Source: Fodinicurvata sp. EGI_FJ10296 (GTDB lineage: Bacteria; Pseudomonadota; Alphaproteobacteria; DSM-16000; Inquilinaceae). From it: a stretch of DNA of 64,000 nt. Location: NCBI RefSeq assembly GCF_040712075.1, contig NZ_JBFCVL010000001.1, forward strand, positions 565,501-629,500, written 5' to 3'. The notes under the pieces were generated by a model, which was not told where the DNA came from, did no database searches, and saw only the letters and a program-made list of their open reading frames with translations. Of this stretch, positions 1 to 64,000 are shown piece after piece. The first letter of the stretch is position 1. Each line of letters starts with the position of its first letter. The position numbers were made by a program, and so were the translations under genes.

Positions 1-179
1 TGCCTTGGGATCATGCGCCTGGTGCCGTGCTTCTGGGCGAAACGGGCGGCGCCATGCGGTATCTCGACGGCACCGACTATACGCCACGGTCACAACGCCG
101 GGGGCTGCTGGCGGCGCGAAGCCCTGCGACATGGGACGCCGTAGCGGGGGGACTGTTCCCGGAGGGCGATCCCTATTAA
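1..179 (+). CDS. Inositol monophosphatase family protein, C-terminal fragment
   Basis: Only the last 59 codons are inside the window; the frame is open at the left edge, its first full codon is at position 3 and the stop TAA is at 177-179. The fragment begins with PWDHAPGAVLLGETGG, which matches the second metal-binding signature of the inositol monophosphatase/FBPase/CysQ superfamily (W-D-x-A-x-G-x-x-x-x-x-E-x-G-G; the Asp is a metal ligand). The rest, with RYLDG and a short tail ending GDPY, resembles the C-terminus of alphaproteobacterial members. The expected activity is Mg-dependent hydrolysis of a small phosphate monoester, but the substrate cannot be told from this piece. The family is well supported. 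Confidence 0.8.
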   Translation, partial: PWDHAPGAVLLGETGGAMRYLDGTDYTPRSQRRGLLAARSPATWDAVAGGLFPEGDPY

Positions 180-276
180 TTCTGAACATCGAGTTGAGAT
201 GCCAAGAGGGTGACCTCCTCCGGTCACCGCATCGGTACGTCTGTTCCAACGCCCCGCACCTCATTTGTGACCCGAG

Positions 277-1209
277 ATGACCGAACCCCCGGCACGCCAC
301 TCTGACAACAGCACAGCCTTCAGCGCCGCCGACGAGTCGGGAACTCCCGCCAAAGCCGGGGAGACCCCGGCGACCGCACCGGAGGGGTTCCGGGGCCAGC
401 TCGCCCGCTGGATTGAATCGGCGCCTGTACAGCGATTCATCACGGTCCTGATCCTGATTAATGCCGTCACGCTGGGCCTGGAGACAAGCAGGCAGGCAAT
501 GGATTTCGCCGGGCCTGTCCTTGTCGTTCTGGATCGGACGATCCTGTCCGTTTTCGTCGCCGAGCTTCTGATAAAGCTGGTTGCATTCCGGACTGCGTTC
601 TTTCGTACCGGCTGGAACTGGTTCGATCTGATCGTCGTCGGCGTCGCACTGGTGCCCGCGACCGGTAGCTTGTCGGTGCTGCGGGCGTTCCGCATTCTGC
701 GCATTCTGCGCCTGGTCTCGGTCGTGCCGGCCATGCGGCGCGTGGTGTCGGCCTTCGCAGCCGCCATTCCGGGCATGTTCTCGATCATTGCGGTGCTGAT
801 GCTGGTATTTTACGTGTCGGCCGTTCTGGCCACGAAACTCTTTGGCCAGCACCCGGATCCGGATATGCAGGAATGGTTCGGCACGATCGGGGCCTCGATG
901 TATACGCTGTTCCAGATCATGACCCTGGAAAGCTGGTCGATGGCGATCGTCCGTCCGACGATGGAACTATTTCCATTGGCATGGCTTTTCTTCGTACCAT
1001 TCATCATTCTGACCAGCTTCGCCGTCCTCAACCTTTTCATCGGCATCATCGTGGACGCCATGCGCAGCGTGCATGAAGCCGATATCGAGGAAAGCCGGCT
1101 GGAAGAGAAATCGGCGGCAGAGGACCGGGAGCGGCGCATCGCAGATGAACTCGCCGCGCTGCGCGAAGAGGTGTCGTCACTTCGAAGTTTTCTGTCGGGC
1201 CAGCGGTAA
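277..1209 (+). CDS. Voltage-gated sodium channel of the BacNav (NaChBac/NavAb) type
   Basis: A 310-residue single-domain ion channel of the inner membrane that should work as a homotetramer. Visible parts: an N-terminal cytoplasmic stretch (1-50), S1 (about 52-70), S2 (80-104), S3 (113-128), S4 (131-158) with arginines every third residue at R136, R139, R142 and R145, S5 (164-189), a pore loop with selectivity filter TLESWS (216-221), and S6 (234-262). A charged, probably coiled-coil C-terminal tail (about 268-306) fits the tetramerisation neck of this family. TLESWS is the filter of known bacterial sodium channels (Glu as the high-field-strength site), so sodium is preferred over calcium by inference. 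The 310 residues exceed the usual 270 or so because of the longer N-terminus. The gene stands alone, 97 bp after the upstream gene. Confidence 0.93.
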   Translation: MTEPPARHSDNSTAFSAADESGTPAKAGETPATAPEGFRGQLARWIESAPVQRFITVLILINAVTLGLETSRQAMDFAGPVLVVLDRTILSVFVAELLIKLVAFRTAFFRTGWNWFDLIVVGVALVPATGSLSVLRAFRILRILRLVSVVPAMRRVVSAFAAAIPGMFSIIAVLMLVFYVSAVLATKLFGQHPDPDMQEWFGTIGASMYTLFQIMTLESWSMAIVRPTMELFPLAWLFFVPFIILTSFAVLNLFIGIIVDAMRSVHEADIEESRLEEKSAAEDRERRIADELAALREEVSSLRSFLSGQR

Positions 1210-1281
1210 TGGAACCGGCGTAGTGACCGATGGCTGCTGGCGACGAGAACCGAGGCACACGAAAGACGAGGCAGATCGGCA

Positions 1282-2019
1282 ATGATCCTGGAATCCTGGC
1301 CTGAGGTTATCGGCCATCGCGGCGCCGCCATGATTGCGCCGGAAAATACGGTCGCAGGGGCCAGGGCAGCCGCGTCTGCCGGGGCGGCCATGATCGAGTT
1401 CGACGCCAAACTCAGCGCCGACGGTGTCGCCATGGTCATGCACGACGATACCGTGGACCGCACGACCGATGGCATCGGGTCCTTTGCCGGGAAGTCCCTC
1501 GGCGCCTTGCGCGCACTGGACGCGGGCGGGTGGTTCGATCCCGCTTTCGCCGGCGAACGCATTCCGACACTGGCCGACATGCTGGTCGCGTGCCTCGATC
1601 TGGGGCTGGCGGCGAACATCGAGATCAAGCCGACGCCGGGACGCGAGGACGACACGGCCAGAACGGTTCTGGAAACGGCCGCCTCGATCTGGCCTGCCGG
1701 CAAACCGGCGCCGTTGATCTCCAGCTTCCAACGGCGCTGCCTTACGGCGGCGGCCGAAATAATGCCAGACTGGCCGCGGGGCTATCTGATCGATCGGCTG
1801 CCCGAGGATTGGCAGGCCTTCGCCGACGCGATCGCCGCCGCAACCGTGAACATTTCCGACACCATGGCGACGCCGCCCGTGATCGCGGCTATCGCCGATA
1901 CCGGGCGCGCGGTCATGGTCTATACGGTGAACGACCCGATTCGCGGCCGGGACCTCCTCAATATGGGGGCCGCATCCGTGATAACGGATTGTCCGGACCG
2001 TCTGTTGGTGGCGCTCTGA
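1282..2019 (+). CDS. ugpQ: Glycerophosphodiester phosphodiesterase (GDPD family)
   Basis: A 245-residue enzyme that hydrolyses glycerophosphodiesters, from deacylated phospholipids, to glycerol 3-phosphate and an alcohol. The GDPD signature is complete: GHRGA (H12, R13), PENT (E21), IEFDAKLSADG and the catalytic MHDDTVDRTTDG. Further on are EIKP (metal/phosphate region) and the closing YTVND...DCPDRL typical of the family. There is no signal peptide, so it is cytoplasmic like UgpQ. The length is normal for cytosolic GDPDs. It lies 72 bp after the sodium channel gene on the same strand; no ugp transporter is present. Metal dependence (Mg or Ca) is family knowledge. Confidence 0.92.
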   Translation: MILESWPEVIGHRGAAMIAPENTVAGARAAASAGAAMIEFDAKLSADGVAMVMHDDTVDRTTDGIGSFAGKSLGALRALDAGGWFDPAFAGERIPTLADMLVACLDLGLAANIEIKPTPGREDDTARTVLETAASIWPAGKPAPLISSFQRRCLTAAAEIMPDWPRGYLIDRLPEDWQAFADAIAAATVNISDTMATPPVIAAIADTGRAVMVYTVNDPIRGRDLLNMGAASVITDCPDRLLVAL

Positions 2020-2139
2020 AGGGGCTGGATCTGCCAGAAGGGTCGCGGCCAGGCCGATTGGAGTCATGATGTTTCATTGACAGGAACCAGTGCGTCAATG
2101 ACTGTGTCCGCTGGTTAGTGGACGGGTGATGCCATCTCC

Positions 2140-2168
2140 TTGACACACCGATCCGACACACGGATTTT
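2140..2168 (+). promoter_or_regulatory. Possible sigma70-type promoter for the secreted-protein gene
   Basis: A perfect TTGACA (2140-2145) is followed, after exactly 17 bases, by GATTTT (2163-2168), which matches only half of the -10 consensus. A start near 2175 would give a leader of about 40 nt before the ATG at 2214. The -35 is convincing and the -10 is weak. Confidence 0.4.
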
Positions 2169-2213
2169 GCGTGTTCGGCAGGATGACGTGCAAATAACGG
2201 AATGTGGGTAGCG

Positions 2214-3476
2214 ATGAACGTGGTGCGATCGATTTCGGGAGGGTTGCTGGCCGGCTCGGCTCTGGCGCTTGTCGCGGCTGTGCCGGCATCGGGGTTGCTG
2301 GCCTCGGCAGTTGAGGCGCAGGAGGCGTTCGCGATCAATGCCAGCGGCTGGGAGGGAGGCGCATACGCCGAACCCGGGAGTGACAATTTCAGCCATTGCG
2401 GCATTTCGCGGGACATCACGGAGGATCTTACGGTCGTCTTCTCCCTGAACCCGCGACGCAACCTGAATGTCGGATTCCTGCGGCCGTCCTGGTCCATGGC
2501 AGAAGGCACCGAGGCTGACGTCACGCTCGACGTCGACGGCTCGCTTTCCCGCGACATCGGCGCTTTACCGGCATCGCCCAATCTTCTGATCGTTCCGCTC
2601 GGCCGAGACGCCGATCTGGTTGAGGCGCTGAAGCTCGGCCGGACGATGAATGCAGAGATCAATCACCCCGACGTCGAGGACGGTTCGATTTCCGTGCCGC
2701 TGACCGGCACCATGGTCGGGCTGAACGGCCTGGAAGATTGTATCGACACGGCGCTCGAAATGGGCGTTGCCGATGCATCCGCGCCGGAAACGCCGCAGGA
2801 AGTTCCGGGCATCGACCCGAGCGCGCCGATGGATCGGCAAACGCTGGCCGAACTGCTGCGGGCTGCCGGGTTCGAGGAAATCCGCTTTGCGCCGGAAGAA
2901 CAGGTGCCCGAAGACGAACTCGAACTCAATCATGTATGGCAGGTGGGGCCGGTCGTCGGCGGTTTGCACCAGGTGCCGCGCGGTGGCCCCGAGGTCGAGA
3001 TCGACGCCTTCGGTGATGCCTATGTGGACGTGCTTGCAGGCCGGTGTCCCGGCGCTCTCGAGACCGAAGTGTCCGAGACGCATATATTCGATAATGAGTA
3101 CGCCCTTCGATACGACCTCGTCGAATGCACGGCCGACGAGGGTGCGGCATATGTCGCGCTGTTATTTACACTGGACGACTATCACTACTCTGCCTTCTTC
3201 CACGAAGGTGATCCCGAGAACCGTGGCGTGGCGGAGGAAGCGACGCTGCGCATCGATCAGGTTATCCGCAGCCTTGCCGGCTTCGACACGGCCGAACGTG
3301 TCGATGAAGAGGCCGGCGACGGAGAGGCGGCTTTCGGTGAGGGCGAACTGCCCGAAGAGGCTGAAGAGCCGCCTGCAGCCAGTGAATCTGAAACCGACGA
3401 ATCTGAAGCTGGCGATTCTGGGTCCGGCGACTCTGGAACTGGCAGTTCGGGGGCTGAGGAAGTCGACCCGCAGTAA
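2214..3476 (+). CDS. Exported protein of unknown function with an acidic Ser/Gly-rich tail
   Basis: Translated from the ATG at 2214 (420 residues; an in-frame ATG at 2202 would add four). Residues 1-36 form a classical Sec signal peptide with a long Ala/Leu core and a likely cleavage after VEA, so the protein is periplasmic or secreted. An N-terminal domain (about 38-175) with a single early Cys (SHCG) ends in a GLNGLEDCID segment. This resembles, without certainty, the beta-rich N-terminal modules of alphaproteobacterial envelope proteins. A second region (about 210-345) carries a Cys pair (GRCPG, VECTA). The last 60 residues are low-complexity, rich in Glu, Ser, Gly and Asp (repeats of SGSGDSG type), and probably disordered. 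No enzymatic motif is visible. It precedes the glucan operon by 113 bp on the same strand. Confidence 0.75.
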   Translation: MNVVRSISGGLLAGSALALVAAVPASGLLASAVEAQEAFAINASGWEGGAYAEPGSDNFSHCGISRDITEDLTVVFSLNPRRNLNVGFLRPSWSMAEGTEADVTLDVDGSLSRDIGALPASPNLLIVPLGRDADLVEALKLGRTMNAEINHPDVEDGSISVPLTGTMVGLNGLEDCIDTALEMGVADASAPETPQEVPGIDPSAPMDRQTLAELLRAAGFEEIRFAPEEQVPEDELELNHVWQVGPVVGGLHQVPRGGPEVEIDAFGDAYVDVLAGRCPGALETEVSETHIFDNEYALRYDLVECTADEGAAYVALLFTLDDYHYSAFFHEGDPENRGVAEEATLRIDQVIRSLAGFDTAERVDEEAGDGEAAFGEGELPEEAEEPPAASESETDESEAGDSGSGDSGTGSSGAEEVDPQ

Positions 3477-3589
3477 TTCTGTGCGGTCGTTGCAACTTTT
3501 TGGTCGAGGGTGACGGGTCGCGGGTAGCGGAGCGGGAGGTCTTAGTGTAGGTGAAGGGCCGTGCGGTGGCATCAACGGAGAGTTGAACA

Positions 3590-5785
<2,196 letters not shown>

Positions 5786-5830
5786 CACCGCAAATCGTCA
5801 ACGGACACGACAATAATCGCGGGGACCGGC

Positions 5831-8800
5831 GTGTCGCCGACCCCGAATGGTACAAGGGATGAGAACGGCTCGATGACGGACGCGACCAATACGAAGGCGG
5901 GATCTCTGAGCGAGGGGCGCGTGGTCCGTGCCGCCGAGGGGCGGGCCGGTCGGCCGGGTACGGTCTCTGCTACGATTGATGCAACCGGCATGACGGGAAG
6001 CGCGGCACAGGGCCAGGCGACAGAGGAAGATCTGCTCTGGTACAAAGACGCCATCATCTACGAAGTGCACGTGAAATCGTTCTTCGATGCCAACAATGAC
6101 GGTATCGGTGATTTCCAGGGACTGATCGAGAAGCTCGATTATCTCAAGCATCTGGGTGTTACGGCGCTCTGGCTGTTGCCGTTTTACCCATCGCCGCTGC
6201 GTGACGATGGCTACGATATTGCCGATTACCGCAACGTCAATCCCTCCTACGGGACGATGCGGGATTTCCGTTCCTTCGTGAAGCTGGCCCACGAACAGGG
6301 CCTGAAGGTCATCACCGAGCTGGTCATCAACCACACCTCGGATCAGCACCCCTGGTTCCAGCGGGCCCGGCGGGCCTCCAAAGGGTCCAAATACCGGGAC
6401 TGGTACGTCTGGTCGGACGACGACCGGCGATGGCCCGAGACCCGGATCATCTTTTCCGACACCGAGACGTCGAACTGGACCTGGGATCCCGTCGCCGGCC
6501 AATACTATTGGCATCGATTCTTTTCACACCAGCCCGACCTGAATTTCGACAACCCGCAGGTGATGAAGGCGGTGATCAGCGCCATGCGCTTCTGGCTGGA
6601 CACCGGCGTCGACGGGCTGCGGCTGGACGCGATTCCGTATCTGGTCGAGCGTGACGGCACCAACAACGAGAACATCGACGAGACCCACGCCGTCCTCAAG
6701 GAGCTGCGCAAGGCGCTCGACGATTCCCATCCCCACGCCTTCTTTCTGGCGGAGGCGAATCAGTGGCCGGAAGACACGTTGCCCTATTTCGGTGACGGCG
6801 ACGAATGCCATATGGGATTCCACTTCCCGCTGATGCCCCGGATGTTCATGGCCATGGCGCAGGAGGATCGGCATCCGATCACAGATATCATGCGGCAGAC
6901 GCCGGAGATCCCGGAAAGCTGCCAATGGGCGATTTTCCTGCGCAACCACGACGAATTAACGCTCGAGATGGTCACCGACCGCGAGCGGGACTATCTCTGG
7001 CGCGTCTATGCCTCTGACCAACGGGCCCGGATCAATTTCGGCATCCGCCGCCGGCTGGCGCCACTGATGGACAACGATCGCCGCAAGATCGAGTTGCTGA
7101 ACAGCCTGCTCTTTTCCATGCCCGGAACGCCGATCATCTATTACGGCGACGAGATCGGGATGGGGGACAATTTCTTCCTCGGCGATCGGGACGGCGTCCG
7201 TACCCCCATGCAATGGTCGCCCGACCGCAACGGCGGCTTTTCCCGCGCCGACCCCGCATTGCTCTACCTGCCGGCGATCATGGACCCGATCTATGGCTTT
7301 CAGGCGGTCAATGTCGAGGCGCAGAACCGAAGCTCGTCATCATTGCTGCACTGGATGCGCCGGATCATCGCGGTGCGCACGCAGCATCAGTGCTTCGGCC
7401 GGGGAACGATGACGTTCCTTTATCCCGGCAACCGCAAGATACTGGCCTATCTGCGCGAATACGGCGACGACATCGTGCTGTGCGTGGCCAATCTGTCCCG
7501 CCAGGCCCAGGCGGTCGAACTGGATCTGGCCGCCTATCGTACGCGGGTTCCGGTCGAACTGCTCGGCCGGGCGGCATTTCCGCCAATCGGCGATTTGCCG
7601 TATCTGCTGACGCTGCCTGCCTATGGGTTCTATTGGTTCGTCCTGACCGCCGAGGCGGACGCGCCATCCTGGCATGTCGAGACGGGCGAGATGCCGCCCG
7701 ACTTCCACACCATCGTGATGCGGGGCGCCGCTGCCGGACTGCTCGACGGGCGGCCGGCAGCGGACCTGACCCAGAAGGTCCTGCCCGATGCGGTAAAGGG
7801 GCAGCGCTGGTTCGCACAGAAGGGCCGTCGGATTCGATCGATGACGCTGGCCGACGGTATCGTGATGTCCATGGGACGGGACGACGCCGTCTCGCTGCTG
7901 GTCGATATCGAATCCGATGCGCCGAACGACCCAGGCGCCCGTTATTTCGTGCCGCTTGCAATGGTCTGGGAGGAAACCCGGATCGCCCAGGCGGGGACGC
8001 TGGCGAAGGTGCGGCGTGGCGCGAAGGTCGGCATTATCGCCGACGCGTTGGGAGAATCCGACTTCGTCCACGCGCTTATCAACGCGATGCGCAACGGCAA
8101 GCAACTGGCCGGCCGAACGGGACATCTTGAATGCCGGGCAGGTCAGACACTGTCGGAAATGCCCGCGCAGCCGGACGAGCCTGTGCGCCGTATGGGCGTG
8201 GAACAGTCGAACACGTCGTTGGTTATCGGCGACCGTATGGTCCTGAAGGTCCTGCGCCGCCTGATGCCGGGCATCCACCCGGAGATCGAGATCGTCCGGT
8301 TCCTTACCGAACGGGCGGGATTCGACCGCGTGCCGGCGTATCTCGGCAATATCGACTACGTCGACGCTTCGGGGGACTCCATGGCCGTGGGGCTGCTGCA
8401 GGCTTTCGTGCGCAACCAGGGCGACGGCTGGCATTTCACCCAGGACTATCTGACACGGGAACTGGATGAACTGCGGCTGACACAGATGGACGAATCGGGC
8501 CCGGCGCCGGTCGACCCGGTGGAGCGGTTCGCCGTCTACCTTCAGTCGGCCACGATCATGGGCCGCCGTACGGCCGAACTCCACAAGGCTCTCGCGTCTG
8601 CGCCCGACGAACCCGATTTCGCACCGGAGCCCTTTGCCGAGGACGACCTTGCGTCTCTGAAGGAGCGGGTTCGCACGCAGCTGGAAAAGGCAATGAACGC
8701 CCTTTCTGCCGGCGGTCTTGCCGATGCCGCAAAGGGCCATGCCCAGGAACTGCTCAACCGGCGGGCGGATCTGGAATCAGCAATCGACGATCTGGCAGCC

Positions 8801-9286
8801 GGGCCCGCCGCCGGCCAAAGAATCCGGCACCACGGCGACCTCCACCTTGGGCAGATTCTGCTCGATCAGGCGGATTTCCTGTTCGTTGACTTCGAGGGCG
8901 AGCCGACACGCCCGGTTTCGGAGCGTCGTGCCAAGGCCCTGCCGCTGCGCGATGTCGCGGGAATGGTGCGCAGCTTCGATTATGCCGCCTGGTCGGTTTT
9001 GCTGACGCTGGAGACCGAGATCCCCGGATCGTTCGACAGATTGGCCGAGCTGGTGCGCCAATGGCGGGCCCTGACCCGCGAAGCCTATATAACGGCATAT
9101 TTCGTCACGATGGGCGATAATGCCTGTCTGCCGGAAGACCGGTCGGCGGCTGAACGGCTGCTCGAACTGTTCGTAATGGAAAAGGCGCTCTATGAAGTTG
9201 TCTACGAGGCGGAGAACAGGCCCACCTGGTTGCGAATCCCCGTTCAGGGCCTATTGTCGTTGCTCGACAGGCGCAGTTCCGAATGA
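5831..9286 (+). CDS. treS: Trehalose synthase-maltokinase fusion (TreS-Mak)
   Basis: A 1151-residue bifunctional enzyme from a GTG start at 5831; an in-frame ATG at 5873 is also possible. Residues about 70-620 are a GH13_16 trehalose synthase that interconverts trehalose and maltose: WYKDAIIYEVH opening, nucleophile in GLRLDAIPY (D266), acid/base in FLAEANQW (E308) and transition-state Asp in FLRNHDE (D374). Residues about 650-1151 are a maltokinase (Pep2/Mak), which phosphorylates maltose with ATP to maltose 1-phosphate. Its kinase signatures are HHGDLHLGQ (H1001, D1003) and the metal-binding FVDFEGEP (D1020). The fused form couples production and activation of maltose, the direct donor for GlgE encoded just upstream. 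Both halves look intact. TreS-Mak fusions are known in proteobacteria. Confidence 0.95.
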   Translation: MSPTPNGTRDENGSMTDATNTKAGSLSEGRVVRAAEGRAGRPGTVSATIDATGMTGSAAQGQATEEDLLWYKDAIIYEVHVKSFFDANNDGIGDFQGLIEKLDYLKHLGVTALWLLPFYPSPLRDDGYDIADYRNVNPSYGTMRDFRSFVKLAHEQGLKVITELVINHTSDQHPWFQRARRASKGSKYRDWYVWSDDDRRWPETRIIFSDTETSNWTWDPVAGQYYWHRFFSHQPDLNFDNPQVMKAVISAMRFWLDTGVDGLRLDAIPYLVERDGTNNENIDETHAVLKELRKALDDSHPHAFFLAEANQWPEDTLPYFGDGDECHMGFHFPLMPRMFMAMAQEDRHPITDIMRQTPEIPESCQWAIFLRNHDELTLEMVTDRERDYLWRVYASDQRARINFGIRRRLAPLMDNDRRKIELLNSLLFSMPGTPIIYYGDEIGMGDNFFLGDRDGVRTPMQWSPDRNGGFSRADPALLYLPAIMDPIYGFQAVNVEAQNRSSSSLLHWMRRIIAVRTQHQCFGRGTMTFLYPGNRKILAYLREYGDDIVLCVANLSRQAQAVELDLAAYRTRVPVELLGRAAFPPIGDLPYLLTLPAYGFYWFVLTAEADAPSWHVETGEMPPDFHTIVMRGAAAGLLDGRPAADLTQKVLPDAVKGQRWFAQKGRRIRSMTLADGIVMSMGRDDAVSLLVDIESDAPNDPGARYFVPLAMVWEETRIAQAGTLAKVRRGAKVGIIADALGESDFVHALINAMRNGKQLAGRTGHLECRAGQTLSEMPAQPDEPVRRMGVEQSNTSLVIGDRMVLKVLRRLMPGIHPEIEIVRFLTERAGFDRVPAYLGNIDYVDASGDSMAVGLLQAFVRNQGDGWHFTQDYLTRELDELRLTQMDESGPAPVDPVERFAVYLQSATIMGRRTAELHKALASAPDEPDFAPEPFAEDDLASLKERVRTQLEKAMNALSAGGLADAAKGHAQELLNRRADLESAIDDLAAGPAAGQRIRHHGDLHLGQILLDQADFLFVDFEGEPTRPVSERRAKALPLRDVAGMVRSFDYAAWSVLLTLETEIPGSFDRLAELVRQWRALTREAYITAYFVTMGDNACLPEDRSAAERLLELFVMEKALYEVVYEAENRPTWLRIPVQGLLSLLDRRSSE

Positions 9287-9367
9287 CACCCTGATGGACG
9301 GTCTGCCGCCGCTGGAGATCCCGGCTTTCGAACGGCCGTCCTGGTGACGCCGCAAGCGAGGAATGCC

Positions 9368-11613
9368 ATGACTTACGAAGCGTCCACCGCTGATGTCGAT
9401 GCAATCGTCAACGGCGAGCATGGAGATCCGTTCGCGGTTCTCGGGCCCCATCAGGTTCGTGTGGCCGGTGAAGACGAGGGCGCTCCACTGCGCGACGCGC
9501 TCGTTATCCGCGCTTTCCTGCCCGAGGCGCGGCGCGTCGATATCGTCAATGCCGAAGACGGTGCGGCCATCGCGTCACTGGCGCGGCGGCACGACGGCGG
9601 CTTTTTCGAGGGACTTGCCGCCGACCGGACGGGCTTCTTTGCCTATCGCCTGCGGGTCCAGTATCCCGACGCAACAGTCGAGGTTGAGGACCCTTACCGG
9701 TTTCCGGCCGTGCTGGGCGAACTGGATGTGTACTATATCGCCGAGGGTACGCATGTTCAGAGCTTCGAGAAAATGGGGGCCCATCCCGGTTCGTCGGAGG
9801 GCGTTTCCGGGACCAGCTTTTGCGTCTGGGCGCCGAACGCAAAGCGGGTCTCGGTTGTCGGTGACTTCAATTTCTGGGATGGGCGCCGGCATCCGATGCG
9901 ACTTCGCCACGGCTGCGGCGTCTGGGAAATATTCCTTCCCGGTGTCGAAGTCGGCCATCGCTACAAATTCGAACTAAAAGCCGCCGACGGTACGGTGCTG
10001 CCGCTCAAGGCGGACCCCTACGCGTTTCAGGCCGAGCTGCGGCCGGCGACGGCCTCGATCGTGCACGGCTTGCCATCGATCCAGTGGTCCGACGGCCAGT
10101 GGATGGCGGACCGGGCCCGGCGACAGAGCCGGGACGCGCCGATCTCGATCTACGAGGTGCATGCCGGTTCCTGGCAGCGCAAGGGCGACGAGCCGGAAGA
10201 CTGGCTCAGCTATTCCGAATTGGCCGATCGGCTGATCCCCTATGTCCGGGATATGGGGTTCACGCATATCGAACTCATGCCGATGCACGAATTTCCGTTC
10301 GACGGGTCGTGGGGCTATCAGCCGGTCAGCCTGTATGCGCCGACGTCTCGCTATGGCGATCCCGAGGACTTCCAGCGGTTTGTCGATCGTGCGCACGCCG
10401 AGGGAATCGGTATCATCCTGGACTGGGTGCCGGGACATTTCCCATCCGATGCTCATGGTCTCGGCCAGTTCGACGGCACGCCGCTTTATGAGCATGCCGA
10501 TCCGCGCGAGGGATTTCATCGCGACTGGAACACGCTGATTTACAATTTTGGCCGTCAGGAAGTGCTGACATACCTGCTCGGCAATGCGCTCTACTGGATG
10601 GAACGATTCCATATCGACGCGCTCCGGGTCGATGCCGTGGCGTCGATGCTCTATCGCGACTACAGCCGCGAGCACGACGAGTGGGTGCCCAATGTCCATG
10701 GCGGCCGCGAGAATCTGGAAGCGATACATCTGCTCAAACGGATGAACGAAGAAGTCTTCGGCCGGCATCCCGGCGCGACGACGATCGCGGAAGAAAGCAC
10801 GGCCTGGCCCGGCGTATCGCGGCCGGTTTATCTTGGCGGCCTTGGATTCGGCTACAAGTGGAATATGGGATGGATGCACGATACGCTTGAGTACATGAAG
10901 GAAGATCCCATTCACCGGGCCTACCATCACAACGAAATCACCTTCTCGCTCGTTTATGCGTTTTCCGAGAATTACGTGCTGCCACTCAGCCACGACGAGG
11001 TTGTTCACGGCAAGGGATCGTTGATGGACCGCATGCCCGGCGATGCCTGGCAGAAATTCGCCAATCTGCGATGCTATTTCAGTTTCATGTGGACGCATCC
11101 GGGCAAGAAACTTCTGTTCATGGGATTGGAATTCGGCCAGTGGCGCGAGTGGAGCCATGAACGGTCGCTGGACTGGCACCTCCTGGACGAAAATCCCGGA
11201 CACAGTGGCGTCCAGGCACTGGTCCGCGACTTGAACCGCGTATACCGCACCTATCCGGCGCTCCATGTCCTGGACAGCGACCCGGACGGATTCGAGTGGA
11301 TCGAGGGCGATGACCGGGCCAATACGGCGCTGGCATTCCTGCGCAAGGGGCGGGCACCCGCCGAACGACTTCTCGTGGCCTGCAACTTCACCCCGATAGC
11401 CCGCTACGACTATCGCCTTGGCGTTCCCGAAACCGGGTCCTGGCGGGTGATCCTGAACTCCGACTCCAGGGTTTACGGCGGCAGCGGCGTCGATGCTACC
11501 GGTGACGCCGAGGGCCGCATCGCGGCCGAAGCGAAACCGGGCCAGGGCCGCAGCCAATCGATCTCGATCACGCTTCCACCATTGGCGACCGTCATTCTGA
11601 GCTACGAGGGCTG

Positions 11614-11614
<1 letters not shown>
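9368..11614 (+). CDS. glgB: 1,4-alpha-glucan branching enzyme
   Basis: GlgB cuts alpha-1,4-glucan chains and rejoins them in alpha-1,6 linkage. The start chosen is ATG 9368, with GAGGA (9358-9362) five bases upstream; a GTG at 9344 would add eight residues. The 748-residue product has the N1 domain ([13 protein letters not shown]), the CBM48 domain ([18 protein letters not shown]) and the GH13_9 barrel. It carries [15 protein letters not shown] (nucleophile D422) and [11 protein letters not shown] (acid E475). [12 protein letters not shown] and [16 protein letters not shown] are classical GlgB segments. The stop overlaps the glgX start as TGATG, indicating translational coupling. It acts on the linear glucan made by GlgE in the same operon. 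Confidence 0.96.
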
Positions 11615-13810
<2,196 letters not shown>

Positions 13811-13821
<11 letters not shown>

Positions 13822-16057
13822 TGCAGCGGACGGCGGTGACGCCGTACTGGACGCGCTGACCGCCGCGGCGGGCGTTGCGCCGGGCTTTCACGATATCTGG
13901 GGTCGCGAGTATGCTGCCTCTGACGAAACGAAATGCGCCCTGTTGCAGGCGCTTGGCTATCGCGTCGACACCGAAGACGATCGACGAGCCGCCCTCGAAT
14001 TCGCCAATAACCGGCCCTGGTCGCGGCTGATCGATCCCGTTGTCATCATCGCGTCGGAAGCCGGGCCACCGGCCGTCGATATTGCGGTCGCAGACGGGCG
14101 GGATGGACTGAACTGGACGATTCGGACCGAGGATGGCTCCGAACTCCATGGGCAAGCGTCACGCGCGGCGCTGCCTGTCCTGGACAGGCGTCCGGATATT
14201 CCCGGACGAGGCGCGGTCACCCGGTACCGTCTCGACCTCCACGCGACACTGCCCGAAGGATACCATCAGCTGGTGATCGACGACGGTGGCGGGCCGGACG
14301 GCGGGGCATGGGGCGAAACCACGCTCATCGTTGCGCCGCCCCGCTGTTGGACACCCCAGGACACCACCGGCGATGCCCGGCTCTGGGGCGTATCTTGCCA
14401 GCTCTATTCGCTGATGGAAGACGGCGACGATGGTATCGGAACGTTTTCACATCTGAAGCGCTTTGCCACGGACATGGCAAGGGCCGGCGCCGATACCATC
14501 GGTTTGAATCCCCTCCATTCGCTTTATCCGGTGGAACCCGCTGCTGCCAGCCCCTATTCGCCGTCCAGCAGAGACTTTCTCAATCCGATGTATATCGATA
14601 TTCACGCGATTCCCGAGGCCGGCGCTGCCGACCTTGCGCAGTTGCCGGTTGTCGGGGCGGACGATCTCATCGATTACGATGTCGTTGCCCGTCGTGCCTG
14701 GCGCGGGCTGGAAGCGGTTTTTGCGGCCTTCCGGCGTTTGCACCCCGAGGGGGGCGGCAGCGAGAGAGAGGCCGCGTTCAAAGCCTTCCGGGATGGCGGT
14801 GGAGAAGCCGGCGCCGAATTGCAGGCCCGGGCGTTGCACGATTTCGCCTTGTTCATGGCCATACAGGAAAGCAAGGCCGGCGACGACTTGTCGTCGATGC
14901 CCTGGTGGGCATGGGGGGAGGCTTTCGCTCATCCGGAAGCGCCCGGCAGCCGCGCCTTCGCCGAAACTCACGCCGAGCGAGTTCACTTTCACCAGTGGTG
15001 CCAGTTCATCGCCGACGAGCAACTGGGCGATGCGGCAAACGCTGCCGACGCGGCGGGGCTGCGCCTGGGCCTCTACCGCGACCTTGCAATCGGGGTGGGG
15101 CCGGCATCGGCTGCGGCCTGGGCCGATCCTCAGGCGCTGGTCCGGGGCGTGTCGGTCGGGGCCCCGCCCGATCTTCTGAACCGGAAGGGCCAGGACTGGG
15201 GGTTGGCGCCGCTGGACCCGCTGTATCTGAGGGAAACGGCATTCAAGCCGCTGATTCAGGGGTTGCGGGCCAATATGCGCCACGCCGGGGCCATTCGCAT
15301 CGACCATGTCATGGGGCTGATGCACCTTTACTGGATTCCCGCCGGTCGGCCGGCCGACGAGGGTACCTATGTCTCCTATCCGTTCGAGGAGATGCTGAGA
15401 ATCCTGGCGCTGGAAAGCCGGCGCCACAAGGCCATCGTCATCGGCGAGGATCTCGGCACGGTGCCGGAAGGCTTCCGCGACCGGATGACGGCGGCGGGCG
15501 TCCTCTCATACAAGGTCATGCCATTCGAACGGGTTGGCGACGGCCTGTTCAAGCGCGGAACGAGCTATTCACCGCTGTCGGTATGCACCTTCGGAACGCA
15601 CGATCTGCCGACGGTCGACGGATGGTGGAGCGGCCGGGACGTCGCGTGGCGAAGCCATATCGGCCACCACGGCAGTGAAGAAGACCGCGACGCCGATGCG
15701 CGTTCGCGGTCGGTCGATCGCCAGCGACTGATCGACGCGCTGGTCGATGCCGGTGTCTGGCCGCCGGACCGGGCGGTCGATATCGAGACACCCGAACCCA
15801 TGTCGCAGCCCCTTCGTGAGGCCATTCATGCCTTTCTTGCACGAGCCGACTCGTGTCTCATGGTCGTCCAGATCGAGGACGCGCTGGCATTGGTCGATCA
15901 GATGAATCTTCCCGGAACGACCGTCGAGCACCCCAACTGGCGTCGCCGCCTGCCAAGGGCGGTATCGAATCTTGCCGAGGTGCCGTCGGTGCGGGGCGTG
16001 CTGGACACTGTGGCGTCAATTCGCGGCCGCCACGGCGTCGGCGGCGAAAACGCTTGA
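13811..16057 (+). CDS. malQ: 4-alpha-glucanotransferase (amylomaltase, GH77)
   Basis: MalQ disproportionates alpha-1,4-glucans, transferring glucan chains and releasing glucose. The open frame begins earlier inside glgX, but the natural start is ATG 13811, overlapping the glgX end by 11 bases and giving 748 residues. That is the size of proteobacterial MalQ with the N-terminal extension (about 1-150). GH77 motifs are present: IRIDHVMGL (nucleophile D498), VIGEDLGTVP (acid E546) and FGTHDLPTVDGWW. It is the last gene of the glg cluster; the next gene is 66 bp downstream with its own strong ribosome binding site. No glgP phosphorylase is in the window, so recycling here would produce glucose and maltose rather than glucose 1-phosphate. 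Confidence 0.94.
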
Positions 16058-16123
16058 GGGGAATCGGCAAACCGGTAACCATGGTGATGGTCGTATGAAG
16101 TCCCGCTGAGGAGAGGATCATTC

Positions 16124-16999
16124 GTGGCGAACCGAGGTCGCCGGCGCGCTGTGTCCGTTCAGGAGCCGTGGCTGCAATGGCCGGCCGGGCGTCTGGTGGC
16201 GGTCGTGTTGATCGTGGGGGCGTTGACGGCTTGCGGTTCGCTGTCGCAGCGGGACGGTGACCGACTTCCGGATGCCAGCCAGATTGCCGAAGATCCAGCC
16301 AGCACGCTGCTGTTGGAGGCAGTGGCCCGCGGACGCCTCGACGTCGCCTTGCTGGCGATCGACCAGGGTGCCGAGATCGAAGCCCGCGAACCCCAGCGGC
16401 TGCGGACGGCGACCATGCTCGCGGCTGAACGCGGTGATATCAACTCCCTGACCCTGCTGATCGCACTCGGCGCTGATCTGGAAGCGCGGTCCGACGAAGG
16501 CTGGATGGCATTACACCACGCCGCAGCGAGCGACCGGGCGCGGGCAATCCGCTTGCTGATCGCTGGCGCGGCCGATCCGGACGGAAGGGAAACGCTGCAA
16601 GGGATGACGCCACTGATGATCGCGTCATTGCTGGCGCATACCGACGCAATCGCGGCATTGCTCGACGGTGGTGCCTCCATCGACGCCACGGCCGAGGACG
16701 GGGCTGTCGCGCTTCATTTTGCGGCCGCCAGCCGCGATCGTGATGCGCCGCTGGCCCTGGCGGAACTGCTGATCAGAGGCGCCGTCCCCGATTGGCGCCG
16801 GGACGACGGCTGGACACCTCTGATGGTGGCGGTGGAAGCCGCCAGCACCGATGGGGCGGGCGTTCTGCTGGATCTGGGTGCTGATCCCTCGGTGACGACC
16901 CGCGACGGCACAGACGCGCTCGGACTGGCAATGGACCGCGGTGACGACGACCTGATCCGGCGCATTCGCACGGCGTTCCAGCAACGGGACAGGCCGTGA
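16124..16999 (+). CDS. Ankyrin-repeat lipoprotein
   Basis: A 291-residue predicted lipoprotein from a GTG start with GAGGAG upstream. An Arg-rich N-terminus and a hydrophobic segment lead to the lipobox LTAC (Cys about residue 38), so it should be lipid-anchored to an envelope membrane facing the periplasm. From about residue 60 to the end there are six to seven ankyrin repeats of about 33 residues, each with the GADLEAR / DEGWMALHHAAASD type of pattern. Ankyrin repeats bind proteins; the partner is unknown. The downstream methyltransferase overlaps its stop by 4 bp (GTGA), so the two are cotranscribed. The family fold is clear; the role is not. Confidence 0.85.
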   Translation: MANRGRRRAVSVQEPWLQWPAGRLVAVVLIVGALTACGSLSQRDGDRLPDASQIAEDPASTLLLEAVARGRLDVALLAIDQGAEIEAREPQRLRTATMLAAERGDINSLTLLIALGADLEARSDEGWMALHHAAASDRARAIRLLIAGAADPDGRETLQGMTPLMIASLLAHTDAIAALLDGGASIDATAEDGAVALHFAAASRDRDAPLALAELLIRGAVPDWRRDDGWTPLMVAVEAASTDGAGVLLDLGADPSVTTRDGTDALGLAMDRGDDDLIRRIRTAFQQRDRP

Positions 17000-17589
17000 C
17001 GACCGACGATCAGCGATGGCTGCGCTATCTGGCCTCGATCGGCGATGAGGCGCCGCCCCGCGACACGCTGGTCAGAGCCTTGTCCAGCCGGTCCGGTCCC
17101 CCCGGACGGGCGCTCGATCTCGGCGCTGGTCAGGGGCGCGACACCGTTTATCTACTGCGCCAAGGCTGGTCCGTCACGGCGGTGGACCGATCGGCGGCGG
17201 CGATACACCGTATTGTCCAGCTGTGTCCCGCCCCGCTTTGCAAACACCTGACCGTCATCGAATCGGCGTTTGAAGAGGTTCGGCTGCCGCCCGATCAGGA
17301 CCTTGTGAACGCCAGTTTTTCACTGCCGTTCTGCGCGGCCGACTGTTTCGAAAACTTCTGGTCGGAAATAGAGCGTGTGCTGAAGCCGGGAGGCGTCTTC
17401 TGCGGCCATCTTCTGGGTCCTGGTGACGATTGGGCCAGGGACGGCGTCGTCACCGAGACACCGGACCAGATCCAGGAGCGATTCAGAACCTGGGCCGCCT
17501 TGGATATCGAGACGACCTTCGGACCGGCCGCGACGGCCAAGGGCCGGGTGAAAAACTGGGATCTTTACAAGATCGTCGCCCTTCGCTGA
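16996..17589 (+). CDS. Class I SAM-dependent methyltransferase
   Basis: A 197-residue Rossmann-fold methyltransferase starting with GTG inside the stop codon of the ankyrin gene. Motif I is RALDLGAGQGRDTVYLL (about residues 36-52) and the acidic end of strand 2 is VTAVDRS. FSLPFCAADCFENFW corresponds to motif IV and the post-motif region (VLKPGGVFCGHLLG) is typical. Size and motif I resemble TehB/tellurite-resistance-like and thiopurine-type small methyltransferases, but the substrate cannot be assigned. It converges with fabI, leaving only 20 bp between the two stops. Confidence 0.82.
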   Translation: MTTDDQRWLRYLASIGDEAPPRDTLVRALSSRSGPPGRALDLGAGQGRDTVYLLRQGWSVTAVDRSAAAIHRIVQLCPAPLCKHLTVIESAFEEVRLPPDQDLVNASFSLPFCAADCFENFWSEIERVLKPGGVFCGHLLGPGDDWARDGVVTETPDQIQERFRTWAALDIETTFGPAATAKGRVKNWDLYKIVALR

Positions 17590-17609
17590 CGTTGGCGCAG
17601 CCTCAACGA

Positions 17610-18443
17610 CTACGCCCCTTCGTCCGATTCTTCATGGGAAGGCCGGGGAATGCCGACAGCATGGAACCCGGCGTCGACATGGTGCACTTCGCCGGTAACG
17701 CCGCCGGACAGCGGCGATAGCAGGTAGAGCCCTGCGTTGCCGACATCTTCCAATAGAACGTTCCGGCCGAGTGGCGCATTGTCGCCAGAGAATTTGAAGA
17801 CGTAGCGCGCATCGGCGATGGCGCTGCCGGCCAGCGTCCGCATCGGGCCCGCCGACACGGCGTTTACACGGATGCCGTCATGGCCGAGATCGGCGGCCAG
17901 ATACCGGACGCTTGCCTCCAGTGCCGCTTTGGCCACGCCCATGACATTGTAATTGGGCATGACGCGCTCGGCGCCCAGATAGGTCAAGGTCAGGATGCTG
18001 CCGCCGCGGCCGTTTCGGCTCTTGCGCATCATTGGCTCTGCCCGCCGGGTGACGGCCGTGAGCGAGTAGCACGAGATGTTCATCGTGTGGAGAAAGTTGT
18101 CCAGCGTGGTATCGACGTAACGGCCCTTCAACTCTGCCTTGTCGGAATATGCAATTGCATGGACCACGAAATCCAGCGATTCCCATCGGGACTGCAAGGT
18201 TTCAAAGGCAGTGTCGACCGAGGAGGGGTCGCCGACGTCGCAAGGAATGACGATGTCCGAGCCGACCGATTTCGCCAGCGGCTCGACGCGGCGGCGGAAG
18301 CTGTCGCCCTGATAGGTGAAAGCCAGTTCGGCCCCTTCGCGCGCTGCGGCTTGTGCGATCCCCCAGGCGATCGAGTGGTTGTTCGCGACGCCCATGACCA
18401 GACCCCTGAGGCCGGTCATCAACCCCTTCGCACTTGCCGTCAT
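17610..18443 (-). CDS. fabI: Enoyl-[acyl-carrier-protein] reductase (NADH), FabI type
   Basis: FabI performs the last reduction in each cycle of fatty acid elongation. The 277 residues form a short-chain dehydrogenase fold with the FabI-specific cofactor loop GVANNHSIAWGIA (18-30). The catalytic set is Y155, Y165 and K172 (TYLGAER..PNYNVMGVAK), with the Y-x6-K spacing of FabI. It is the third gene of a fabA-fabB-fabI unit (50 bp after fabB), the usual alphaproteobacterial arrangement. The residues lining the triclosan/isoniazid pocket were not analysed. High confidence. Confidence 0.96.
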   Translation of the reverse strand: MTASAKGLMTGLRGLVMGVANNHSIAWGIAQAAAREGAELAFTYQGDSFRRRVEPLAKSVGSDIVIPCDVGDPSSVDTAFETLQSRWESLDFVVHAIAYSDKAELKGRYVDTTLDNFLHTMNISCYSLTAVTRRAEPMMRKSRNGRGGSILTLTYLGAERVMPNYNVMGVAKAALEASVRYLAADLGHDGIRVNAVSAGPMRTLAGSAIADARYVFKFSGDNAPLGRNVLLEDVGNAGLYLLSPLSGGVTGEVHHVDAGFHAVGIPRPSHEESDEGA

Positions 18444-18493
18444 TGTCCGACCCGATCTTGATTGCAGTAGATTATTGTCGATCGCGCCATGGG

Positions 18494-19714
18494 TTATCGA
18501 TCGAAGCGCGAGAATACGAGCGTCGCGTTCGTGCCGCCGAAGCCGAAGCTGTTGGACATGACGGCATTCAGTGTGACGTCGTCTCGCCTGGTTCTGACGA
18601 TGGGCATGCCCTCGGCCTCAGGGTCGAGGTCGTCGATGTTGGCAGACGCGGCAACGAACCCGTTATTCATCATCAGAAGGCTGTAGATCGCTTCCTGAGC
18701 ACCAGTTGCCCCGAGCGAATGGCCGGTCAGGGATTTGGTCGAACTGATCATGGGGAAAGCGTCGCCGAACACCTCCTTGAGGGCGATCAGCTCGCGAACA
18801 TCGCCGATCTGGGTAGAGGTTCCATGGGTGTTGATGTAGTCGACCTTGCCCCCAGGGGCGGCGTCCAGTGCCATGCGCATGCAGCGGACGGCGCCCTCAC
18901 CGGATGGCTGGACCATGTCGAAACCATCGGAATTCGCGCCGTATCCGGTGACCTCGCCATAGATGCGGGCGCCGCGGGCCAGAGCGTGATCGAGTTCTTC
19001 CAGCACGACGACGCCGCCGCCGCCCGCAATGACAAAGCCGTCACGGTTGGCATCATAGGCGCGCGAGGCTTTATCGGGGGTTTCGTTGAATCCGGACGAT
19101 AATGCACCCATGGCGTCGAAAAGTGAAGAGAGCGTCCAGTGCAGTTCCTCGCCGCCGCCGGCAAAGACGATGTCCTGTTTGCCCCACTGGATCTGCTCGG
19201 TGCCGTGACCGATACAATGCGCCGAGGTCGAGCATGCTGACGAGATCGAGTAATTCAGACCCTTGATCTTGAACGGCGTCGCGAGGGTTGCGGAATTCGT
19301 CGACGACATGGTGCGCGGCACCATATACGGGCCCATGCGGCGCGGCCCCTTGGCGCGGGTGATGTCCGCCGCCTCGACGAGGTTGGCGGTGGAGGGGCCG
19401 CCGGAGCCCATGATGAGGCCCGATCGCTCGTTACTGACATCGCTTTCGTCGAGTCCGGCGTCTTCGATCGCTTGTTGCATGGCGATAAAATTATAGGCCG
19501 CGCCATCGCCCATAAAGCGTCGGAGCTTTCGGTCGATATGGGCATCGATGTCGATCGTGACCGCTCCGTGGACCTGGCTGCGAAAGCCCAGTTCCTTGTA
19601 TTCGGGGGCGAAGACAATTCCCGACCGGCCGTCCCGCAGGCTCGCGAGCACCTCGTCGGTGTTATTGCCGATACTGGAAACGATGCCCATACCGGTGACC
19701 ACAACGCGCCGCAT
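18494..19714 (-). CDS. fabB: 3-oxoacyl-[acyl-carrier-protein] synthase I
   Basis: A beta-ketoacyl-ACP synthase of 406 residues that condenses acyl-ACP with malonyl-ACP. Working with FabA, FabB is the step that commits carbon to unsaturated fatty acids. The catalytic Cys is C161 in [14 protein letters not shown]; the two His are in [12 protein letters not shown] and [10 protein letters not shown], and the closing [12 protein letters not shown] loop is present. [18 protein letters not shown] is the characteristic start. The gene sits 69 bp after fabA and 50 bp before fabI on the minus strand. The order identifies it as FabB rather than FabF. Confidence 0.95.
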
Positions 19715-19783
19715 AAAACGCTCCGTCCGCTGGTTCGCCGGGATGCGGTCCTATTGGATTTGTCCCGGACGAGAGATCAGGAT

Positions 19784-20299
19784 CTAAAGTTCGTCGGTCT
19801 TGGTGAACAGGCCGACGCGAAGGTCTTTGGCTTCATAGATGACGTTGCCATCCACGCTGACCTGTCCGTCGGCAATGCCCAGAACGAGTTTTCGGTTGAT
19901 AACGCGCTTGATGTCGAGATGATAGGTGACGCGTTTCTGGTGGGGCAGGACCTGACCGCTGAATTTGACCTCACCAACGCCAAGTGCGCGTCCGCGGCCG
20001 GCCGCGCCGGTCCAGCCGAGATAGAACCCGACGAGTTGCCAGAGAGCATCCAGCCCCAGACATCCAGGCATCACCGGGTCGCCTTCGAAGTGGCACTGGA
20101 AGAACCACAGGTCGGGCCGCAGATCCAGTTCCGCTTCCAGCTCGCCCTTGCCATAAGCGCCGCCATCCGCGGCCACATTGGGGATACGATCGATCATCAG
20201 CATCGGCGGAAGCGGCAATTGCGGATTGCCGGGGCCGAATAGCTCGCCATGGGCGCAGGTTATGAGATCGTCGTAGGAATAGCTGCTCTTCGCCGTCAC
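19784..20299 (-). CDS. fabA: 3-hydroxydecanoyl-[acyl-carrier-protein] dehydratase/isomerase
   Basis: FabA dehydrates 3-hydroxydecanoyl-ACP and isomerises trans-2-decenoyl-ACP to cis-3, the branch point for unsaturated fatty acids. The 171 residues match the E. coli length. The hot-dog core carries the active-site His in [21 protein letters not shown], with the paired Asp of that helix. The start is GTG ([12 protein letters not shown]...), the first gene of fabA-fabB-fabI. In many alphaproteobacteria an irr/fur gene lies next to fabA; here the divergent position holds only a small unknown minus-strand gene. High confidence. Confidence 0.96.
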
Positions 20300-20353
20300 G
20301 CCGCACCAAACTCGTTAATTCACGCCCCTCGGGGCCTTCGACTGGCGACGGAG

Positions 20354-20380
20354 TCTATAGGTTTTGCATCCCGAGACAAG
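20354..20380 (-). promoter_or_regulatory. Weak candidate promoter for fabA-fabB-fabI
   Basis: On the minus strand CTTGTC (20375-20380) is followed by TATAGA (20354-20359), with a short 15-base spacer; shifting the -35 to GCTTGT gives 16. It lies about 55 bp upstream of the fabA GTG, in the only sizeable gap in front of the operon. The match is modest and is offered as the best candidate in that gap. Confidence 0.22.
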
Positions 20381-20585
20381 CACAGACTCCGCCGTTCACG
20401 AATTCGATCTCCCGTTTCGGGATTGTGACCACGTTTGGCCAAGCGCGGCGCAACTAGTGTAGCGTGGCCGTCAGGCCGGGAAAGCTCGCTGGCGCCGACA
20501 CAAATTAAGCATTCGCAGGGATGCTGCGCTGGCGTGCAGACTGGATCCGCGGCTCCATTTAGCGACGGCAGTGAGCCGGGGGCGC

Positions 20586-20807
20586 CTACTTGCAGCTTTC
20601 TTCCATCGCAGCCTCGGCGGCCGCTTCGGCGAGATGGCTCGTCAGCGGCATTCCGAGATCGATGGCTTCTTCCTGCAACTGCATCAGCGCATGGCGAATT
20701 GCGCGTCGGCGGTCGGCGGGTTGTGGCATGGGGCCATCCGATACCGGCAGGCTTGTGACGACGCTGCCTGCTCGGTCGTCGAGGGTGATCTGCTTGGTGC
20801 TATCCAT
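20586..20807 (-). CDS. Small hypothetical protein
   Basis: A 73-residue protein from ATG 20807, with GGAG about nine bases upstream on the minus strand; this start is preferred over upstream ATGs that lengthen it without a binding site. The sequence is MDSTKQITLDDRAG followed by a conserved-looking amphipathic half (RRRAIRHALMQLQEEA, then LTSHLAEAAAEAAMEE). Codon use resembles the neighbouring genes, which argues that it is translated. It has no signal peptide and no known motif. Its helical, charged character would fit a small regulator or adaptor, but nothing in the sequence proves that. Confidence 0.5.
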   Translation of the reverse strand: MDSTKQITLDDRAGSVVTSLPVSDGPMPQPADRRRAIRHALMQLQEEAIDLGMPLTSHLAEAAAEAAMEESCK

Positions 20808-20996
20808 GCGGATTGTCTCCGGACGTTGGTTGCCGTTGCGGTACTGCGCCGCCATGTTCCGACGGTGCGACATTCTTCGTTCGCCCGTCGATTGCACAAC
20901 CTAAAGGAACCGGAAGAGTCCAAAAAGCATAAAATTCAAAATGAACGCGGTAGAATTTTGTCCGATCTGGGACTTGCGGAAAAAATCTCATAAGAA

Positions 20997-21536
20997 TCAA
21001 TCGTCTGACGATATTCCCCAGATAGTGGTGGCAGGAACCCATCCTGCGAAATCTTCTGCTTCGACCAGACACCACTTGTCCGGGCCGGAAGTCACGCAAT
21101 GATCGAACCCTGCGATGACGCCCGGTTCCATCCTGGCGACGACGCCTGCTTCCAGCGTCGGTTCGCCCCGCATCATCGCGATGTCCGGTCCAAGCACCAT
21201 CACGGTGCGCCGCCCGGAAAGCATCGCCTGATGGACCCAGCCGATATCGCCGTCGACGTCGCGGATCCGACGCCAGATATCGAACTCGGCTATGATCTGG
21301 ACCGGGAGTTCCGGCCGCCGGTACACGTACTCCACGGGGTACTGGCGTCCCGGTCCGGTCCGCATGTTCGCCTCGGAGGCCTGGATGCTGGCAAAGCGCG
21401 GCAGGCCGGGGGCATCATCACCCAGCACTGGGGTCGCCGGGGAGAACGTCGCGATGACCATGGCCGCGCCGAGACAGCCAGCGGCAACGCCGGTTGAGGA
21501 AATGCGCCGGTGGCGGCAAGTGGTGCGAATCGGCAT
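20997..21536 (-). CDS. Exported SH3-like (SH3b) domain protein
   Basis: The start is placed at ATG 21536, where AAGGA lies seven bases upstream, giving 179 residues. An Arg-rich head plus a hydrophobic segment (GVAAGCLGAAMVIATFSPATPVLG) forms a signal peptide, so it is periplasmic. The mature part contains two bacterial SH3-type repeats. The first (about 47-105) reads ASEANMRTGPGRQYPVEYVY...WRRIRDVDGDIGWVHQAML. The second (about 108-172) contains GVVARMEPGVIAG...WCLVEAEDFAGWVP. Such proteins often bind peptidoglycan or other cell-wall ligands. It is divergent from the 2-hydroxyacid dehydrogenase gene, a pairing I recall from other alphaproteobacteria. Confidence 0.82.
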   Translation of the reverse strand: MPIRTTCRHRRISSTGVAAGCLGAAMVIATFSPATPVLGDDAPGLPRFASIQASEANMRTGPGRQYPVEYVYRRPELPVQIIAEFDIWRRIRDVDGDIGWVHQAMLSGRRTVMVLGPDIAMMRGEPTLEAGVVARMEPGVIAGFDHCVTSGPDKWCLVEAEDFAGWVPATTIWGISSDD

Positions 21537-21719
21537 CCTGGGTTCCTTGAGTAACACAATGGCAGTCCATCAGGTTTCGGAATCCGGACCCGGCGCGCAG
21601 TGCAGGGATCCGGCGGGGTACCCGACCGGCCTTGACCCCTTTTGCCGCGCCGTCTATCCCGAATTCAAGTGACCATCAAGCGATGTGCCGGCACGTCGCG
21701 TTCAGCAGGGAATTTCGGC

Positions 21720-22703
21720 ATGACGACGCGCCCGCGGGTCCACACCACTCGAAAGCTGCCGGCTGTCGTCGAAACGCGCATGATGGAACTGTTCACGACG
21801 CGCCTGACCTCCCGGGACGAACCGGTCGACCGCCGCGGTTTGCTCGAAATGGCGACCGGAGCAGACATTCTCGTTCCAACCCTGACCGACAGACTGGACG
21901 CCGAATTTTTCGAGTCGGCGCCCCGTACGCTGCGCCTCATCGCGAATTTCGGCAACGGCGTCGATCACATCGATCTGGCTGCGGCGGCGCGAAAAGGCAT
22001 CATGGTCACGAATACACCCGGCGTGCTCACTGACGATACCGCCGATATGACGATGGCGCTGATTCTCGCGACGGTGCGGCGTCTGAGCGAGGGTGAGCGC
22101 GTAATGCGAAGCGGCGCATGGGCCGGGTGGAGTCCAACGGGCATGCTGGGGCGGCGATTGTCCGGGCTCAGGCTTGGGATCATCGGACTGGGGCGGATCG
22201 GCCGCGCCGTCGCGGCCCGCGCCCGCGCCTTCGGCATGACCGTGCATTATCATAACCGCGCCCGCGTCGACGAGCAGACGGAGCGCGATCTGGAGGCGAC
22301 TTATTGGGCCGATCTGGACCAGATGCTGGCGCATATGGACGTCGTTTCGGTCAATTGCCCACAAACGCCGGCGACCTATCATCTTTTGTCCGCCCAGAGA
22401 CTGGCGTTGATGAAGACAGACGCCGTGCTGGTCAACACGGCCCGTGGCGAAATCGTCGACGAAGCGGCCCTGACCGAGATGCTGCTGGCCGGCCGTCTGG
22501 CGGGGGCGGGACTGGATGTCTTCGCCGCCGAACCCCATCTCGACGACCGGCTGCGCGGCCTCGAATCGGTGGTCTTGCTGCCGCATATGGGATCGGCCAC
22601 GATCGAAAGTCGCATCGAGATGGGGCAGCGCGTGATCCTGAATATCCGCTCGTTCTGGGATGGCCACTCACCGCCTGACCGCGTCATCGGGCAGGCGCTG
22701 TAA
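21720..22703 (+). CDS. D-isomer-specific 2-hydroxyacid dehydrogenase (glyoxylate/hydroxypyruvate reductase type)
   Basis: The start is ATG 21720 with CAGGGA upstream; the longer frame from 21642 has no binding site and adds 26 non-conserved residues. The 327-residue enzyme has the NAD(P)-binding motif GLGRIGRAVAARARAFGM (G-x-G-x2-G), catalytic Arg in NTARGEIVDE, Glu in DVFAAEP and His in LLPHMGSAT. The family reduces 2-oxoacids such as glyoxylate or hydroxypyruvate to D-2-hydroxyacids. The sequence resembles alphaproteobacterial GyaR/GhrB-like proteins, but substrate specificity is inferred only from that resemblance. Its stop lies 27 bp from the moeB stop on the opposite strand. Confidence 0.88.
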   Translation: MTTRPRVHTTRKLPAVVETRMMELFTTRLTSRDEPVDRRGLLEMATGADILVPTLTDRLDAEFFESAPRTLRLIANFGNGVDHIDLAAAARKGIMVTNTPGVLTDDTADMTMALILATVRRLSEGERVMRSGAWAGWSPTGMLGRRLSGLRLGIIGLGRIGRAVAARARAFGMTVHYHNRARVDEQTERDLEATYWADLDQMLAHMDVVSVNCPQTPATYHLLSAQRLALMKTDAVLVNTARGEIVDEAALTEMLLAGRLAGAGLDVFAAEPHLDDRLRGLESVVLLPHMGSATIESRIEMGQRVILNIRSFWDGHSPPDRVIGQAL

Positions 22704-22730
22704 GGCAGGTCCGGACAGGGACGAAACGCC

Positions 22731-23489
22731 TCAGTCCGGTCCGCCGCAGGTTGCGCAACCGGCGACGCGGTCGAGACCAACCGTGGTGAACCGGGCCGCG
22801 AGCGCATCGATGATAATGAGACGGCCGGAGAGGCCCTCGCCGATGCCCAGAAGTTCCTTTACCGTCTCGGTCGCTTGCAGACACCCGATCATGCCCGCCG
22901 AGGCACCGAGAACGCCGGCTTCTGAACAGCTTGGCACGGTGCCGGGTGGCGGCGGTGCCGGGAACAGGCACCGATAGCAGGGGTGAGGCGGTCCGAGATG
23001 GGATTTGAATGTCGATATCTGCCCTTCGAACCGGAGCAACGCCGCCGAAATCCAGGGGCGCCCGACGCGGTGGCAGGTATCGTTCAGCAGGTAGCGGGCG
23101 TCGAAGCTGTCGGTGCCGTCGACGATGATGTCGTAGCCTTCGATCAGCGCGGCGGCGTTTTCCGGCGTCAGGCGTTCGACGTGCCGATCGACCGTGACGC
23201 CGGCGTTAAGGGCCTGAAGTCGTTGCGCTGCTGAATCGACCTTGTTCAGGCCAATCGTTGTGGTGTCGTGAATGACCTGGCGCTGCAGGTTGGAAAGATC
23301 GACCCGATCGTCGTCGATGATCCCGAGCGTACCGACCCCGGCGGCCGCCAGATAGAGCAGTACGGGCGCACCGAGGCCGCCGGCTCCGACCACCAGTACG
23401 CGGGCGGCGCCGATCTTCTCCTGTCCGAGGCCGCCGATCTCGGGCAGAAGAATGTGACGGGAATAGCGGATGATGTCATCGTCGTTCAT
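22731..23489 (-). CDS. moeB: E1-like adenylyltransferase, MoeB/ThiF/HesA family
   Basis: The start is ATG 23489 (GGAAAGG upstream), giving 252 residues. The enzyme adenylates the C-terminal Gly of a ubiquitin-like sulfur carrier (MoaD or ThiS). The Rossmann ATP site VLVVGAGGLGAPVLLYLAAAGVG, the RQVIHDTTTIG arginine region and two CxxC zinc motifs (YRC in HPCYRCLFP, and CATCGG near the C-terminus) are all present. It has no rhodanese domain, unlike MOCS3-type proteins. It follows cysK by 39 bp in the coaBC-dut-rrf2-cysK unit, a context linking it to sulfur transfer. MoeB and ThiF cannot be separated from sequence alone. Confidence 0.88.
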   Translation of the reverse strand: MNDDDIIRYSRHILLPEIGGLGQEKIGAARVLVVGAGGLGAPVLLYLAAAGVGTLGIIDDDRVDLSNLQRQVIHDTTTIGLNKVDSAAQRLQALNAGVTVDRHVERLTPENAAALIEGYDIIVDGTDSFDARYLLNDTCHRVGRPWISAALLRFEGQISTFKSHLGPPHPCYRCLFPAPPPPGTVPSCSEAGVLGASAGMIGCLQATETVKELLGIGEGLSGRLIIIDALAARFTTVGLDRVAGCATCGGPD

Positions 23490-23528
23490 CAAAGGCGCCT
23501 TTCCAGGCATGCCGGCCCATTGGGGAAC

Positions 23529-24533
23529 TCAATCCAATCCCGCGAAGAGGGCCGTGGACAGGTAGCGTTCGGCGATCGATGGCGCGACGAGCACGATCGT
23601 CTTTCCGGCATTCTCCGGCCGGGCGCCGATCTCCAGCCCGGCGGCAATGGCCGCCCCGGATGAGATGCCGACGGGCAGCCCTTCCAGCCGGGCAGCATCG
23701 CGCGCCATCGAGAATGCCCGTTCGTTGGCGATCGGCACCACCTCGTCGATGATCGACCGGTTCAGGATGTCGGGGATAAAGCCGGCTCCGATGCCTTGGA
23801 TCTTGTGCGGGCCCGGCGGGTTGCCGCTGAGCACGGCGCTGTCCTCGGGTTCGACGGCGACGGTGCGGAAGGTCGGTTTGCGGGCCTTCAGCACCTCGCC
23901 AACGCCGGTAATGGTGCCGCCGGTGCCGACGCCGGCGACGAGAATATCGACGGCCCCGCCGGTATCCCGCCAGATCTCTTCGGCCGTCGTGCGACGATGG
24001 ACCTCCGGGTTCGCCGGGTTCGCGAACTGCTGCGGCATGACGGCATTGGGAATCTCCGACAGCAGCGACTCCGCCTTGTCGATGGCGCCGCGCATGCCGT
24101 GGGCGGCAGGCGTCAGATAAAGCTCGGCACCGAGGATCTTGAGCATTTTTCGCCGTTCGACGGACATGCTCTCCGGCATTGTCAGGATCAGCCGATAGCC
24201 CTTGGCGGCGGCAACGAAGGCCAGCGCGATGCCGGTATTGCCCGAGGTCGGTTCGACCAGAACGGTATCCGGGCTGATTTTGCCCTGATCCTCCAGCCAC
24301 TCGATCATTGCCAATCCGATACGGTCCTTTACGCTGGAAAGCGGATTGAAGAACTCGCATTTCACCAGGATATCGGCCTGAACGTTATAGTCCTGAGGCA
24401 GCCGTTTCAGGCGGACCAGGGGCGTCGCGCCAATGGTGTCGAGGATGCTGTCGTAGATCCGGTCGCGAAAGGGCCCGTCCCTTGCATCGGTGCGCTGGTG
24501 TCTGGGGCGGTCGGGTATGCTCGAATTCGCCAT
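23529..24533 (-). CDS. cysK: Cysteine synthase A (O-acetylserine sulfhydrylase)
   Basis: A PLP enzyme that makes cysteine from O-acetylserine and sulfide. Translation is placed at ATG 24533 (334 residues); the open frame extends 60 codons upstream into low-conservation sequence. The PLP lysine is in [11 protein letters not shown], the substrate loop is [10 protein letters not shown] and the phosphate-binding loop is [13 protein letters not shown]. The N-terminal 30 residues ([18 protein letters not shown]) are a short extension. It lies 53 bp downstream of the Rrf2 regulator and 39 bp upstream of moeB, all on the minus strand, so cysteine supply, sulfur carrier activation and a probable regulator form one unit. 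Confidence 0.93.
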
Positions 24534-24586
24534 GATAGGATGGATACCGCTTCTCTGCTGACAGGGGCCGCCAAGGGCCGGAACAA

Positions 24587-25042
24587 TCAAATTACATAGT
24601 CGATGGTCACGTCGTTTTCGCGTTTGATCCCTTTTTCCTGGGCATGGCGGCACAGATCCTCGATCGATACGGCGTCGAGCTTTTCCATGAATTCCGTCTG
24701 GAGTTCCTCCCACAAGGGGCGAACGACGGCATGGCCGAGTTCCGAACCCGCTTCGTCGTCGGACGGATCGGCCGACGCTTCGACGGCGCGGACCACACGC
24801 ACGATTTCGCCCACCGAAATCCGGCGGCGCTCCTTGGCCAGGCGGTAGCCGCCGCGCGGGCCGCGAACGCCTGCCAGGATCCCGGCCCGAACGAGATGCT
24901 GCAGCACTTGTTCCAGATAGCGTTTGGGAATGCCCTGCCGCCTGGTGATCTCGCTCGACTGAACCGGCTGATCACCCGCATTGTACGCGATATCCAGCAC
25001 CGCTTCGATTGCGAACAGTGTCTTTTTGGACAGCCTCACCAT
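24587..25042 (-). CDS. Rrf2-family transcriptional regulator without an Fe-S site
   Basis: A 151-residue winged-helix regulator. [19 protein letters not shown] begins the Rrf2 helix-turn-helix, with [19 protein letters not shown] as recognition region and [14 protein letters not shown] as wing. IscR and RirA carry three Cys for a cluster between about residues 90 and 110; here that stretch ([16 protein letters not shown]) has none and the whole protein has a single Cys (DLCRHAQ). It is therefore more like CymR-type regulators of cysteine metabolism. Its ATG overlaps the dut stop by one base (TAATG) and cysK follows, so it probably controls the cysK part of the operon. The target is an inference. 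Confidence 0.88.
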
Positions 25043-25617
25043 TACGTCTTCGTCTCCGTCGTATTCCCTGAAATCGAGTCGGCGCCAGAGGTGCCGGTCG
25101 ACCCGAAGCCGCCGGTTCCTCGCAGCCGGGCGCCGCTGCCGCCGGCCTCGGGTTCCGCGGCGGTCCTGTCAATATCGAACAGGGTGGCATGCAGGACCGG
25201 CGCGATCACCAGCTGCGCGATGCGCATGCCACGTTCGACCGTAACCGCATTCGGACCGTGGTTGATCAGAATGACGCCGATCTCGCCGCGATAATCGGCG
25301 TCGATCGTGCCCGGTGCATTGAGGCAGGTCAGGCCGTGCTTCAGGGCGAGGCCCGATCGCGGTCTGATCTGGCCTTCGTATCCGGGCGGCAGGTGAAGTA
25401 CGAGTCCCGTCGGGACCAGACAGCGCGAACCGGGTTCCAGAACCATGGGCGCGTCGATCGCGGCCGCCAGATCCAGCCCGGCCGCCTGTGCCGTGGCATG
25501 GGACGGCAATGGCAGGCCCGCGCCGTGCGGCAGCCGCGCGACCCCCACCTGCAGCGAATTCGGGTTCTCGGTCTCTGCGGCGCTCGGGGCTGTGCCCGTT
25601 GAAGAGTCGTCGGTCAT
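25042..25617 (-). CDS. dut: Deoxyuridine 5'-triphosphate nucleotidohydrolase
   Basis: dUTPase hydrolyses dUTP to dUMP, keeping uracil out of DNA and feeding dTMP synthesis. The 191-residue product has the five trimeric dUTPase motifs, including [13 protein letters not shown] (I), [12 protein letters not shown] (II), [19 protein letters not shown] (III), RIAQLVI (IV) and the Gly-rich GTGGFGSTG tail (V). An N-terminal extension of about 25 residues and a short Ser/Thr-rich C-tail make it longer than usual. It overlaps coaBC by 4 bp (ATGA) and rrf2 by 1 bp. coaBC-dut adjacency is common in alphaproteobacteria. Confidence 0.95.
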
Positions 25618-26909
25618 GGCGTTACCTGAGATTTTCTGGCCTCGGATCCGCTGGCATCGGCTGTGCCGAGGACGTCGGCAATCCGGTTTGCCAGCCGGTC
25701 GGCGACGTCGGCTTTCGACATTCGCGGCCAGGATTCAGTGCCGCCGGCGGTCAGCAGGTGAACGGTATTCTCCGTTCCGCCGAATGTCCCGGTGTCGCCG
25801 CCGACGGCATTGGCCACGATCCAGTCGCAGCCCTTGCGGCGGCGCTTGGCTTCGGCATTGTTGAGGAGATCGTCCGTTTCGGCGGCAAAACCGACCACGA
25901 GTGTCGGGCGGTGCGGGCCCGGCTGAGAAAGCGTCCGCAGGATGTCGGGATTTTCGACCAGGGCGATAGAAGGCGGCTGTGCCGATGACTTCTTCATCTT
26001 CGATCCTGCTGCTGCTGCGGGGCGCCAGTCGGCAACGGCGGCGGCACAGACGGCGATATCGGCCGGCAGCGTGGCGCGGCAGGCGGCCAGCATCTGCTCG
26101 GCCGTTTCCACCGACACAGTTGTCACGCCCGGCGGCGGCGCTTCGCCGGTCGGGCCGGTCACGAGAACGGTGTCAGCCCCCAGCGCGGCGAGAGCGGCGG
26201 CGATGGCGTTTCCCTGCCGCCCGGAGGACCGGTTGCCGAGAAATCGCACCGGGTCCAGCGGCTCGTGCGTCGGGCCGCTGGTGACGAGGGCGCGGCGACC
26301 GGCCAAGGGACCCGGTTCAACCATCGTCGCCAGCGCCTGCAACCGGGCGGCGATGGCCGCAACGATGGCATCGGGCTCGGCCATTCGGCCGGGGCCGAAC
26401 TCGCCGCACGCCATGTCGCCGTCGTCCGGTCCGATCATCGTGACGCCGTCGGACTTCAGACGGGCAACATTGCGCCGCGTGGCCGGGTGCTGCCACATCC
26501 GGACATTCATCGCGGGCACTGCCAGGACCGGCTTGTCGGTGGCGAGCAAGGCCGTGGTTGCCAGATCGTCTGCGATGCCGTTTGCCATCCTGGCCAGAAT
26601 GTCGGCCGTTGCGGGGGCGACGACGACGAGGTCGGCGCTGCGCGACAACTGGATATGGCCCATCTCGACCTCGCGGGTCAGCGACCAGAGCGCGGTGTGG
26701 ACGGGCGACTCGGTCAGCGCGGCCACGGAGAGCGGCGTGACGAATTTTTCGCCCCCCTCGGTCAGAATGGCCGTGACATCGATGCCCCGCCGCCGAAGCA
26801 GGCGGATCACTTCGAGCACCTTGTAAGCGGCGATACCGCCGGCGATGACGAGCAGGATGCGCTTGCCGGCGAGGGGGCCGGCGTCGGGGGAAGCTTGACT
26901 GGCAATCAT
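25614..26909 (-). CDS. coaBC: Bifunctional phosphopantothenoylcysteine decarboxylase/phosphopantothenate-cysteine ligase
   Basis: The protein (431 residues) makes 4'-phosphopantetheine for coenzyme A: the ligase half joins cysteine to phosphopantothenate and the decarboxylase half removes CO2. The N-terminal flavodoxin-like CoaC domain starts [18 protein letters not shown] and includes [16 protein letters not shown]. The C-terminal CoaB domain includes [25 protein letters not shown] and KMKKS. It is the first gene of the minus-strand unit with dut, rrf2, cysK and moeB; a good promoter lies about 80-110 bp upstream. ubiB, which often precedes it, is absent. Confidence 0.96.
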
Positions 26910-26987
26910 GGTCGCGTCCGATGCTCACGCCGTTCGGCCCGACAGGCGAATGCCGGGGGACAATAGCCGGATTATCCGTACAGCCTG

Positions 26988-27016
26988 TAGATACGGAGAA
27001 TGAATCACACTGTCAA
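26988..27016 (-). promoter_or_regulatory. Sigma70-type promoter for coaBC-dut-rrf2-cysK-moeB
   Basis: On the minus strand TTGACA (27011-27016) is separated by exactly 17 bases from TATCTA (26988-26993). Transcription would begin near 26981, leaving a leader of roughly 70 nt before coaBC. The perfect -35, optimal spacer and location in the intergenic gap make it the best promoter match on this strand. A short inverted repeat, CACAC..GTGTG (27006-27010 and 27016-27020), overlaps the -35 and could be an operator. Confidence 0.6.
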
Positions 27017-27079
27017 TGTGTGGTTTTAACGCATTCCCACTCCTGGAGCGCCCGCCCCGGCCGCAGCCTTCAGCGGCAC

Positions 27080-27877
27080 CTAGATGCGCCAGCCCTGGTG
27101 GATCGCGGCGATGCCGCCGGTCAGGTTGATCCATTTCGGGTTGTGGAAGCCCGCTGCCGCCATCCGGTCGGCGAGTTCCTGCTGTTCGGGAAAACGGCGG
27201 ATGCTCTGGACCAGATAGGCGTAGCTTTCGCGGTCGCCGACGATCATCTGCCCCAGACGCGGAATGACCGCGTCGGAATAGGTTTCATAGGCGTAGCGCA
27301 GTGCCGGCAAGACGACATGGCTGAATTCCAGACAGAGAAACCGCCCGCCCGGCCGCAATACCCGGCGGGCCTCGGCAAGGGCGGTGTCGATCCGAGTGAC
27401 GTTTCGCAAACCGAATGCAATCGTATAGGCGTCGACACAGCGGTCCGGAAGCGGAAGGGATTCCGCGTTGCCGACCACCACCTCGATCCGGCCGGCGAAA
27501 CCCTGGTCGATCGACCGGTCGCGCCCCACCCTGACCATTTCCTCCGACAGATCGCAGATGACGACATCGGGCCCGCTCGTGGCCGACATGTCACGATGGG
27601 CATGCCGGCCCGCCGATCGTCGATCCATCGCGCGGACGAGGCGAAAAGCGATGTCGCCGGTCCCCCCGGCCACGTCGAGGATGCGTTCCCCGGGTCGCGG
27701 ATTCGCCAGCGCGACAAAGCGGTGCTTCCACGCCCGGTGGATGCCGCCGCTCATCAAGTCGTTCATCAGATCGTAGCGCTCGGCGACGTTGGAAAAGACG
27801 CCACGCACCAGACGGGTTTTTTCGTCCGGATTAACGGACTGTTCGCCGAACCAGCGGCTTTCGGGATTCTCGGTCAT
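27080..27877 (-). CDS. ubiE: Demethylmenaquinone/2-methoxy-6-polyprenyl-benzoquinol C-methyltransferase
   Basis: UbiE performs the C-methylation step of ubiquinone (and menaquinone) synthesis using SAM. The 265 residues include RGVFSNVAERYDLMNDLMSGGIHRAWK (family signature 1), the SAM motif RILDVAGGTGDIAF and GLRNVTRIDTALAEARRVLRPGGRFLCLEFS (signature 2), ending in WINLTGGIAAIHQGWRI. A longer loop (AMDRRSAGRHAHRDMSATSG) follows motif I. It diverges from mutM with 146 bp between them, as in many alphaproteobacteria. The next minus-strand gene is coaBC rather than ubiB. Confidence 0.95.
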   Translation of the reverse strand: MTENPESRWFGEQSVNPDEKTRLVRGVFSNVAERYDLMNDLMSGGIHRAWKHRFVALANPRPGERILDVAGGTGDIAFRLVRAMDRRSAGRHAHRDMSATSGPDVVICDLSEEMVRVGRDRSIDQGFAGRIEVVVGNAESLPLPDRCVDAYTIAFGLRNVTRIDTALAEARRVLRPGGRFLCLEFSHVVLPALRYAYETYSDAVIPRLGQMIVGDRESYAYLVQSIRRFPEQQELADRMAAAGFHNPKWINLTGGIAAIHQGWRI

Positions 27878-28023
27878 GATGGATTTTCTAACCGCGTTCG
27901 CGGCGGGTGTCGACTGTTGCCGTGCCGCATCCGTGTTTCGCGGTCACAGAAATTGGTATAGCTCCGGTCGCTTGACCGCCGAACTTTCGTCCGACGCTTT
28001 CAATCGAGGCCGTTTATCCAGCC

Positions 28024-28872
28024 ATGCCGGAACTTCCCGAAGTCGAAACCGTCCGCCGCGGCCTTGCGCCGGTCGTCTCCGGCGCCCGCATCGTCGATGC
28101 AAGGATCGGACGTCCGGACCTGCGCTACCCGTTGCCGCCGGATCTTGGCCGGCGGCTGGCGGGCAGTGTCGTCGAGCGTGCGGACCGGCGGGCCAAATAC
28201 CTGCTGCTTCCGCTGGACTCCGGCTGGACCGTGATCTGGCATCTGGGCATGTCGGGGCGCGTGTTGATCCACTTGCCCGACGTGCCGCTGCCGGCGCCCA
28301 GGACTCACGACCATATCGTGCTTCGGTTCGACAATGGTGCGGTGGTGACGTTCAACGACCCCCGGCGTTTCGGCATGATGGATCTTGCGGCGCCAGGGAC
28401 GCTGGCAGAGAATCGGCATTTATGCCGCCTGGGACCGGAACCGCTGGACCACGGCTTCACAGGCGCGTCCCTTGCCCGGTCGCTGTCCGGGCGGCGCGGA
28501 CCGATCAAGGCGGTTCTGCTGGACCAGTCGGTCGTTGCCGGACTCGGCAATATCTATGTCTGCGAGGCGCTCTACCGGGCGCGGATCTCGCCATTTCGAT
28601 CTGCCGGCAGCGTTTCGGCACGGGGGGCGGCACGGTTGGCGTCGGCGATCAAGGCCGTTCTGGCCGAGGCGATCGATGCCGGCGGCAGCACGCTGAGGGA
28701 TTATGTGCGGACATCCGGTGAACTGGGGTATTTTCAGCATGGATTCGCGGTCTATGACCGCGCCGGCAAGGCCTGTCCGGATTGCACCTGCGATCCGGCC
28801 GAGACCGGTGGTATCGTCCGGACGGTGCAGTCGAACAGGGGCACGTTTTATTGCCCGGTGCGCCAGCGTTGA
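28024..28872 (+). CDS. mutM: Formamidopyrimidine-DNA glycosylase with an altered zinc finger
   Basis: MutM (Fpg) removes 8-oxoguanine and formamidopyrimidines and nicks the resulting abasic site. The 282 residues start MPELPEVETVRRGL, where the N-terminal Pro is the nucleophile and Glu the acid. WHLGMSGR, DPRRFG and QSVVAGLGNIYVCEALY are intact. The C-terminal zinc finger should be C-x2-C...C-x2-C; it reads CPDC (C251, C254) and YCPVR (C277, R280). The fourth Cys is Arg (codon CGC at 28861-28863, one base from TGC), and there is an extra Cys at 256 and a longer loop. DNA binding may be weakened or another residue may complete the site. The gene diverges from ubiE. Confidence 0.94.
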   Translation: MPELPEVETVRRGLAPVVSGARIVDARIGRPDLRYPLPPDLGRRLAGSVVERADRRAKYLLLPLDSGWTVIWHLGMSGRVLIHLPDVPLPAPRTHDHIVLRFDNGAVVTFNDPRRFGMMDLAAPGTLAENRHLCRLGPEPLDHGFTGASLARSLSGRRGPIKAVLLDQSVVAGLGNIYVCEALYRARISPFRSAGSVSARGAARLASAIKAVLAEAIDAGGSTLRDYVRTSGELGYFQHGFAVYDRAGKACPDCTCDPAETGGIVRTVQSNRGTFYCPVRQR

Positions 28873-29059
28873 CGCGGGGGCTGAACGGGCCGCGTACCGG
28901 TGGGGGTTGCATTCCCGAAGAAGGCGTGGTTGACGTGATGCCGCCCGCTGAAGGGGCGGAACTTGGGGCTCGGGCCCGTTTGCGCGGGTTCGGAAATGGT
29001 GCGCGTCGCGAGGTCATGTCCCGACCGCCGCACCGCCATGCGCAGGAGATCTCACGGAA

Positions 29060-29833
29060 ATGGCTTACGAGACGATCATCGTTGAAACTCGTGGTAAAGT
29101 CGGGCTGATCACGCTGAACCGGCCAAAAGCCCTGAACGCGCTGAACAAGGCTTTGATCGCGGAAATGACGCAGGCCGTCGAAGCCTTCGAGTCCGACGAT
29201 GCGGTCGGGGCCATCGTCTTGACGGGGTCGGAAAAGGCGTTCGCTGCCGGCGCCGATATCAAGGAAATGGCCTCGAAGACATTCATCGAAGCCTATGGGG
29301 AGAACTTCATCGCCGATTGGCAGGCCCTGACGCGCGCCCGCAAGCCGGTGATCGCGGCTGTGCAGGGATACGCACTTGGCGGCGGGTGTGAGATCGCCAT
29401 GATGTGCGATTTCATACTGGCCGGCGAAAGCGCGAAGTTCGGACAACCGGAGATCACGATCGGCACGATCCCCGGATCCGGCGGCACCCAGCGGCTGACG
29501 CGCTTCGTTGGAAAGTCGAAGGCCATGGAAATGTGCCTGACCGGGCGGATGATGGATGCAGCCGAGGCCGAGCGCTGCGGTCTGGTCAGCCGAGTCGTTC
29601 CGGATGCGGAACTCGTCGACGAGGCCGTCAAGGTTGGGGAGCGGATTGCCGACATGTCGCGTCCGAGCGTCATGATGACCAAAGAGGCCATCAACCGCGC
29701 CTATGAGACGACAATGGCCGAGGGTCTGCTGTTCGAGCGGCGCCTTTTCCACGCCACCTTCGGCACGGAGGATCAGAAGGAAGGCATGGCGGCATTCTCG
29801 CAAAAGCGCCAACCGACCTTTACGAACCGCTGA
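29060..29833 (+). CDS. Enoyl-CoA hydratase (crotonase family)
   Basis: A 257-residue crotonase that hydrates trans-2-enoyl-CoA to 3-hydroxyacyl-CoA in fatty acid breakdown. The oxyanion-hole segments [12 protein letters not shown] and [13 protein letters not shown] are present, and both catalytic Glu can be seen, in GGGCEIAM and in [19 protein letters not shown]. These favour a true hydratase of the short-chain EchA/PaaF type. It lies between mutM and rpsT on the plus strand, the order seen in several Rhodospirillales. No other beta-oxidation gene is adjacent. Confidence 0.92.
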
Positions 29834-29903
29834 TATGCGTATAGTCAGGCAGTGCTGCCGGTTCTGGCGGAGGGTACGGCCTGACTGCCGCACGTAAAGA
29901 GAC

Positions 29904-29932
29904 TTGACGACCGACACCGGGGCGCTTATAAG
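29904..29932 (+). promoter_or_regulatory. Sigma70-type promoter of rpsT
   Basis: TTGACG (29904-29909) and TATAAG (29927-29932) are separated by exactly 17 bases. The predicted start near 29939 gives a leader of about 40 nt before the rpsT ATG at 29978. A near-consensus match in the expected place for a strongly expressed ribosomal protein gene. Confidence 0.75.
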
Positions 29933-29977
29933 CCCCGCACGAAATTCCGGACGCTATTGTCCAGGCAAGGGTAGATC

Positions 29978-30238
29978 ATGGCCAACATCAAATCCGCGAA
30001 GAAACGCATCCGTCAGACCGCTCGCCGGACGGAAACCCGGCGCAATCGCGTGACTCGTATCCGCACCTTCGTGAAGAAGGTCGAGCTGGCCATTCAGGCT
30101 GGTGACAAGCAGGCCGCAGAAGAAGCATTCCGCGAAGCACAGCCGGTCCTGCAGCGCGGCGCCAGCAAGGGCGCAATTCACCGCAACACTGCCGCGCGCA
30201 AACAGTCGCGACTCGTTTCGCGGATTCAGGCGCTTTAA
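29978..30238 (+). CDS. rpsT: 30S ribosomal protein S20
   Basis: An 86-residue, very basic protein that binds 16S rRNA early in 30S assembly. The sequence [36 protein letters not shown] and the ending [19 protein letters not shown] are diagnostic of S20. It is a single-gene transcription unit, with a near-consensus promoter upstream and a Rho-independent terminator 62 bp after the stop. The location just upstream of dnaA is typical of alphaproteobacteria. Confidence 0.97.
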
Positions 30239-30300
30239 TTTCAAGCGGCAATTAGCGCACAGCGCGGCCGCCTGAAGCAGACCGGTGCAGATCGATTCGA

Positions 30301-30327
30301 AAACCCCTCGCCTTCGAGGGGTTTTTT
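30301..30327 (+). terminator. Rho-independent terminator of rpsT
   Basis: A perfect inverted repeat: AAACCCCTCG (30301-30310), a CCTT loop, then CGAGGGGTTT (30315-30324), continuing into a run of T to 30327. Ten-base-pair stem with a U tract, 62 bp after rpsT. Confidence 0.9.
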
Positions 30328-30878
30328 ATTGATTGCTACAATACTTTTCCGTGCCGTACTTGACTGGAATCCAGAGCATCTCACCGGTCCCATCGATGTC
30401 GGGGAACGAAATTTGCTTTTTTGGTGGGTCTCATTTTGTTCCGTTGCGGGGCGGTGGTTGTCACTGTATCCTAGTCGGCTGGTGTGACTAGTATAGATTA
30501 GCATCATCGAGGCGCCGCGTTCTCACTCTAATGTAGTATTGGATTTTATAGTTCTGTAATTTCCATATTTTCTTTTGTGAGTGCTAGCGCTTCTTTAGTT
30601 TATTTCCGCCCGTTTGTATCACAAGCTGCTTCTTCTTCCATGCTTCATGGTGTGGATATAGCTTTGTCTTGTTGGATCCTGGGGCGGGAGATGCTAGAAC
30701 GACCGCCGCGATTATCATCGAACGGCCATGCGGGTTCGTTGGGACCGATACGCGACCGTCGGCGTTCGGCCGCGGCATCTCTGCTTCGCCATTCGAAGCG
30801 AAGTACCGGGTCTCGCCGGCGGGATGACACGAAGCAAGGAAGCGGGGCGCAGTGCAAGCGGCAAAGGAACGGTCAACA
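30328..30878. other. Non-coding, partly AT-rich region upstream of dnaA
   Basis: About 550 bp without a credible gene. The middle part (about 30520-30670) is strongly AT-rich compared with the GC-rich surroundings, with long T runs (TTTTATAGTT, TTTTCTTTTGTGAG). A perfect 6-bp dyad CTAGTC/GACTAG lies at 30471-30476 and 30486-30491. One DnaA-box-like nonamer, TGTGGATAT (30651-30659), differs by one base from the inverse of TTATCCACA. This may hold the dnaA promoter and control sites. A single imperfect box is too little to call it the origin. Confidence 0.5.
30651..30659 (-). promoter_or_regulatory. Single DnaA-box-like site
   Basis: TGTGGATAT on the plus strand is one mismatch from TGTGGATAA, the complement of the E. 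coli DnaA box TTATCCACA. It is about 220 bp upstream of the dnaA start, at the edge of the AT-rich stretch, where DnaA autoregulation would be expected. One isolated site with a mismatch can occur by chance. Confidence 0.3.
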
Positions 30879-32513
30879 ATGTCGACCCTGCGGAACGATT
30901 CGGGAAACGACTCGGAAGGTGAATTCGGCTATCAGGAGTGGCTTCGCGTCCAGACCCGCCTCAGGGCCGAGGTCGGAGAAGCGGAATTCAAAAGCTGGCT
31001 TCAGTCTCTGTCATTCGCGGGGGTTGGCGACGGCGAGGTCCGAATCGGCGTGCCGACGCGGTTCATGCGCGACTGGATCAGGGCTCACTATGCGGACATG
31101 ATTCGCAACCACTGGCAGCGGGAATGTCCGGCGGTTCCCGAGGTCGAATTCGTCGTGGCGGCAGCCCTGGTTGATGGGCAGGCCGGTGCGCGGATAGGCT
31201 CGGCCCCCGACGCCAGTCTCGCCGGGCCCAATCCGACGCGAATGAACCCCGCACGAACGGGCGGCGGCCAGGCCCGAGACGAGCCGCCTCTTCGGAATCA
31301 GGTGGGATTAGGGGCCCAGGGGTTCACGCCCTCAAATGCCGATTATCCGGATGCCGCGGGGGAGCGGGCCAGGGACGGTAACAGGGACGGGGGCAGAGGT
31401 TGGGCCAGCGAGGGGTCCCGAGACCGGGCCGACGGTGCTGAAGAGACCGAGTCGGGCGGCGCGGAATACCGCGACCCGGTGCATGATTACTCCGCACCGC
31501 TTGATCCCAGATTCACCTTCGAGAATTTTATCGTCGGGAAGCCGAACGAAATGGCACACGCGGCGGCGCGCCGTGTGGCCGACGCGTCGCAGGTCACCTT
31601 CAATCCGCTGTTTCTCTATGGCGGCGTGGGACTCGGCAAGACGCATCTGATGCATGCCATCGCCTGGCATATCCGACGCCGCCACCCGGCGCGCCGCGTC
31701 ATCTATATGTCGGCGGAAAAGTTCATGTATCAGTTCATTCGGGCCCTGCGTTTCAAGGACACCATGAGCTTCAAGGAACTGTTCCGGTCAGTCGACATCC
31801 TGATGATCGACGACGTCCAGTTCATCTCGGGCAAGGATTCGACTCAGGAAGAGTTCTTCCACACGTTCAATGCGCTGGTGGACCAGAATCGCCAGGTCAT
31901 CATCTCCGCGGACAAGAGCCCGTCCGATCTCGACGGGCTGGAAGAGCGGCTGCGTTCCCGGCTGGGGTGGGGGCTGGTCGCCGATATTCACCCGACATCC
32001 TATGAACTGAGGCTGGGCATTCTGCAGGCGAAAGCCGAACAATGGCCCCATGTCGAAATTCCGATGAAGGTGATGGAGTATCTGGCCCACAAGATTTCCT
32101 CCAACATCCGCGAGTTGGAGGGGGCACTCAATCGGCTGGTGGCGCATGCGGAATTCGTCGGGCGCCCGGTATCCCTTGAAGGCACGCAGGAATTGCTGCG
32201 CGACCTGATCCGGGCCAGCGACCGGCGCGTGACAATCGACGAGATTCAGAAGCGGGTCGCGGAGCACTACAACGTCAAGGTCGCGGACATGCATTCCTCG
32301 CGGCGGTCGCGAATGGTCGCCCGTCCGCGCCAGGTGGCGATGTATTTGTCGAAGCAACTCACCGCGCGTTCTCTGCCGGATATCGGCCGCAAATTCGGTG
32401 GCCGCGATCATACGACGGTGATGCATGCCGTCCGCAAGGTCGAGGAGCTTTGCAGCGCCGACCCTTCCTTCGCCGAAGACGTCGACCTGCTGAAGCGGAT
32501 GCTGCAGGGATGA
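30879..32513 (+). CDS. dnaA: Chromosomal replication initiator protein DnaA
   Basis: DnaA binds the origin and opens the duplex. The start is ATG 30879, nine bases after AAGGAA (an upstream ATG at 30852 lacks a binding site), giving 544 residues. Domain I (about 20-100) contains WLRVQTRLRAEVGEAEFKSWLQSL. Domain II is a long Gly/Asp/Arg-rich linker (about 105-210), which explains the extra length. Domain III is AAA+ with Walker A GGVGLGKTHL, Walker B ILMIDDVQF and sensor II region. Domain IV ends with the DNA-binding helix (RSLPDIGRKFGGRDHTTVMHAVRKVE). dnaN, recF and gyrB follow on the same strand. High confidence. Confidence 0.97.
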   Translation: MSTLRNDSGNDSEGEFGYQEWLRVQTRLRAEVGEAEFKSWLQSLSFAGVGDGEVRIGVPTRFMRDWIRAHYADMIRNHWQRECPAVPEVEFVVAAALVDGQAGARIGSAPDASLAGPNPTRMNPARTGGGQARDEPPLRNQVGLGAQGFTPSNADYPDAAGERARDGNRDGGRGWASEGSRDRADGAEETESGGAEYRDPVHDYSAPLDPRFTFENFIVGKPNEMAHAAARRVADASQVTFNPLFLYGGVGLGKTHLMHAIAWHIRRRHPARRVIYMSAEKFMYQFIRALRFKDTMSFKELFRSVDILMIDDVQFISGKDSTQEEFFHTFNALVDQNRQVIISADKSPSDLDGLEERLRSRLGWGLVADIHPTSYELRLGILQAKAEQWPHVEIPMKVMEYLAHKISSNIRELEGALNRLVAHAEFVGRPVSLEGTQELLRDLIRASDRRVTIDEIQKRVAEHYNVKVADMHSSRRSRMVARPRQVAMYLSKQLTARSLPDIGRKFGGRDHTTVMHAVRKVEELCSADPSFAEDVDLLKRMLQG

Positions 32514-32900
32514 TCGTCACCGGCGCCCCCCGGGGCCGATATCTACAATGTTCGCACATCGGTATCGATTGCGAGATAGACGATTTCCACATCCTGATCG
32601 TCCCGGGCGCTGCGCGGTCACAAAGTGACGCGCTGCCGACCCGGGACCTCGTGCAGCAACTTGCCGACGTTGACACGCGAACCGGGCTCATCCGGGTCCG
32701 GGCCCCGAGCGATGTCGGGGGCGATCAGGAGGAGGTTGGCGCTGCAAGGACGAGGTTTGATCGCATAGGGGCCGATACTGGCACTGAGCTGATTCCGGGA
32801 CCGGACTTCGTTCTGGAAAAGCCTCCCGGTCATTGCTAAAACCCACGAACTGACAGAGACGGCGCCGGAAGTCGCCGTTTCCAACCGAACGGGAACGACG
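32514..32900. other. Intergenic region between dnaA and dnaN
   Basis: A 387-bp gap, long for this dense window. The open frames overlapping it run out of frame into dnaA or antisense into dnaN and show no recognisable protein. The only structure noticed is a short dyad, GTCAC-AAA-GTGAC (32617-32629). No DnaA boxes and no clear terminator were seen. It may contain a separate dnaN promoter. Confidence 0.5.
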
Positions 32901-34025
32901 ATGAAGCTCACCATCGAACGCGCGACGCTGCTGAAATCTCTCGGCCACGTGCAGAGTGTGGTTGAGCGGCGAAACACGATTCCCATTCTGTCCAATGTCC
33001 TGTTGCGGGCGGCAGGCGGTTCGCTGTCGTTGACCGCAACGGATATGGACATCGAAATTGTCGATACCGTCGATGCCGACATATCGGTCGAAGGGCAGGT
33101 CACGGCGCCCGCTCACACCTTCCATGACATCGTGCGGAAACTCCCCGACGGCGCCCAGGTCGAGATCGACGCCACCGGCGAGACGCTCGCTGTCGTTGCC
33201 GGACGCTCACGGTTCAAGCTGGGGACTCTGCCGGTCGAGGATTTCCCGGAGATCGGTGGCGGCGAATTGCCGTTCCGGTTTACCGTGCCGGGTACGGATC
33301 TGCGCGAGATGATCGAACAGACCCGATTCGCCGTTTCGACCGAGGAAACGCGATACTACCTCAACGGCCTGTATTTTCATGCGGCCGATGGCGATCATGG
33401 CCGGGTGCTGCGGTCGGTCGCGACCGACGGGCATCGTCTGGCGCGCGCCGAAATCGCCGAACCCTCCGGCGCCGAACAGATGCCGGGCGTGATCGTTCCG
33501 CGCAAGACCGTCAACGAAGTTCACCGACTGATCGCCGATATGCCGGGCGACGTCGTGGTATCGCTGTCCGATGCCAAGATCCGGTTTTCCTTTTCGACAG
33601 CTGTCCTGACCTCGAAACTCATCGACGGCACGTTTCCGGACTATGCGCGCGTCATTCCCACCGGCAACGACAAGACGATCGTGCTCGACGCCAAGGTTTT
33701 CGCTTCGGCCGTCGATCGCGTGTCGACCATTTCCTCCGAAAAGAGCCGGGCGGTCAAACTGGCATTCAGCAGCGGTGTCATGACGCTGTCCGCTACTGCC
33801 GCCGATGCCGGCAGCGCGGTGGAGGAACTGGAAATCGACTATGACGGCGAGACTTTCCAGATCGGATTCAACAGCCGGTATCTCATGGACATTGCCGCTC
33901 AGCTCGGCGATGGCCATATACAGTTCGAGATGTCCGACAGCGGGTCGCCGACCATCATTCGGGCGCGCAGCGCCGAAGGCGAGGTTGGGGCGACATTATA
34001 CGTCCTTATGCCGATGCGGGTATAG
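32901..34025 (+). CDS. dnaN: DNA polymerase III sliding clamp (beta subunit)
   Basis: DnaN forms the dimeric ring that tethers polymerase III and other repair enzymes to DNA. The 374 residues start MKLTIERATLLKSLGHVQSVVERRNTIPILSNVLL and fall into the three clamp domains. FPEIGGGELPF and TDGHRLARAE mark domain 2, and the C-terminal PMRV is the conserved hydrophobic end of domain 3. It lies between dnaA and recF; recF starts 21 bp downstream. No anomalies were seen. Confidence 0.97.
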   Translation: MKLTIERATLLKSLGHVQSVVERRNTIPILSNVLLRAAGGSLSLTATDMDIEIVDTVDADISVEGQVTAPAHTFHDIVRKLPDGAQVEIDATGETLAVVAGRSRFKLGTLPVEDFPEIGGGELPFRFTVPGTDLREMIEQTRFAVSTEETRYYLNGLYFHAADGDHGRVLRSVATDGHRLARAEIAEPSGAEQMPGVIVPRKTVNEVHRLIADMPGDVVVSLSDAKIRFSFSTAVLTSKLIDGTFPDYARVIPTGNDKTIVLDAKVFASAVDRVSTISSEKSRAVKLAFSSGVMTLSATAADAGSAVEELEIDYDGETFQIGFNSRYLMDIAAQLGDGHIQFEMSDSGSPTIIRARSAEGEVGATLYVLMPMRV

Positions 34026-34046
34026 GGACGGGGTCAGTATTGACGC

Positions 34047-37840
<3,794 letters not shown>

Positions 37841-37862
37841 GCGAAATCGGGACGAGCCGAAG

Positions 37863-37895
37863 AGAGGCGGCTGTCGATGACGCCGCCTCTTTTTT
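37863..37895 (+). terminator. Rho-independent terminator after gyrB
   Basis: AGAGGCGGC (37863-37871) pairs perfectly with GCCGCCTCT (37882-37890) around a 10-base loop and runs into six T (37890-37895). It starts 22 bp after the gyrB stop. Confidence 0.9.
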
Positions 37896-38000
37896 CGCCC
37901 GCAAATACAACTTAAAATTGCTTATTGTGGCATTTCATGTAGCTTCGCGAGCAACGCCCGTTGTGGCAACCAGTCCTACCAGCCATCGGAGGGGAATACG

Positions 38001-39005
38001 ATGAGGGCCCTGCAGTTCAGTCGGTACGGCGATCCGCGCGAAGTCCTGAAGGTGGTGGATCTTCCGGAACCGCCACCGCCAGCCGATGAAGAAGCGACCG
38101 TGCAGTTGCTGGCGACGCCGGTCAATCCCAGCGATCTGATGCTGGTCGCCGGCCGTTATGGCTATAAGCCCGATTTGCCGTATATTCCCGGTACCGAAGG
38201 TGTCGGACGCGTACTCGCGGTGGGCAAGAGCGAGCGCGCCCGCGCCTGGGTCAGCGAAGGCGATATCGTCATGATCACGCCCGGCGAGAACTGGATTGAA
38301 AGGCGGAACCTTCGTTACGACACGATCGTCAAGCTCAGCGCCGATCTGGCGCCGGAGCAAATCGCCATGCTCAAGGTCAATCCGGGTACGGCCTATGCGC
38401 TGTTGCGGCTTGTCACCGATCTGAAGCCCGGCGAAACGATCATTCAGAACGCGGCCAATTCCAATGTCGGCCGATGCATCTCCAGTTTTGCGGCGGCCTT
38501 TGGTTTCCGTACGGTGAACATCGTTCGCCGCAAGGAAGTCGTCGACGAAGTCAAAAGCTATGGTGGTCATACCGTCGTTGTGGACCACAAGCTGGGTCTG
38601 GATCCGCAGACACTGGCGGCGGCGGTCCGGGACGAGATTGGCGACACGCCGATCCGTTACGCATTCGACGCCGTGGGTGGAACGTCAACCGAACGCCTGG
38701 CAGCATGTCTCGTCGAAGGCGGAACGATCATCAATTACGGCGCGCTGGCAGGACGGCCGTGCCAGATCTGGCCGACTTTCCTGATTTTCAAGGATATCAA
38801 GGTCCAGGGTTTCTGGGTGCCGCGCCTTTTCGACCAGTTCCCGATCGAACGCATGATGTCGATGTATGGTGAGATTCTCGACCATATCGCCCATCACAAG
38901 ATGCCGCTTGATCCCGCGGCGCGGTTCAGCTTCGATCAACTGGATGAAGCCCTGTCGATGGCGATGCGCCAGCAGGGCGGCAGCAAGGTCATCCTGTCGC
39001 CGTAG
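38001..39005 (+). CDS. Medium-chain dehydrogenase/reductase, 2-enoyl thioester reductase-like (MECR/ETR1 type)
   Basis: A 334-residue zinc-free MDR enzyme. The N-terminal catalytic domain includes LATPVNPSDLMLVAGRYG, where the Tyr matches the catalytic residue of mitochondrial enoyl-thioester reductase, and PYIPGTEGVGRV. The nucleotide domain has the variant motif IIQNAANSNVGRCISSFAAAFG, which replaces the usual GxGxxG and is also seen in MECR/ETR1. The inferred reaction is NADPH-dependent reduction of trans-2-enoyl thioesters. A quinone oxidoreductase or other MDR activity is the alternative. It is a single gene between the gyrB terminator and the PBP gene, preceded by GGAGGGG. Confidence 0.82.
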   Translation: MRALQFSRYGDPREVLKVVDLPEPPPPADEEATVQLLATPVNPSDLMLVAGRYGYKPDLPYIPGTEGVGRVLAVGKSERARAWVSEGDIVMITPGENWIERRNLRYDTIVKLSADLAPEQIAMLKVNPGTAYALLRLVTDLKPGETIIQNAANSNVGRCISSFAAAFGFRTVNIVRRKEVVDEVKSYGGHTVVVDHKLGLDPQTLAAAVRDEIGDTPIRYAFDAVGGTSTERLAACLVEGGTIINYGALAGRPCQIWPTFLIFKDIKVQGFWVPRLFDQFPIERMMSMYGEILDHIAHHKMPLDPAARFSFDQLDEALSMAMRQQGGSKVILSP

Positions 39006-39098
39006 ACAGCACCGGCCCCGGCGCTGCCGGTTCATGTGGTATCTGCAGTTTCGCCCGTTTCTTCTTGAAATCGGCTGTATTTCAAGAGATGAAAGGGT

Positions 39099-41384
39099 AT
39101 GGCGGAATGGCGTGGATCAGCACCGGCCGGGTCGTCCTCCGACGGATCGACCACCCGAAAGCGTAAATCCGGGGGCTCGAAATCAGGGGGAACCAAATCC
39201 GGAACGCGGCGAGCGCCGCATCCGGCCGGGTCCGCGCGTGCGGATTCCGGCCAGTCCCGTCGTGGGGGGCAGTCCCGACCGGGGGGATTAACGGCGCCGG
39301 CCAAACCGAAGCCGCGCTCCCGACCCGCTGGCACGACGGCGAAATCCTCTGCATCGCCCTCAAGGTCGCGCGGCAAAGCCGGCGCGCGAAAAGGAACCCA
39401 ATGGTCTTCGTGGTTCGGCCAGGGCCGGGGCCGGAGCGGGCGGAAGGCGACCCGACGGAGCGGCGGCGGCTCTGTACCGGCGCGGATTTTCAGGTTCGTC
39501 GGCAAATGGATGGCAGTCGCCGCGATCTGGCTCTTCGTCCTCGTTACCGGCGCCGTCATCTGGCTCGCCCACGATCTGCCCTCGATCGACAACGTGGCGC
39601 TGGAAGACGACCGTCCCTCGATCACGGTTGCTGCCCGCGACGGGACCCTTGTGTCGCGCTATGGCGCGTTCAACGGCGACCGGATCAACGTGGCCGATCT
39701 GCCGCCGCATGTTCCGGAGGCCGTCCTGGCCATCGAAGACCGGCGCTTTCATTACCATTTCGGCATCGATCCAATTGGCCTCGCTCGGGCGGCGTGGACG
39801 AACTGGCGCTCCGGGCGCGTGGTTCAGGGCGGTTCGACGATCACCCAGCAATTGGCAAAGGTCCTGTTCCTGACGCCGGAGCGCACCTTGCGCCGCAAGG
39901 TGCAGGAGGCTTTGCTGGCCCTGTGGCTGGAGGTGAACTACAGCAAGGAAGAATTGCTGTCGGCCTATCTGAACCGCGTCTATCTGGGCGCCGGGACCTA
40001 TGGCATCGATGCAGCGGCACGCGCTTATTATGGCGTCCCGTCGCGCGATCTGACCCTGCGCCAGTCGGCCACGATCGCCGGGTTGATCAGGGCACCGTCC
40101 CGGTATGCACCGACTCATGCGCCGGAACGGGCCGAGGCGCGCTCACGTATCGTACTCGGCGCCATGGCCGATGCCGGTTTCATCAGCGGCGAGCAACTCC
40201 GGACCGCCCTGGCGGCGCCGCCGCCTGCCACCGTCCGGCCCGTGGCCGGTACGGCGGGCCGCTATTTCGGCGACTGGATCGTCGATATGGTGCCGGAGTA
40301 TGTCGGCCGCGATGCTGGCGATCTGGTCGTTGAAACGACCATGGACAGCCGGCTTCAGCGGTTCGCGGCCACGGCCCTGACCGAGGGGCTGGACGCCTAT
40401 GGCGTGCCGGGCCTTCAGGGAGCCCTGATCGCGATGGATCACGACGGCGCGGTCCGGGCGCTGATCGGCGGCCGGTCCTATGCCGACAGCCAGTTCAATC
40501 GGGCCACCCAGGCGCGCCGTCAGCCGGGATCGGCGTTCAAGCCGTTCGTTTATCTGGCCGCGCTGGAACAGGGATATCGCCCCCATACCATCATCAATGA
40601 CGGCCCGATCTCCATAAACGGCTATGCGCCGGGGAATTTTGGCGGCCACTATTACGGGCCGATGACGCTGACGGCGGCGGCGGCCCGCTCGGCGAATTCG
40701 GTTGCGGTTCAACTCGCCAACAGGGTCGGAATTCGAACCGTGATCGACGCGGCGCGGCGCGCTGGAATCGTCAGCGACCTCAACACCGATCTCAGCCTTG
40801 CTCTGGGCACCAGTGAAGTCACGTTGCTGGAACTGACGGCGGCTTATACGGCATTTCCGACGCGCGGGCGGCCGGGTTGGCCGTATGGCGTACGGTCGGT
40901 TACAGACCGCGGTGGCGACCTGCTTTTTCGCCGCGACGGCAGCGGGCCCGGTGAGACCATTCGACCCTGGCATGCGGAGGAAATGAACGCGATGCTGTCG
41001 GCCGTCGTCACCGACGGAACCGGCCGCGCGGCTGATCCGGGCCGGCCGGCCGCCGGTAAGACCGGCACCACCCAGGACGGCCGCGATGCCTGGTTCGTCG
41101 GATATACCGGCGACATGGCGATCGGCGTCTGGGTCGGGCGCGACGATGCCAGCCCCGTTGAGGATCTGACCGGCAGCGGCTTGCCAGCGGAGATCTGGCG
41201 GCGCTTCGCGATCGAGGCGCATGAGGGGCTGGCGGTTTCGTCCTTCCCCGGCGCCGGGACCGGTACCATGCAGGCGGCGCCTTCCGCCACCCCGCAACCT
41301 GCCACCTCTCGGCAGGACCAGGGAGACGATGATCTGGACCGGGACGGATTCGGCGGGTTGCTGGACAGCCTGCTGGGCGGCTGA
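39099..41384 (+). CDS. Class A penicillin-binding protein (transglycosylase/transpeptidase)
   Basis: A bifunctional peptidoglycan synthase of 761 residues. A 135-residue Lys/Arg/Ser/Pro-rich cytoplasmic tail precedes a single membrane segment (WMAVAAIWLFVLVTGAVIWLA). The GT51 domain has AIEDRRFHYHFGID, QGGSTITQQLAK and RKVQEALLALWLE. The transpeptidase domain carries the serine motif RRQPGSAFKPFVYL (SxxK), SAN (ARSANSVAV) and KTG (AGKTGTTQDGRDAWF). The C-tail is Gln/Asp-rich. It resembles alphaproteobacterial PBP1a/PBP1c-like proteins; which of these names applies cannot be decided here. The long basic N-terminal tail is noteworthy. Confidence 0.93.
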   Translation: MAEWRGSAPAGSSSDGSTTRKRKSGGSKSGGTKSGTRRAPHPAGSARADSGQSRRGGQSRPGGLTAPAKPKPRSRPAGTTAKSSASPSRSRGKAGARKGTQWSSWFGQGRGRSGRKATRRSGGGSVPARIFRFVGKWMAVAAIWLFVLVTGAVIWLAHDLPSIDNVALEDDRPSITVAARDGTLVSRYGAFNGDRINVADLPPHVPEAVLAIEDRRFHYHFGIDPIGLARAAWTNWRSGRVVQGGSTITQQLAKVLFLTPERTLRRKVQEALLALWLEVNYSKEELLSAYLNRVYLGAGTYGIDAAARAYYGVPSRDLTLRQSATIAGLIRAPSRYAPTHAPERAEARSRIVLGAMADAGFISGEQLRTALAAPPPATVRPVAGTAGRYFGDWIVDMVPEYVGRDAGDLVVETTMDSRLQRFAATALTEGLDAYGVPGLQGALIAMDHDGAVRALIGGRSYADSQFNRATQARRQPGSAFKPFVYLAALEQGYRPHTIINDGPISINGYAPGNFGGHYYGPMTLTAAAARSANSVAVQLANRVGIRTVIDAARRAGIVSDLNTDLSLALGTSEVTLLELTAAYTAFPTRGRPGWPYGVRSVTDRGGDLLFRRDGSGPGETIRPWHAEEMNAMLSAVVTDGTGRAADPGRPAAGKTGTTQDGRDAWFVGYTGDMAIGVWVGRDDASPVEDLTGSGLPAEIWRRFAIEAHEGLAVSSFPGAGTGTMQAAPSATPQPATSRQDQGDDDLDRDGFGGLLDSLLGG

Positions 41385-41397
41385 TCGCGCGGCGTGG

Positions 41398-42270
41398 TCA
41401 GAGACCCAGCCGATCCAGCGTGGACTCGATCCCACGGGCATAGCTGGTGTCCCAATAACGGACATGAACCAGCAGCGGGTAGATCAGATACAGGTCGCGC
41501 CGGATATCGAAGAAGGCCGGATCCAGTCCCCGGCGCTCGCGATAGCGATCGAAGAACCGTTGGCCGAAGGTGTTGAACATCGTGATGAAGGCAAGTTCGA
41601 TCTCCGGGTGTCCCCAGTAGATCGCCGGGTCGATCAGTGCGGCGATCCGGCCGTCGCGCGCGATCACGTTGCCCGTCCACACATCGCCGTGCAGCAGGCT
41701 TGGATGGTCGGGTTCGGTCAGATACCTGTCCAGTCGGCCGGCGAGCGTTTCCAGCCGGCGGCGAAGTCTGTCTGGCACGGTCCGCTCGCGGTTTCCTGCC
41801 TCGGCCATGTGCAGCAGCCGATGATCGCGATAGAACGCCAGCCAGTTGTCGGTGCGCGGATTCGGCTGCGGCAATTGGCCGATCACGGTATCGCGGGTAT
41901 AGCCGAAAGCCGGCTGCGGCCGGTCATGGAGTGCCGCCAGGATATCGGCGGCGTGCTCCTCGGTCCCCGCCGAGCCGACCGTGCGATCGCCCGCGATGAA
42001 GGCCATGATCAGCAGGTCGTCCTCGCCGAACAGCACGTCCGGCACCGGAACGATACCGTCGGCCGCGAGGTCGTCGAGCATCGAGCGTTCGACGGCCAGA
42101 TGGTCGTTCAGGCGGCCGCGCCCGTGCTTCACGACGACGTGGCGACCATCCTGCAGCACCATTTCCTCGACGGTGACAGTCGAACCGCCCTGAAGGACCC
42201 TTCGCCGAACGGGGGCGGCACCAAGCGCCGCGTCGACCCGGACAGCGATGGACGCCGCCGCGGCGGTCAT
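41398..42270 (-). CDS. Fructosamine/ketosamine-3-kinase family protein
   Basis: A 290-residue aminoglycoside-phosphotransferase-fold kinase. GGSTVTVEEMVLQDGRHVVVKHG carries the ATP-binding Lys, HGDVWTGNVIA is the catalytic loop and IDPAIYWGHPEIELAF the metal-binding DPA motif, which is characteristic of the fructosamine-3-kinase/YniA family. The family phosphorylates the sugar of glycated amines so that the adduct falls off. Its start overlaps the end of the tyrosine phosphatase gene by 4 bp (ATGA); this pairing (LMW-PTP with FN3K) is found in other bacteria and suggests a shared role in protein deglycation. Confidence 0.9.
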   Translation of the reverse strand: MTAAAASIAVRVDAALGAAPVRRRVLQGGSTVTVEEMVLQDGRHVVVKHGRGRLNDHLAVERSMLDDLAADGIVPVPDVLFGEDDLLIMAFIAGDRTVGSAGTEEHAADILAALHDRPQPAFGYTRDTVIGQLPQPNPRTDNWLAFYRDHRLLHMAEAGNRERTVPDRLRRRLETLAGRLDRYLTEPDHPSLLHGDVWTGNVIARDGRIAALIDPAIYWGHPEIELAFITMFNTFGQRFFDRYRERRGLDPAFFDIRRDLYLIYPLLVHVRYWDTSYARGIESTLDRLGL

Positions 42271-42755
42271 CCGCCGGCCGCTTCGTTGTTGGCCCGGCTT
42301 TCCCTGGCCACGGCGGCGATAACCGCATCGACACCCAGGTCGATCATGTCGAAGACGTCGTCAAAGCCCTCGTCGGCGCCGTACCAGGGATCGGGGATAT
42401 CCAGCGCGGGCGCGTTGTCCACATAGGCCATCAGCAGCCGGGCCCGATCTTCGAGGCCTGGAGGCGCAAGCTGCTGCAGCGTTCGCACATGGCGCCGGTC
42501 CATGCCGATCAGCAGGTCGAAGGCGCGGAAATCATCGGCGCGGATTCGGCGCGCCGTCCGCCTGGGCATGACGACGCCCCGGCTTTCGGCAACCTGTGTG
42601 GATCGCGGGTGCGGCGGATTGCCCGATTCCTCCGACGAGGTGCCGGCGCTATCCACTTCGACGGTCAGCCCCTGCAGCGCCGCCTTGTGCCTGAAGATGG
42701 CCTCGGCCGTGGGCGACCGGCATATGTTGCCCGTGCAAACGAACAGGATGCGCAT
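42267..42755 (-). CDS. Low molecular weight protein-tyrosine phosphatase
   Basis: Start ATG 42755 (162 residues); the open frame is longer but runs upstream through non-homologous sequence. The P-loop is FVCTGNICRSPTAEA (C7-x5-R13-S), and the general acid Asp is in IPDPWYG near residue 130. The family removes phosphate from tyrosine or from small aryl and sugar phosphates. Not fused to a kinase and not in a capsule operon; the overlap with the fructosamine-kinase gene points to the YfkJ-YwlE/FN3K type of housekeeping role rather than exopolysaccharide control. Confidence 0.93.
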   Translation of the reverse strand: MRILFVCTGNICRSPTAEAIFRHKAALQGLTVEVDSAGTSSEESGNPPHPRSTQVAESRGVVMPRRTARRIRADDFRAFDLLIGMDRRHVRTLQQLAPPGLEDRARLLMAYVDNAPALDIPDPWYGADEGFDDVFDMIDLGVDAVIAAVARESRANNEAAGG

Positions 42756-42856
42756 TTGTCTCTCGTTCTCCGGCGGTTGTGGTGCGGCCACTTCTCCCCT
42801 TAGCATGTTCGGGACTGGCGATGAACCCCGGCCCCCAATCCTGGAAACCGGATCAA

Positions 42857-43606
42857 ATGACCCTGATCGACCGCTTGCCCGCCCCTGATGACCGGATCGT
42901 GATCCTGACCGGGGCCGGTATCTCCAAGGAGTCCGGCCTGGATACCTTTCGCGATGCCGACGGAATCTGGGCGCGGGTGCGCCTGGAAGACGTGGCGACG
43001 CCGGAAGCGTTCGCCGCCGATCCCGACCGCGTTCAGGCGTTCTACAACGATCGCCGCCGGATGCTGCGCGAGGCCGATATCCGTCCAAATGCCGCCCACG
43101 AGGCTCTCGCCCGGCTCGAAGCGGCATGGCCGGGTGAAGTCGTGGTAGTGACCCAGAATATCGACGATCTGCATGAACGCGCCGGAACGCGTGCGCTGAT
43201 CCATATGCATGGAGAACTGCTGAAAGCCCGATGCATGGCGTGTGACGCGATCAACGTCCACATCGATGATCTCGGCGCCAGGACACCGTGTCCGGCCTGC
43301 ACGGCGACCGGGGCGCTGCGGCCTCATGTCGTCTGGTTCGGGGAAATGCCGCTGGAGATGGAACGGATCGGCGATCTGTTGGGCGATTGTGGACTGTTTG
43401 TCGCCATCGGCACGTCGGGAACCGTCTATCCGGCAGCCGGGTTCGTGCAGGAGGCCCGGTTCCACGGCCGCGCACGCACGGTGGAGATCAATCTTGAGCC
43501 GTCCGAGGGGCACACGCTGTTCCATGACTGTCACCACGGACCCGCCGGAACACTGGTGCCGAGACTGGTCGGCGACCTGCTTGCCCATGCCAACCGATCG
43601 GACTGA
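42857..43606 (+). CDS. cobB: NAD-dependent protein deacylase (sirtuin, class III)
   Basis: CobB removes acyl groups from lysine side chains, consuming NAD+. The start is placed at ATG 42857 (249 residues); an ATG at 42821 would add 12. Motifs: ILTGAGISKESGLDTFRDADGIW (NAD), TQNIDDLHERAG, HMHGE (catalytic His), zinc motifs CMAC and CPAC, and IGTSGTVYPAAGF. FYNDRRRM carries the Y-x2-R pair that in CobB and SIRT5 binds acidic acyl groups, so desuccinylase/demalonylase activity is expected besides deacetylation. The last 20 bp overlap the following gene. Confidence 0.94.
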   Translation: MTLIDRLPAPDDRIVILTGAGISKESGLDTFRDADGIWARVRLEDVATPEAFAADPDRVQAFYNDRRRMLREADIRPNAAHEALARLEAAWPGEVVVVTQNIDDLHERAGTRALIHMHGELLKARCMACDAINVHIDDLGARTPCPACTATGALRPHVVWFGEMPLEMERIGDLLGDCGLFVAIGTSGTVYPAAGFVQEARFHGRARTVEINLEPSEGHTLFHDCHHGPAGTLVPRLVGDLLAHANRSD

Positions 43607-44249
43607 TCCGGCCCCGGATTTGGCCCCGGAGCAGACCCAGGATCAAATCCTGGAGCAGACCCTGGCGGCCGTCCGGGCCTGCCGCGTCTGCGCGGCCCAT
43701 TTGCCTCACGAACCCCGGCCCGTGGTCCGGCTGGCGCCGACGGCGCGGATCCTCGTCATGGGGCAGGCGCCGGGGCGACGGGTCCATGAAACCGGCGTGC
43801 CATGGAACGACGCCAGCGGCGACCGGCTGCGCGACTGGATGGGGCTGGACCGCGATGCGTTCTACGATACTGCCGGCATCGCCATCGTCCCGGCGGGGTT
43901 CTGCTACCCCGGCACCGACGCACGCGGCGGCGATCGTCCGCCCCGCCCGGAATGCGCACCGCTCTGGCACCCGAGGCTCAAGGGCTTTCTGACCGAGATC
44001 CGGCTGACGATATTGGTCGGGTCGTATGCGCAACGACTGGAACTCGGCCGCGCCCGGCGGACGTCGTTGACCGAGACGGTTCGACGCTGGCGGGAATACG
44101 GCCCCGACGTCATCCCTCTGCCACACCCCAGTTGGCGCAATACTGCCTGGATTCGCCGCAATCCGTGGTTCGAGGCCGAATTGCTGCCGGAACTGCGGGC
44201 TCGCGTGCGCCAGCTTGTGCTCAATGAGCCTGGTGATCGTCAAGCATAG
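43587..44249 (+). CDS. Uracil-DNA glycosylase superfamily protein
   Basis: A 220-residue member of the UDG fold, starting at ATG 43587 inside the sirtuin gene; the longer frame from 43242 is antisense-free but overlaps the sirtuin completely and is not conserved. N-terminal C32-x2-C35 (CRVC) plus Cys in GFCYPG and PECAPLWHP could bind a 4Fe-4S cluster, as in family 4/5 enzymes. MGQAPGRRVHETGVPWNDASGDRLRDWMG is motif 1, and HPSWRN the motif 2 loop. The family removes uracil or other damaged bases; activity of this branch (COG1573-like) is not certain. The stop overlaps the convergent ABC gene by 10 bp. Confidence 0.8.
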   Translation: MPTDRTDPAPDLAPEQTQDQILEQTLAAVRACRVCAAHLPHEPRPVVRLAPTARILVMGQAPGRRVHETGVPWNDASGDRLRDWMGLDRDAFYDTAGIAIVPAGFCYPGTDARGGDRPPRPECAPLWHPRLKGFLTEIRLTILVGSYAQRLELGRARRTSLTETVRRWREYGPDVIPLPHPSWRNTAWIRRNPWFEAELLPELRARVRQLVLNEPGDRQA

Positions 44250-45973
44250 GCCACCGCACGGACCGTTTCTCTGGCGCCGGTGCCGGCCGGGCCGGTGGCG
44301 GCAGCAGTGGCGTCGGGTTCCAGAGCGCGGGCGGCATCCAGCAGTCGTCGCGTGATGTCCGACGCTGGCGACTGGAAAACCTGATGACGCGGCCCTTCTT
44401 CGATGATGGCGCCGTCGGCCATGACCGCGACCCGATCGCAGAGATGGGACACGACGGCCAGATCGTGGCTTATGAACAACAGGCTCAGGCCGCGCGCCGC
44501 TTGCAGATCGGACAGCAGGTTCAGGATCTGCGCCTGAACCGAAACATCGAGGGCGGAGACGATCTCGTCGCAGATCAGGAGATCGGGGCCGAGCGCCAGC
44601 GCGCGGGCAATGGTCACGCGCTGGCGCTGACCACCGGAAAGTTCCGCCGGATAGCGGTCAATCAGGCCCCGTGCCAGTCCGACTTCGTCCATCAGCCGGG
44701 CGATGGTCGGCGCCCGATCCGGTCCGGCATTCAAACCGTGTATATCCAGGGGCTCGGCCAACGCCTGTCTCAGCGACATCCGGGGGTTCAGCGCGCCATA
44801 GGCATCCTGAAAGACGTATTGAATTTGCCGTCGCAGGGCGCGGGAATAGCGGCCCGGATCGCGAATGCCCTGTCCTTCGAACGCCATCCGCCCGGACTGT
44901 GGTCTGACCAGCCCGACGATCGCTTTGGCGAGGGTGCTTTTGCCGCTGCCGCTTTCCCCCACGATGCCGACAATGCTGGACCGCGGCAGGGTCAGGTCGA
45001 CATCCTCCACCGCCGTGATCGGTGGCGACAGCAGACCGCGGCCCGGATAGCGGACGGTCAGGCCGCGAACGGACAGGATGGCGGGCTCGTCGGCCGGGGC
45101 GCGGATCATCGTGTCCGGTCCCGGGGCCATCGATGGGAAGTCGTCGACCGTGTCGACCGTAGGCAGCCGGGGACGCCGGGTGTCGACCGTGGGGCTGCAG
45201 GCGACCAGCGCCCGCGTATAGGCGTCGTGCGGGGCGGACAGGATCCGGGAGACCGGGCCGCGTTCGACCACGGCGCCGGCGCGAAGAATGACGACATCCT
45301 GTGCCAGCCGCGACACGACCCCGAGGTCGTGCGAAATGATCAGGATGGCCATGCCGCGCATTTTCTGAATGCGCTGCAGGAGATCGAGGATCTGCGCCTG
45401 CACCGTCATGTCCAGGGCCGTCGTCGGTTCGTCCGCGATCAGCAGGTCCGGATTGCCGGACAGCGCCATGGCGATCATCACGCGTTGCTGCTGTCCGCCG
45501 GACAGTTCGTGCGGATAGCGTTGCTCGACGCCTTCCAGACCGCCCAGGCCGACTTCACCGAGCAGATTGCGGACAATGTCCTGCCGATCCCGGCGGCTTG
45601 TGTCGGCGGCTCGGGCCGCCTCGGCGATCTGGTTGCCGACGGTCATCAGCGGGTTCAGGGCGGCAGCGGGATCCTGGAACACGGTACCGATCCGCCGGCC
45701 CCGGATCCGGCGCAGGCCGGCGGGATCTAGTGTCAGGAGGTCATGTCCGCGAAACAACGCCTGTCCACTCATGGCGATGTCGCCATTCACCGATGTCAGC
45801 CCGATGATCGACATCGCCGTCATGGTCTTGCCGGAGCCCGATTCGCCGACCAGCGCCAGCGTCCCGCCGGGCGCGATTTCGAACGACACGTTTCGGACCG
45901 CCTGGATATGCTGGCCCTTCGTTTTCAGGGTGACCGACAGGTCGCGCACCTGAAGCAGCAATTCGTTCGTCAT
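44240..45973 (-). CDS. Dipeptide-type ABC transporter, fused double ATP-binding protein
   Basis: 577 residues carrying two nucleotide-binding domains in one chain, equivalent to DppD plus DppF (YejF-like). Domain 1: Walker [13 protein letters not shown], signature LSGGQQQRV, Walker B LLIADEPT. Domain 2: Walker [12 protein letters not shown], signature LSGGQRQRV, Walker [13 protein letters not shown]. It powers the two membrane subunits encoded upstream, overlapping the first by 4 bp (ATGA). The oligopeptide C-terminal zinc/Cys region usual in DppD is absent; the tail is Ala-rich. Last gene of the phnA-transporter unit. Confidence 0.93.
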
Positions 45974-46899
45974 GTTCTTCTCAACCTCGGATCCATGAAG
46001 CGCTGAAGCATGTCGCTGGCGAGATTCGCCGCGACCACGGCAAGCCCGAGCCAGATGACGACGGCCTGGACGACGGGATAGTCGCGCCCCTGAACGGCCT
46101 GGAGGGTCATCGTGCCGAGACCGGAAAGTCCGAAGACGACCTCCATCGTGATGGCCCCGGTCAGGGCGCCGGCCATCAGCAGACCGGAAATGGCGACGAC
46201 GACCGTGAAAGCGTTGGGCAGGATGTGAAAAACCACGATCCGCGCCCGGCTGATGCCCTTGGACCGGGCGGTTCGCACGAACTCCGCCCGGTCGGTATCG
46301 CGCATGTCCTCGTGCAGCATCTTGGCCAGCGTTCCGGCCGTGTCGGCGCCGAGTATCAAGGCCGGTACAACCAGATTGCCGATCGCCGGTATCCAGTCGA
46401 GCCAGACCGCGAACACGATCACACTGATGATGCCGATGGAGAAAGTCGGCATGGTGATCGACCAGATCGTGATGAACTCGACCAGAGCGACAAAAATCGA
46501 TCGGGGGTAGATGCAGGCGAGCGTCGGAAGGGCGATGCCTACGGTCAGACCGACCAGCAGCGCCGTGCCGCCCAGGATCAGCGTCGCCGGCAGCGCCGTC
46601 ATCAGCAGGTCGGAGATCGGTGTGCCGAAGCGGAGCGACGAGCCGAAATCGCCGCCAAGGATCATGCCCAGCCAGTCCGCGAACTGGGCCGGCCAGCCCC
46701 GGTCGAGGCCCAGATCCTCGCGCAGGACCGCCTGCTGGCCATAGGTCAGCGATCCTTCCAGTCCCAGAACGTCAACCACGTCGCCGGGTACCATCCGGAT
46801 CAGAAAGAAGCTGAACACCACGATCGCGGAAGCGATCAGCAACGATCGGCCGAGATCCGAGGCGATGCTGACGAAAAGTTCGATCCTCTGCCGGTTCAT
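45970..46899 (-). CDS. Dipeptide-type ABC transporter permease (DppB-like)
   Basis: A 309-residue inner-membrane subunit with six predicted membrane segments. SFFLIRMVPGDVVDVLG is the DppB-specific N-terminal periplasmic opening, and the EAA loop reads EFVRTARSKGISRARIVVFHILPNA. It pairs with the DppC-like subunit, and both overlapping junctions (ATGA) suggest one translational block. The gene order is substrate-binding protein, DppC-like, DppB-like, ATPase, so B and C are swapped relative to E. coli dpp. Confidence 0.92.
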   Translation of the reverse strand: MNRQRIELFVSIASDLGRSLLIASAIVVFSFFLIRMVPGDVVDVLGLEGSLTYGQQAVLREDLGLDRGWPAQFADWLGMILGGDFGSSLRFGTPISDLLMTALPATLILGGTALLVGLTVGIALPTLACIYPRSIFVALVEFITIWSITMPTFSIGIISVIVFAVWLDWIPAIGNLVVPALILGADTAGTLAKMLHEDMRDTDRAEFVRTARSKGISRARIVVFHILPNAFTVVVAISGLLMAGALTGAITMEVVFGLSGLGTMTLQAVQGRDYPVVQAVVIWLGLAVVAANLASDMLQRFMDPRLRRT

Positions 46900-47753
46900 A
46901 ACGAAATCCTCCGTCGGGCGGGGTCGAAGCGTTGACGCAGGGCGTCGCCCACGATCGCCAGAGCGAAGGTCACGATGCTGAGCACCAGAATGGGCAGAAG
47001 CACCGCGTGCGGCGCGGCCTCGGTATAGTTGGTGGCGTTGGCGATCATCCGGCCCCAGGTCGGGGTTTCGGGGGACACACCAAGGCCGAGGAAGCTGAGT
47101 ACCGACTCCAGAACGATGCAGCGGGGCAGGATGATGGCGAACTGCGTGATCAGGGCGCCAGCAATGTTCGGCAATACGTGAGCCAGGGCGATCCGAAGGC
47201 GGCTGGCGCCGAGCACGAAGGCTGCCGCCGTGTAGGGTCGCGCCATCTGCTGCTTATAGGTCGCACGTGTAATCAGTGCGAAATTCGGCGAGAACGATAT
47301 GCCCAGCGCGATGATGACCGATGCTGCGCCCGGTTCGAACGCCGAAACGAACGCAAGGGCGAACAGGATGCCGGGCAGCGCCCGGATCAGGTCGATGCCC
47401 GCAAAGACGGCCGTTTCGGCGACGCGGCCAAGGGCCAGCGCCGCCAGCGCCGCCAGTCCGCCGATCGCCAGGGCGATCAACGCAGCACTGAACCCGAAAA
47501 AGAGGCTGAGCCGGGTCCCGACCAGGAGCCGGGAATAAATATCCTGGCCCTTGTCGTCAGTGCCCAGCCAATGATCGGCGTTCGGGGGCTCGTTCATCCG
47601 GATGCTGAACTGATAGGGATCGTGGGTCACCAGCAGCGGTCCGAATGCGACGACAAGCAGCGCGATCGACAGGATGCCCAGGCCCAGCCAGGTCACCGCC
47701 GGCAAGTCGGGGATACGCCGGCGGACATAAGAATCGATTGTGGTCGTAGCCAT
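46896..47753 (-). CDS. Dipeptide-type ABC transporter permease (DppC-like)
   Basis: A 285-residue membrane subunit. The N-terminal helix (LPAVTWLGLGILSIALLVVAFGPLL) is followed by HDPYQFSIRMNEPPNADHWLGTDDKGQDIYSRLLVGTR, the classic DppC/OppC cytoplasm-facing/periplasmic signature, then five further segments and the EAA-like AFVLGASRLRIALAHVLPN. It ends overlapping the DppB-like gene by 4 bp. It lies 32 bp after the substrate-binding protein gene. Confidence 0.93.
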   Translation of the reverse strand: MATTTIDSYVRRRIPDLPAVTWLGLGILSIALLVVAFGPLLVTHDPYQFSIRMNEPPNADHWLGTDDKGQDIYSRLLVGTRLSLFFGFSAALIALAIGGLAALAALALGRVAETAVFAGIDLIRALPGILFALAFVSAFEPGAASVIIALGISFSPNFALITRATYKQQMARPYTAAAFVLGASRLRIALAHVLPNIAGALITQFAIILPRCIVLESVLSFLGLGVSPETPTWGRMIANATNYTEAAPHAVLLPILVLSIVTFALAIVGDALRQRFDPARRRISL

Positions 47754-47785
47754 TTGTATCCCCCAACCTGTTCGGCGATTGCCGC

Positions 47786-49312
47786 TTACTGCGAGAGCCA
47801 GGCGAATGCCAGGCCGCCGTCCACGCGGTGGGCGGAGGTGTTGAAGGCGACCGTGAAGTCATTGACTTCGGAGCGAATGCCATATGCGGCCGGGGCATGG
47901 CCGAGAACGACGGTGTAGTAGTTGTCCATGATCCGTTGCCAGGCTTCGAGGTAGTGGCGGCGGCTCTCCTGAGGATCGGCGGTCGAAATCGCGTCGGTAA
48001 TCATGGCGTCGAGTTCAGCGTCCTGCACACCGCCCCACAGGCCGGGGTTGGGGCCGTCGCTCATGAACCGCACGTAGCGCAGGAAGATGTCGTTCCGCGG
48101 CCCGGATCCGCCGGGGAAGATGTCCCAATCGTATTCCGACAGGCGGCGCTGGAAGCCAAGGTCGTCATAGGCGCGGTTGTCGATCTGGAACCCGAGCTGT
48201 TGCAGTGTCTGGACGACGGGTCCGGAAAGACGGGAATTCGGCTCGGAGACCATCTGCACCGTGACGGCCGAGGGGTCGACGCCTTCTTCCTCCAGAATTG
48301 CGCGTGCGCGATCAAGATCGGCCTCGCCATGCCGGTCTTCTGCTGCGATGGTTTCGTCGTAGTAGAAGCTGTCTTCCGTCACCATCTGATTGCTGTCGAT
48401 GGCAAACCGGCCACTATGGATCGTCATCAGGGTCTTGCGATCCATTGCATGGGCGACAGCTTCGCGAACCCTGACATTGTCGAACGGCGGGTTCGGGTTC
48501 CGGTTGTTGAACGAGAGGAAGTACCAGCTCGTGTCGGCACGGAACTGAACACCGATCTCCGGGTCGTCCTCGGCGGCACTCACGGCGGACAGCGGGATGG
48601 TGGCGGCGTGGAAGTCGCCAGCGCGCAGGGCCAGGGAGGCGTCGGCGATCTCGCGGACGTCGAACACGACGCCGTCCAGATAGGGCTGGCCGTCCATCCA
48701 GTAATCATCGAATCGCTCGCCGACGATTTCCAGCTGTGGCACCCAGCTATCGAACGTGAACGGCCCCGTGCCGATCGGCTGTGTGATTGTTTCGTCCCAG
48801 CCCGGAGTTTCCGGCGCGATGATCCAGGCTTCGGCAATCAGGTTCAGGAATGGCGCGAACGGCTCCGACAGCGTAACGACAAAGGTCGTATCGTCGGGCG
48901 CTTCCATGCTGGCGACCTTGTCAAGGGCGCTCGTCAGCCAGCCGCCGGAAACCTCGCGTTTGATCCGCTCGAAATTGGCCAGAACATCGGCGGCGGTCAT
49001 TTCCCGTCCGTTGTGGAACAGTACGCCTTCGCGAATGTCAAAGGTGTAGATCAGGCCATCGTCCGAGATCGTCCAGTTTTCGGCGAGCATGCCGCGCGGC
49101 TGCCCATCGGCCGAGATCGAGGTCAACGTTTCCACGAAGGGGTGCGTCAGGGAGATCGTCCCGGTATGACGGTGGAAATCCGCAGTATCCAGCGTGCCCC
49201 ATTTCAGATGCATGGTACCGCCGTATTGGGGATCGTCGGCCAATGCGGTTGCGCTGCTCGCCACCAGAATGGTGGTCGCGGCCAAAGCCGCCTTGATCTG
49301 TCGGTTCATCAT
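47786..49312 (-). CDS. ABC transporter substrate-binding protein (SBP family 5)
   Basis: A periplasmic binding protein of 508 residues. The signal peptide (about 1-25) ends ALA, with the mature protein starting DDPQYGG. Family 5 features: GGTMHLKWGTLDTADFHRHTG, LAENWTISDDGLIYTFDIREGVLFHNGREMTAADVLANFERI and REAVAHAMDRKTLM. These proteins bind peptides, nickel, opines, oligosaccharides and other small ligands, so the family does not fix the ligand. Because the gene lies in a unit with phosphonoacetate hydrolase, a phosphonate-containing ligand is the leading hypothesis. It begins 51 bp after the phosphohydrolase gene. Confidence 0.92.
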   Translation of the reverse strand: MMNRQIKAALAATTILVASSATALADDPQYGGTMHLKWGTLDTADFHRHTGTISLTHPFVETLTSISADGQPRGMLAENWTISDDGLIYTFDIREGVLFHNGREMTAADVLANFERIKREVSGGWLTSALDKVASMEAPDDTTFVVTLSEPFAPFLNLIAEAWIIAPETPGWDETITQPIGTGPFTFDSWVPQLEIVGERFDDYWMDGQPYLDGVVFDVREIADASLALRAGDFHAATIPLSAVSAAEDDPEIGVQFRADTSWYFLSFNNRNPNPPFDNVRVREAVAHAMDRKTLMTIHSGRFAIDSNQMVTEDSFYYDETIAAEDRHGEADLDRARAILEEEGVDPSAVTVQMVSEPNSRLSGPVVQTLQQLGFQIDNRAYDDLGFQRRLSEYDWDIFPGGSGPRNDIFLRYVRFMSDGPNPGLWGGVQDAELDAMITDAISTADPQESRRHYLEAWQRIMDNYYTVVLGHAPAAYGIRSEVNDFTVAFNTSAHRVDGGLAFAWLSQ

Positions 49313-49363
49313 GAAGTCGGTCCTTGTTGTTGGGGTCCGGTGGAGCTTGAAGTCCCCGGTGGG

Positions 49364-50662
49364 TCAGTTGCGTGAAAGGGCCATGCCGTCCATTCCGTGG
49401 CGGGGCAGGCCCAGATGTCTGAGGATGGTCGGGGCGATATCGACCAGATGGCTGCGGCCGTATTCGATGGTTCCCGCAGCGAAGCCGCCCCCGTTGACGA
49501 TCAGAAAGGGATGCCGTTCGAAGCGGCCGAGGCCGCCGTGGCTGCCGCGACCGACCGGTTTGCCGGGTTTGGCGCCCGAGACGCCCCCCGAGACGCACAG
49601 CGTGATGCGCCCCGGAACGCCATTCCCGTTGGGGGCTTCGTCGCGCGCCATGGCAAAGGCGATCTGAAGTCCGGCTTCCGGCGCCTGGCCCAGTGGGCGC
49701 ATCGCGTCGCCGACGAATACCTCGGCAATAGCCGGGTGATCGGCAAGAAAGGCCGCCACCCGGTCGCGCCGCGCCAATCCTTCACCGGCCATGTAGACCA
49801 GCCCGCTGCCGCCTTGCGGTGCGACCACCACCTCGGTGGAGTCGGCATGGTCCTTGAGGCCCGCCCCGACAAGCAGATCGTCGACGGCGACATGGGCCAT
49901 CACCGTTTCCTGGCCGTGATCGGACGCGACGATGAAAAGTACGTCCTCTCCCTGAGCCCTTAGTGCTTCGACCGCGTCGCGGGCTTCGGCAAAGCAGGCG
50001 TCGGCGGCGGCGATTCCCGCCAGATGGGTGGTGGAGCCGAGCGCGTCGGCGTGCATCGAGAGGTCGGGATCGGACAGCCACAGCACGCTGAGCGCCGGTC
50101 CGCCGCGAACGATGGCGCGGCCGCACATCCAGCGGGTCAGATCCCGATCTCCGGCGGCATCGTGGCTCACGATCGGGGCTTCATCGGCCGTCAGTGGCCG
50201 TCCGCCCGGCCCGAAGGCGCCGGCGCGATGCACGACTTCGCCGAAGTGGTCGGGGTCGTGGAAATAGGCCGCGCCCGGGGACACATTCGATGCGATGACG
50301 GCGCCGCCGTGATTGGCCAACCGTTCGGCCAGCGTCGGAACCCGCAGCGTTCTCCCGAATGCCTCGCGCATCTTTCCGCGGAAGGCCGGATCGCCGACAT
50401 CGTGAATCCTTACGCCACCGGCCTCCGGCAGCCCCATCATGTTGCCATGCAGCCCGTGGGTTGCCGGCCAGCAGCCGGTCGCGATCGACGCCGCGCTGGC
50501 CCGCGTCGCTGATGGGAAGATGGCTGTATGGTTGCCAAAACGGCGGCTCTCTGCGCTGAATGCCGCGATCTCGGGGCAATAGTCGGGCGTGACGAAATCG
50601 GCACGATGGCCGTCGCAGATCAGGAGCACGACGCGCCGGTTGCTTCGGGTTTCGGCGATCAT
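49364..50662 (-). CDS. Alkaline-phosphatase-superfamily enzyme (nucleotide pyrophosphatase/phosphodiesterase type)
   Basis: A 432-residue hydrolase of unknown substrate without a signal peptide. Two-metal site: D17 (LLICDGHR), nucleophile T53 (FPSATRASAASIATG), D200 and H204 (DPDLSMHAD), D248 and H249 (ASDHGQ), H375 (GSHGG). This is the layout of NPP-like phosphodiesterases and of PhnA. It lacks PhnA's PNN loop and substrate lysines, so it is a different enzyme and not a phnA copy. The ATG overlaps the phnA stop by 4 bp (ATGA), so both are made together. It may cleave an ester or anhydride in the imported compound to expose phosphonoacetate; that role is an inference. Confidence 0.8.
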   Translation of the reverse strand: MIAETRSNRRVVLLICDGHRADFVTPDYCPEIAAFSAESRRFGNHTAIFPSATRASAASIATGCWPATHGLHGNMMGLPEAGGVRIHDVGDPAFRGKMREAFGRTLRVPTLAERLANHGGAVIASNVSPGAAYFHDPDHFGEVVHRAGAFGPGGRPLTADEAPIVSHDAAGDRDLTRWMCGRAIVRGGPALSVLWLSDPDLSMHADALGSTTHLAGIAAADACFAEARDAVEALRAQGEDVLFIVASDHGQETVMAHVAVDDLLVGAGLKDHADSTEVVVAPQGGSGLVYMAGEGLARRDRVAAFLADHPAIAEVFVGDAMRPLGQAPEAGLQIAFAMARDEAPNGNGVPGRITLCVSGGVSGAKPGKPVGRGSHGGLGRFERHPFLIVNGGGFAAGTIEYGRSHLVDIAPTILRHLGLPRHGMDGMALSRN

Positions 50663-51942
50663 GCGACCACTCCATTCAATGCGTAATCGAAGATGTCATA
50701 GGTCCACAGGCCGCCTGATGCGCGGGCGGCATACGACGCGGTGACCGGGTGTGAGAGCAGAAAGGGAACCGCCTGTTCCGCCGGCCCGCCATGGGATCGC
50801 AGCCGTTGTCCTGCCAACTGAGACAGGTCGTGGTCCGCTGCGCCCGCGCCCAGCGCGACACCTTTTTCGGCGAACACGACGACGTCGGCTTCCTCTGCCA
50901 ACGGCAGGTCGAACCGGTCGCATGCGTCGGCGCCGACCACGGCGGCCTCGATGCCGGGCACGTCCTGAAGTGCCCGGACGACATCGCCGGCCGCCACGCC
51001 GTCCTGTTGCGCATAGACCCGGACGAAGCCGCCGAGGGCGGCGTGATGGCGTCCGAACGGGTCGGTGATCGGGCAGATGACGCGGGTCGATCCGTGACCG
51101 AAAGCGGCGTTCAGGACATCCTGCACGAATACGACGTTGGGGCTGCCGTCGGCATGGGACATGTCGGTCATGCCGTGGTCGGCCACGATGCCGACAATGG
51201 CGCCGAGCATCGTCAGCCGGGCGACACGCGCATCCAGGGCGGCCATGAAGGCCAGCGCCTCCGGCGTGTCCGGCGCATGGGCGTGCTGGACGAAGTCCGA
51301 AAGCGACAGATAGATCAGGTCGGCCGCCCGGCGCTCCAGCAGTCGTATGCCGGCATCGAGCACGAAGAGCGACAGGTCGGCGGAATACTTGTCCGGGGCG
51401 GATGCGAAGGGTCGGCCCTCGTTGATCAGGTCAAAGGCTTCGGCCGGGTCCTCGGCCGAACAGGCGATGCCCCTCAAGCCCCGTGCCAGTGCCAGACGCA
51501 GCTTTCGTTTCGCGGTGACCACCGCGACCCGGACGTGTTCCTGAGACAGGCGGCCGGGAATGGTGTCGGCGCGCATCTGCGCTTCGTCCAGCATCATGAC
51601 TTCGCGGCCGGTCCGGCGATCAAGATAATAATTTCCGGAAATACCGTGCACGGAAGGCGGTGCGCCGCAGACGATCGAAATATTGTTGGGATTCGTGAAG
51701 GTCGGCACGACGGCCCTGGCGGTGGCGTGAAAGCCGTCGCGGCTCATGCGCCCCAGGGTCGGCGCGACTCCGTGTGCAATCGCCGCCTCCAGATATTCCG
51801 GCCCGCAGCCATCGGCGCAGATGACGGCCACTGGTTGTCGAGGGTGCCGATAGACACGGCCGTTCACTTCGGTAAAGGGGCGATCGGCCGGGTCCGCTGT
51901 CGGGTTCGGTGCGGGGGGCATCGCCAAACTGTCATCGTTCAT
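50659..51942 (-). CDS. phnA: Phosphonoacetate hydrolase
   Basis: PhnA splits the C-P bond of phosphonoacetate to acetate and phosphate. The start is ATG 51942 (427 residues; ATG 51921 is an alternative), since upstream sequence is unrelated to the family. Alignment by eye with characterised PhnA gives D44, nucleophile T83 in the VPTFTNPNN loop, phosphonate-binding K145 and K147 (AKRKLR), D216 and H220 (SDFVQHAHAP), D255 and H256 (ADHGMTD), H384 (LRSHGG). APPSVHGISGNYY is family-specific. No signal peptide, so cytoplasmic. It is the first gene of the transporter unit and divergent from a LysR gene, as in known phnA operons. Confidence 0.93.
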   Translation of the reverse strand: MNDDSLAMPPAPNPTADPADRPFTEVNGRVYRHPRQPVAVICADGCGPEYLEAAIAHGVAPTLGRMSRDGFHATARAVVPTFTNPNNISIVCGAPPSVHGISGNYYLDRRTGREVMMLDEAQMRADTIPGRLSQEHVRVAVVTAKRKLRLALARGLRGIACSAEDPAEAFDLINEGRPFASAPDKYSADLSLFVLDAGIRLLERRAADLIYLSLSDFVQHAHAPDTPEALAFMAALDARVARLTMLGAIVGIVADHGMTDMSHADGSPNVVFVQDVLNAAFGHGSTRVICPITDPFGRHHAALGGFVRVYAQQDGVAAGDVVRALQDVPGIEAAVVGADACDRFDLPLAEEADVVVFAEKGVALGAGAADHDLSQLAGQRLRSHGGPAEQAVPFLLSHPVTASYAARASGGLWTYDIFDYALNGVVA

Positions 51943-51987
51943 CGCTATACTCTTGTGTGGCCGGGCAGCAGCATCTGTCTCGACGTT

Positions 51988-52020
51988 GGATCGCCGATCC
52001 GGCCCACAGAGTAAATTTAC
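51988..52020. promoter_or_regulatory. Two dyads in the phnA-lysR divergent intergenic region
   Basis: The 102-bp gap between the divergent starts holds two inverted repeats: GGATCG-C-CGATCC (51988-52000) and the perfect palindrome GTAAATTTAC (52011-52020). Their centres are about 21-22 bp apart, two helical turns. LysR-type regulators bind dyads with TNA-type ends in such divergent gaps, so these are the expected operator and activation sites. Promoter hexamers are not clear. Confidence 0.45.
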
Positions 52021-52044
52021 ATTTATTCCCTCGAAGGTGAGGAA

Positions 52045-53049
52045 ATGGAACACAGTCCAAGAAATTTGCCGTCTACCAAAGCGTTGTTCGCGTTGGAGAG
52101 AGTCGTGTTTCATGAAAGTATAAAAAAAGCTTCAGAAGATCTTCACGTTACACATAGCGCCGTCAGCAAGCAGATCACGCTGTTGGAGGATTGGGTGGGG
52201 CAAACACTTTTCGACAAAAATCAACGTCGCATGGTGCCGACGCCCAATGCCCTTGTGCTGGCCGATGCCGCGCGCGATGTGCGCCAGGTGATCGGCGATG
52301 CGTTGACCCGGATCGGCGCGGGCCCGGTCGACGGCGTGCTGAGGATCGCTGCACCGGCGACATTTGCCATGCGCTGGCTGATTCCCCGGTTGTGGAGCTT
52401 TTCGAACGAGCATGACGGGGTGTCGGTCAAGGTCATTGCCAGTCACACAGGAGAGCCGTGGGAAGAAACAGCCTATGATGTCGCGATCCAGCCGGCGTCT
52501 CGGGCGCCGCTCGGCGCCTCGACAACGCCTGTCTTCAGTGAATCCCTTGGGCTGCTGATCGCGCCCGATGCGTTTCCCAAAAGCGTCGCGGCCGGTCGTC
52601 TGATCATGTCTCGACTGCCGCTTCTCAAGGCCGCAACCAGGGATGGCGAACTCGAAAACTGGCTGGAATTCGCCGGTCACAGCCGGGGGCTGGCCCGGAC
52701 CGCCCGCTGCTTTCCGCATTTCTATATTGCGCTGGAGGCGGCCCTGGCAGGGGAAGGGGCGCTGGTCTCGCCGATCCTGACGACTGGCGATCTGATCCGG
52801 AAGGGCGATCTTTGCGAACCGCTGCCCCAGTTCCGGGTGCCGGGCGAAGACTATGTTGCTTTCGCAGCCCCCGGGTCCGATCACCGCCATCACGGGTCGC
52901 GCTTTATCAACTGGTTGACCCGGTCGGCCGGCAAGGCGGCGTTGGCGTCGTCGCCGAACGCCCGCGCTGAGGGGCGGGCGACCCGTCCGGCGGGGCCAGT
53001 GGGTCGGAACGGATCCGGCCCGTTCAGTCAGTCCGGGGCGGAAAGGTAA
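52045..53049 (+). CDS. LysR-family transcriptional regulator (GcvA/PhnR-like)
   Basis: 334 residues preceded by GGTGAGGAA. The winged HTH is residues about 8-68 (STKALFALERVVFHESIKKASEDLHVTHSAVSKQITLLEDWVG). The effector domain follows (VDGVLRIAAPATFAMRWLIPRLWSF, then LLIAPDAF and GEGALVSPILTT). The context, back-to-back with phnA, suggests it senses phosphonoacetate or a precursor and activates the transporter-hydrolase unit. Odd feature: the first 150 bp are clearly AT-rich while the rest is GC-rich, and the C-terminal 30 residues are Gly/Pro/Arg-rich. The last 26 bp overlap the convergent PhoD-like gene. Confidence 0.88.
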   Translation: MEHSPRNLPSTKALFALERVVFHESIKKASEDLHVTHSAVSKQITLLEDWVGQTLFDKNQRRMVPTPNALVLADAARDVRQVIGDALTRIGAGPVDGVLRIAAPATFAMRWLIPRLWSFSNEHDGVSVKVIASHTGEPWEETAYDVAIQPASRAPLGASTTPVFSESLGLLIAPDAFPKSVAAGRLIMSRLPLLKAATRDGELENWLEFAGHSRGLARTARCFPHFYIALEAALAGEGALVSPILTTGDLIRKGDLCEPLPQFRVPGEDYVAFAAPGSDHRHHGSRFINWLTRSAGKAALASSPNARAEGRATRPAGPVGRNGSGPFSQSGAER

Positions 53050-54970
53050 CAGTCGTGCCATCGGCGCCGATCTGGCTGATCGTCGTCGGTCGGCCGTCGC
53101 CATCGAAGACGACATGGCCGACGCCGCTGCCGTTCCAGAGCCGCTCGCTCGCGCTGGCCTTGTCGGGAATGCGGGGCGACACTTCCATCCTCCTGCGCTT
53201 GGTCAGCCAGTTCAGCGGCGACCATGGCGCATAAAGCCACCGGTTCAGCCGATCGAAGATATCGAGGAGTCGACGAGGAAACTCGTTCTTGATGCCGCTG
53301 CTGGTAATCTGCCAGATTTCGGGGCCGGCCTCGCGCTGGCGGATGCGCACGTCGTAAACGAACGAATAGTGGACATCGCCGGACAGGATGACATAGCGCC
53401 CCGGCGTCTTGCTGTGGCGAAAGATATTCAGCATGACCATGGCGGCGCCGCGATGGGCCATCCAGTTCTCGGCGTCGACGACCAGCGGGTGCCCCGCCAT
53501 CGTGAACAGCCGCTGGATGCCTTCGATCAGCTTTACCCCGAACATCGGCGCGGGAGACACGACCACTACGGAGTCGCGGCCCAGCAGGTCCTGCTGCAGT
53601 TCGGTCAGGGCCTCCCAATCCATCAGGCCGGACGGATTGCGGGCGCTGAGCTCGCTGCGCCAGCGCCGTGTCCGGGTGTCCAGCACGACGAGCTTCGGCG
53701 TCGTTTCGATCGAGAAATGCCATTGCTCGAATTTGAGAAGATCGTCGATGAAGGCATCGTGTTCGGCGGCGGGCAGTCGGCCGGCCGGCTCGCTTGCGGC
53801 CAGCAGGCAGGAAAGGCGGCCGATGGGGTTGGCCACTCGATCCGGCGCGTTGCCCCAGGCCTGGCACAGCAGATAGCCCGTCAGCGCATTGCCGATGATC
53901 TGGCGCGAGAACGGGTGGCCATAAACCGCAGCTTCCCATTCCGCCGACAGATTCCAGTCGTCCGTGACGTCGTGGTCGTCGAAGATCATCAGGGTCGGGA
54001 TCTGCGCCATCACCCGTGCCGCCGCCGGCAACTCGGTGACGAACGCATCGATCACGGACTGCTCGCGGTCATAGCGCGCGGACTCCTCATCCGACAATGC
54101 CGGTTTGGTCGGTGCGATCAAAGTCCACCCCACCGGCGACCACACCAGCAGATACATGGCCAGGATCTCGGCCAGTGTGATGAGGTGGTTGTCGGCACTG
54201 GCGGTCGTGAAGATTGGCTTCTCCACGCCACCGAAGAACCGGTCGCGCAGGGTGGCGGTCGATTCCATCGCGGGCAGCAGATTCTGGCGGCGATAGTAGG
54301 ATTCCGGGGCCTGGCAGAGTGCTCGGCCATCCGGAACGATGGCGCCCTCCAGGTCCTCGTCGAACAAGCCCAGCCGATCGATAAGGGCGTGGATCGCGCG
54401 GAGCACGGGTCCGGCCACGTCGTCGGCATATACCTGATCGCCGGTGAACAGCATATGGGCGGGCCGGGCCTCGGCATCAGTCCGTCTTGCGGCGAGCCAT
54501 GCATCGATGGCGGTAAGCCCGTCGCCTGATTTATGGTGCGGGCGGCGGCACGATCCGTGCAATACGCTGTCGAGACGCGACTTGATGACGAATCGTGGCG
54601 ACGCCTCGTCCGGATAAACAAGATGGGGCGCATAGTCGGCGATGCCTGTCTCGCCACCGCTCCCGGCAATCCGAAGATCGTAGGCCAGCAATGTATCGAC
54701 CGGCAGCGGCACCTCGGGATGGAAATCGATCAGGTGAATGACCGCATGCCGACCGACGCGCAATCGTTGGCAGGATGCCTCGGGCAAGTTGACGGGCTGG
54801 GCGTCGTCGACCGGCCCCAGCCGCAATGTCGGCGCCAGATCGTCCGTCGCGACCAGCCAGAAGACAACGCGTGTCGGCGAAACATGGCGCAGCAACGGGC
54901 CAGCCAGCACCGGCGGCAGCGGCAGTGCGGCCGGATCGCCGGGAAGGTCGTCGGGAGCGGAAGAATTCAT
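53024..54970 (-). CDS. PhoD-like metallophosphatase
   Basis: A 648-residue protein of the PhoD/alkaline phosphatase D family. The N-terminal beta-rich domain (about 20-130) precedes the metallophosphatase core: LHGSCRRPHHKSGDG, MLFTGDQVYADD, IFDDHDVTDDWN and LSGDVHYSFVYDV, which are the metal-binding signatures. There is no Tat or Sec signal peptide, in contrast to classical PhoD, so it is cytoplasmic as read. Length exceeds secreted PhoD by about 100 residues. It may act on phosphodiesters or phosphomonoesters. It is convergent with the lysR gene of the phnA cluster (26 bp overlap), so a link with phosphorus scavenging is possible but not shown. Confidence 0.85.
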   Translation of the reverse strand: MNSSAPDDLPGDPAALPLPPVLAGPLLRHVSPTRVVFWLVATDDLAPTLRLGPVDDAQPVNLPEASCQRLRVGRHAVIHLIDFHPEVPLPVDTLLAYDLRIAGSGGETGIADYAPHLVYPDEASPRFVIKSRLDSVLHGSCRRPHHKSGDGLTAIDAWLAARRTDAEARPAHMLFTGDQVYADDVAGPVLRAIHALIDRLGLFDEDLEGAIVPDGRALCQAPESYYRRQNLLPAMESTATLRDRFFGGVEKPIFTTASADNHLITLAEILAMYLLVWSPVGWTLIAPTKPALSDEESARYDREQSVIDAFVTELPAAARVMAQIPTLMIFDDHDVTDDWNLSAEWEAAVYGHPFSRQIIGNALTGYLLCQAWGNAPDRVANPIGRLSCLLAASEPAGRLPAAEHDAFIDDLLKFEQWHFSIETTPKLVVLDTRTRRWRSELSARNPSGLMDWEALTELQQDLLGRDSVVVVSPAPMFGVKLIEGIQRLFTMAGHPLVVDAENWMAHRGAAMVMLNIFRHSKTPGRYVILSGDVHYSFVYDVRIRQREAGPEIWQITSSGIKNEFPRRLLDIFDRLNRWLYAPWSPLNWLTKRRRMEVSPRIPDKASASERLWNGSGVGHVVFDGDGRPTTISQIGADGTTVTFPPRTD

Positions 54971-55132
54971 GCAGGTGCGACAGGCGTGGTGTCAGGGATG
55001 GGGGCAGTGAGTGGCATTCTAAGGCCAATCATGGTCGCCGTGTGGTGATAAGGGAACGAATATGGTGGTAAATCCATTATTGAGAGCAACGACCATCCGC
55101 CGCGAGAAATCTTCAGGAGCCACGAGGCGCCC

Positions 55133-55789
55133 ATGTCAGAGCCTGCTCAGGCCGCCGAAGAACCGCCGCACCCGCCGCGGGTGCAGCATCATTACCGCCG
55201 TCTGGCCGGATCCCGGCGCGCGCAGCTTTTGTTGGTGTGGCTTTCCTTCCTCGAAGCCGTGATCGTCCCGATCCCGCTGGAGGCGATACTCGTTCCGTAT
55301 ATGCAGATGCGCCGCGATATCCTGTGGCGTCTGGCCGGGCTGGCGCTGCTGGGATTCGTTGCAGCCTCGGGGCTGGGTTATCTGATCGGCGCGCTGGCAT
55401 TTCAGACCCTCGGCGTCATGATCCTCGATTTCTTCGGATGGCACGACGCTTTCAGCCGGACCCAGGACCTGTTTTCGCGGTACGGGTTCTGGGCATTGGT
55501 GGGCATTGGCTTGCTCCCCATACCATCGCAGGTGGCCATGCTGGCCGGTGGCGCACTGGCTTATCCGCTGGGCTGGTTCGTGCTGGCGATGTCGCTGTCG
55601 CGCGGCGTGCGGTATTACGGTTTGGCGCTGCTGGTTTATCTTTTCGGCGATCGGGTGACGGCAGCATTCGGAGTTATGCATCGTGCGGCACGGCGTCATC
55701 GCCGGACCGCGCTTCTGATTGCCGGTCTGATCGTGCTGATTATGGTACTGGTGGGGCTCTATGTGATCCGGGGTGGCGGTGCGGCTTGA
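55133..55789 (+). CDS. DedA/VTT-domain membrane protein (YqaA type)
   Basis: A 218-residue inner-membrane protein with a VTT-type core. QLLLVWLSFLEAVIVPIPLEAILVPYM is the re-entrant loop with the usual proline-rich P-I-P-L-E; YGFWALVGIGLLPIPSQVAMLAGGALAYPLGWFVLAMSLSRGVRYY is the second, with the conserved arginines. The N-terminus is short, soluble and Pro/Glu-rich. Members are linked to phospholipid scrambling and undecaprenyl phosphate transport. It is divergent from the PhoD-like gene, with 162 bp between. Confidence 0.88.
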   Translation: MSEPAQAAEEPPHPPRVQHHYRRLAGSRRAQLLLVWLSFLEAVIVPIPLEAILVPYMQMRRDILWRLAGLALLGFVAASGLGYLIGALAFQTLGVMILDFFGWHDAFSRTQDLFSRYGFWALVGIGLLPIPSQVAMLAGGALAYPLGWFVLAMSLSRGVRYYGLALLVYLFGDRVTAAFGVMHRAARRHRRTALLIAGLIVLIMVLVGLYVIRGGGAA

Positions 55790-55834
55790 CCATGCCGTTC
55801 GGCCCACCGCCAATTTCCGGCGCGTCTCACCCGG

Positions 55835-56242
55835 TCAATGCCCGGCCTGGCTCTCCAGTTCTTCCATGTCGGCGTCGGACAGGCCGTAATGATGGCCGAT
55901 CTCGTGGATCAGGACGTGTTTGATGACATGGGTCAGGTCTTCACCACTGTCGCACCAGTAGTCGAGGATCGGGCGGCGATACAGGAAGATCATGTCGGGC
56001 TGGCCCCCCAGGGCCATGGTTTTTTCCCCGAACGGCACCCCTGAATACAGCCCCAGCAGATCGAACGGCGATTCAAGCTCCATTTCGCTGACGGTATCTT
56101 CGTCGGGGAAATCATCGACCCTCAGCGCGACGCCTTCGATCAGCGACGACAGCTCCGGTGGTATGTCGCAAAGCGCCCTTTCGGCAATGGCCGCGAAATC
56201 CTCCAATGTGGGTGGATGAGTGAATTTTCGGCTATCGGCCAT
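55835..56242 (-). CDS. Minimal zincin metallopeptidase family protein
   Basis: 135 residues from ATG 56242 (GGAG about 12 bases upstream); the open frame extends 19 codons further but without support. The active site is VLIHEIGHHYGLSDADME: HExxHxxG with the third ligand region (HEIGH...G..D), a metzincin-like minimal peptidase (DUF1025/Acidothermus-type). No signal peptide. The N-terminal region DIPPELSSLIEGVALRVDDFPDE is acidic. The substrate is unknown. It is convergent with the DedA gene, 46 bp between stops. Confidence 0.85.
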   Translation of the reverse strand: MADSRKFTHPPTLEDFAAIAERALCDIPPELSSLIEGVALRVDDFPDEDTVSEMELESPFDLLGLYSGVPFGEKTMALGGQPDMIFLYRRPILDYWCDSGEDLTHVIKHVLIHEIGHHYGLSDADMEELESQAGH

Positions 56243-56416
56243 GCGACCGCGCTCCGCGCTATGAGACGAGTGCTTGACGCGCATTTGATTCCGCGCCACT
56301 TGCTGGGGTACGCACCAATCATTTGACCCCGCCGATGGTTCCCGAACCGGAGACGGAGATCACCAATTGATGGTGCCGCGCACAGATATCGCATCGAATG
56401 GCGGAGATACAAGCCG

Positions 56417-56707
56417 ATGAGCGGGAAATTGACGGATGACGAGCGCGATGCGGCTCTGGCCGAGTTGACGGACTGGATCGAGGTCGAAGGCCGGGACGCG
56501 ATCACGCGAACCTACAAGTTCAGGAATTTCTCCGAGGCGTTCGGTTTCATGGCGCGCGTGGCAATGAAGGCCGAGCAGATGGACCACCATCCGGAATGGT
56601 TCAATGTCTATAACAAGGTCGAGATAACGCTGTCGTCACATGACGTTGGCGGGCTGTCGTCGCGGGATATCGACATGGCCCGTTTCATGGACCGGATTTC
56701 CGCCTGA
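56417..56707 (+). CDS. phhB: 4a-hydroxytetrahydrobiopterin dehydratase (pterin-4a-carbinolamine dehydratase)
   Basis: A 96-residue enzyme that dehydrates 4a-hydroxytetrahydropterin, recycling the cofactor of aromatic amino acid hydroxylases. The signature [42 protein letters not shown] includes the conserved HHP and the final H-x8-D. Typical length. No phenylalanine hydroxylase gene is adjacent; PhhB-like proteins without one may serve molybdopterin metabolism. Confidence 0.94.
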
Positions 56708-56772
56708 CCACCCGTGCCGCGACGCCGCCAAACAACACGACACCGGGAAACAAACAAAGGACTCCGACGCCC

Positions 56773-57318
56773 GTGCTATTGAAACGTGTGCCCACGCCGG
56801 CGCTTGCGCTGGGTTTTGCCGGGCTGTTGCCCTTTTTCGCGATCGCGCTCGCCATATGGTTGAGTCGCGCAGCCGAACAATCGGCTGGATGGGCCGGATA
56901 TCTGCTGTCGGTCCAGATCGCCTATGCTGCCATCATCGCCAGCTTCGTCGGGGCCGTCCAATGGGGGTTGGCCATGTCGAATATGGGTTGGGAGCATCAG
57001 CGCAGCGTCGACCGCGATCGGCTGAACGACGGCGGCGACGGCCAGCGCCGCTATGAACCGGCCGTGCGTCAGATGATTTTCAGTGTCGTTCCGGCCCTGA
57101 TCGGATGGGCCCTGGTTTTACTGTTTCAACTGATTCCCAGCCGGGCCGGGGCGCTTGTGGTGATCATGGCGATGGCGATTCTGTTCGTTGCCTGTTACAT
57201 GGCCGACGCGCGGTCGGTGCGGTACGGCCTGGCGCCGGAGTGGTACGGCGAATTGCGCGCCTGGCTGACCGGCGGCGTTCTTTTCGCGCTCACGGCAACG
57301 GCATTTGCCGTCATTTGA
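56773..57318 (+). CDS. DUF3429-family membrane protein
   Basis: A 181-residue protein with five predicted membrane segments. LGFAGLLPFFAIALAIWL, AYAAIIASFVGAVQWGLAM, MIFSVVPALIGWALVLLFQ and two C-terminal segments are typical of the DUF3429 family, including the IASFVGAVQWG signature. Function is unknown. A hydrophilic loop (about 78-100) is Arg/Asp-rich and shorter or absent in many relatives. Its last 8 bp overlap the convergent EamA transporter gene. Confidence 0.78.
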   Translation: MLLKRVPTPALALGFAGLLPFFAIALAIWLSRAAEQSAGWAGYLLSVQIAYAAIIASFVGAVQWGLAMSNMGWEHQRSVDRDRLNDGGDGQRRYEPAVRQMIFSVVPALIGWALVLLFQLIPSRAGALVVIMAMAILFVACYMADARSVRYGLAPEWYGELRAWLTGGVLFALTATAFAVI

Positions 57319-58315
57319 TGGCCGTTTCCGACCGGCGGGCGGCCAGCGGTGCCGCGGCAACGCCCATGCGGCTTTCGCGCCGGGCGATATAGACGGCCGA
57401 GGCGACGATGACGGCAGCGCCGATCCAGGTTGCCCAGTCGGTCGTTTCGCCGAAGAACAGATAGCCGATCGCCGCGACGATCGGCAGCTTCAAATATTCG
57501 AACGGCATGACCACCGACGCATCAGCGGCTTTCATCGCGCGGGTCAGGCACTGGTGGCCGATGGTGCCCAAGCCCGCGACGGCGATCATCACCCCGATCG
57601 CGGCCAGTCCCGGCGTTTCCCAGAAGATCAATGCCGGAATCAGCGACATCGGGGTCATGAACAGCGTCATATAGGTGACGATGGCGTTGCTGTCCTCGGT
57701 TCCCGACAGCGTCTTCAGCACCAGGACGCTGCACGACATGAACATCGCCGATGCCAGCACCAGCAGGGCGGCGGTGGACATTTCCTCCACGCCCGGGCGC
57801 ATGATGATCAGAACCCCGAGGAAGCCGATTGCGGTCGCCGTCCACCGGCGGATCCGCACGACCTCGCCCAGGACGAGGGCCGCACCGACCGTGGCGAACA
57901 ACGGCGTGGTAAAACTCAGCGTCACCGCTTCGCCGAGCGGCAGCATGGACAGCCCCAGAAACCAGCACATCATCGCGCCGACGCCCAGCAGCGACCGCAA
58001 CAGATGCAACGGCAGGCGCTTTGTCCGCAAGCCTGCCAGGCCCACCGACAGCATCCACGGTGTCATGAACGCGATGGCAAAGGCGTTGCGGAAGAATACC
58101 GCCTGAAGCGGATGCATCCATTCGGTCGCGATCCGCAGCAGTCCGACCATGCTGGAAAAGGCGAAGGCCGCTCCGACCATCCACAATGCCCCCCGCATCG
58201 GGCCCGACATGGCCGGACGTTTCAGCGTCGCGCCGGGCGCTGGCGGACTCCGTCCGGGATCGGTGCCGGGATTGCGGTCGGTTCCGGAAGCGGGCTCGGG
58301 GGGTGGTGGCGGCAT
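57311..58315 (-). CDS. EamA-type (drug/metabolite transporter superfamily) permease
   Basis: 334 residues from ATG 58315; ATG 58210 (299 residues, close to the family norm of about 300) is a good alternative, since the first 35 are a Pro/Gly-rich tail. Ten predicted membrane segments in two EamA repeats are visible: GALWMVGAAFAFSSMVGLLRIA...LQAVFFRNAFAIAFM in the first, AALLVLASAMFMSCSVLVLKTL in the second. The C-terminal end is Ala-rich and charged. Family members export amino acids, nucleotides or drugs; the substrate is not predictable here. Confidence 0.88.
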   Translation of the reverse strand: MPPPPPEPASGTDRNPGTDPGRSPPAPGATLKRPAMSGPMRGALWMVGAAFAFSSMVGLLRIATEWMHPLQAVFFRNAFAIAFMTPWMLSVGLAGLRTKRLPLHLLRSLLGVGAMMCWFLGLSMLPLGEAVTLSFTTPLFATVGAALVLGEVVRIRRWTATAIGFLGVLIIMRPGVEEMSTAALLVLASAMFMSCSVLVLKTLSGTEDSNAIVTYMTLFMTPMSLIPALIFWETPGLAAIGVMIAVAGLGTIGHQCLTRAMKAADASVVMPFEYLKLPIVAAIGYLFFGETTDWATWIGAAVIVASAVYIARRESRMGVAAAPLAARRSETAIK

Positions 58316-58460
58316 GGCGGCTTTTTGGGTTTCTCGGATTGTATACTTCGGTATGGTATTCCTGATCCGCCCGGAAGGCAAAGAACCACCGGTCATCGCT
58401 GGCATGCCCGGTTCGGGATAGACTTTGTGTGCAGAGGCCATCGAACGGAGAGTGACGGAT

Positions 58461-58757
58461 ATGCAGTTCCTGATTATCGCCCGCGACGGCACCGATGCCG
58501 ATGCGCCGGCCCGGCGCCAGGCCGCCCGCCCCGATCACCTGAAGGTGGCGTCGGCCATGGCTGAAGAAGGCACGCTGAAGACGGGCGGCGCGATCCTCGA
58601 CGACGACGGCGCCATGGTCGGTTCGGCGGCGGTTATGGAGTTCCCGGACCGCGCCGCGCTTGATGACTGGCTGGCGCGCGATCCCTATGTGACAGGCGGT
58701 GTGTGGCAGAAGATCGAGGTCTATCCGTTCCGGGTCGCGGTTTCTTCGGCATCCTGA
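58461..58757 (+). CDS. YciI-like protein
   Basis: 98 residues from ATG 58461, which has GGAGAG seven bases upstream. MQFLIIARDGTD opens the ferredoxin-like YCII fold, and RPDHLKVASAMAEEGTLKTGGAILDDDGAMVGSAAVMEFPDRAALDDWLARDPYVTGGVWQKIEVYPF follows the family closely, including the RxxHL His and the FPDRAALDDWLARDPY segment. YciI proteins are small possibly enzymatic domains of undefined role. The 3' end overlaps the convergent Bcr/CflA gene by 37 bp. Confidence 0.9.
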   Translation: MQFLIIARDGTDADAPARRQAARPDHLKVASAMAEEGTLKTGGAILDDDGAMVGSAAVMEFPDRAALDDWLARDPYVTGGVWQKIEVYPFRVAVSSAS

Positions 58758-60010
58758 GGCTGCCCGGTGTCAAGGGGCGCGGGGAACAGTGACAGCGCCG
58801 CCCGCGCTGCGGCAGCAATGAGGGCAACGGCAAACACGGCTGCTGCCATCGGCAGCGGGCTGCCGTCCGTGAACAGGCCGACGCCGATGCCGACGATGGC
58901 GGCCGTTCCCATCTGGAAAAAGCCGAGCAGCGATGACGCCAGCCCGGCCATGCGCGGGAAGGGGCCGACGGCCCCGGCCATGGCATTGGGCAGGGACAGC
59001 GCGACACCAACCATGAAGACGAAGAACGGCACAATCACCGACATGATCGTGAATACACCGGTTGCGGCAAGCACGACCATCGGTGCCGCGCCGGCCAGAC
59101 ATACGCTCAGACCGATGGCGAGCATCCGGTCGACGCCCAGACGGCTGGACACGCGGCCCGCGACGAACGACCCCATCATATAGCCGACGACGATCGACGC
59201 GAAGCACAGGCCGAACTGCGTCGGCGTCAGGCCCAGCCCGTCGATGAAGACATAGGACGAGCCCGATATGAACGAGAAGATGCCGGAATACAGGCAGGCC
59301 ACGATCGCCACATAGACCAGATAGGGCCGGTGCGACAGCAGCGTGCGATAGTTCCGCAGCAGGCGGGCCGGCTGCGTCGCCGTCGGGTCAAGGTAGCGGT
59401 TACTTTCCGCCAGCACGATCATGGTGGCTGTGAGCATGGCGCCGCCGAACCCGGTCAGCAGCCAGAAATTCGATGTCCAGCCGAACCACGAGGTCAGGAT
59501 GCCGCCGACCACCGGGCCGATGGCCGGCGCGACGCCCATGGCCATGGCCATATAGGCCAGCACCGTGGCCGCCCGGTCCCGGCCATAGATGTCGCGGACC
59601 ACGGCGCGGCCAAGCACCGGACCGCAGCAGGCCCCGACCGCCTGACAGAACCGGGCGGCGATCAGCGCTTCAACCGTCGGCGCCAGCGCGCAGGCGATGC
59701 TGGACAGGGTGAAGATGACGATGCCGCCCAGAATCACCGGCCGCCGGCCGAACCGGTCCGACAGTGGGCCATAAAGCAGTTGGGCGACGGCAAATCCGAC
59801 CAGAAATACGCTGAGCGTCAATTGCACCGTCGGCACGTCGCTGTCGAAATGGGCGACGATCGACGGCAGCGCCGGCAGGTACAGGTCGGTCGACATCGGA
59901 CCGAAGGCGACCAGCAAAGTCAGCAGCGCGGCGACCGCAAAGCGGTCCTGGCGTGGCGCCGCGCCGCCGCTGGCGGTATCGGTGGGCGCCGTTTCGTCTT
60001 CATGGGTCAT
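58721..60010 (-). CDS. Multidrug efflux MFS transporter, Bcr/CflA family
   Basis: 429 residues from ATG 60010, preceded by GGCGGA; the longer frame lacks a binding site. Twelve predicted transmembrane segments. FGPMSTDLYLPALPSI at the start of segment 1, GPLSDRFGRRPVI between 2 and 3 and ICALAPTVEALIAARFCQAVGACCGPVLGRAVVRDIYGRD are diagnostic of Bcr/CflA drug:proton antiporters. The C-terminal tail is short and acidic. It neighbours an alpha-glucosidase gene on the same strand (139 bp apart). Confidence 0.92.
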   Translation of the reverse strand: MTHEDETAPTDTASGGAAPRQDRFAVAALLTLLVAFGPMSTDLYLPALPSIVAHFDSDVPTVQLTLSVFLVGFAVAQLLYGPLSDRFGRRPVILGGIVIFTLSSIACALAPTVEALIAARFCQAVGACCGPVLGRAVVRDIYGRDRAATVLAYMAMAMGVAPAIGPVVGGILTSWFGWTSNFWLLTGFGGAMLTATMIVLAESNRYLDPTATQPARLLRNYRTLLSHRPYLVYVAIVACLYSGIFSFISGSSYVFIDGLGLTPTQFGLCFASIVVGYMMGSFVAGRVSSRLGVDRMLAIGLSVCLAGAAPMVVLAATGVFTIMSVIVPFFVFMVGVALSLPNAMAGAVGPFPRMAGLASSLLGFFQMGTAAIVGIGVGLFTDGSPLPMAAAVFAVALIAAAARAALSLFPAPLDTGQPQDAEETATRNG

Positions 60011-60148
60011 CTGAAATCCGCCGGGCTCGGCGCCGCAGTTCGGGGCAGGACTGCCTCGGACCATACGCCGCCGCCCCGGCCGGTGCCAATCAAAACGCCA
60101 GTCCGGTGTTCGCCTTTCGCAGGGACGAATGATCCCTGCTTGTGGCCG

Positions 60149-61783
60149 TCAGCCGGTCCAGAACAAGGCGCCGAAGGCGGGGACCCCGCCGTTGGTTGGC
60201 CGGCCCTGCTCGCCAAGGGCGTCGACGGTCAGCGCCGACCATTCGGCGCCGGGTTGCCAGTCGACGGGCTGGTTGTTCAGGTTCAGCACGCACAATGTCC
60301 GTTCGCCGGCCGACTGGCGGGTAAAGGCCAACAGTGGCTCCGGCGCGTCGACCCACTCGATGGCGCCTTCGGTCAGGCTGGGCCGGGACCGGCGAAGGGC
60401 GAGCAAGGCCCGGCAGGCTGCCAGCGGGGACTGCGGGTCGGCGTCCTGCAGGTCGACCGCAAGATCGGCGTGATCGGGGCCGAATGGCAGCCACGGCTCG
60501 CCGGTGGTAAAGCCGGCGCCGGGGGCGTCGTGCCGCCAGGGCATCGGCGTGCGGCAGCCGTCGCGGCCCTTGTATTCCGGATAGAACGCCAGGCCAAAGG
60601 GGTCGACCAAGCGTTCGAACGGGATATCGACATTGCTCAGGCCCAGTTCTTCGCCCTGATAGAGGCAGATCGACCCCCGGATGGAAAACAGGAAGGCCAG
60701 AATCAATCGGGCAAGCGCCCGGTCGTCGCCAGCAAGGTGATCGAATTGATTCCACCGGCTGAGTGGTCGGATGACGTCGTGATTGCCCAGCGCATAGGTC
60801 GGGCAGCCTTCGCCCATTTCGGATTCGAAACGCTGAATGACGGCGCGCAGTCGTGCCGCCGTTGGATCGGCGCCCAGCATCTGGAAGGTATAGCAGGTGT
60901 GCAGCGCCTCGTTGGTTCGGCTGTATTTAGCGGTGACGGCGACGCTGTCGACATCACCGATCTCGCCCAGCAGGACCCGGCCCGGGTAAGCGTCGGTCAC
61001 CTGGCGCAGTTTTTTCAGCACCGCCAGCGTGTGCGGTACGTCACGGTCGTGAATGTGCTTCTGACGCAGGAACGGATTGTCGCCGGCACCGCCGAAATCG
61101 ATCACGTCTTCCGGACCGGCCGGCGGGTTGTCGCGCAGTTCCGGATCGCAGGCCAGCGTCGTGATGGCATCCAGCCGCAATCCGTCGACCCCGGCATCGA
61201 ACCAGAACCGGCATTCCTCGAACATGGCCTCGACAACGGCCGGATTGTTCCAGTTCAAGGCGGGCTGCGAGGCGAGGAAATGGTGGAGATAGTATTGTTC
61301 GCGTACGGCATCCCATTGCCACGCGCCGCCACCAAACACCGATACCCAGTTGTTCGGCGGTGACCCATCGGGTTTGGCATCGGCCCAGACATACCAGTCG
61401 GCCTTGTCGCCGGTGCGTGATCGGCGGCTTTCCTGGAACCAGGCGTGTTGGTCCGACGAGTGGCACAGCACCATGTCGAACATTACGCGCAGACCCAGCC
61501 GGTGGGCTTCGGCGATCAGCCGGTGCGCGTCGTCGTTCGTGCCGAACATGGGGTCTACCGCCCGATAATCGGCGACGTCATAGCCGAAATCCGCCATCGG
61601 CGACTTGAAGAACGGCGAGATCCAGACGGCATCGACGCCCAGCGACGCGATATAGGGCAGCCGGTCGATGATGCCCGGCAGATCGCCGACGCCGTTGCCG
61701 GTGGTGTCGAGAAAGCTGCGCGGATAGACCTGATAGGTGACGGCGCCGCGCCACCAATCGGGGGTTTCGGTTTCTCCGGTCAT
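60149..61783 (-). CDS. Alpha-glucosidase, GH13 family
   Basis: A 544-residue cytoplasmic oligo-alpha-glucosidase. WWRGAVTYQVYPRSFLDTTGNGVGDLPGI is the GH13_23/30-type opening; nucleophile D205 (GLRLDAITT), acid/base E274 (LLGEIGD) and D336 (ALGNHDVIRP). In region I the usual Asn is Cys (DMVLCHSSDQH), a position where alphaproteobacterial glucosidases often carry Ser. The family splits alpha-1,4 or alpha-1,6 oligosaccharides, or sucrose/trehalose-type substrates in some members. It is 44 kb from the glg operon but could use the maltose and maltodextrins of that route. There are no transport genes beside it. Confidence 0.9.
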   Translation of the reverse strand: MTGETETPDWWRGAVTYQVYPRSFLDTTGNGVGDLPGIIDRLPYIASLGVDAVWISPFFKSPMADFGYDVADYRAVDPMFGTNDDAHRLIAEAHRLGLRVMFDMVLCHSSDQHAWFQESRRSRTGDKADWYVWADAKPDGSPPNNWVSVFGGGAWQWDAVREQYYLHHFLASQPALNWNNPAVVEAMFEECRFWFDAGVDGLRLDAITTLACDPELRDNPPAGPEDVIDFGGAGDNPFLRQKHIHDRDVPHTLAVLKKLRQVTDAYPGRVLLGEIGDVDSVAVTAKYSRTNEALHTCYTFQMLGADPTAARLRAVIQRFESEMGEGCPTYALGNHDVIRPLSRWNQFDHLAGDDRALARLILAFLFSIRGSICLYQGEELGLSNVDIPFERLVDPFGLAFYPEYKGRDGCRTPMPWRHDAPGAGFTTGEPWLPFGPDHADLAVDLQDADPQSPLAACRALLALRRSRPSLTEGAIEWVDAPEPLLAFTRQSAGERTLCVLNLNNQPVDWQPGAEWSALTVDALGEQGRPTNGGVPAFGALFWTG

Positions 61784-61987
61784 CGTTCATTCCTTCCTGG
61801 ATCCGCCTGGGCGACCGTAGCTGACTGTATCGATCAAGATGACCAATCGTTACAGAGTTTCGCGGCTGTTTTCAACCATGGCGATCGACGGCAAATATCA
61901 GTCCGGGGCTGGCAGGCTGGCCGCCGACGTCCCATCTGAGTGGCGACGGGTCATTAACCATACCCACGCACAAGCAACGGAGTTCCC

Positions 61988-62569
61988 ATGGCCAAGCCAA
62001 AGATCGGTCTGATAATCGGCAGCACGCGTCCGGGCAGGTTCGCCGACCATCCCGCGGAATGGATCGCGGACATCGTCAGAACGCGCGGCGACATGGACCT
62101 GGAAGTGCTGGATCTGCGCGACTATCCGATGCCGCATTTCGACGAGTCCAGCAGCCCGGCCTTCAAACCATCGGAAAACGAGGTCGCGCAGCGTTGGCAG
62201 AAGAAGATTGACGGGTTGGACGGATTCATCGTCACGGCAGCGGAATATAATCGCGGCCCGACGGGCGTTCTGAAGAACGCGCTCGATTACGCCTACAAGG
62301 AATGGAACAGGAAGCCGATCGCCTTTGTCGGCTATGGTGGCGTCGGCGGCGCCCGCGCCATCGAGCAGCTTCGCCTGAACGCTATCGAACTACAGATGGC
62401 GCCGATCCGCAGCGCCGTTCATATCCCGTTCGCCACTTATCTCGAAGTCGTCAAGGAGGGCAAAAAGCTCAACGACGTCGGCTTCCTGAACGACAGCGCC
62501 AAGGGAATGCTCGATCAGTTCGCCTGGTGGGTCAACGCCCTGAAAACCGCCCGCGAGGCCGGCGCATAG
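61988..62569 (+). CDS. NADPH-dependent FMN reductase
   Basis: A 193-residue flavodoxin-fold reductase. GLIIGSTRPGRFADHPAEWI is the FMN phosphate loop with the family GSxRxG pattern. EYNRGPTGVLKNALDY matches the EYNxxxPxxLKNAxD motif that holds the flavin ring. FVGYGGVGGARAIEQLR and the helical end VNALKTAREAGA are typical. Members reduce FMN, quinones or azo dyes with NADPH; which one applies here is open. Single gene, between the glucosidase (204 bp gap) and the edge gene. Confidence 0.93.
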   Translation: MAKPKIGLIIGSTRPGRFADHPAEWIADIVRTRGDMDLEVLDLRDYPMPHFDESSSPAFKPSENEVAQRWQKKIDGLDGFIVTAAEYNRGPTGVLKNALDYAYKEWNRKPIAFVGYGGVGGARAIEQLRLNAIELQMAPIRSAVHIPFATYLEVVKEGKKLNDVGFLNDSAKGMLDQFAWWVNALKTAREAGA

Positions 62570-62612
62570 CTGGAAGGGCGACGGTTCGGGCGCCATTCGT
62601 GGTGGGCGAGGC

Positions 62613-64000
62613 TCACGCTCGACCCCATAGTCGGGACACCAGCCTCGCCCAACACCCTTGTGGTGGAGGGATGTCGGAACGGCCAAAGCGTTTCAGCATC
62701 CCGACGGCTTCCCTTTCGGTTGCCACAACCTTGGATACCTGTCGCGAATCAAGGCCCAAGGCGGCAAACCGGCCGCGAAAATCAAAGGCATACGCCGGTA
62801 TCCCGATAGCGCAGGCATCGGCGAGGGCGGTCGAATGAATGCCTACTGTGACATCGGCAAGGGCGAGCAGTTCCCCTAGTTCGAGGTCGTCCTGAGTCGC
62901 CACTCGGGCACGGTCCATGTCGGCGCACAGGCGGAGGTCAGGGCCGAGTGTGGCATCGGGTTGCCTTGGATGGGGGCGGAGCACCGCGACCATGTCGCTT
63001 CGATGCTTCAGAGCGACCGCGACAGCGCGCGCCAAAGCCCGGTTTTCCTGAGGAGAGATAGCCCCGGTGGTGTCCGGCTGACCCATGATGGCAATGAGGA
63101 CTCGGCCCGCCTTCCAATCCTGCCACTGCTGAAACCGATCAGTCCCGGTAAACGCGGCACCGATCTCCTGCAGTTGCCGCCGGTGGGGATTCTCCACGAT
63201 CCTGATCCGGTCAGGTGGAATACCATCGGCAATGACGGTATCGGCCGAAGGCTGATCCCAGACACGGAAAGAGTCGATATCCATCAGATCGAGCAAATGC
63301 AGCCGGGGAATGAAGCCGTGTTGCAGGTTGACGATCCGGGGGCGCGGCTCGCCGGCGGCAAGCAGAGGAACCCAGTTGGTCTTCTCAAAGCAGCCGATGA
63401 CGACCTCGGGCCGCCATGTTCGAATAATGCTGTCGAGCGTATCAGCCTGGATATAAACAGAGACGATGTCCTTCATCTGCGCAGCGACGAGATGGGCGGC
63501 AGGCGCGTCGGACGAGAAGGCGGGTTCCATCGCTCTGGCGGCTCGCGCGGCGGCGCGACCGCGGGCCGGGTCTTTTCTCAAAGGACCATAGTACAGCACC
63601 TTCCCGCGGGGAAAACCGCCACGCGTGAAAAAGGCGTCGGCAAAATCATCATGATCCTCGGACATCAGGAGAACCACGGGCTGGCGCCCCTCCAATTCGT
63701 CGCCTGCCATTGCCAGAACGCGATCGACATCACCGGCCGCCTTCAAAACGACCAGTGCCCGCGGCAAACCAACACCTGCTTCCGATCCGTCGGCAGCGTC
63801 CTCCCCAGCGGTGTCGGCCTCGCCTGTTGCTGTCGTTTCAGAAGCGATCCAATTTTTTGTCTTTTTTCGCCCAGCAAGACCCAGCATGGCTGAGAACGGC
63901 TGGAAATGCTTCATTTTTCCGGAAATGTCGTCAGCACTGAAGTTCGCTAAATCTCGTGGATCAAATCGCCCTTCGAGATACATTTGCTTGCGACGGACCG
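62613..64000 (-). CDS. Possible surface-polysaccharide glycosyltransferase-like protein (open at the right edge)
   Basis: The last ATG inside the window is at 63983 (456 residues), but the frame stays open to the window edge, so the protein may be longer. The C-terminal half resembles GT-B glycosyltransferases of capsule/polysaccharide synthesis: RIVNLQHGFIPRLHLLDLMDIDSFRVWDQPSADTVIADGIPPDRIRIVENP, RVLIAIMGQPDTTGAISPQENRALARAVAV, MVAVLRPHPRQPD and VGIHSTALADACAIGIPAYA (like CDP-glycerol or polysialyl-type transferases). The N-terminal region is charged and poorly conserved-looking. The activity is unassigned. Confidence 0.6.
   Translation of the reverse strand, partial: VRRKQMYLEGRFDPRDLANFSADDISGKMKHFQPFSAMLGLAGRKKTKNWIASETTATGEADTAGEDAADGSEAGVGLPRALVVLKAAGDVDRVLAMAGDELEGRQPVVLLMSEDHDDFADAFFTRGGFPRGKVLYYGPLRKDPARGRAAARAARAMEPAFSSDAPAAHLVAAQMKDIVSVYIQADTLDSIIRTWRPEVVIGCFEKTNWVPLLAAGEPRPRIVNLQHGFIPRLHLLDLMDIDSFRVWDQPSADTVIADGIPPDRIRIVENPHRRQLQEIGAAFTGTDRFQQWQDWKAGRVLIAIMGQPDTTGAISPQENRALARAVAVALKHRSDMVAVLRPHPRQPDATLGPDLRLCADMDRARVATQDDLELGELLALADVTVGIHSTALADACAIGIPAYAFDFRGRFAALGLDSRQVSKVVATEREAVGMLKRFGRSDIPPPQGCWARLVSRLWGRA

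Follow-up and report, generated by a model that had tools for sequence, protein, structure and literature searches.

A nucleotide pyrophosphatase-like hydrolase gene recurrently coupled to phnA, with a possible role in the use of phosphonoacetate conjugates

We found that the gene directly behind phnA in a 64,000-nucleotide stretch of the Fodinicurvata sp. EGI_FJ10296 genome (the window) encodes a hydrolase resembling the nucleotide pyrophosphatases/phosphodiesterases (NPPs), here called ORF2, and that the pair recurs with tight spacing in two lineages of ORF2 relatives. By its sequence ORF2 would be a cytosolic two-metal hydrolase with a Thr nucleophile, from the NPP group within the alkaline-phosphatase superfamily. 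Our preferred explanation, held tentatively, is that ORF2 cuts the P-O ester in a phosphonoacetate conjugate that the cell imports, after which PhnA cuts the C-P bond. The superfamily and the C-P hydrolase are both known; here they stand in a recurrent combination whose substrate is putative.

Table 1. Features of the phnA-ORF2 operon and its divergent regulator (window coordinates).
Feature	Coordinates	Strand	Basis
Fused double ABC ATPase, 4-base overlap with OppB-type gene	44240..45973	-	PF00005 twice
ABC permease (OppB type), 4-base overlap with OppC-type gene	45970..46899	-	PF00528
ABC permease (OppC type)	46896..47753	-	PF00528
Solute-binding protein, family 5 (Opp/Dpp/NikA type)	47786..49312	-	PF00496, E 5.7e-77
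ORF2, NPP-like (PF01663) hydrolase, 432 aa, ATG start, probably cytosolic	49364..50662	-	PF01663, clade A tree, invariant metal site
Nucleophile stretch P50-S-A-T53-R54-A-S56 of ORF2	50495..50515	-	T53, R54 invariant in 20/20
ATGA overlap, phnA stop / ORF2 start	50659..50662	-	Sequence
phnA, phosphonoacetate hydrolase	50659..51942	-	TIGR02335, 511.7 bits; PDB 1ei6, E 1.9e-99
LysR-family regulator, divergent from phnA	52045..53049	+	PF00126, PF03466

The operon runs in the order phnA, ORF2, Opp/Dpp-type ABC importer (Table 1). The gene upstream of ORF2 is phnA: its product far exceeds the TIGR02335 cut-off (407.55 bits), has the PhnA Lys pair, and finds 1ei6 as its best PDB match (336.8 bits). 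The longest phnA frame extends to 52113, across the lysR start, so the gene more probably begins with the ATG at 51942. Four bases belong to both genes where the phnA stop (50661-50659) meets the ORF2 start (50662-50660); the ORF2 ATG overlaps the phnA stop codon, and the preliminary description is upheld on this point as on the coordinates, strand and length of the gene. Four-base overlaps are frequent in operons, so this one says little by itself; the recurrence of the coupling says more.

Two neighboring regions are recorded here as side observations. A PhoD-like phosphatase gene (53024-54970; PF09423, 9e-9) lies on the strand opposite lysR, the two genes overlapping at their 3′ ends; it was compared with the PhoD-like gene in the Variovorax cluster treated below as a possible counterpart, which was rejected since the two are barely alike (best E 0.054). 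At 41398-44249 a fructosamine-kinase-family gene, a low-molecular-weight phosphotyrosine phosphatase frame, a Sir2 gene and a uracil-DNA-glycosylase-superfamily gene stand side by side.

ORF2 matches PF01663 (type I phosphodiesterase/nucleotide pyrophosphatase) at 72.3 bits (gathering cut-off 23, E 7.4e-20). A tree of 28 ORF2 relatives, kept from 49 hits after 21 short loci duplicating wider ones were dropped, divided with full support into a clade A of 20 rows and a clade B of 8. Searched against the PDB, a profile of the 20 clade-A relatives matched ENPP4 (4.1e-12), ENPP7 (1.1e-11) and the Xac NPP (9e-11), and more weakly phosphonate monoester hydrolase (3.9e-9) and PhnA (5e-6). The alignment profile was needed, since phmmer with ORF2 alone gave no PDB match at 0.001. 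Judged on these scores ORF2 is an NPP-like protein of PF01663 and not a PhnA; a reading of ORF2 as a PhnA duplicate was rejected on a TIGR02335 score of 20.2 bits together with the closer profile match to NPPs.

All seven metal-site residues of the NPP/PhnA fold that had been listed for ORF2 (D17, T53, D200, H204, D248, H249 and H375) are present and identical in 20/20 clade-A relatives, giving the full ligand and nucleophile set of the NPP-type site of the alkaline-phosphatase superfamily, with metal roles assigned by analogy. Further invariants in these 20 rows are R54 beside the nucleophile, N74, N126-x-S-P-G, H145-R146 and D172. The eight clade-B rows keep T53, followed by Arg in seven and Lys in one, and have a different stretch where clade A has SNVSPGAA.

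With the NPP/ENPP proteins (Xac NPP, 2gsn; ENPP4, 4lqy) ORF2 shares PF01663, the two-metal site residues, the Thr nucleophile and a conserved Asn after the nucleophile stretch. It differs from them in the Arg that follows Thr in 20/20, the SNVSPGAA-like motif and the operon with phnA, and in being known from sequence alone. It differs also in its N-terminus: no signal peptide was seen by eye in the 20 clade-A N-termini, which begin near the first beta-strand motif when start codons are chosen by script. ORF2 is therefore probably cytosolic and would need an imported substrate.

With PhnA (TIGR02335; 1ei6, 3szy) ORF2 has in common the superfamily, the metal-site residues and the operon, yet it lacks two hallmarks. 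The P-N-N after the nucleophile and both Lys residues are invariant in 15 aligned PhnAs, the window PhnA among them (a set different from the 15 loci of the PhnA subclade described below). At the P-N-N site ORF2 reads P-S-A-T-R-A-S. The Lys pair faces N126 and S128 of ORF2 in the profile alignment and a gap in a four-sequence MAFFT alignment, so ORF2 is without the pair; the absence of loop and lysines reported earlier is upheld in both alignments. According to passages of a review (PMC10574752), the two lysines of PhnA should stabilize the leaving group. Their absence from ORF2, and its closer sequence relation to NPPs, make it very improbable that ORF2 works alongside PhnA as a further C-P hydrolase, or a related one, with a different small phosphonate as substrate, whatever the common superfamily, metal site and operon might suggest.

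The phosphonate monoester hydrolases (PMH/PEH; 4upk, 2w8s) act on the bond type proposed for ORF2, to which they have the weak profile similarity given above. PMH reportedly uses a formylglycine nucleophile, whereas the clade-A residue is Thr in 20/20 and not a formylglycine (Cys). Structure prediction for ORF2 gave pLDDT 42.5 and pTM 0.51 from a 2-row alignment, and pLDDT 38.1 from a 4-row alignment including PhnA, values too low for either model to be used. A Foldseek search with the pLDDT 42.5 model returned nothing at E <= 0.001; its top rows, a sulfatase and ENPP3 chains, are consistent with the superfamily and say no more.

ORF2 stands directly behind phnA in 9/20 clade-A loci: the window, Microvirga brassicacearum (L001), Microvirga sp. 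VF16 (L004), Rhizobium sp. 007 (L006), Phyllobacterium zundukense (L007), and L029, L035, L037 and L119. L035 and L037 are near-copies, leaving eight distinct cases. The spacing between the two genes is -4 to +2 bases in eight of the nine pairs; in the ninth (L001) it is +47 from the first ATG, or -4 if an upstream GTG is the start. Two ORF2 lineages are represented, one by the window and L001 and the other by the remaining seven, and a tree with all nine constrained to one clade was disfavored, weakly (p-AU 0.036). Variovorax paradoxus (L003) has phnA and ORF2 in one cluster with seven genes between, while phnA was absent from the stretch examined in the other 10 clade-A loci and the 8 clade-B loci.

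The importer beside the pair is of Opp type in seven cases, PhnDEC in one (L006) and Ugp-like in one (L119), where the ATPase, at 379 bits, falls short of the 432-bit cut-off. Importer type varies, then, while the phnA-ORF2 pair persists. An amidase gene lies near five of the nine pairs (L006, L007, L035, L037, L119); this count covers L001 only to just beyond the ATPase, where its stretch ends. In the Variovorax cluster phnA and ORF2 are accompanied by an amidase, a phosphonate-type Fe-alcohol dehydrogenase (TIGR03405), PhnY (TIGR03250), an Opp-type importer and a calcineurin-like phosphodiesterase. Directly ahead of ORF2 in Allorhizobium pseudoryzae (L005) is a calcineurin-like phosphodiesterase gene, with no phnA in the stretch. 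Two clade-B relatives (L008, L009) lie on plasmids, in operons that combine an Opp-type importer with DeoR/GlpR regulators; neither stretch contains phnA. A search for ORF2 relatives in viral contigs confirmed none.

These loci bear on two further explanations. ORF2 could be a mobile gene, accessory to ABC importers, placed behind phnA by chance and without pathway meaning, as the numerous lone relatives and the plasmid location of some loci would allow; this is unlikely given that the pair recurs in two lineages and keeps its coupled spacing, and that within the order of the window the same 4/17 genomes carry both genes, adjacent in all four. A real though doubtful possibility is that ORF2 acts, as a phosphodiesterase or phosphatase, on ordinary organophosphates that the cell imports, such as glycerophosphodiesters, and shares its operon with phnA because both supply phosphorus, without one enzyme feeding the other. 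Phosphodiesterases head the ORF2 profile matches, one pair has the Ugp-like ATPase, the two annotated clade-B relatives keep company with DeoR/GlpR regulators, and lone ORF2 genes abound in the family f66 considered below, all of which suit this explanation; it fits less well with a pair that stays tightly coupled in nine loci and two lineages despite importer swaps, and with PhnDEC among the importers. The calcineurin-like phosphodiesterase genes adjoining two relatives, one of them without phnA in the stretch, would fit a general phosphodiester pathway equally.

The PhnA side of the pair is also distinctive. In a tree of 59 PhnAs built by a quick method, with the short phnA loci L044-L073 and other duplicates left out, all nine ORF2-paired PhnAs fall in one 15-member subclade (SH-aLRT 100). 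A phnY or phnW gene is nearby in 1/15 subclade loci vs 38/44 others (Fisher 3.8e-8), with thresholds of 300 bits for phnY and 200 bits for phnW and some loci stopping at contig ends; the 15 were partly picked via ORF2 hits or plasmids, which makes the ratio something other than an unbiased rate. The exception is L119, with phnY about 7 kb from phnA. In L101 and L107 a nearby aldehyde dehydrogenase is 31-33% identical to PhnY, under the 300-bit line. Excerpts of a census of Hyphomicrobiales and Rhodobacterales give phnA as clustered with phnY in 121/145 cases (PMC12366243). Six subclade PhnAs have no ORF2 in the stretch (L121, L122, L086, L101, L107, L112); phosphonate-transporter genes lie near the phnA of L122 and L086, and fragments of such genes near that of L121. 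The last is on an Allorhizobium ampelinum S4 plasmid, where phnA and lysR stand beside short phosphonate-binding-protein and ABC ATPase fragments (L121, 11890-12678) in a region adjoining trb genes.

The host genome of the window (99.4% complete) has no PhnW, PhnY or PhnJ match above cut-off; below it the aldehyde-dehydrogenase model has 11 weaker matches and the aminotransferase model has 2. A tblastn search of the window with the amidase, an SpdA-like phosphodiesterase and PhnY found nothing at 1e-3. With no PhnY, PhnW or PhnJ over cut-off, the PhnA substrate in this host would seem not to come from a recognizable PhnW/PhnY route, though an unrecognized equivalent may exist.

The preliminary description had called ORF2 a dedicated second hydrolase beside PhnA, and genome counts do not support that word. 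In a class sample of 385 genomes, 11 carry a clade-A ORF2 and 44 carry phnA; phnA is present in 10/11 of the clade-A genomes vs 34/374 others, and ORF2 is adjacent to it in only 3/11. In a phylum sample of 398 genomes, clade-A ORF2 occurs in four, two of them with phnA adjacent. Among the 75 genomes of family f66, 56 have ORF2, 71 have phnA and 54 have both, and no ORF2 was seen beside phnA among the 56 carriers when the listed places were compared by eye, though since these genomes are mostly drafts a few adjacencies split between contigs could be missed. The two genes are on different contigs there, or separated by more than 300 kb where they share a contig (G081, G766, G803), and the context of ORF2 is scattered in the loci read. 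These low or nil adjacency counts indicate that clade A, taken together, has no fixed link to phnA, and they bear out the first part of what the earlier description had set against its own proposal, namely that homologues stand mostly without phnA.

Co-occurrence across genomes was rejected as proof of a pathway: lineage and lifestyle confound the class sample, and within f66 there is no association (phnA in 54/56 ORF2 carriers vs 17/19 non-carriers, p 0.26). Two details of the f66 loci may be added. A TctC-type receptor gene directly precedes a lone ORF2 in L183 (7575-8582), with a similar gene in three other loci, and two ORF2 homologues, L160 (G788) and G803:C1:2188463-2189701, each have one in-frame TGA as listed.

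Under our preferred explanation, the Opp/Dpp-type importer would bring the conjugate into the cell, ORF2 would open its P-O ester, a phosphonate monoester, to yield an alcohol and phosphonoacetate, and PhnA would cleave the C-P bond of the released phosphonoacetate to acetate and phosphate. A phosphonate monoester chemically resembles a phosphodiester. The substrate would be an O-ester of phosphonoacetate because ORF2 adjoins phnA in operons that have no dehydrogenase to make phosphonoacetate. This route is favored by the recurrence of a tightly spaced pair in two lineages through importer swaps, the scarcity of phnY and phnW in the PhnA subclade, the sharing of both genes by the same genomes of the order, and the phosphodiesterases that are the closest solved relatives of ORF2. 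Against it stand the clade-A relatives outside the order, most of which are not beside phnA, the six subclade PhnAs without ORF2, and the PhnY-like aldehyde dehydrogenase in L101 and L107. The two-step degradation proposed earlier thus accords with the coupling, the importers and the scarcity of phnY and phnW, while the order of the steps, like the bond cut, is something we infer.

Several reports bear on this route. Portions of one describe phosphonate esters in marine organic matter, with alkaline-phosphatase-like enzymes postulated for their hydrolysis (PMC5649143). O-phosphonoacetic acid serine, an actinomycete product, is a natural phosphonoacetate conjugate for which a nucleotidyl-phosphonoacetate intermediate has been proposed, according to parts of two papers (PMC12288639, PMC12723261). 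The proposed intermediate suggests linkage through phosphorus, and if so linked the compound is a candidate ORF2 substrate. We would extend the proposal only hesitantly to an ORF2 specialized for phosphonoacetate O-esters, such as O-phosphonoacetyl-serine and nucleotidyl or glyceryl phosphonoacetate, that together with its importer defines a catabolic route for a pool of natural conjugates.

Two known systems resemble this arrangement. The agrocinopine system AccA-AccF is a precedent in which, according to excerpts of PMC4526662, the phosphodiester taken up by a cluster C binding protein goes to a phosphodiesterase; the window operon likewise joins such a binding protein to a putative phosphodiesterase. 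Unlike the proposed ORF2 route, the agrocinopine system deals with a sugar phosphodiester and has no phosphonate step. The PhnW-PhnY-PhnA pathway and the Pbf feeder enzymes, the latter discovered through gene context (sections of PMC12366243), feed PhnA as proposed for ORF2. The present case differs in that neither PhnW nor PhnY scores above cut-off in the host, and in that the feeder would be an ester hydrolase.

Searches of open-licence papers gave no listing that names a pair of the phnA-ORF2 type, and none was found with 'phosphonoacetate hydrolase' and 'alkaline phosphatase family protein' together. The terms 'alkaline phosphatase' and 'phosphodiesterase' are absent from the main text of PMC10590968, as is 'alkaline phosphatase' from that of PMC12366243, and the available portions of PMC9381506 and PMC10574752 describe no such partner gene for phnA.

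The pair bears on the source of the PhnA substrate outside the 2-aminoethylphosphonate route. As late as 1979 phosphonoacetate was termed 'not a naturally occurring compound' (cited from a part of PMC12288639), and a partner that recurs beside PhnA and has an importer of its own offers a direct handle on natural compounds that contain it. The pair also helps to assign one more 'alkaline phosphatase family protein'. If true, the conjugate route would account for PhnA operons in which PhnW and PhnY are missing.
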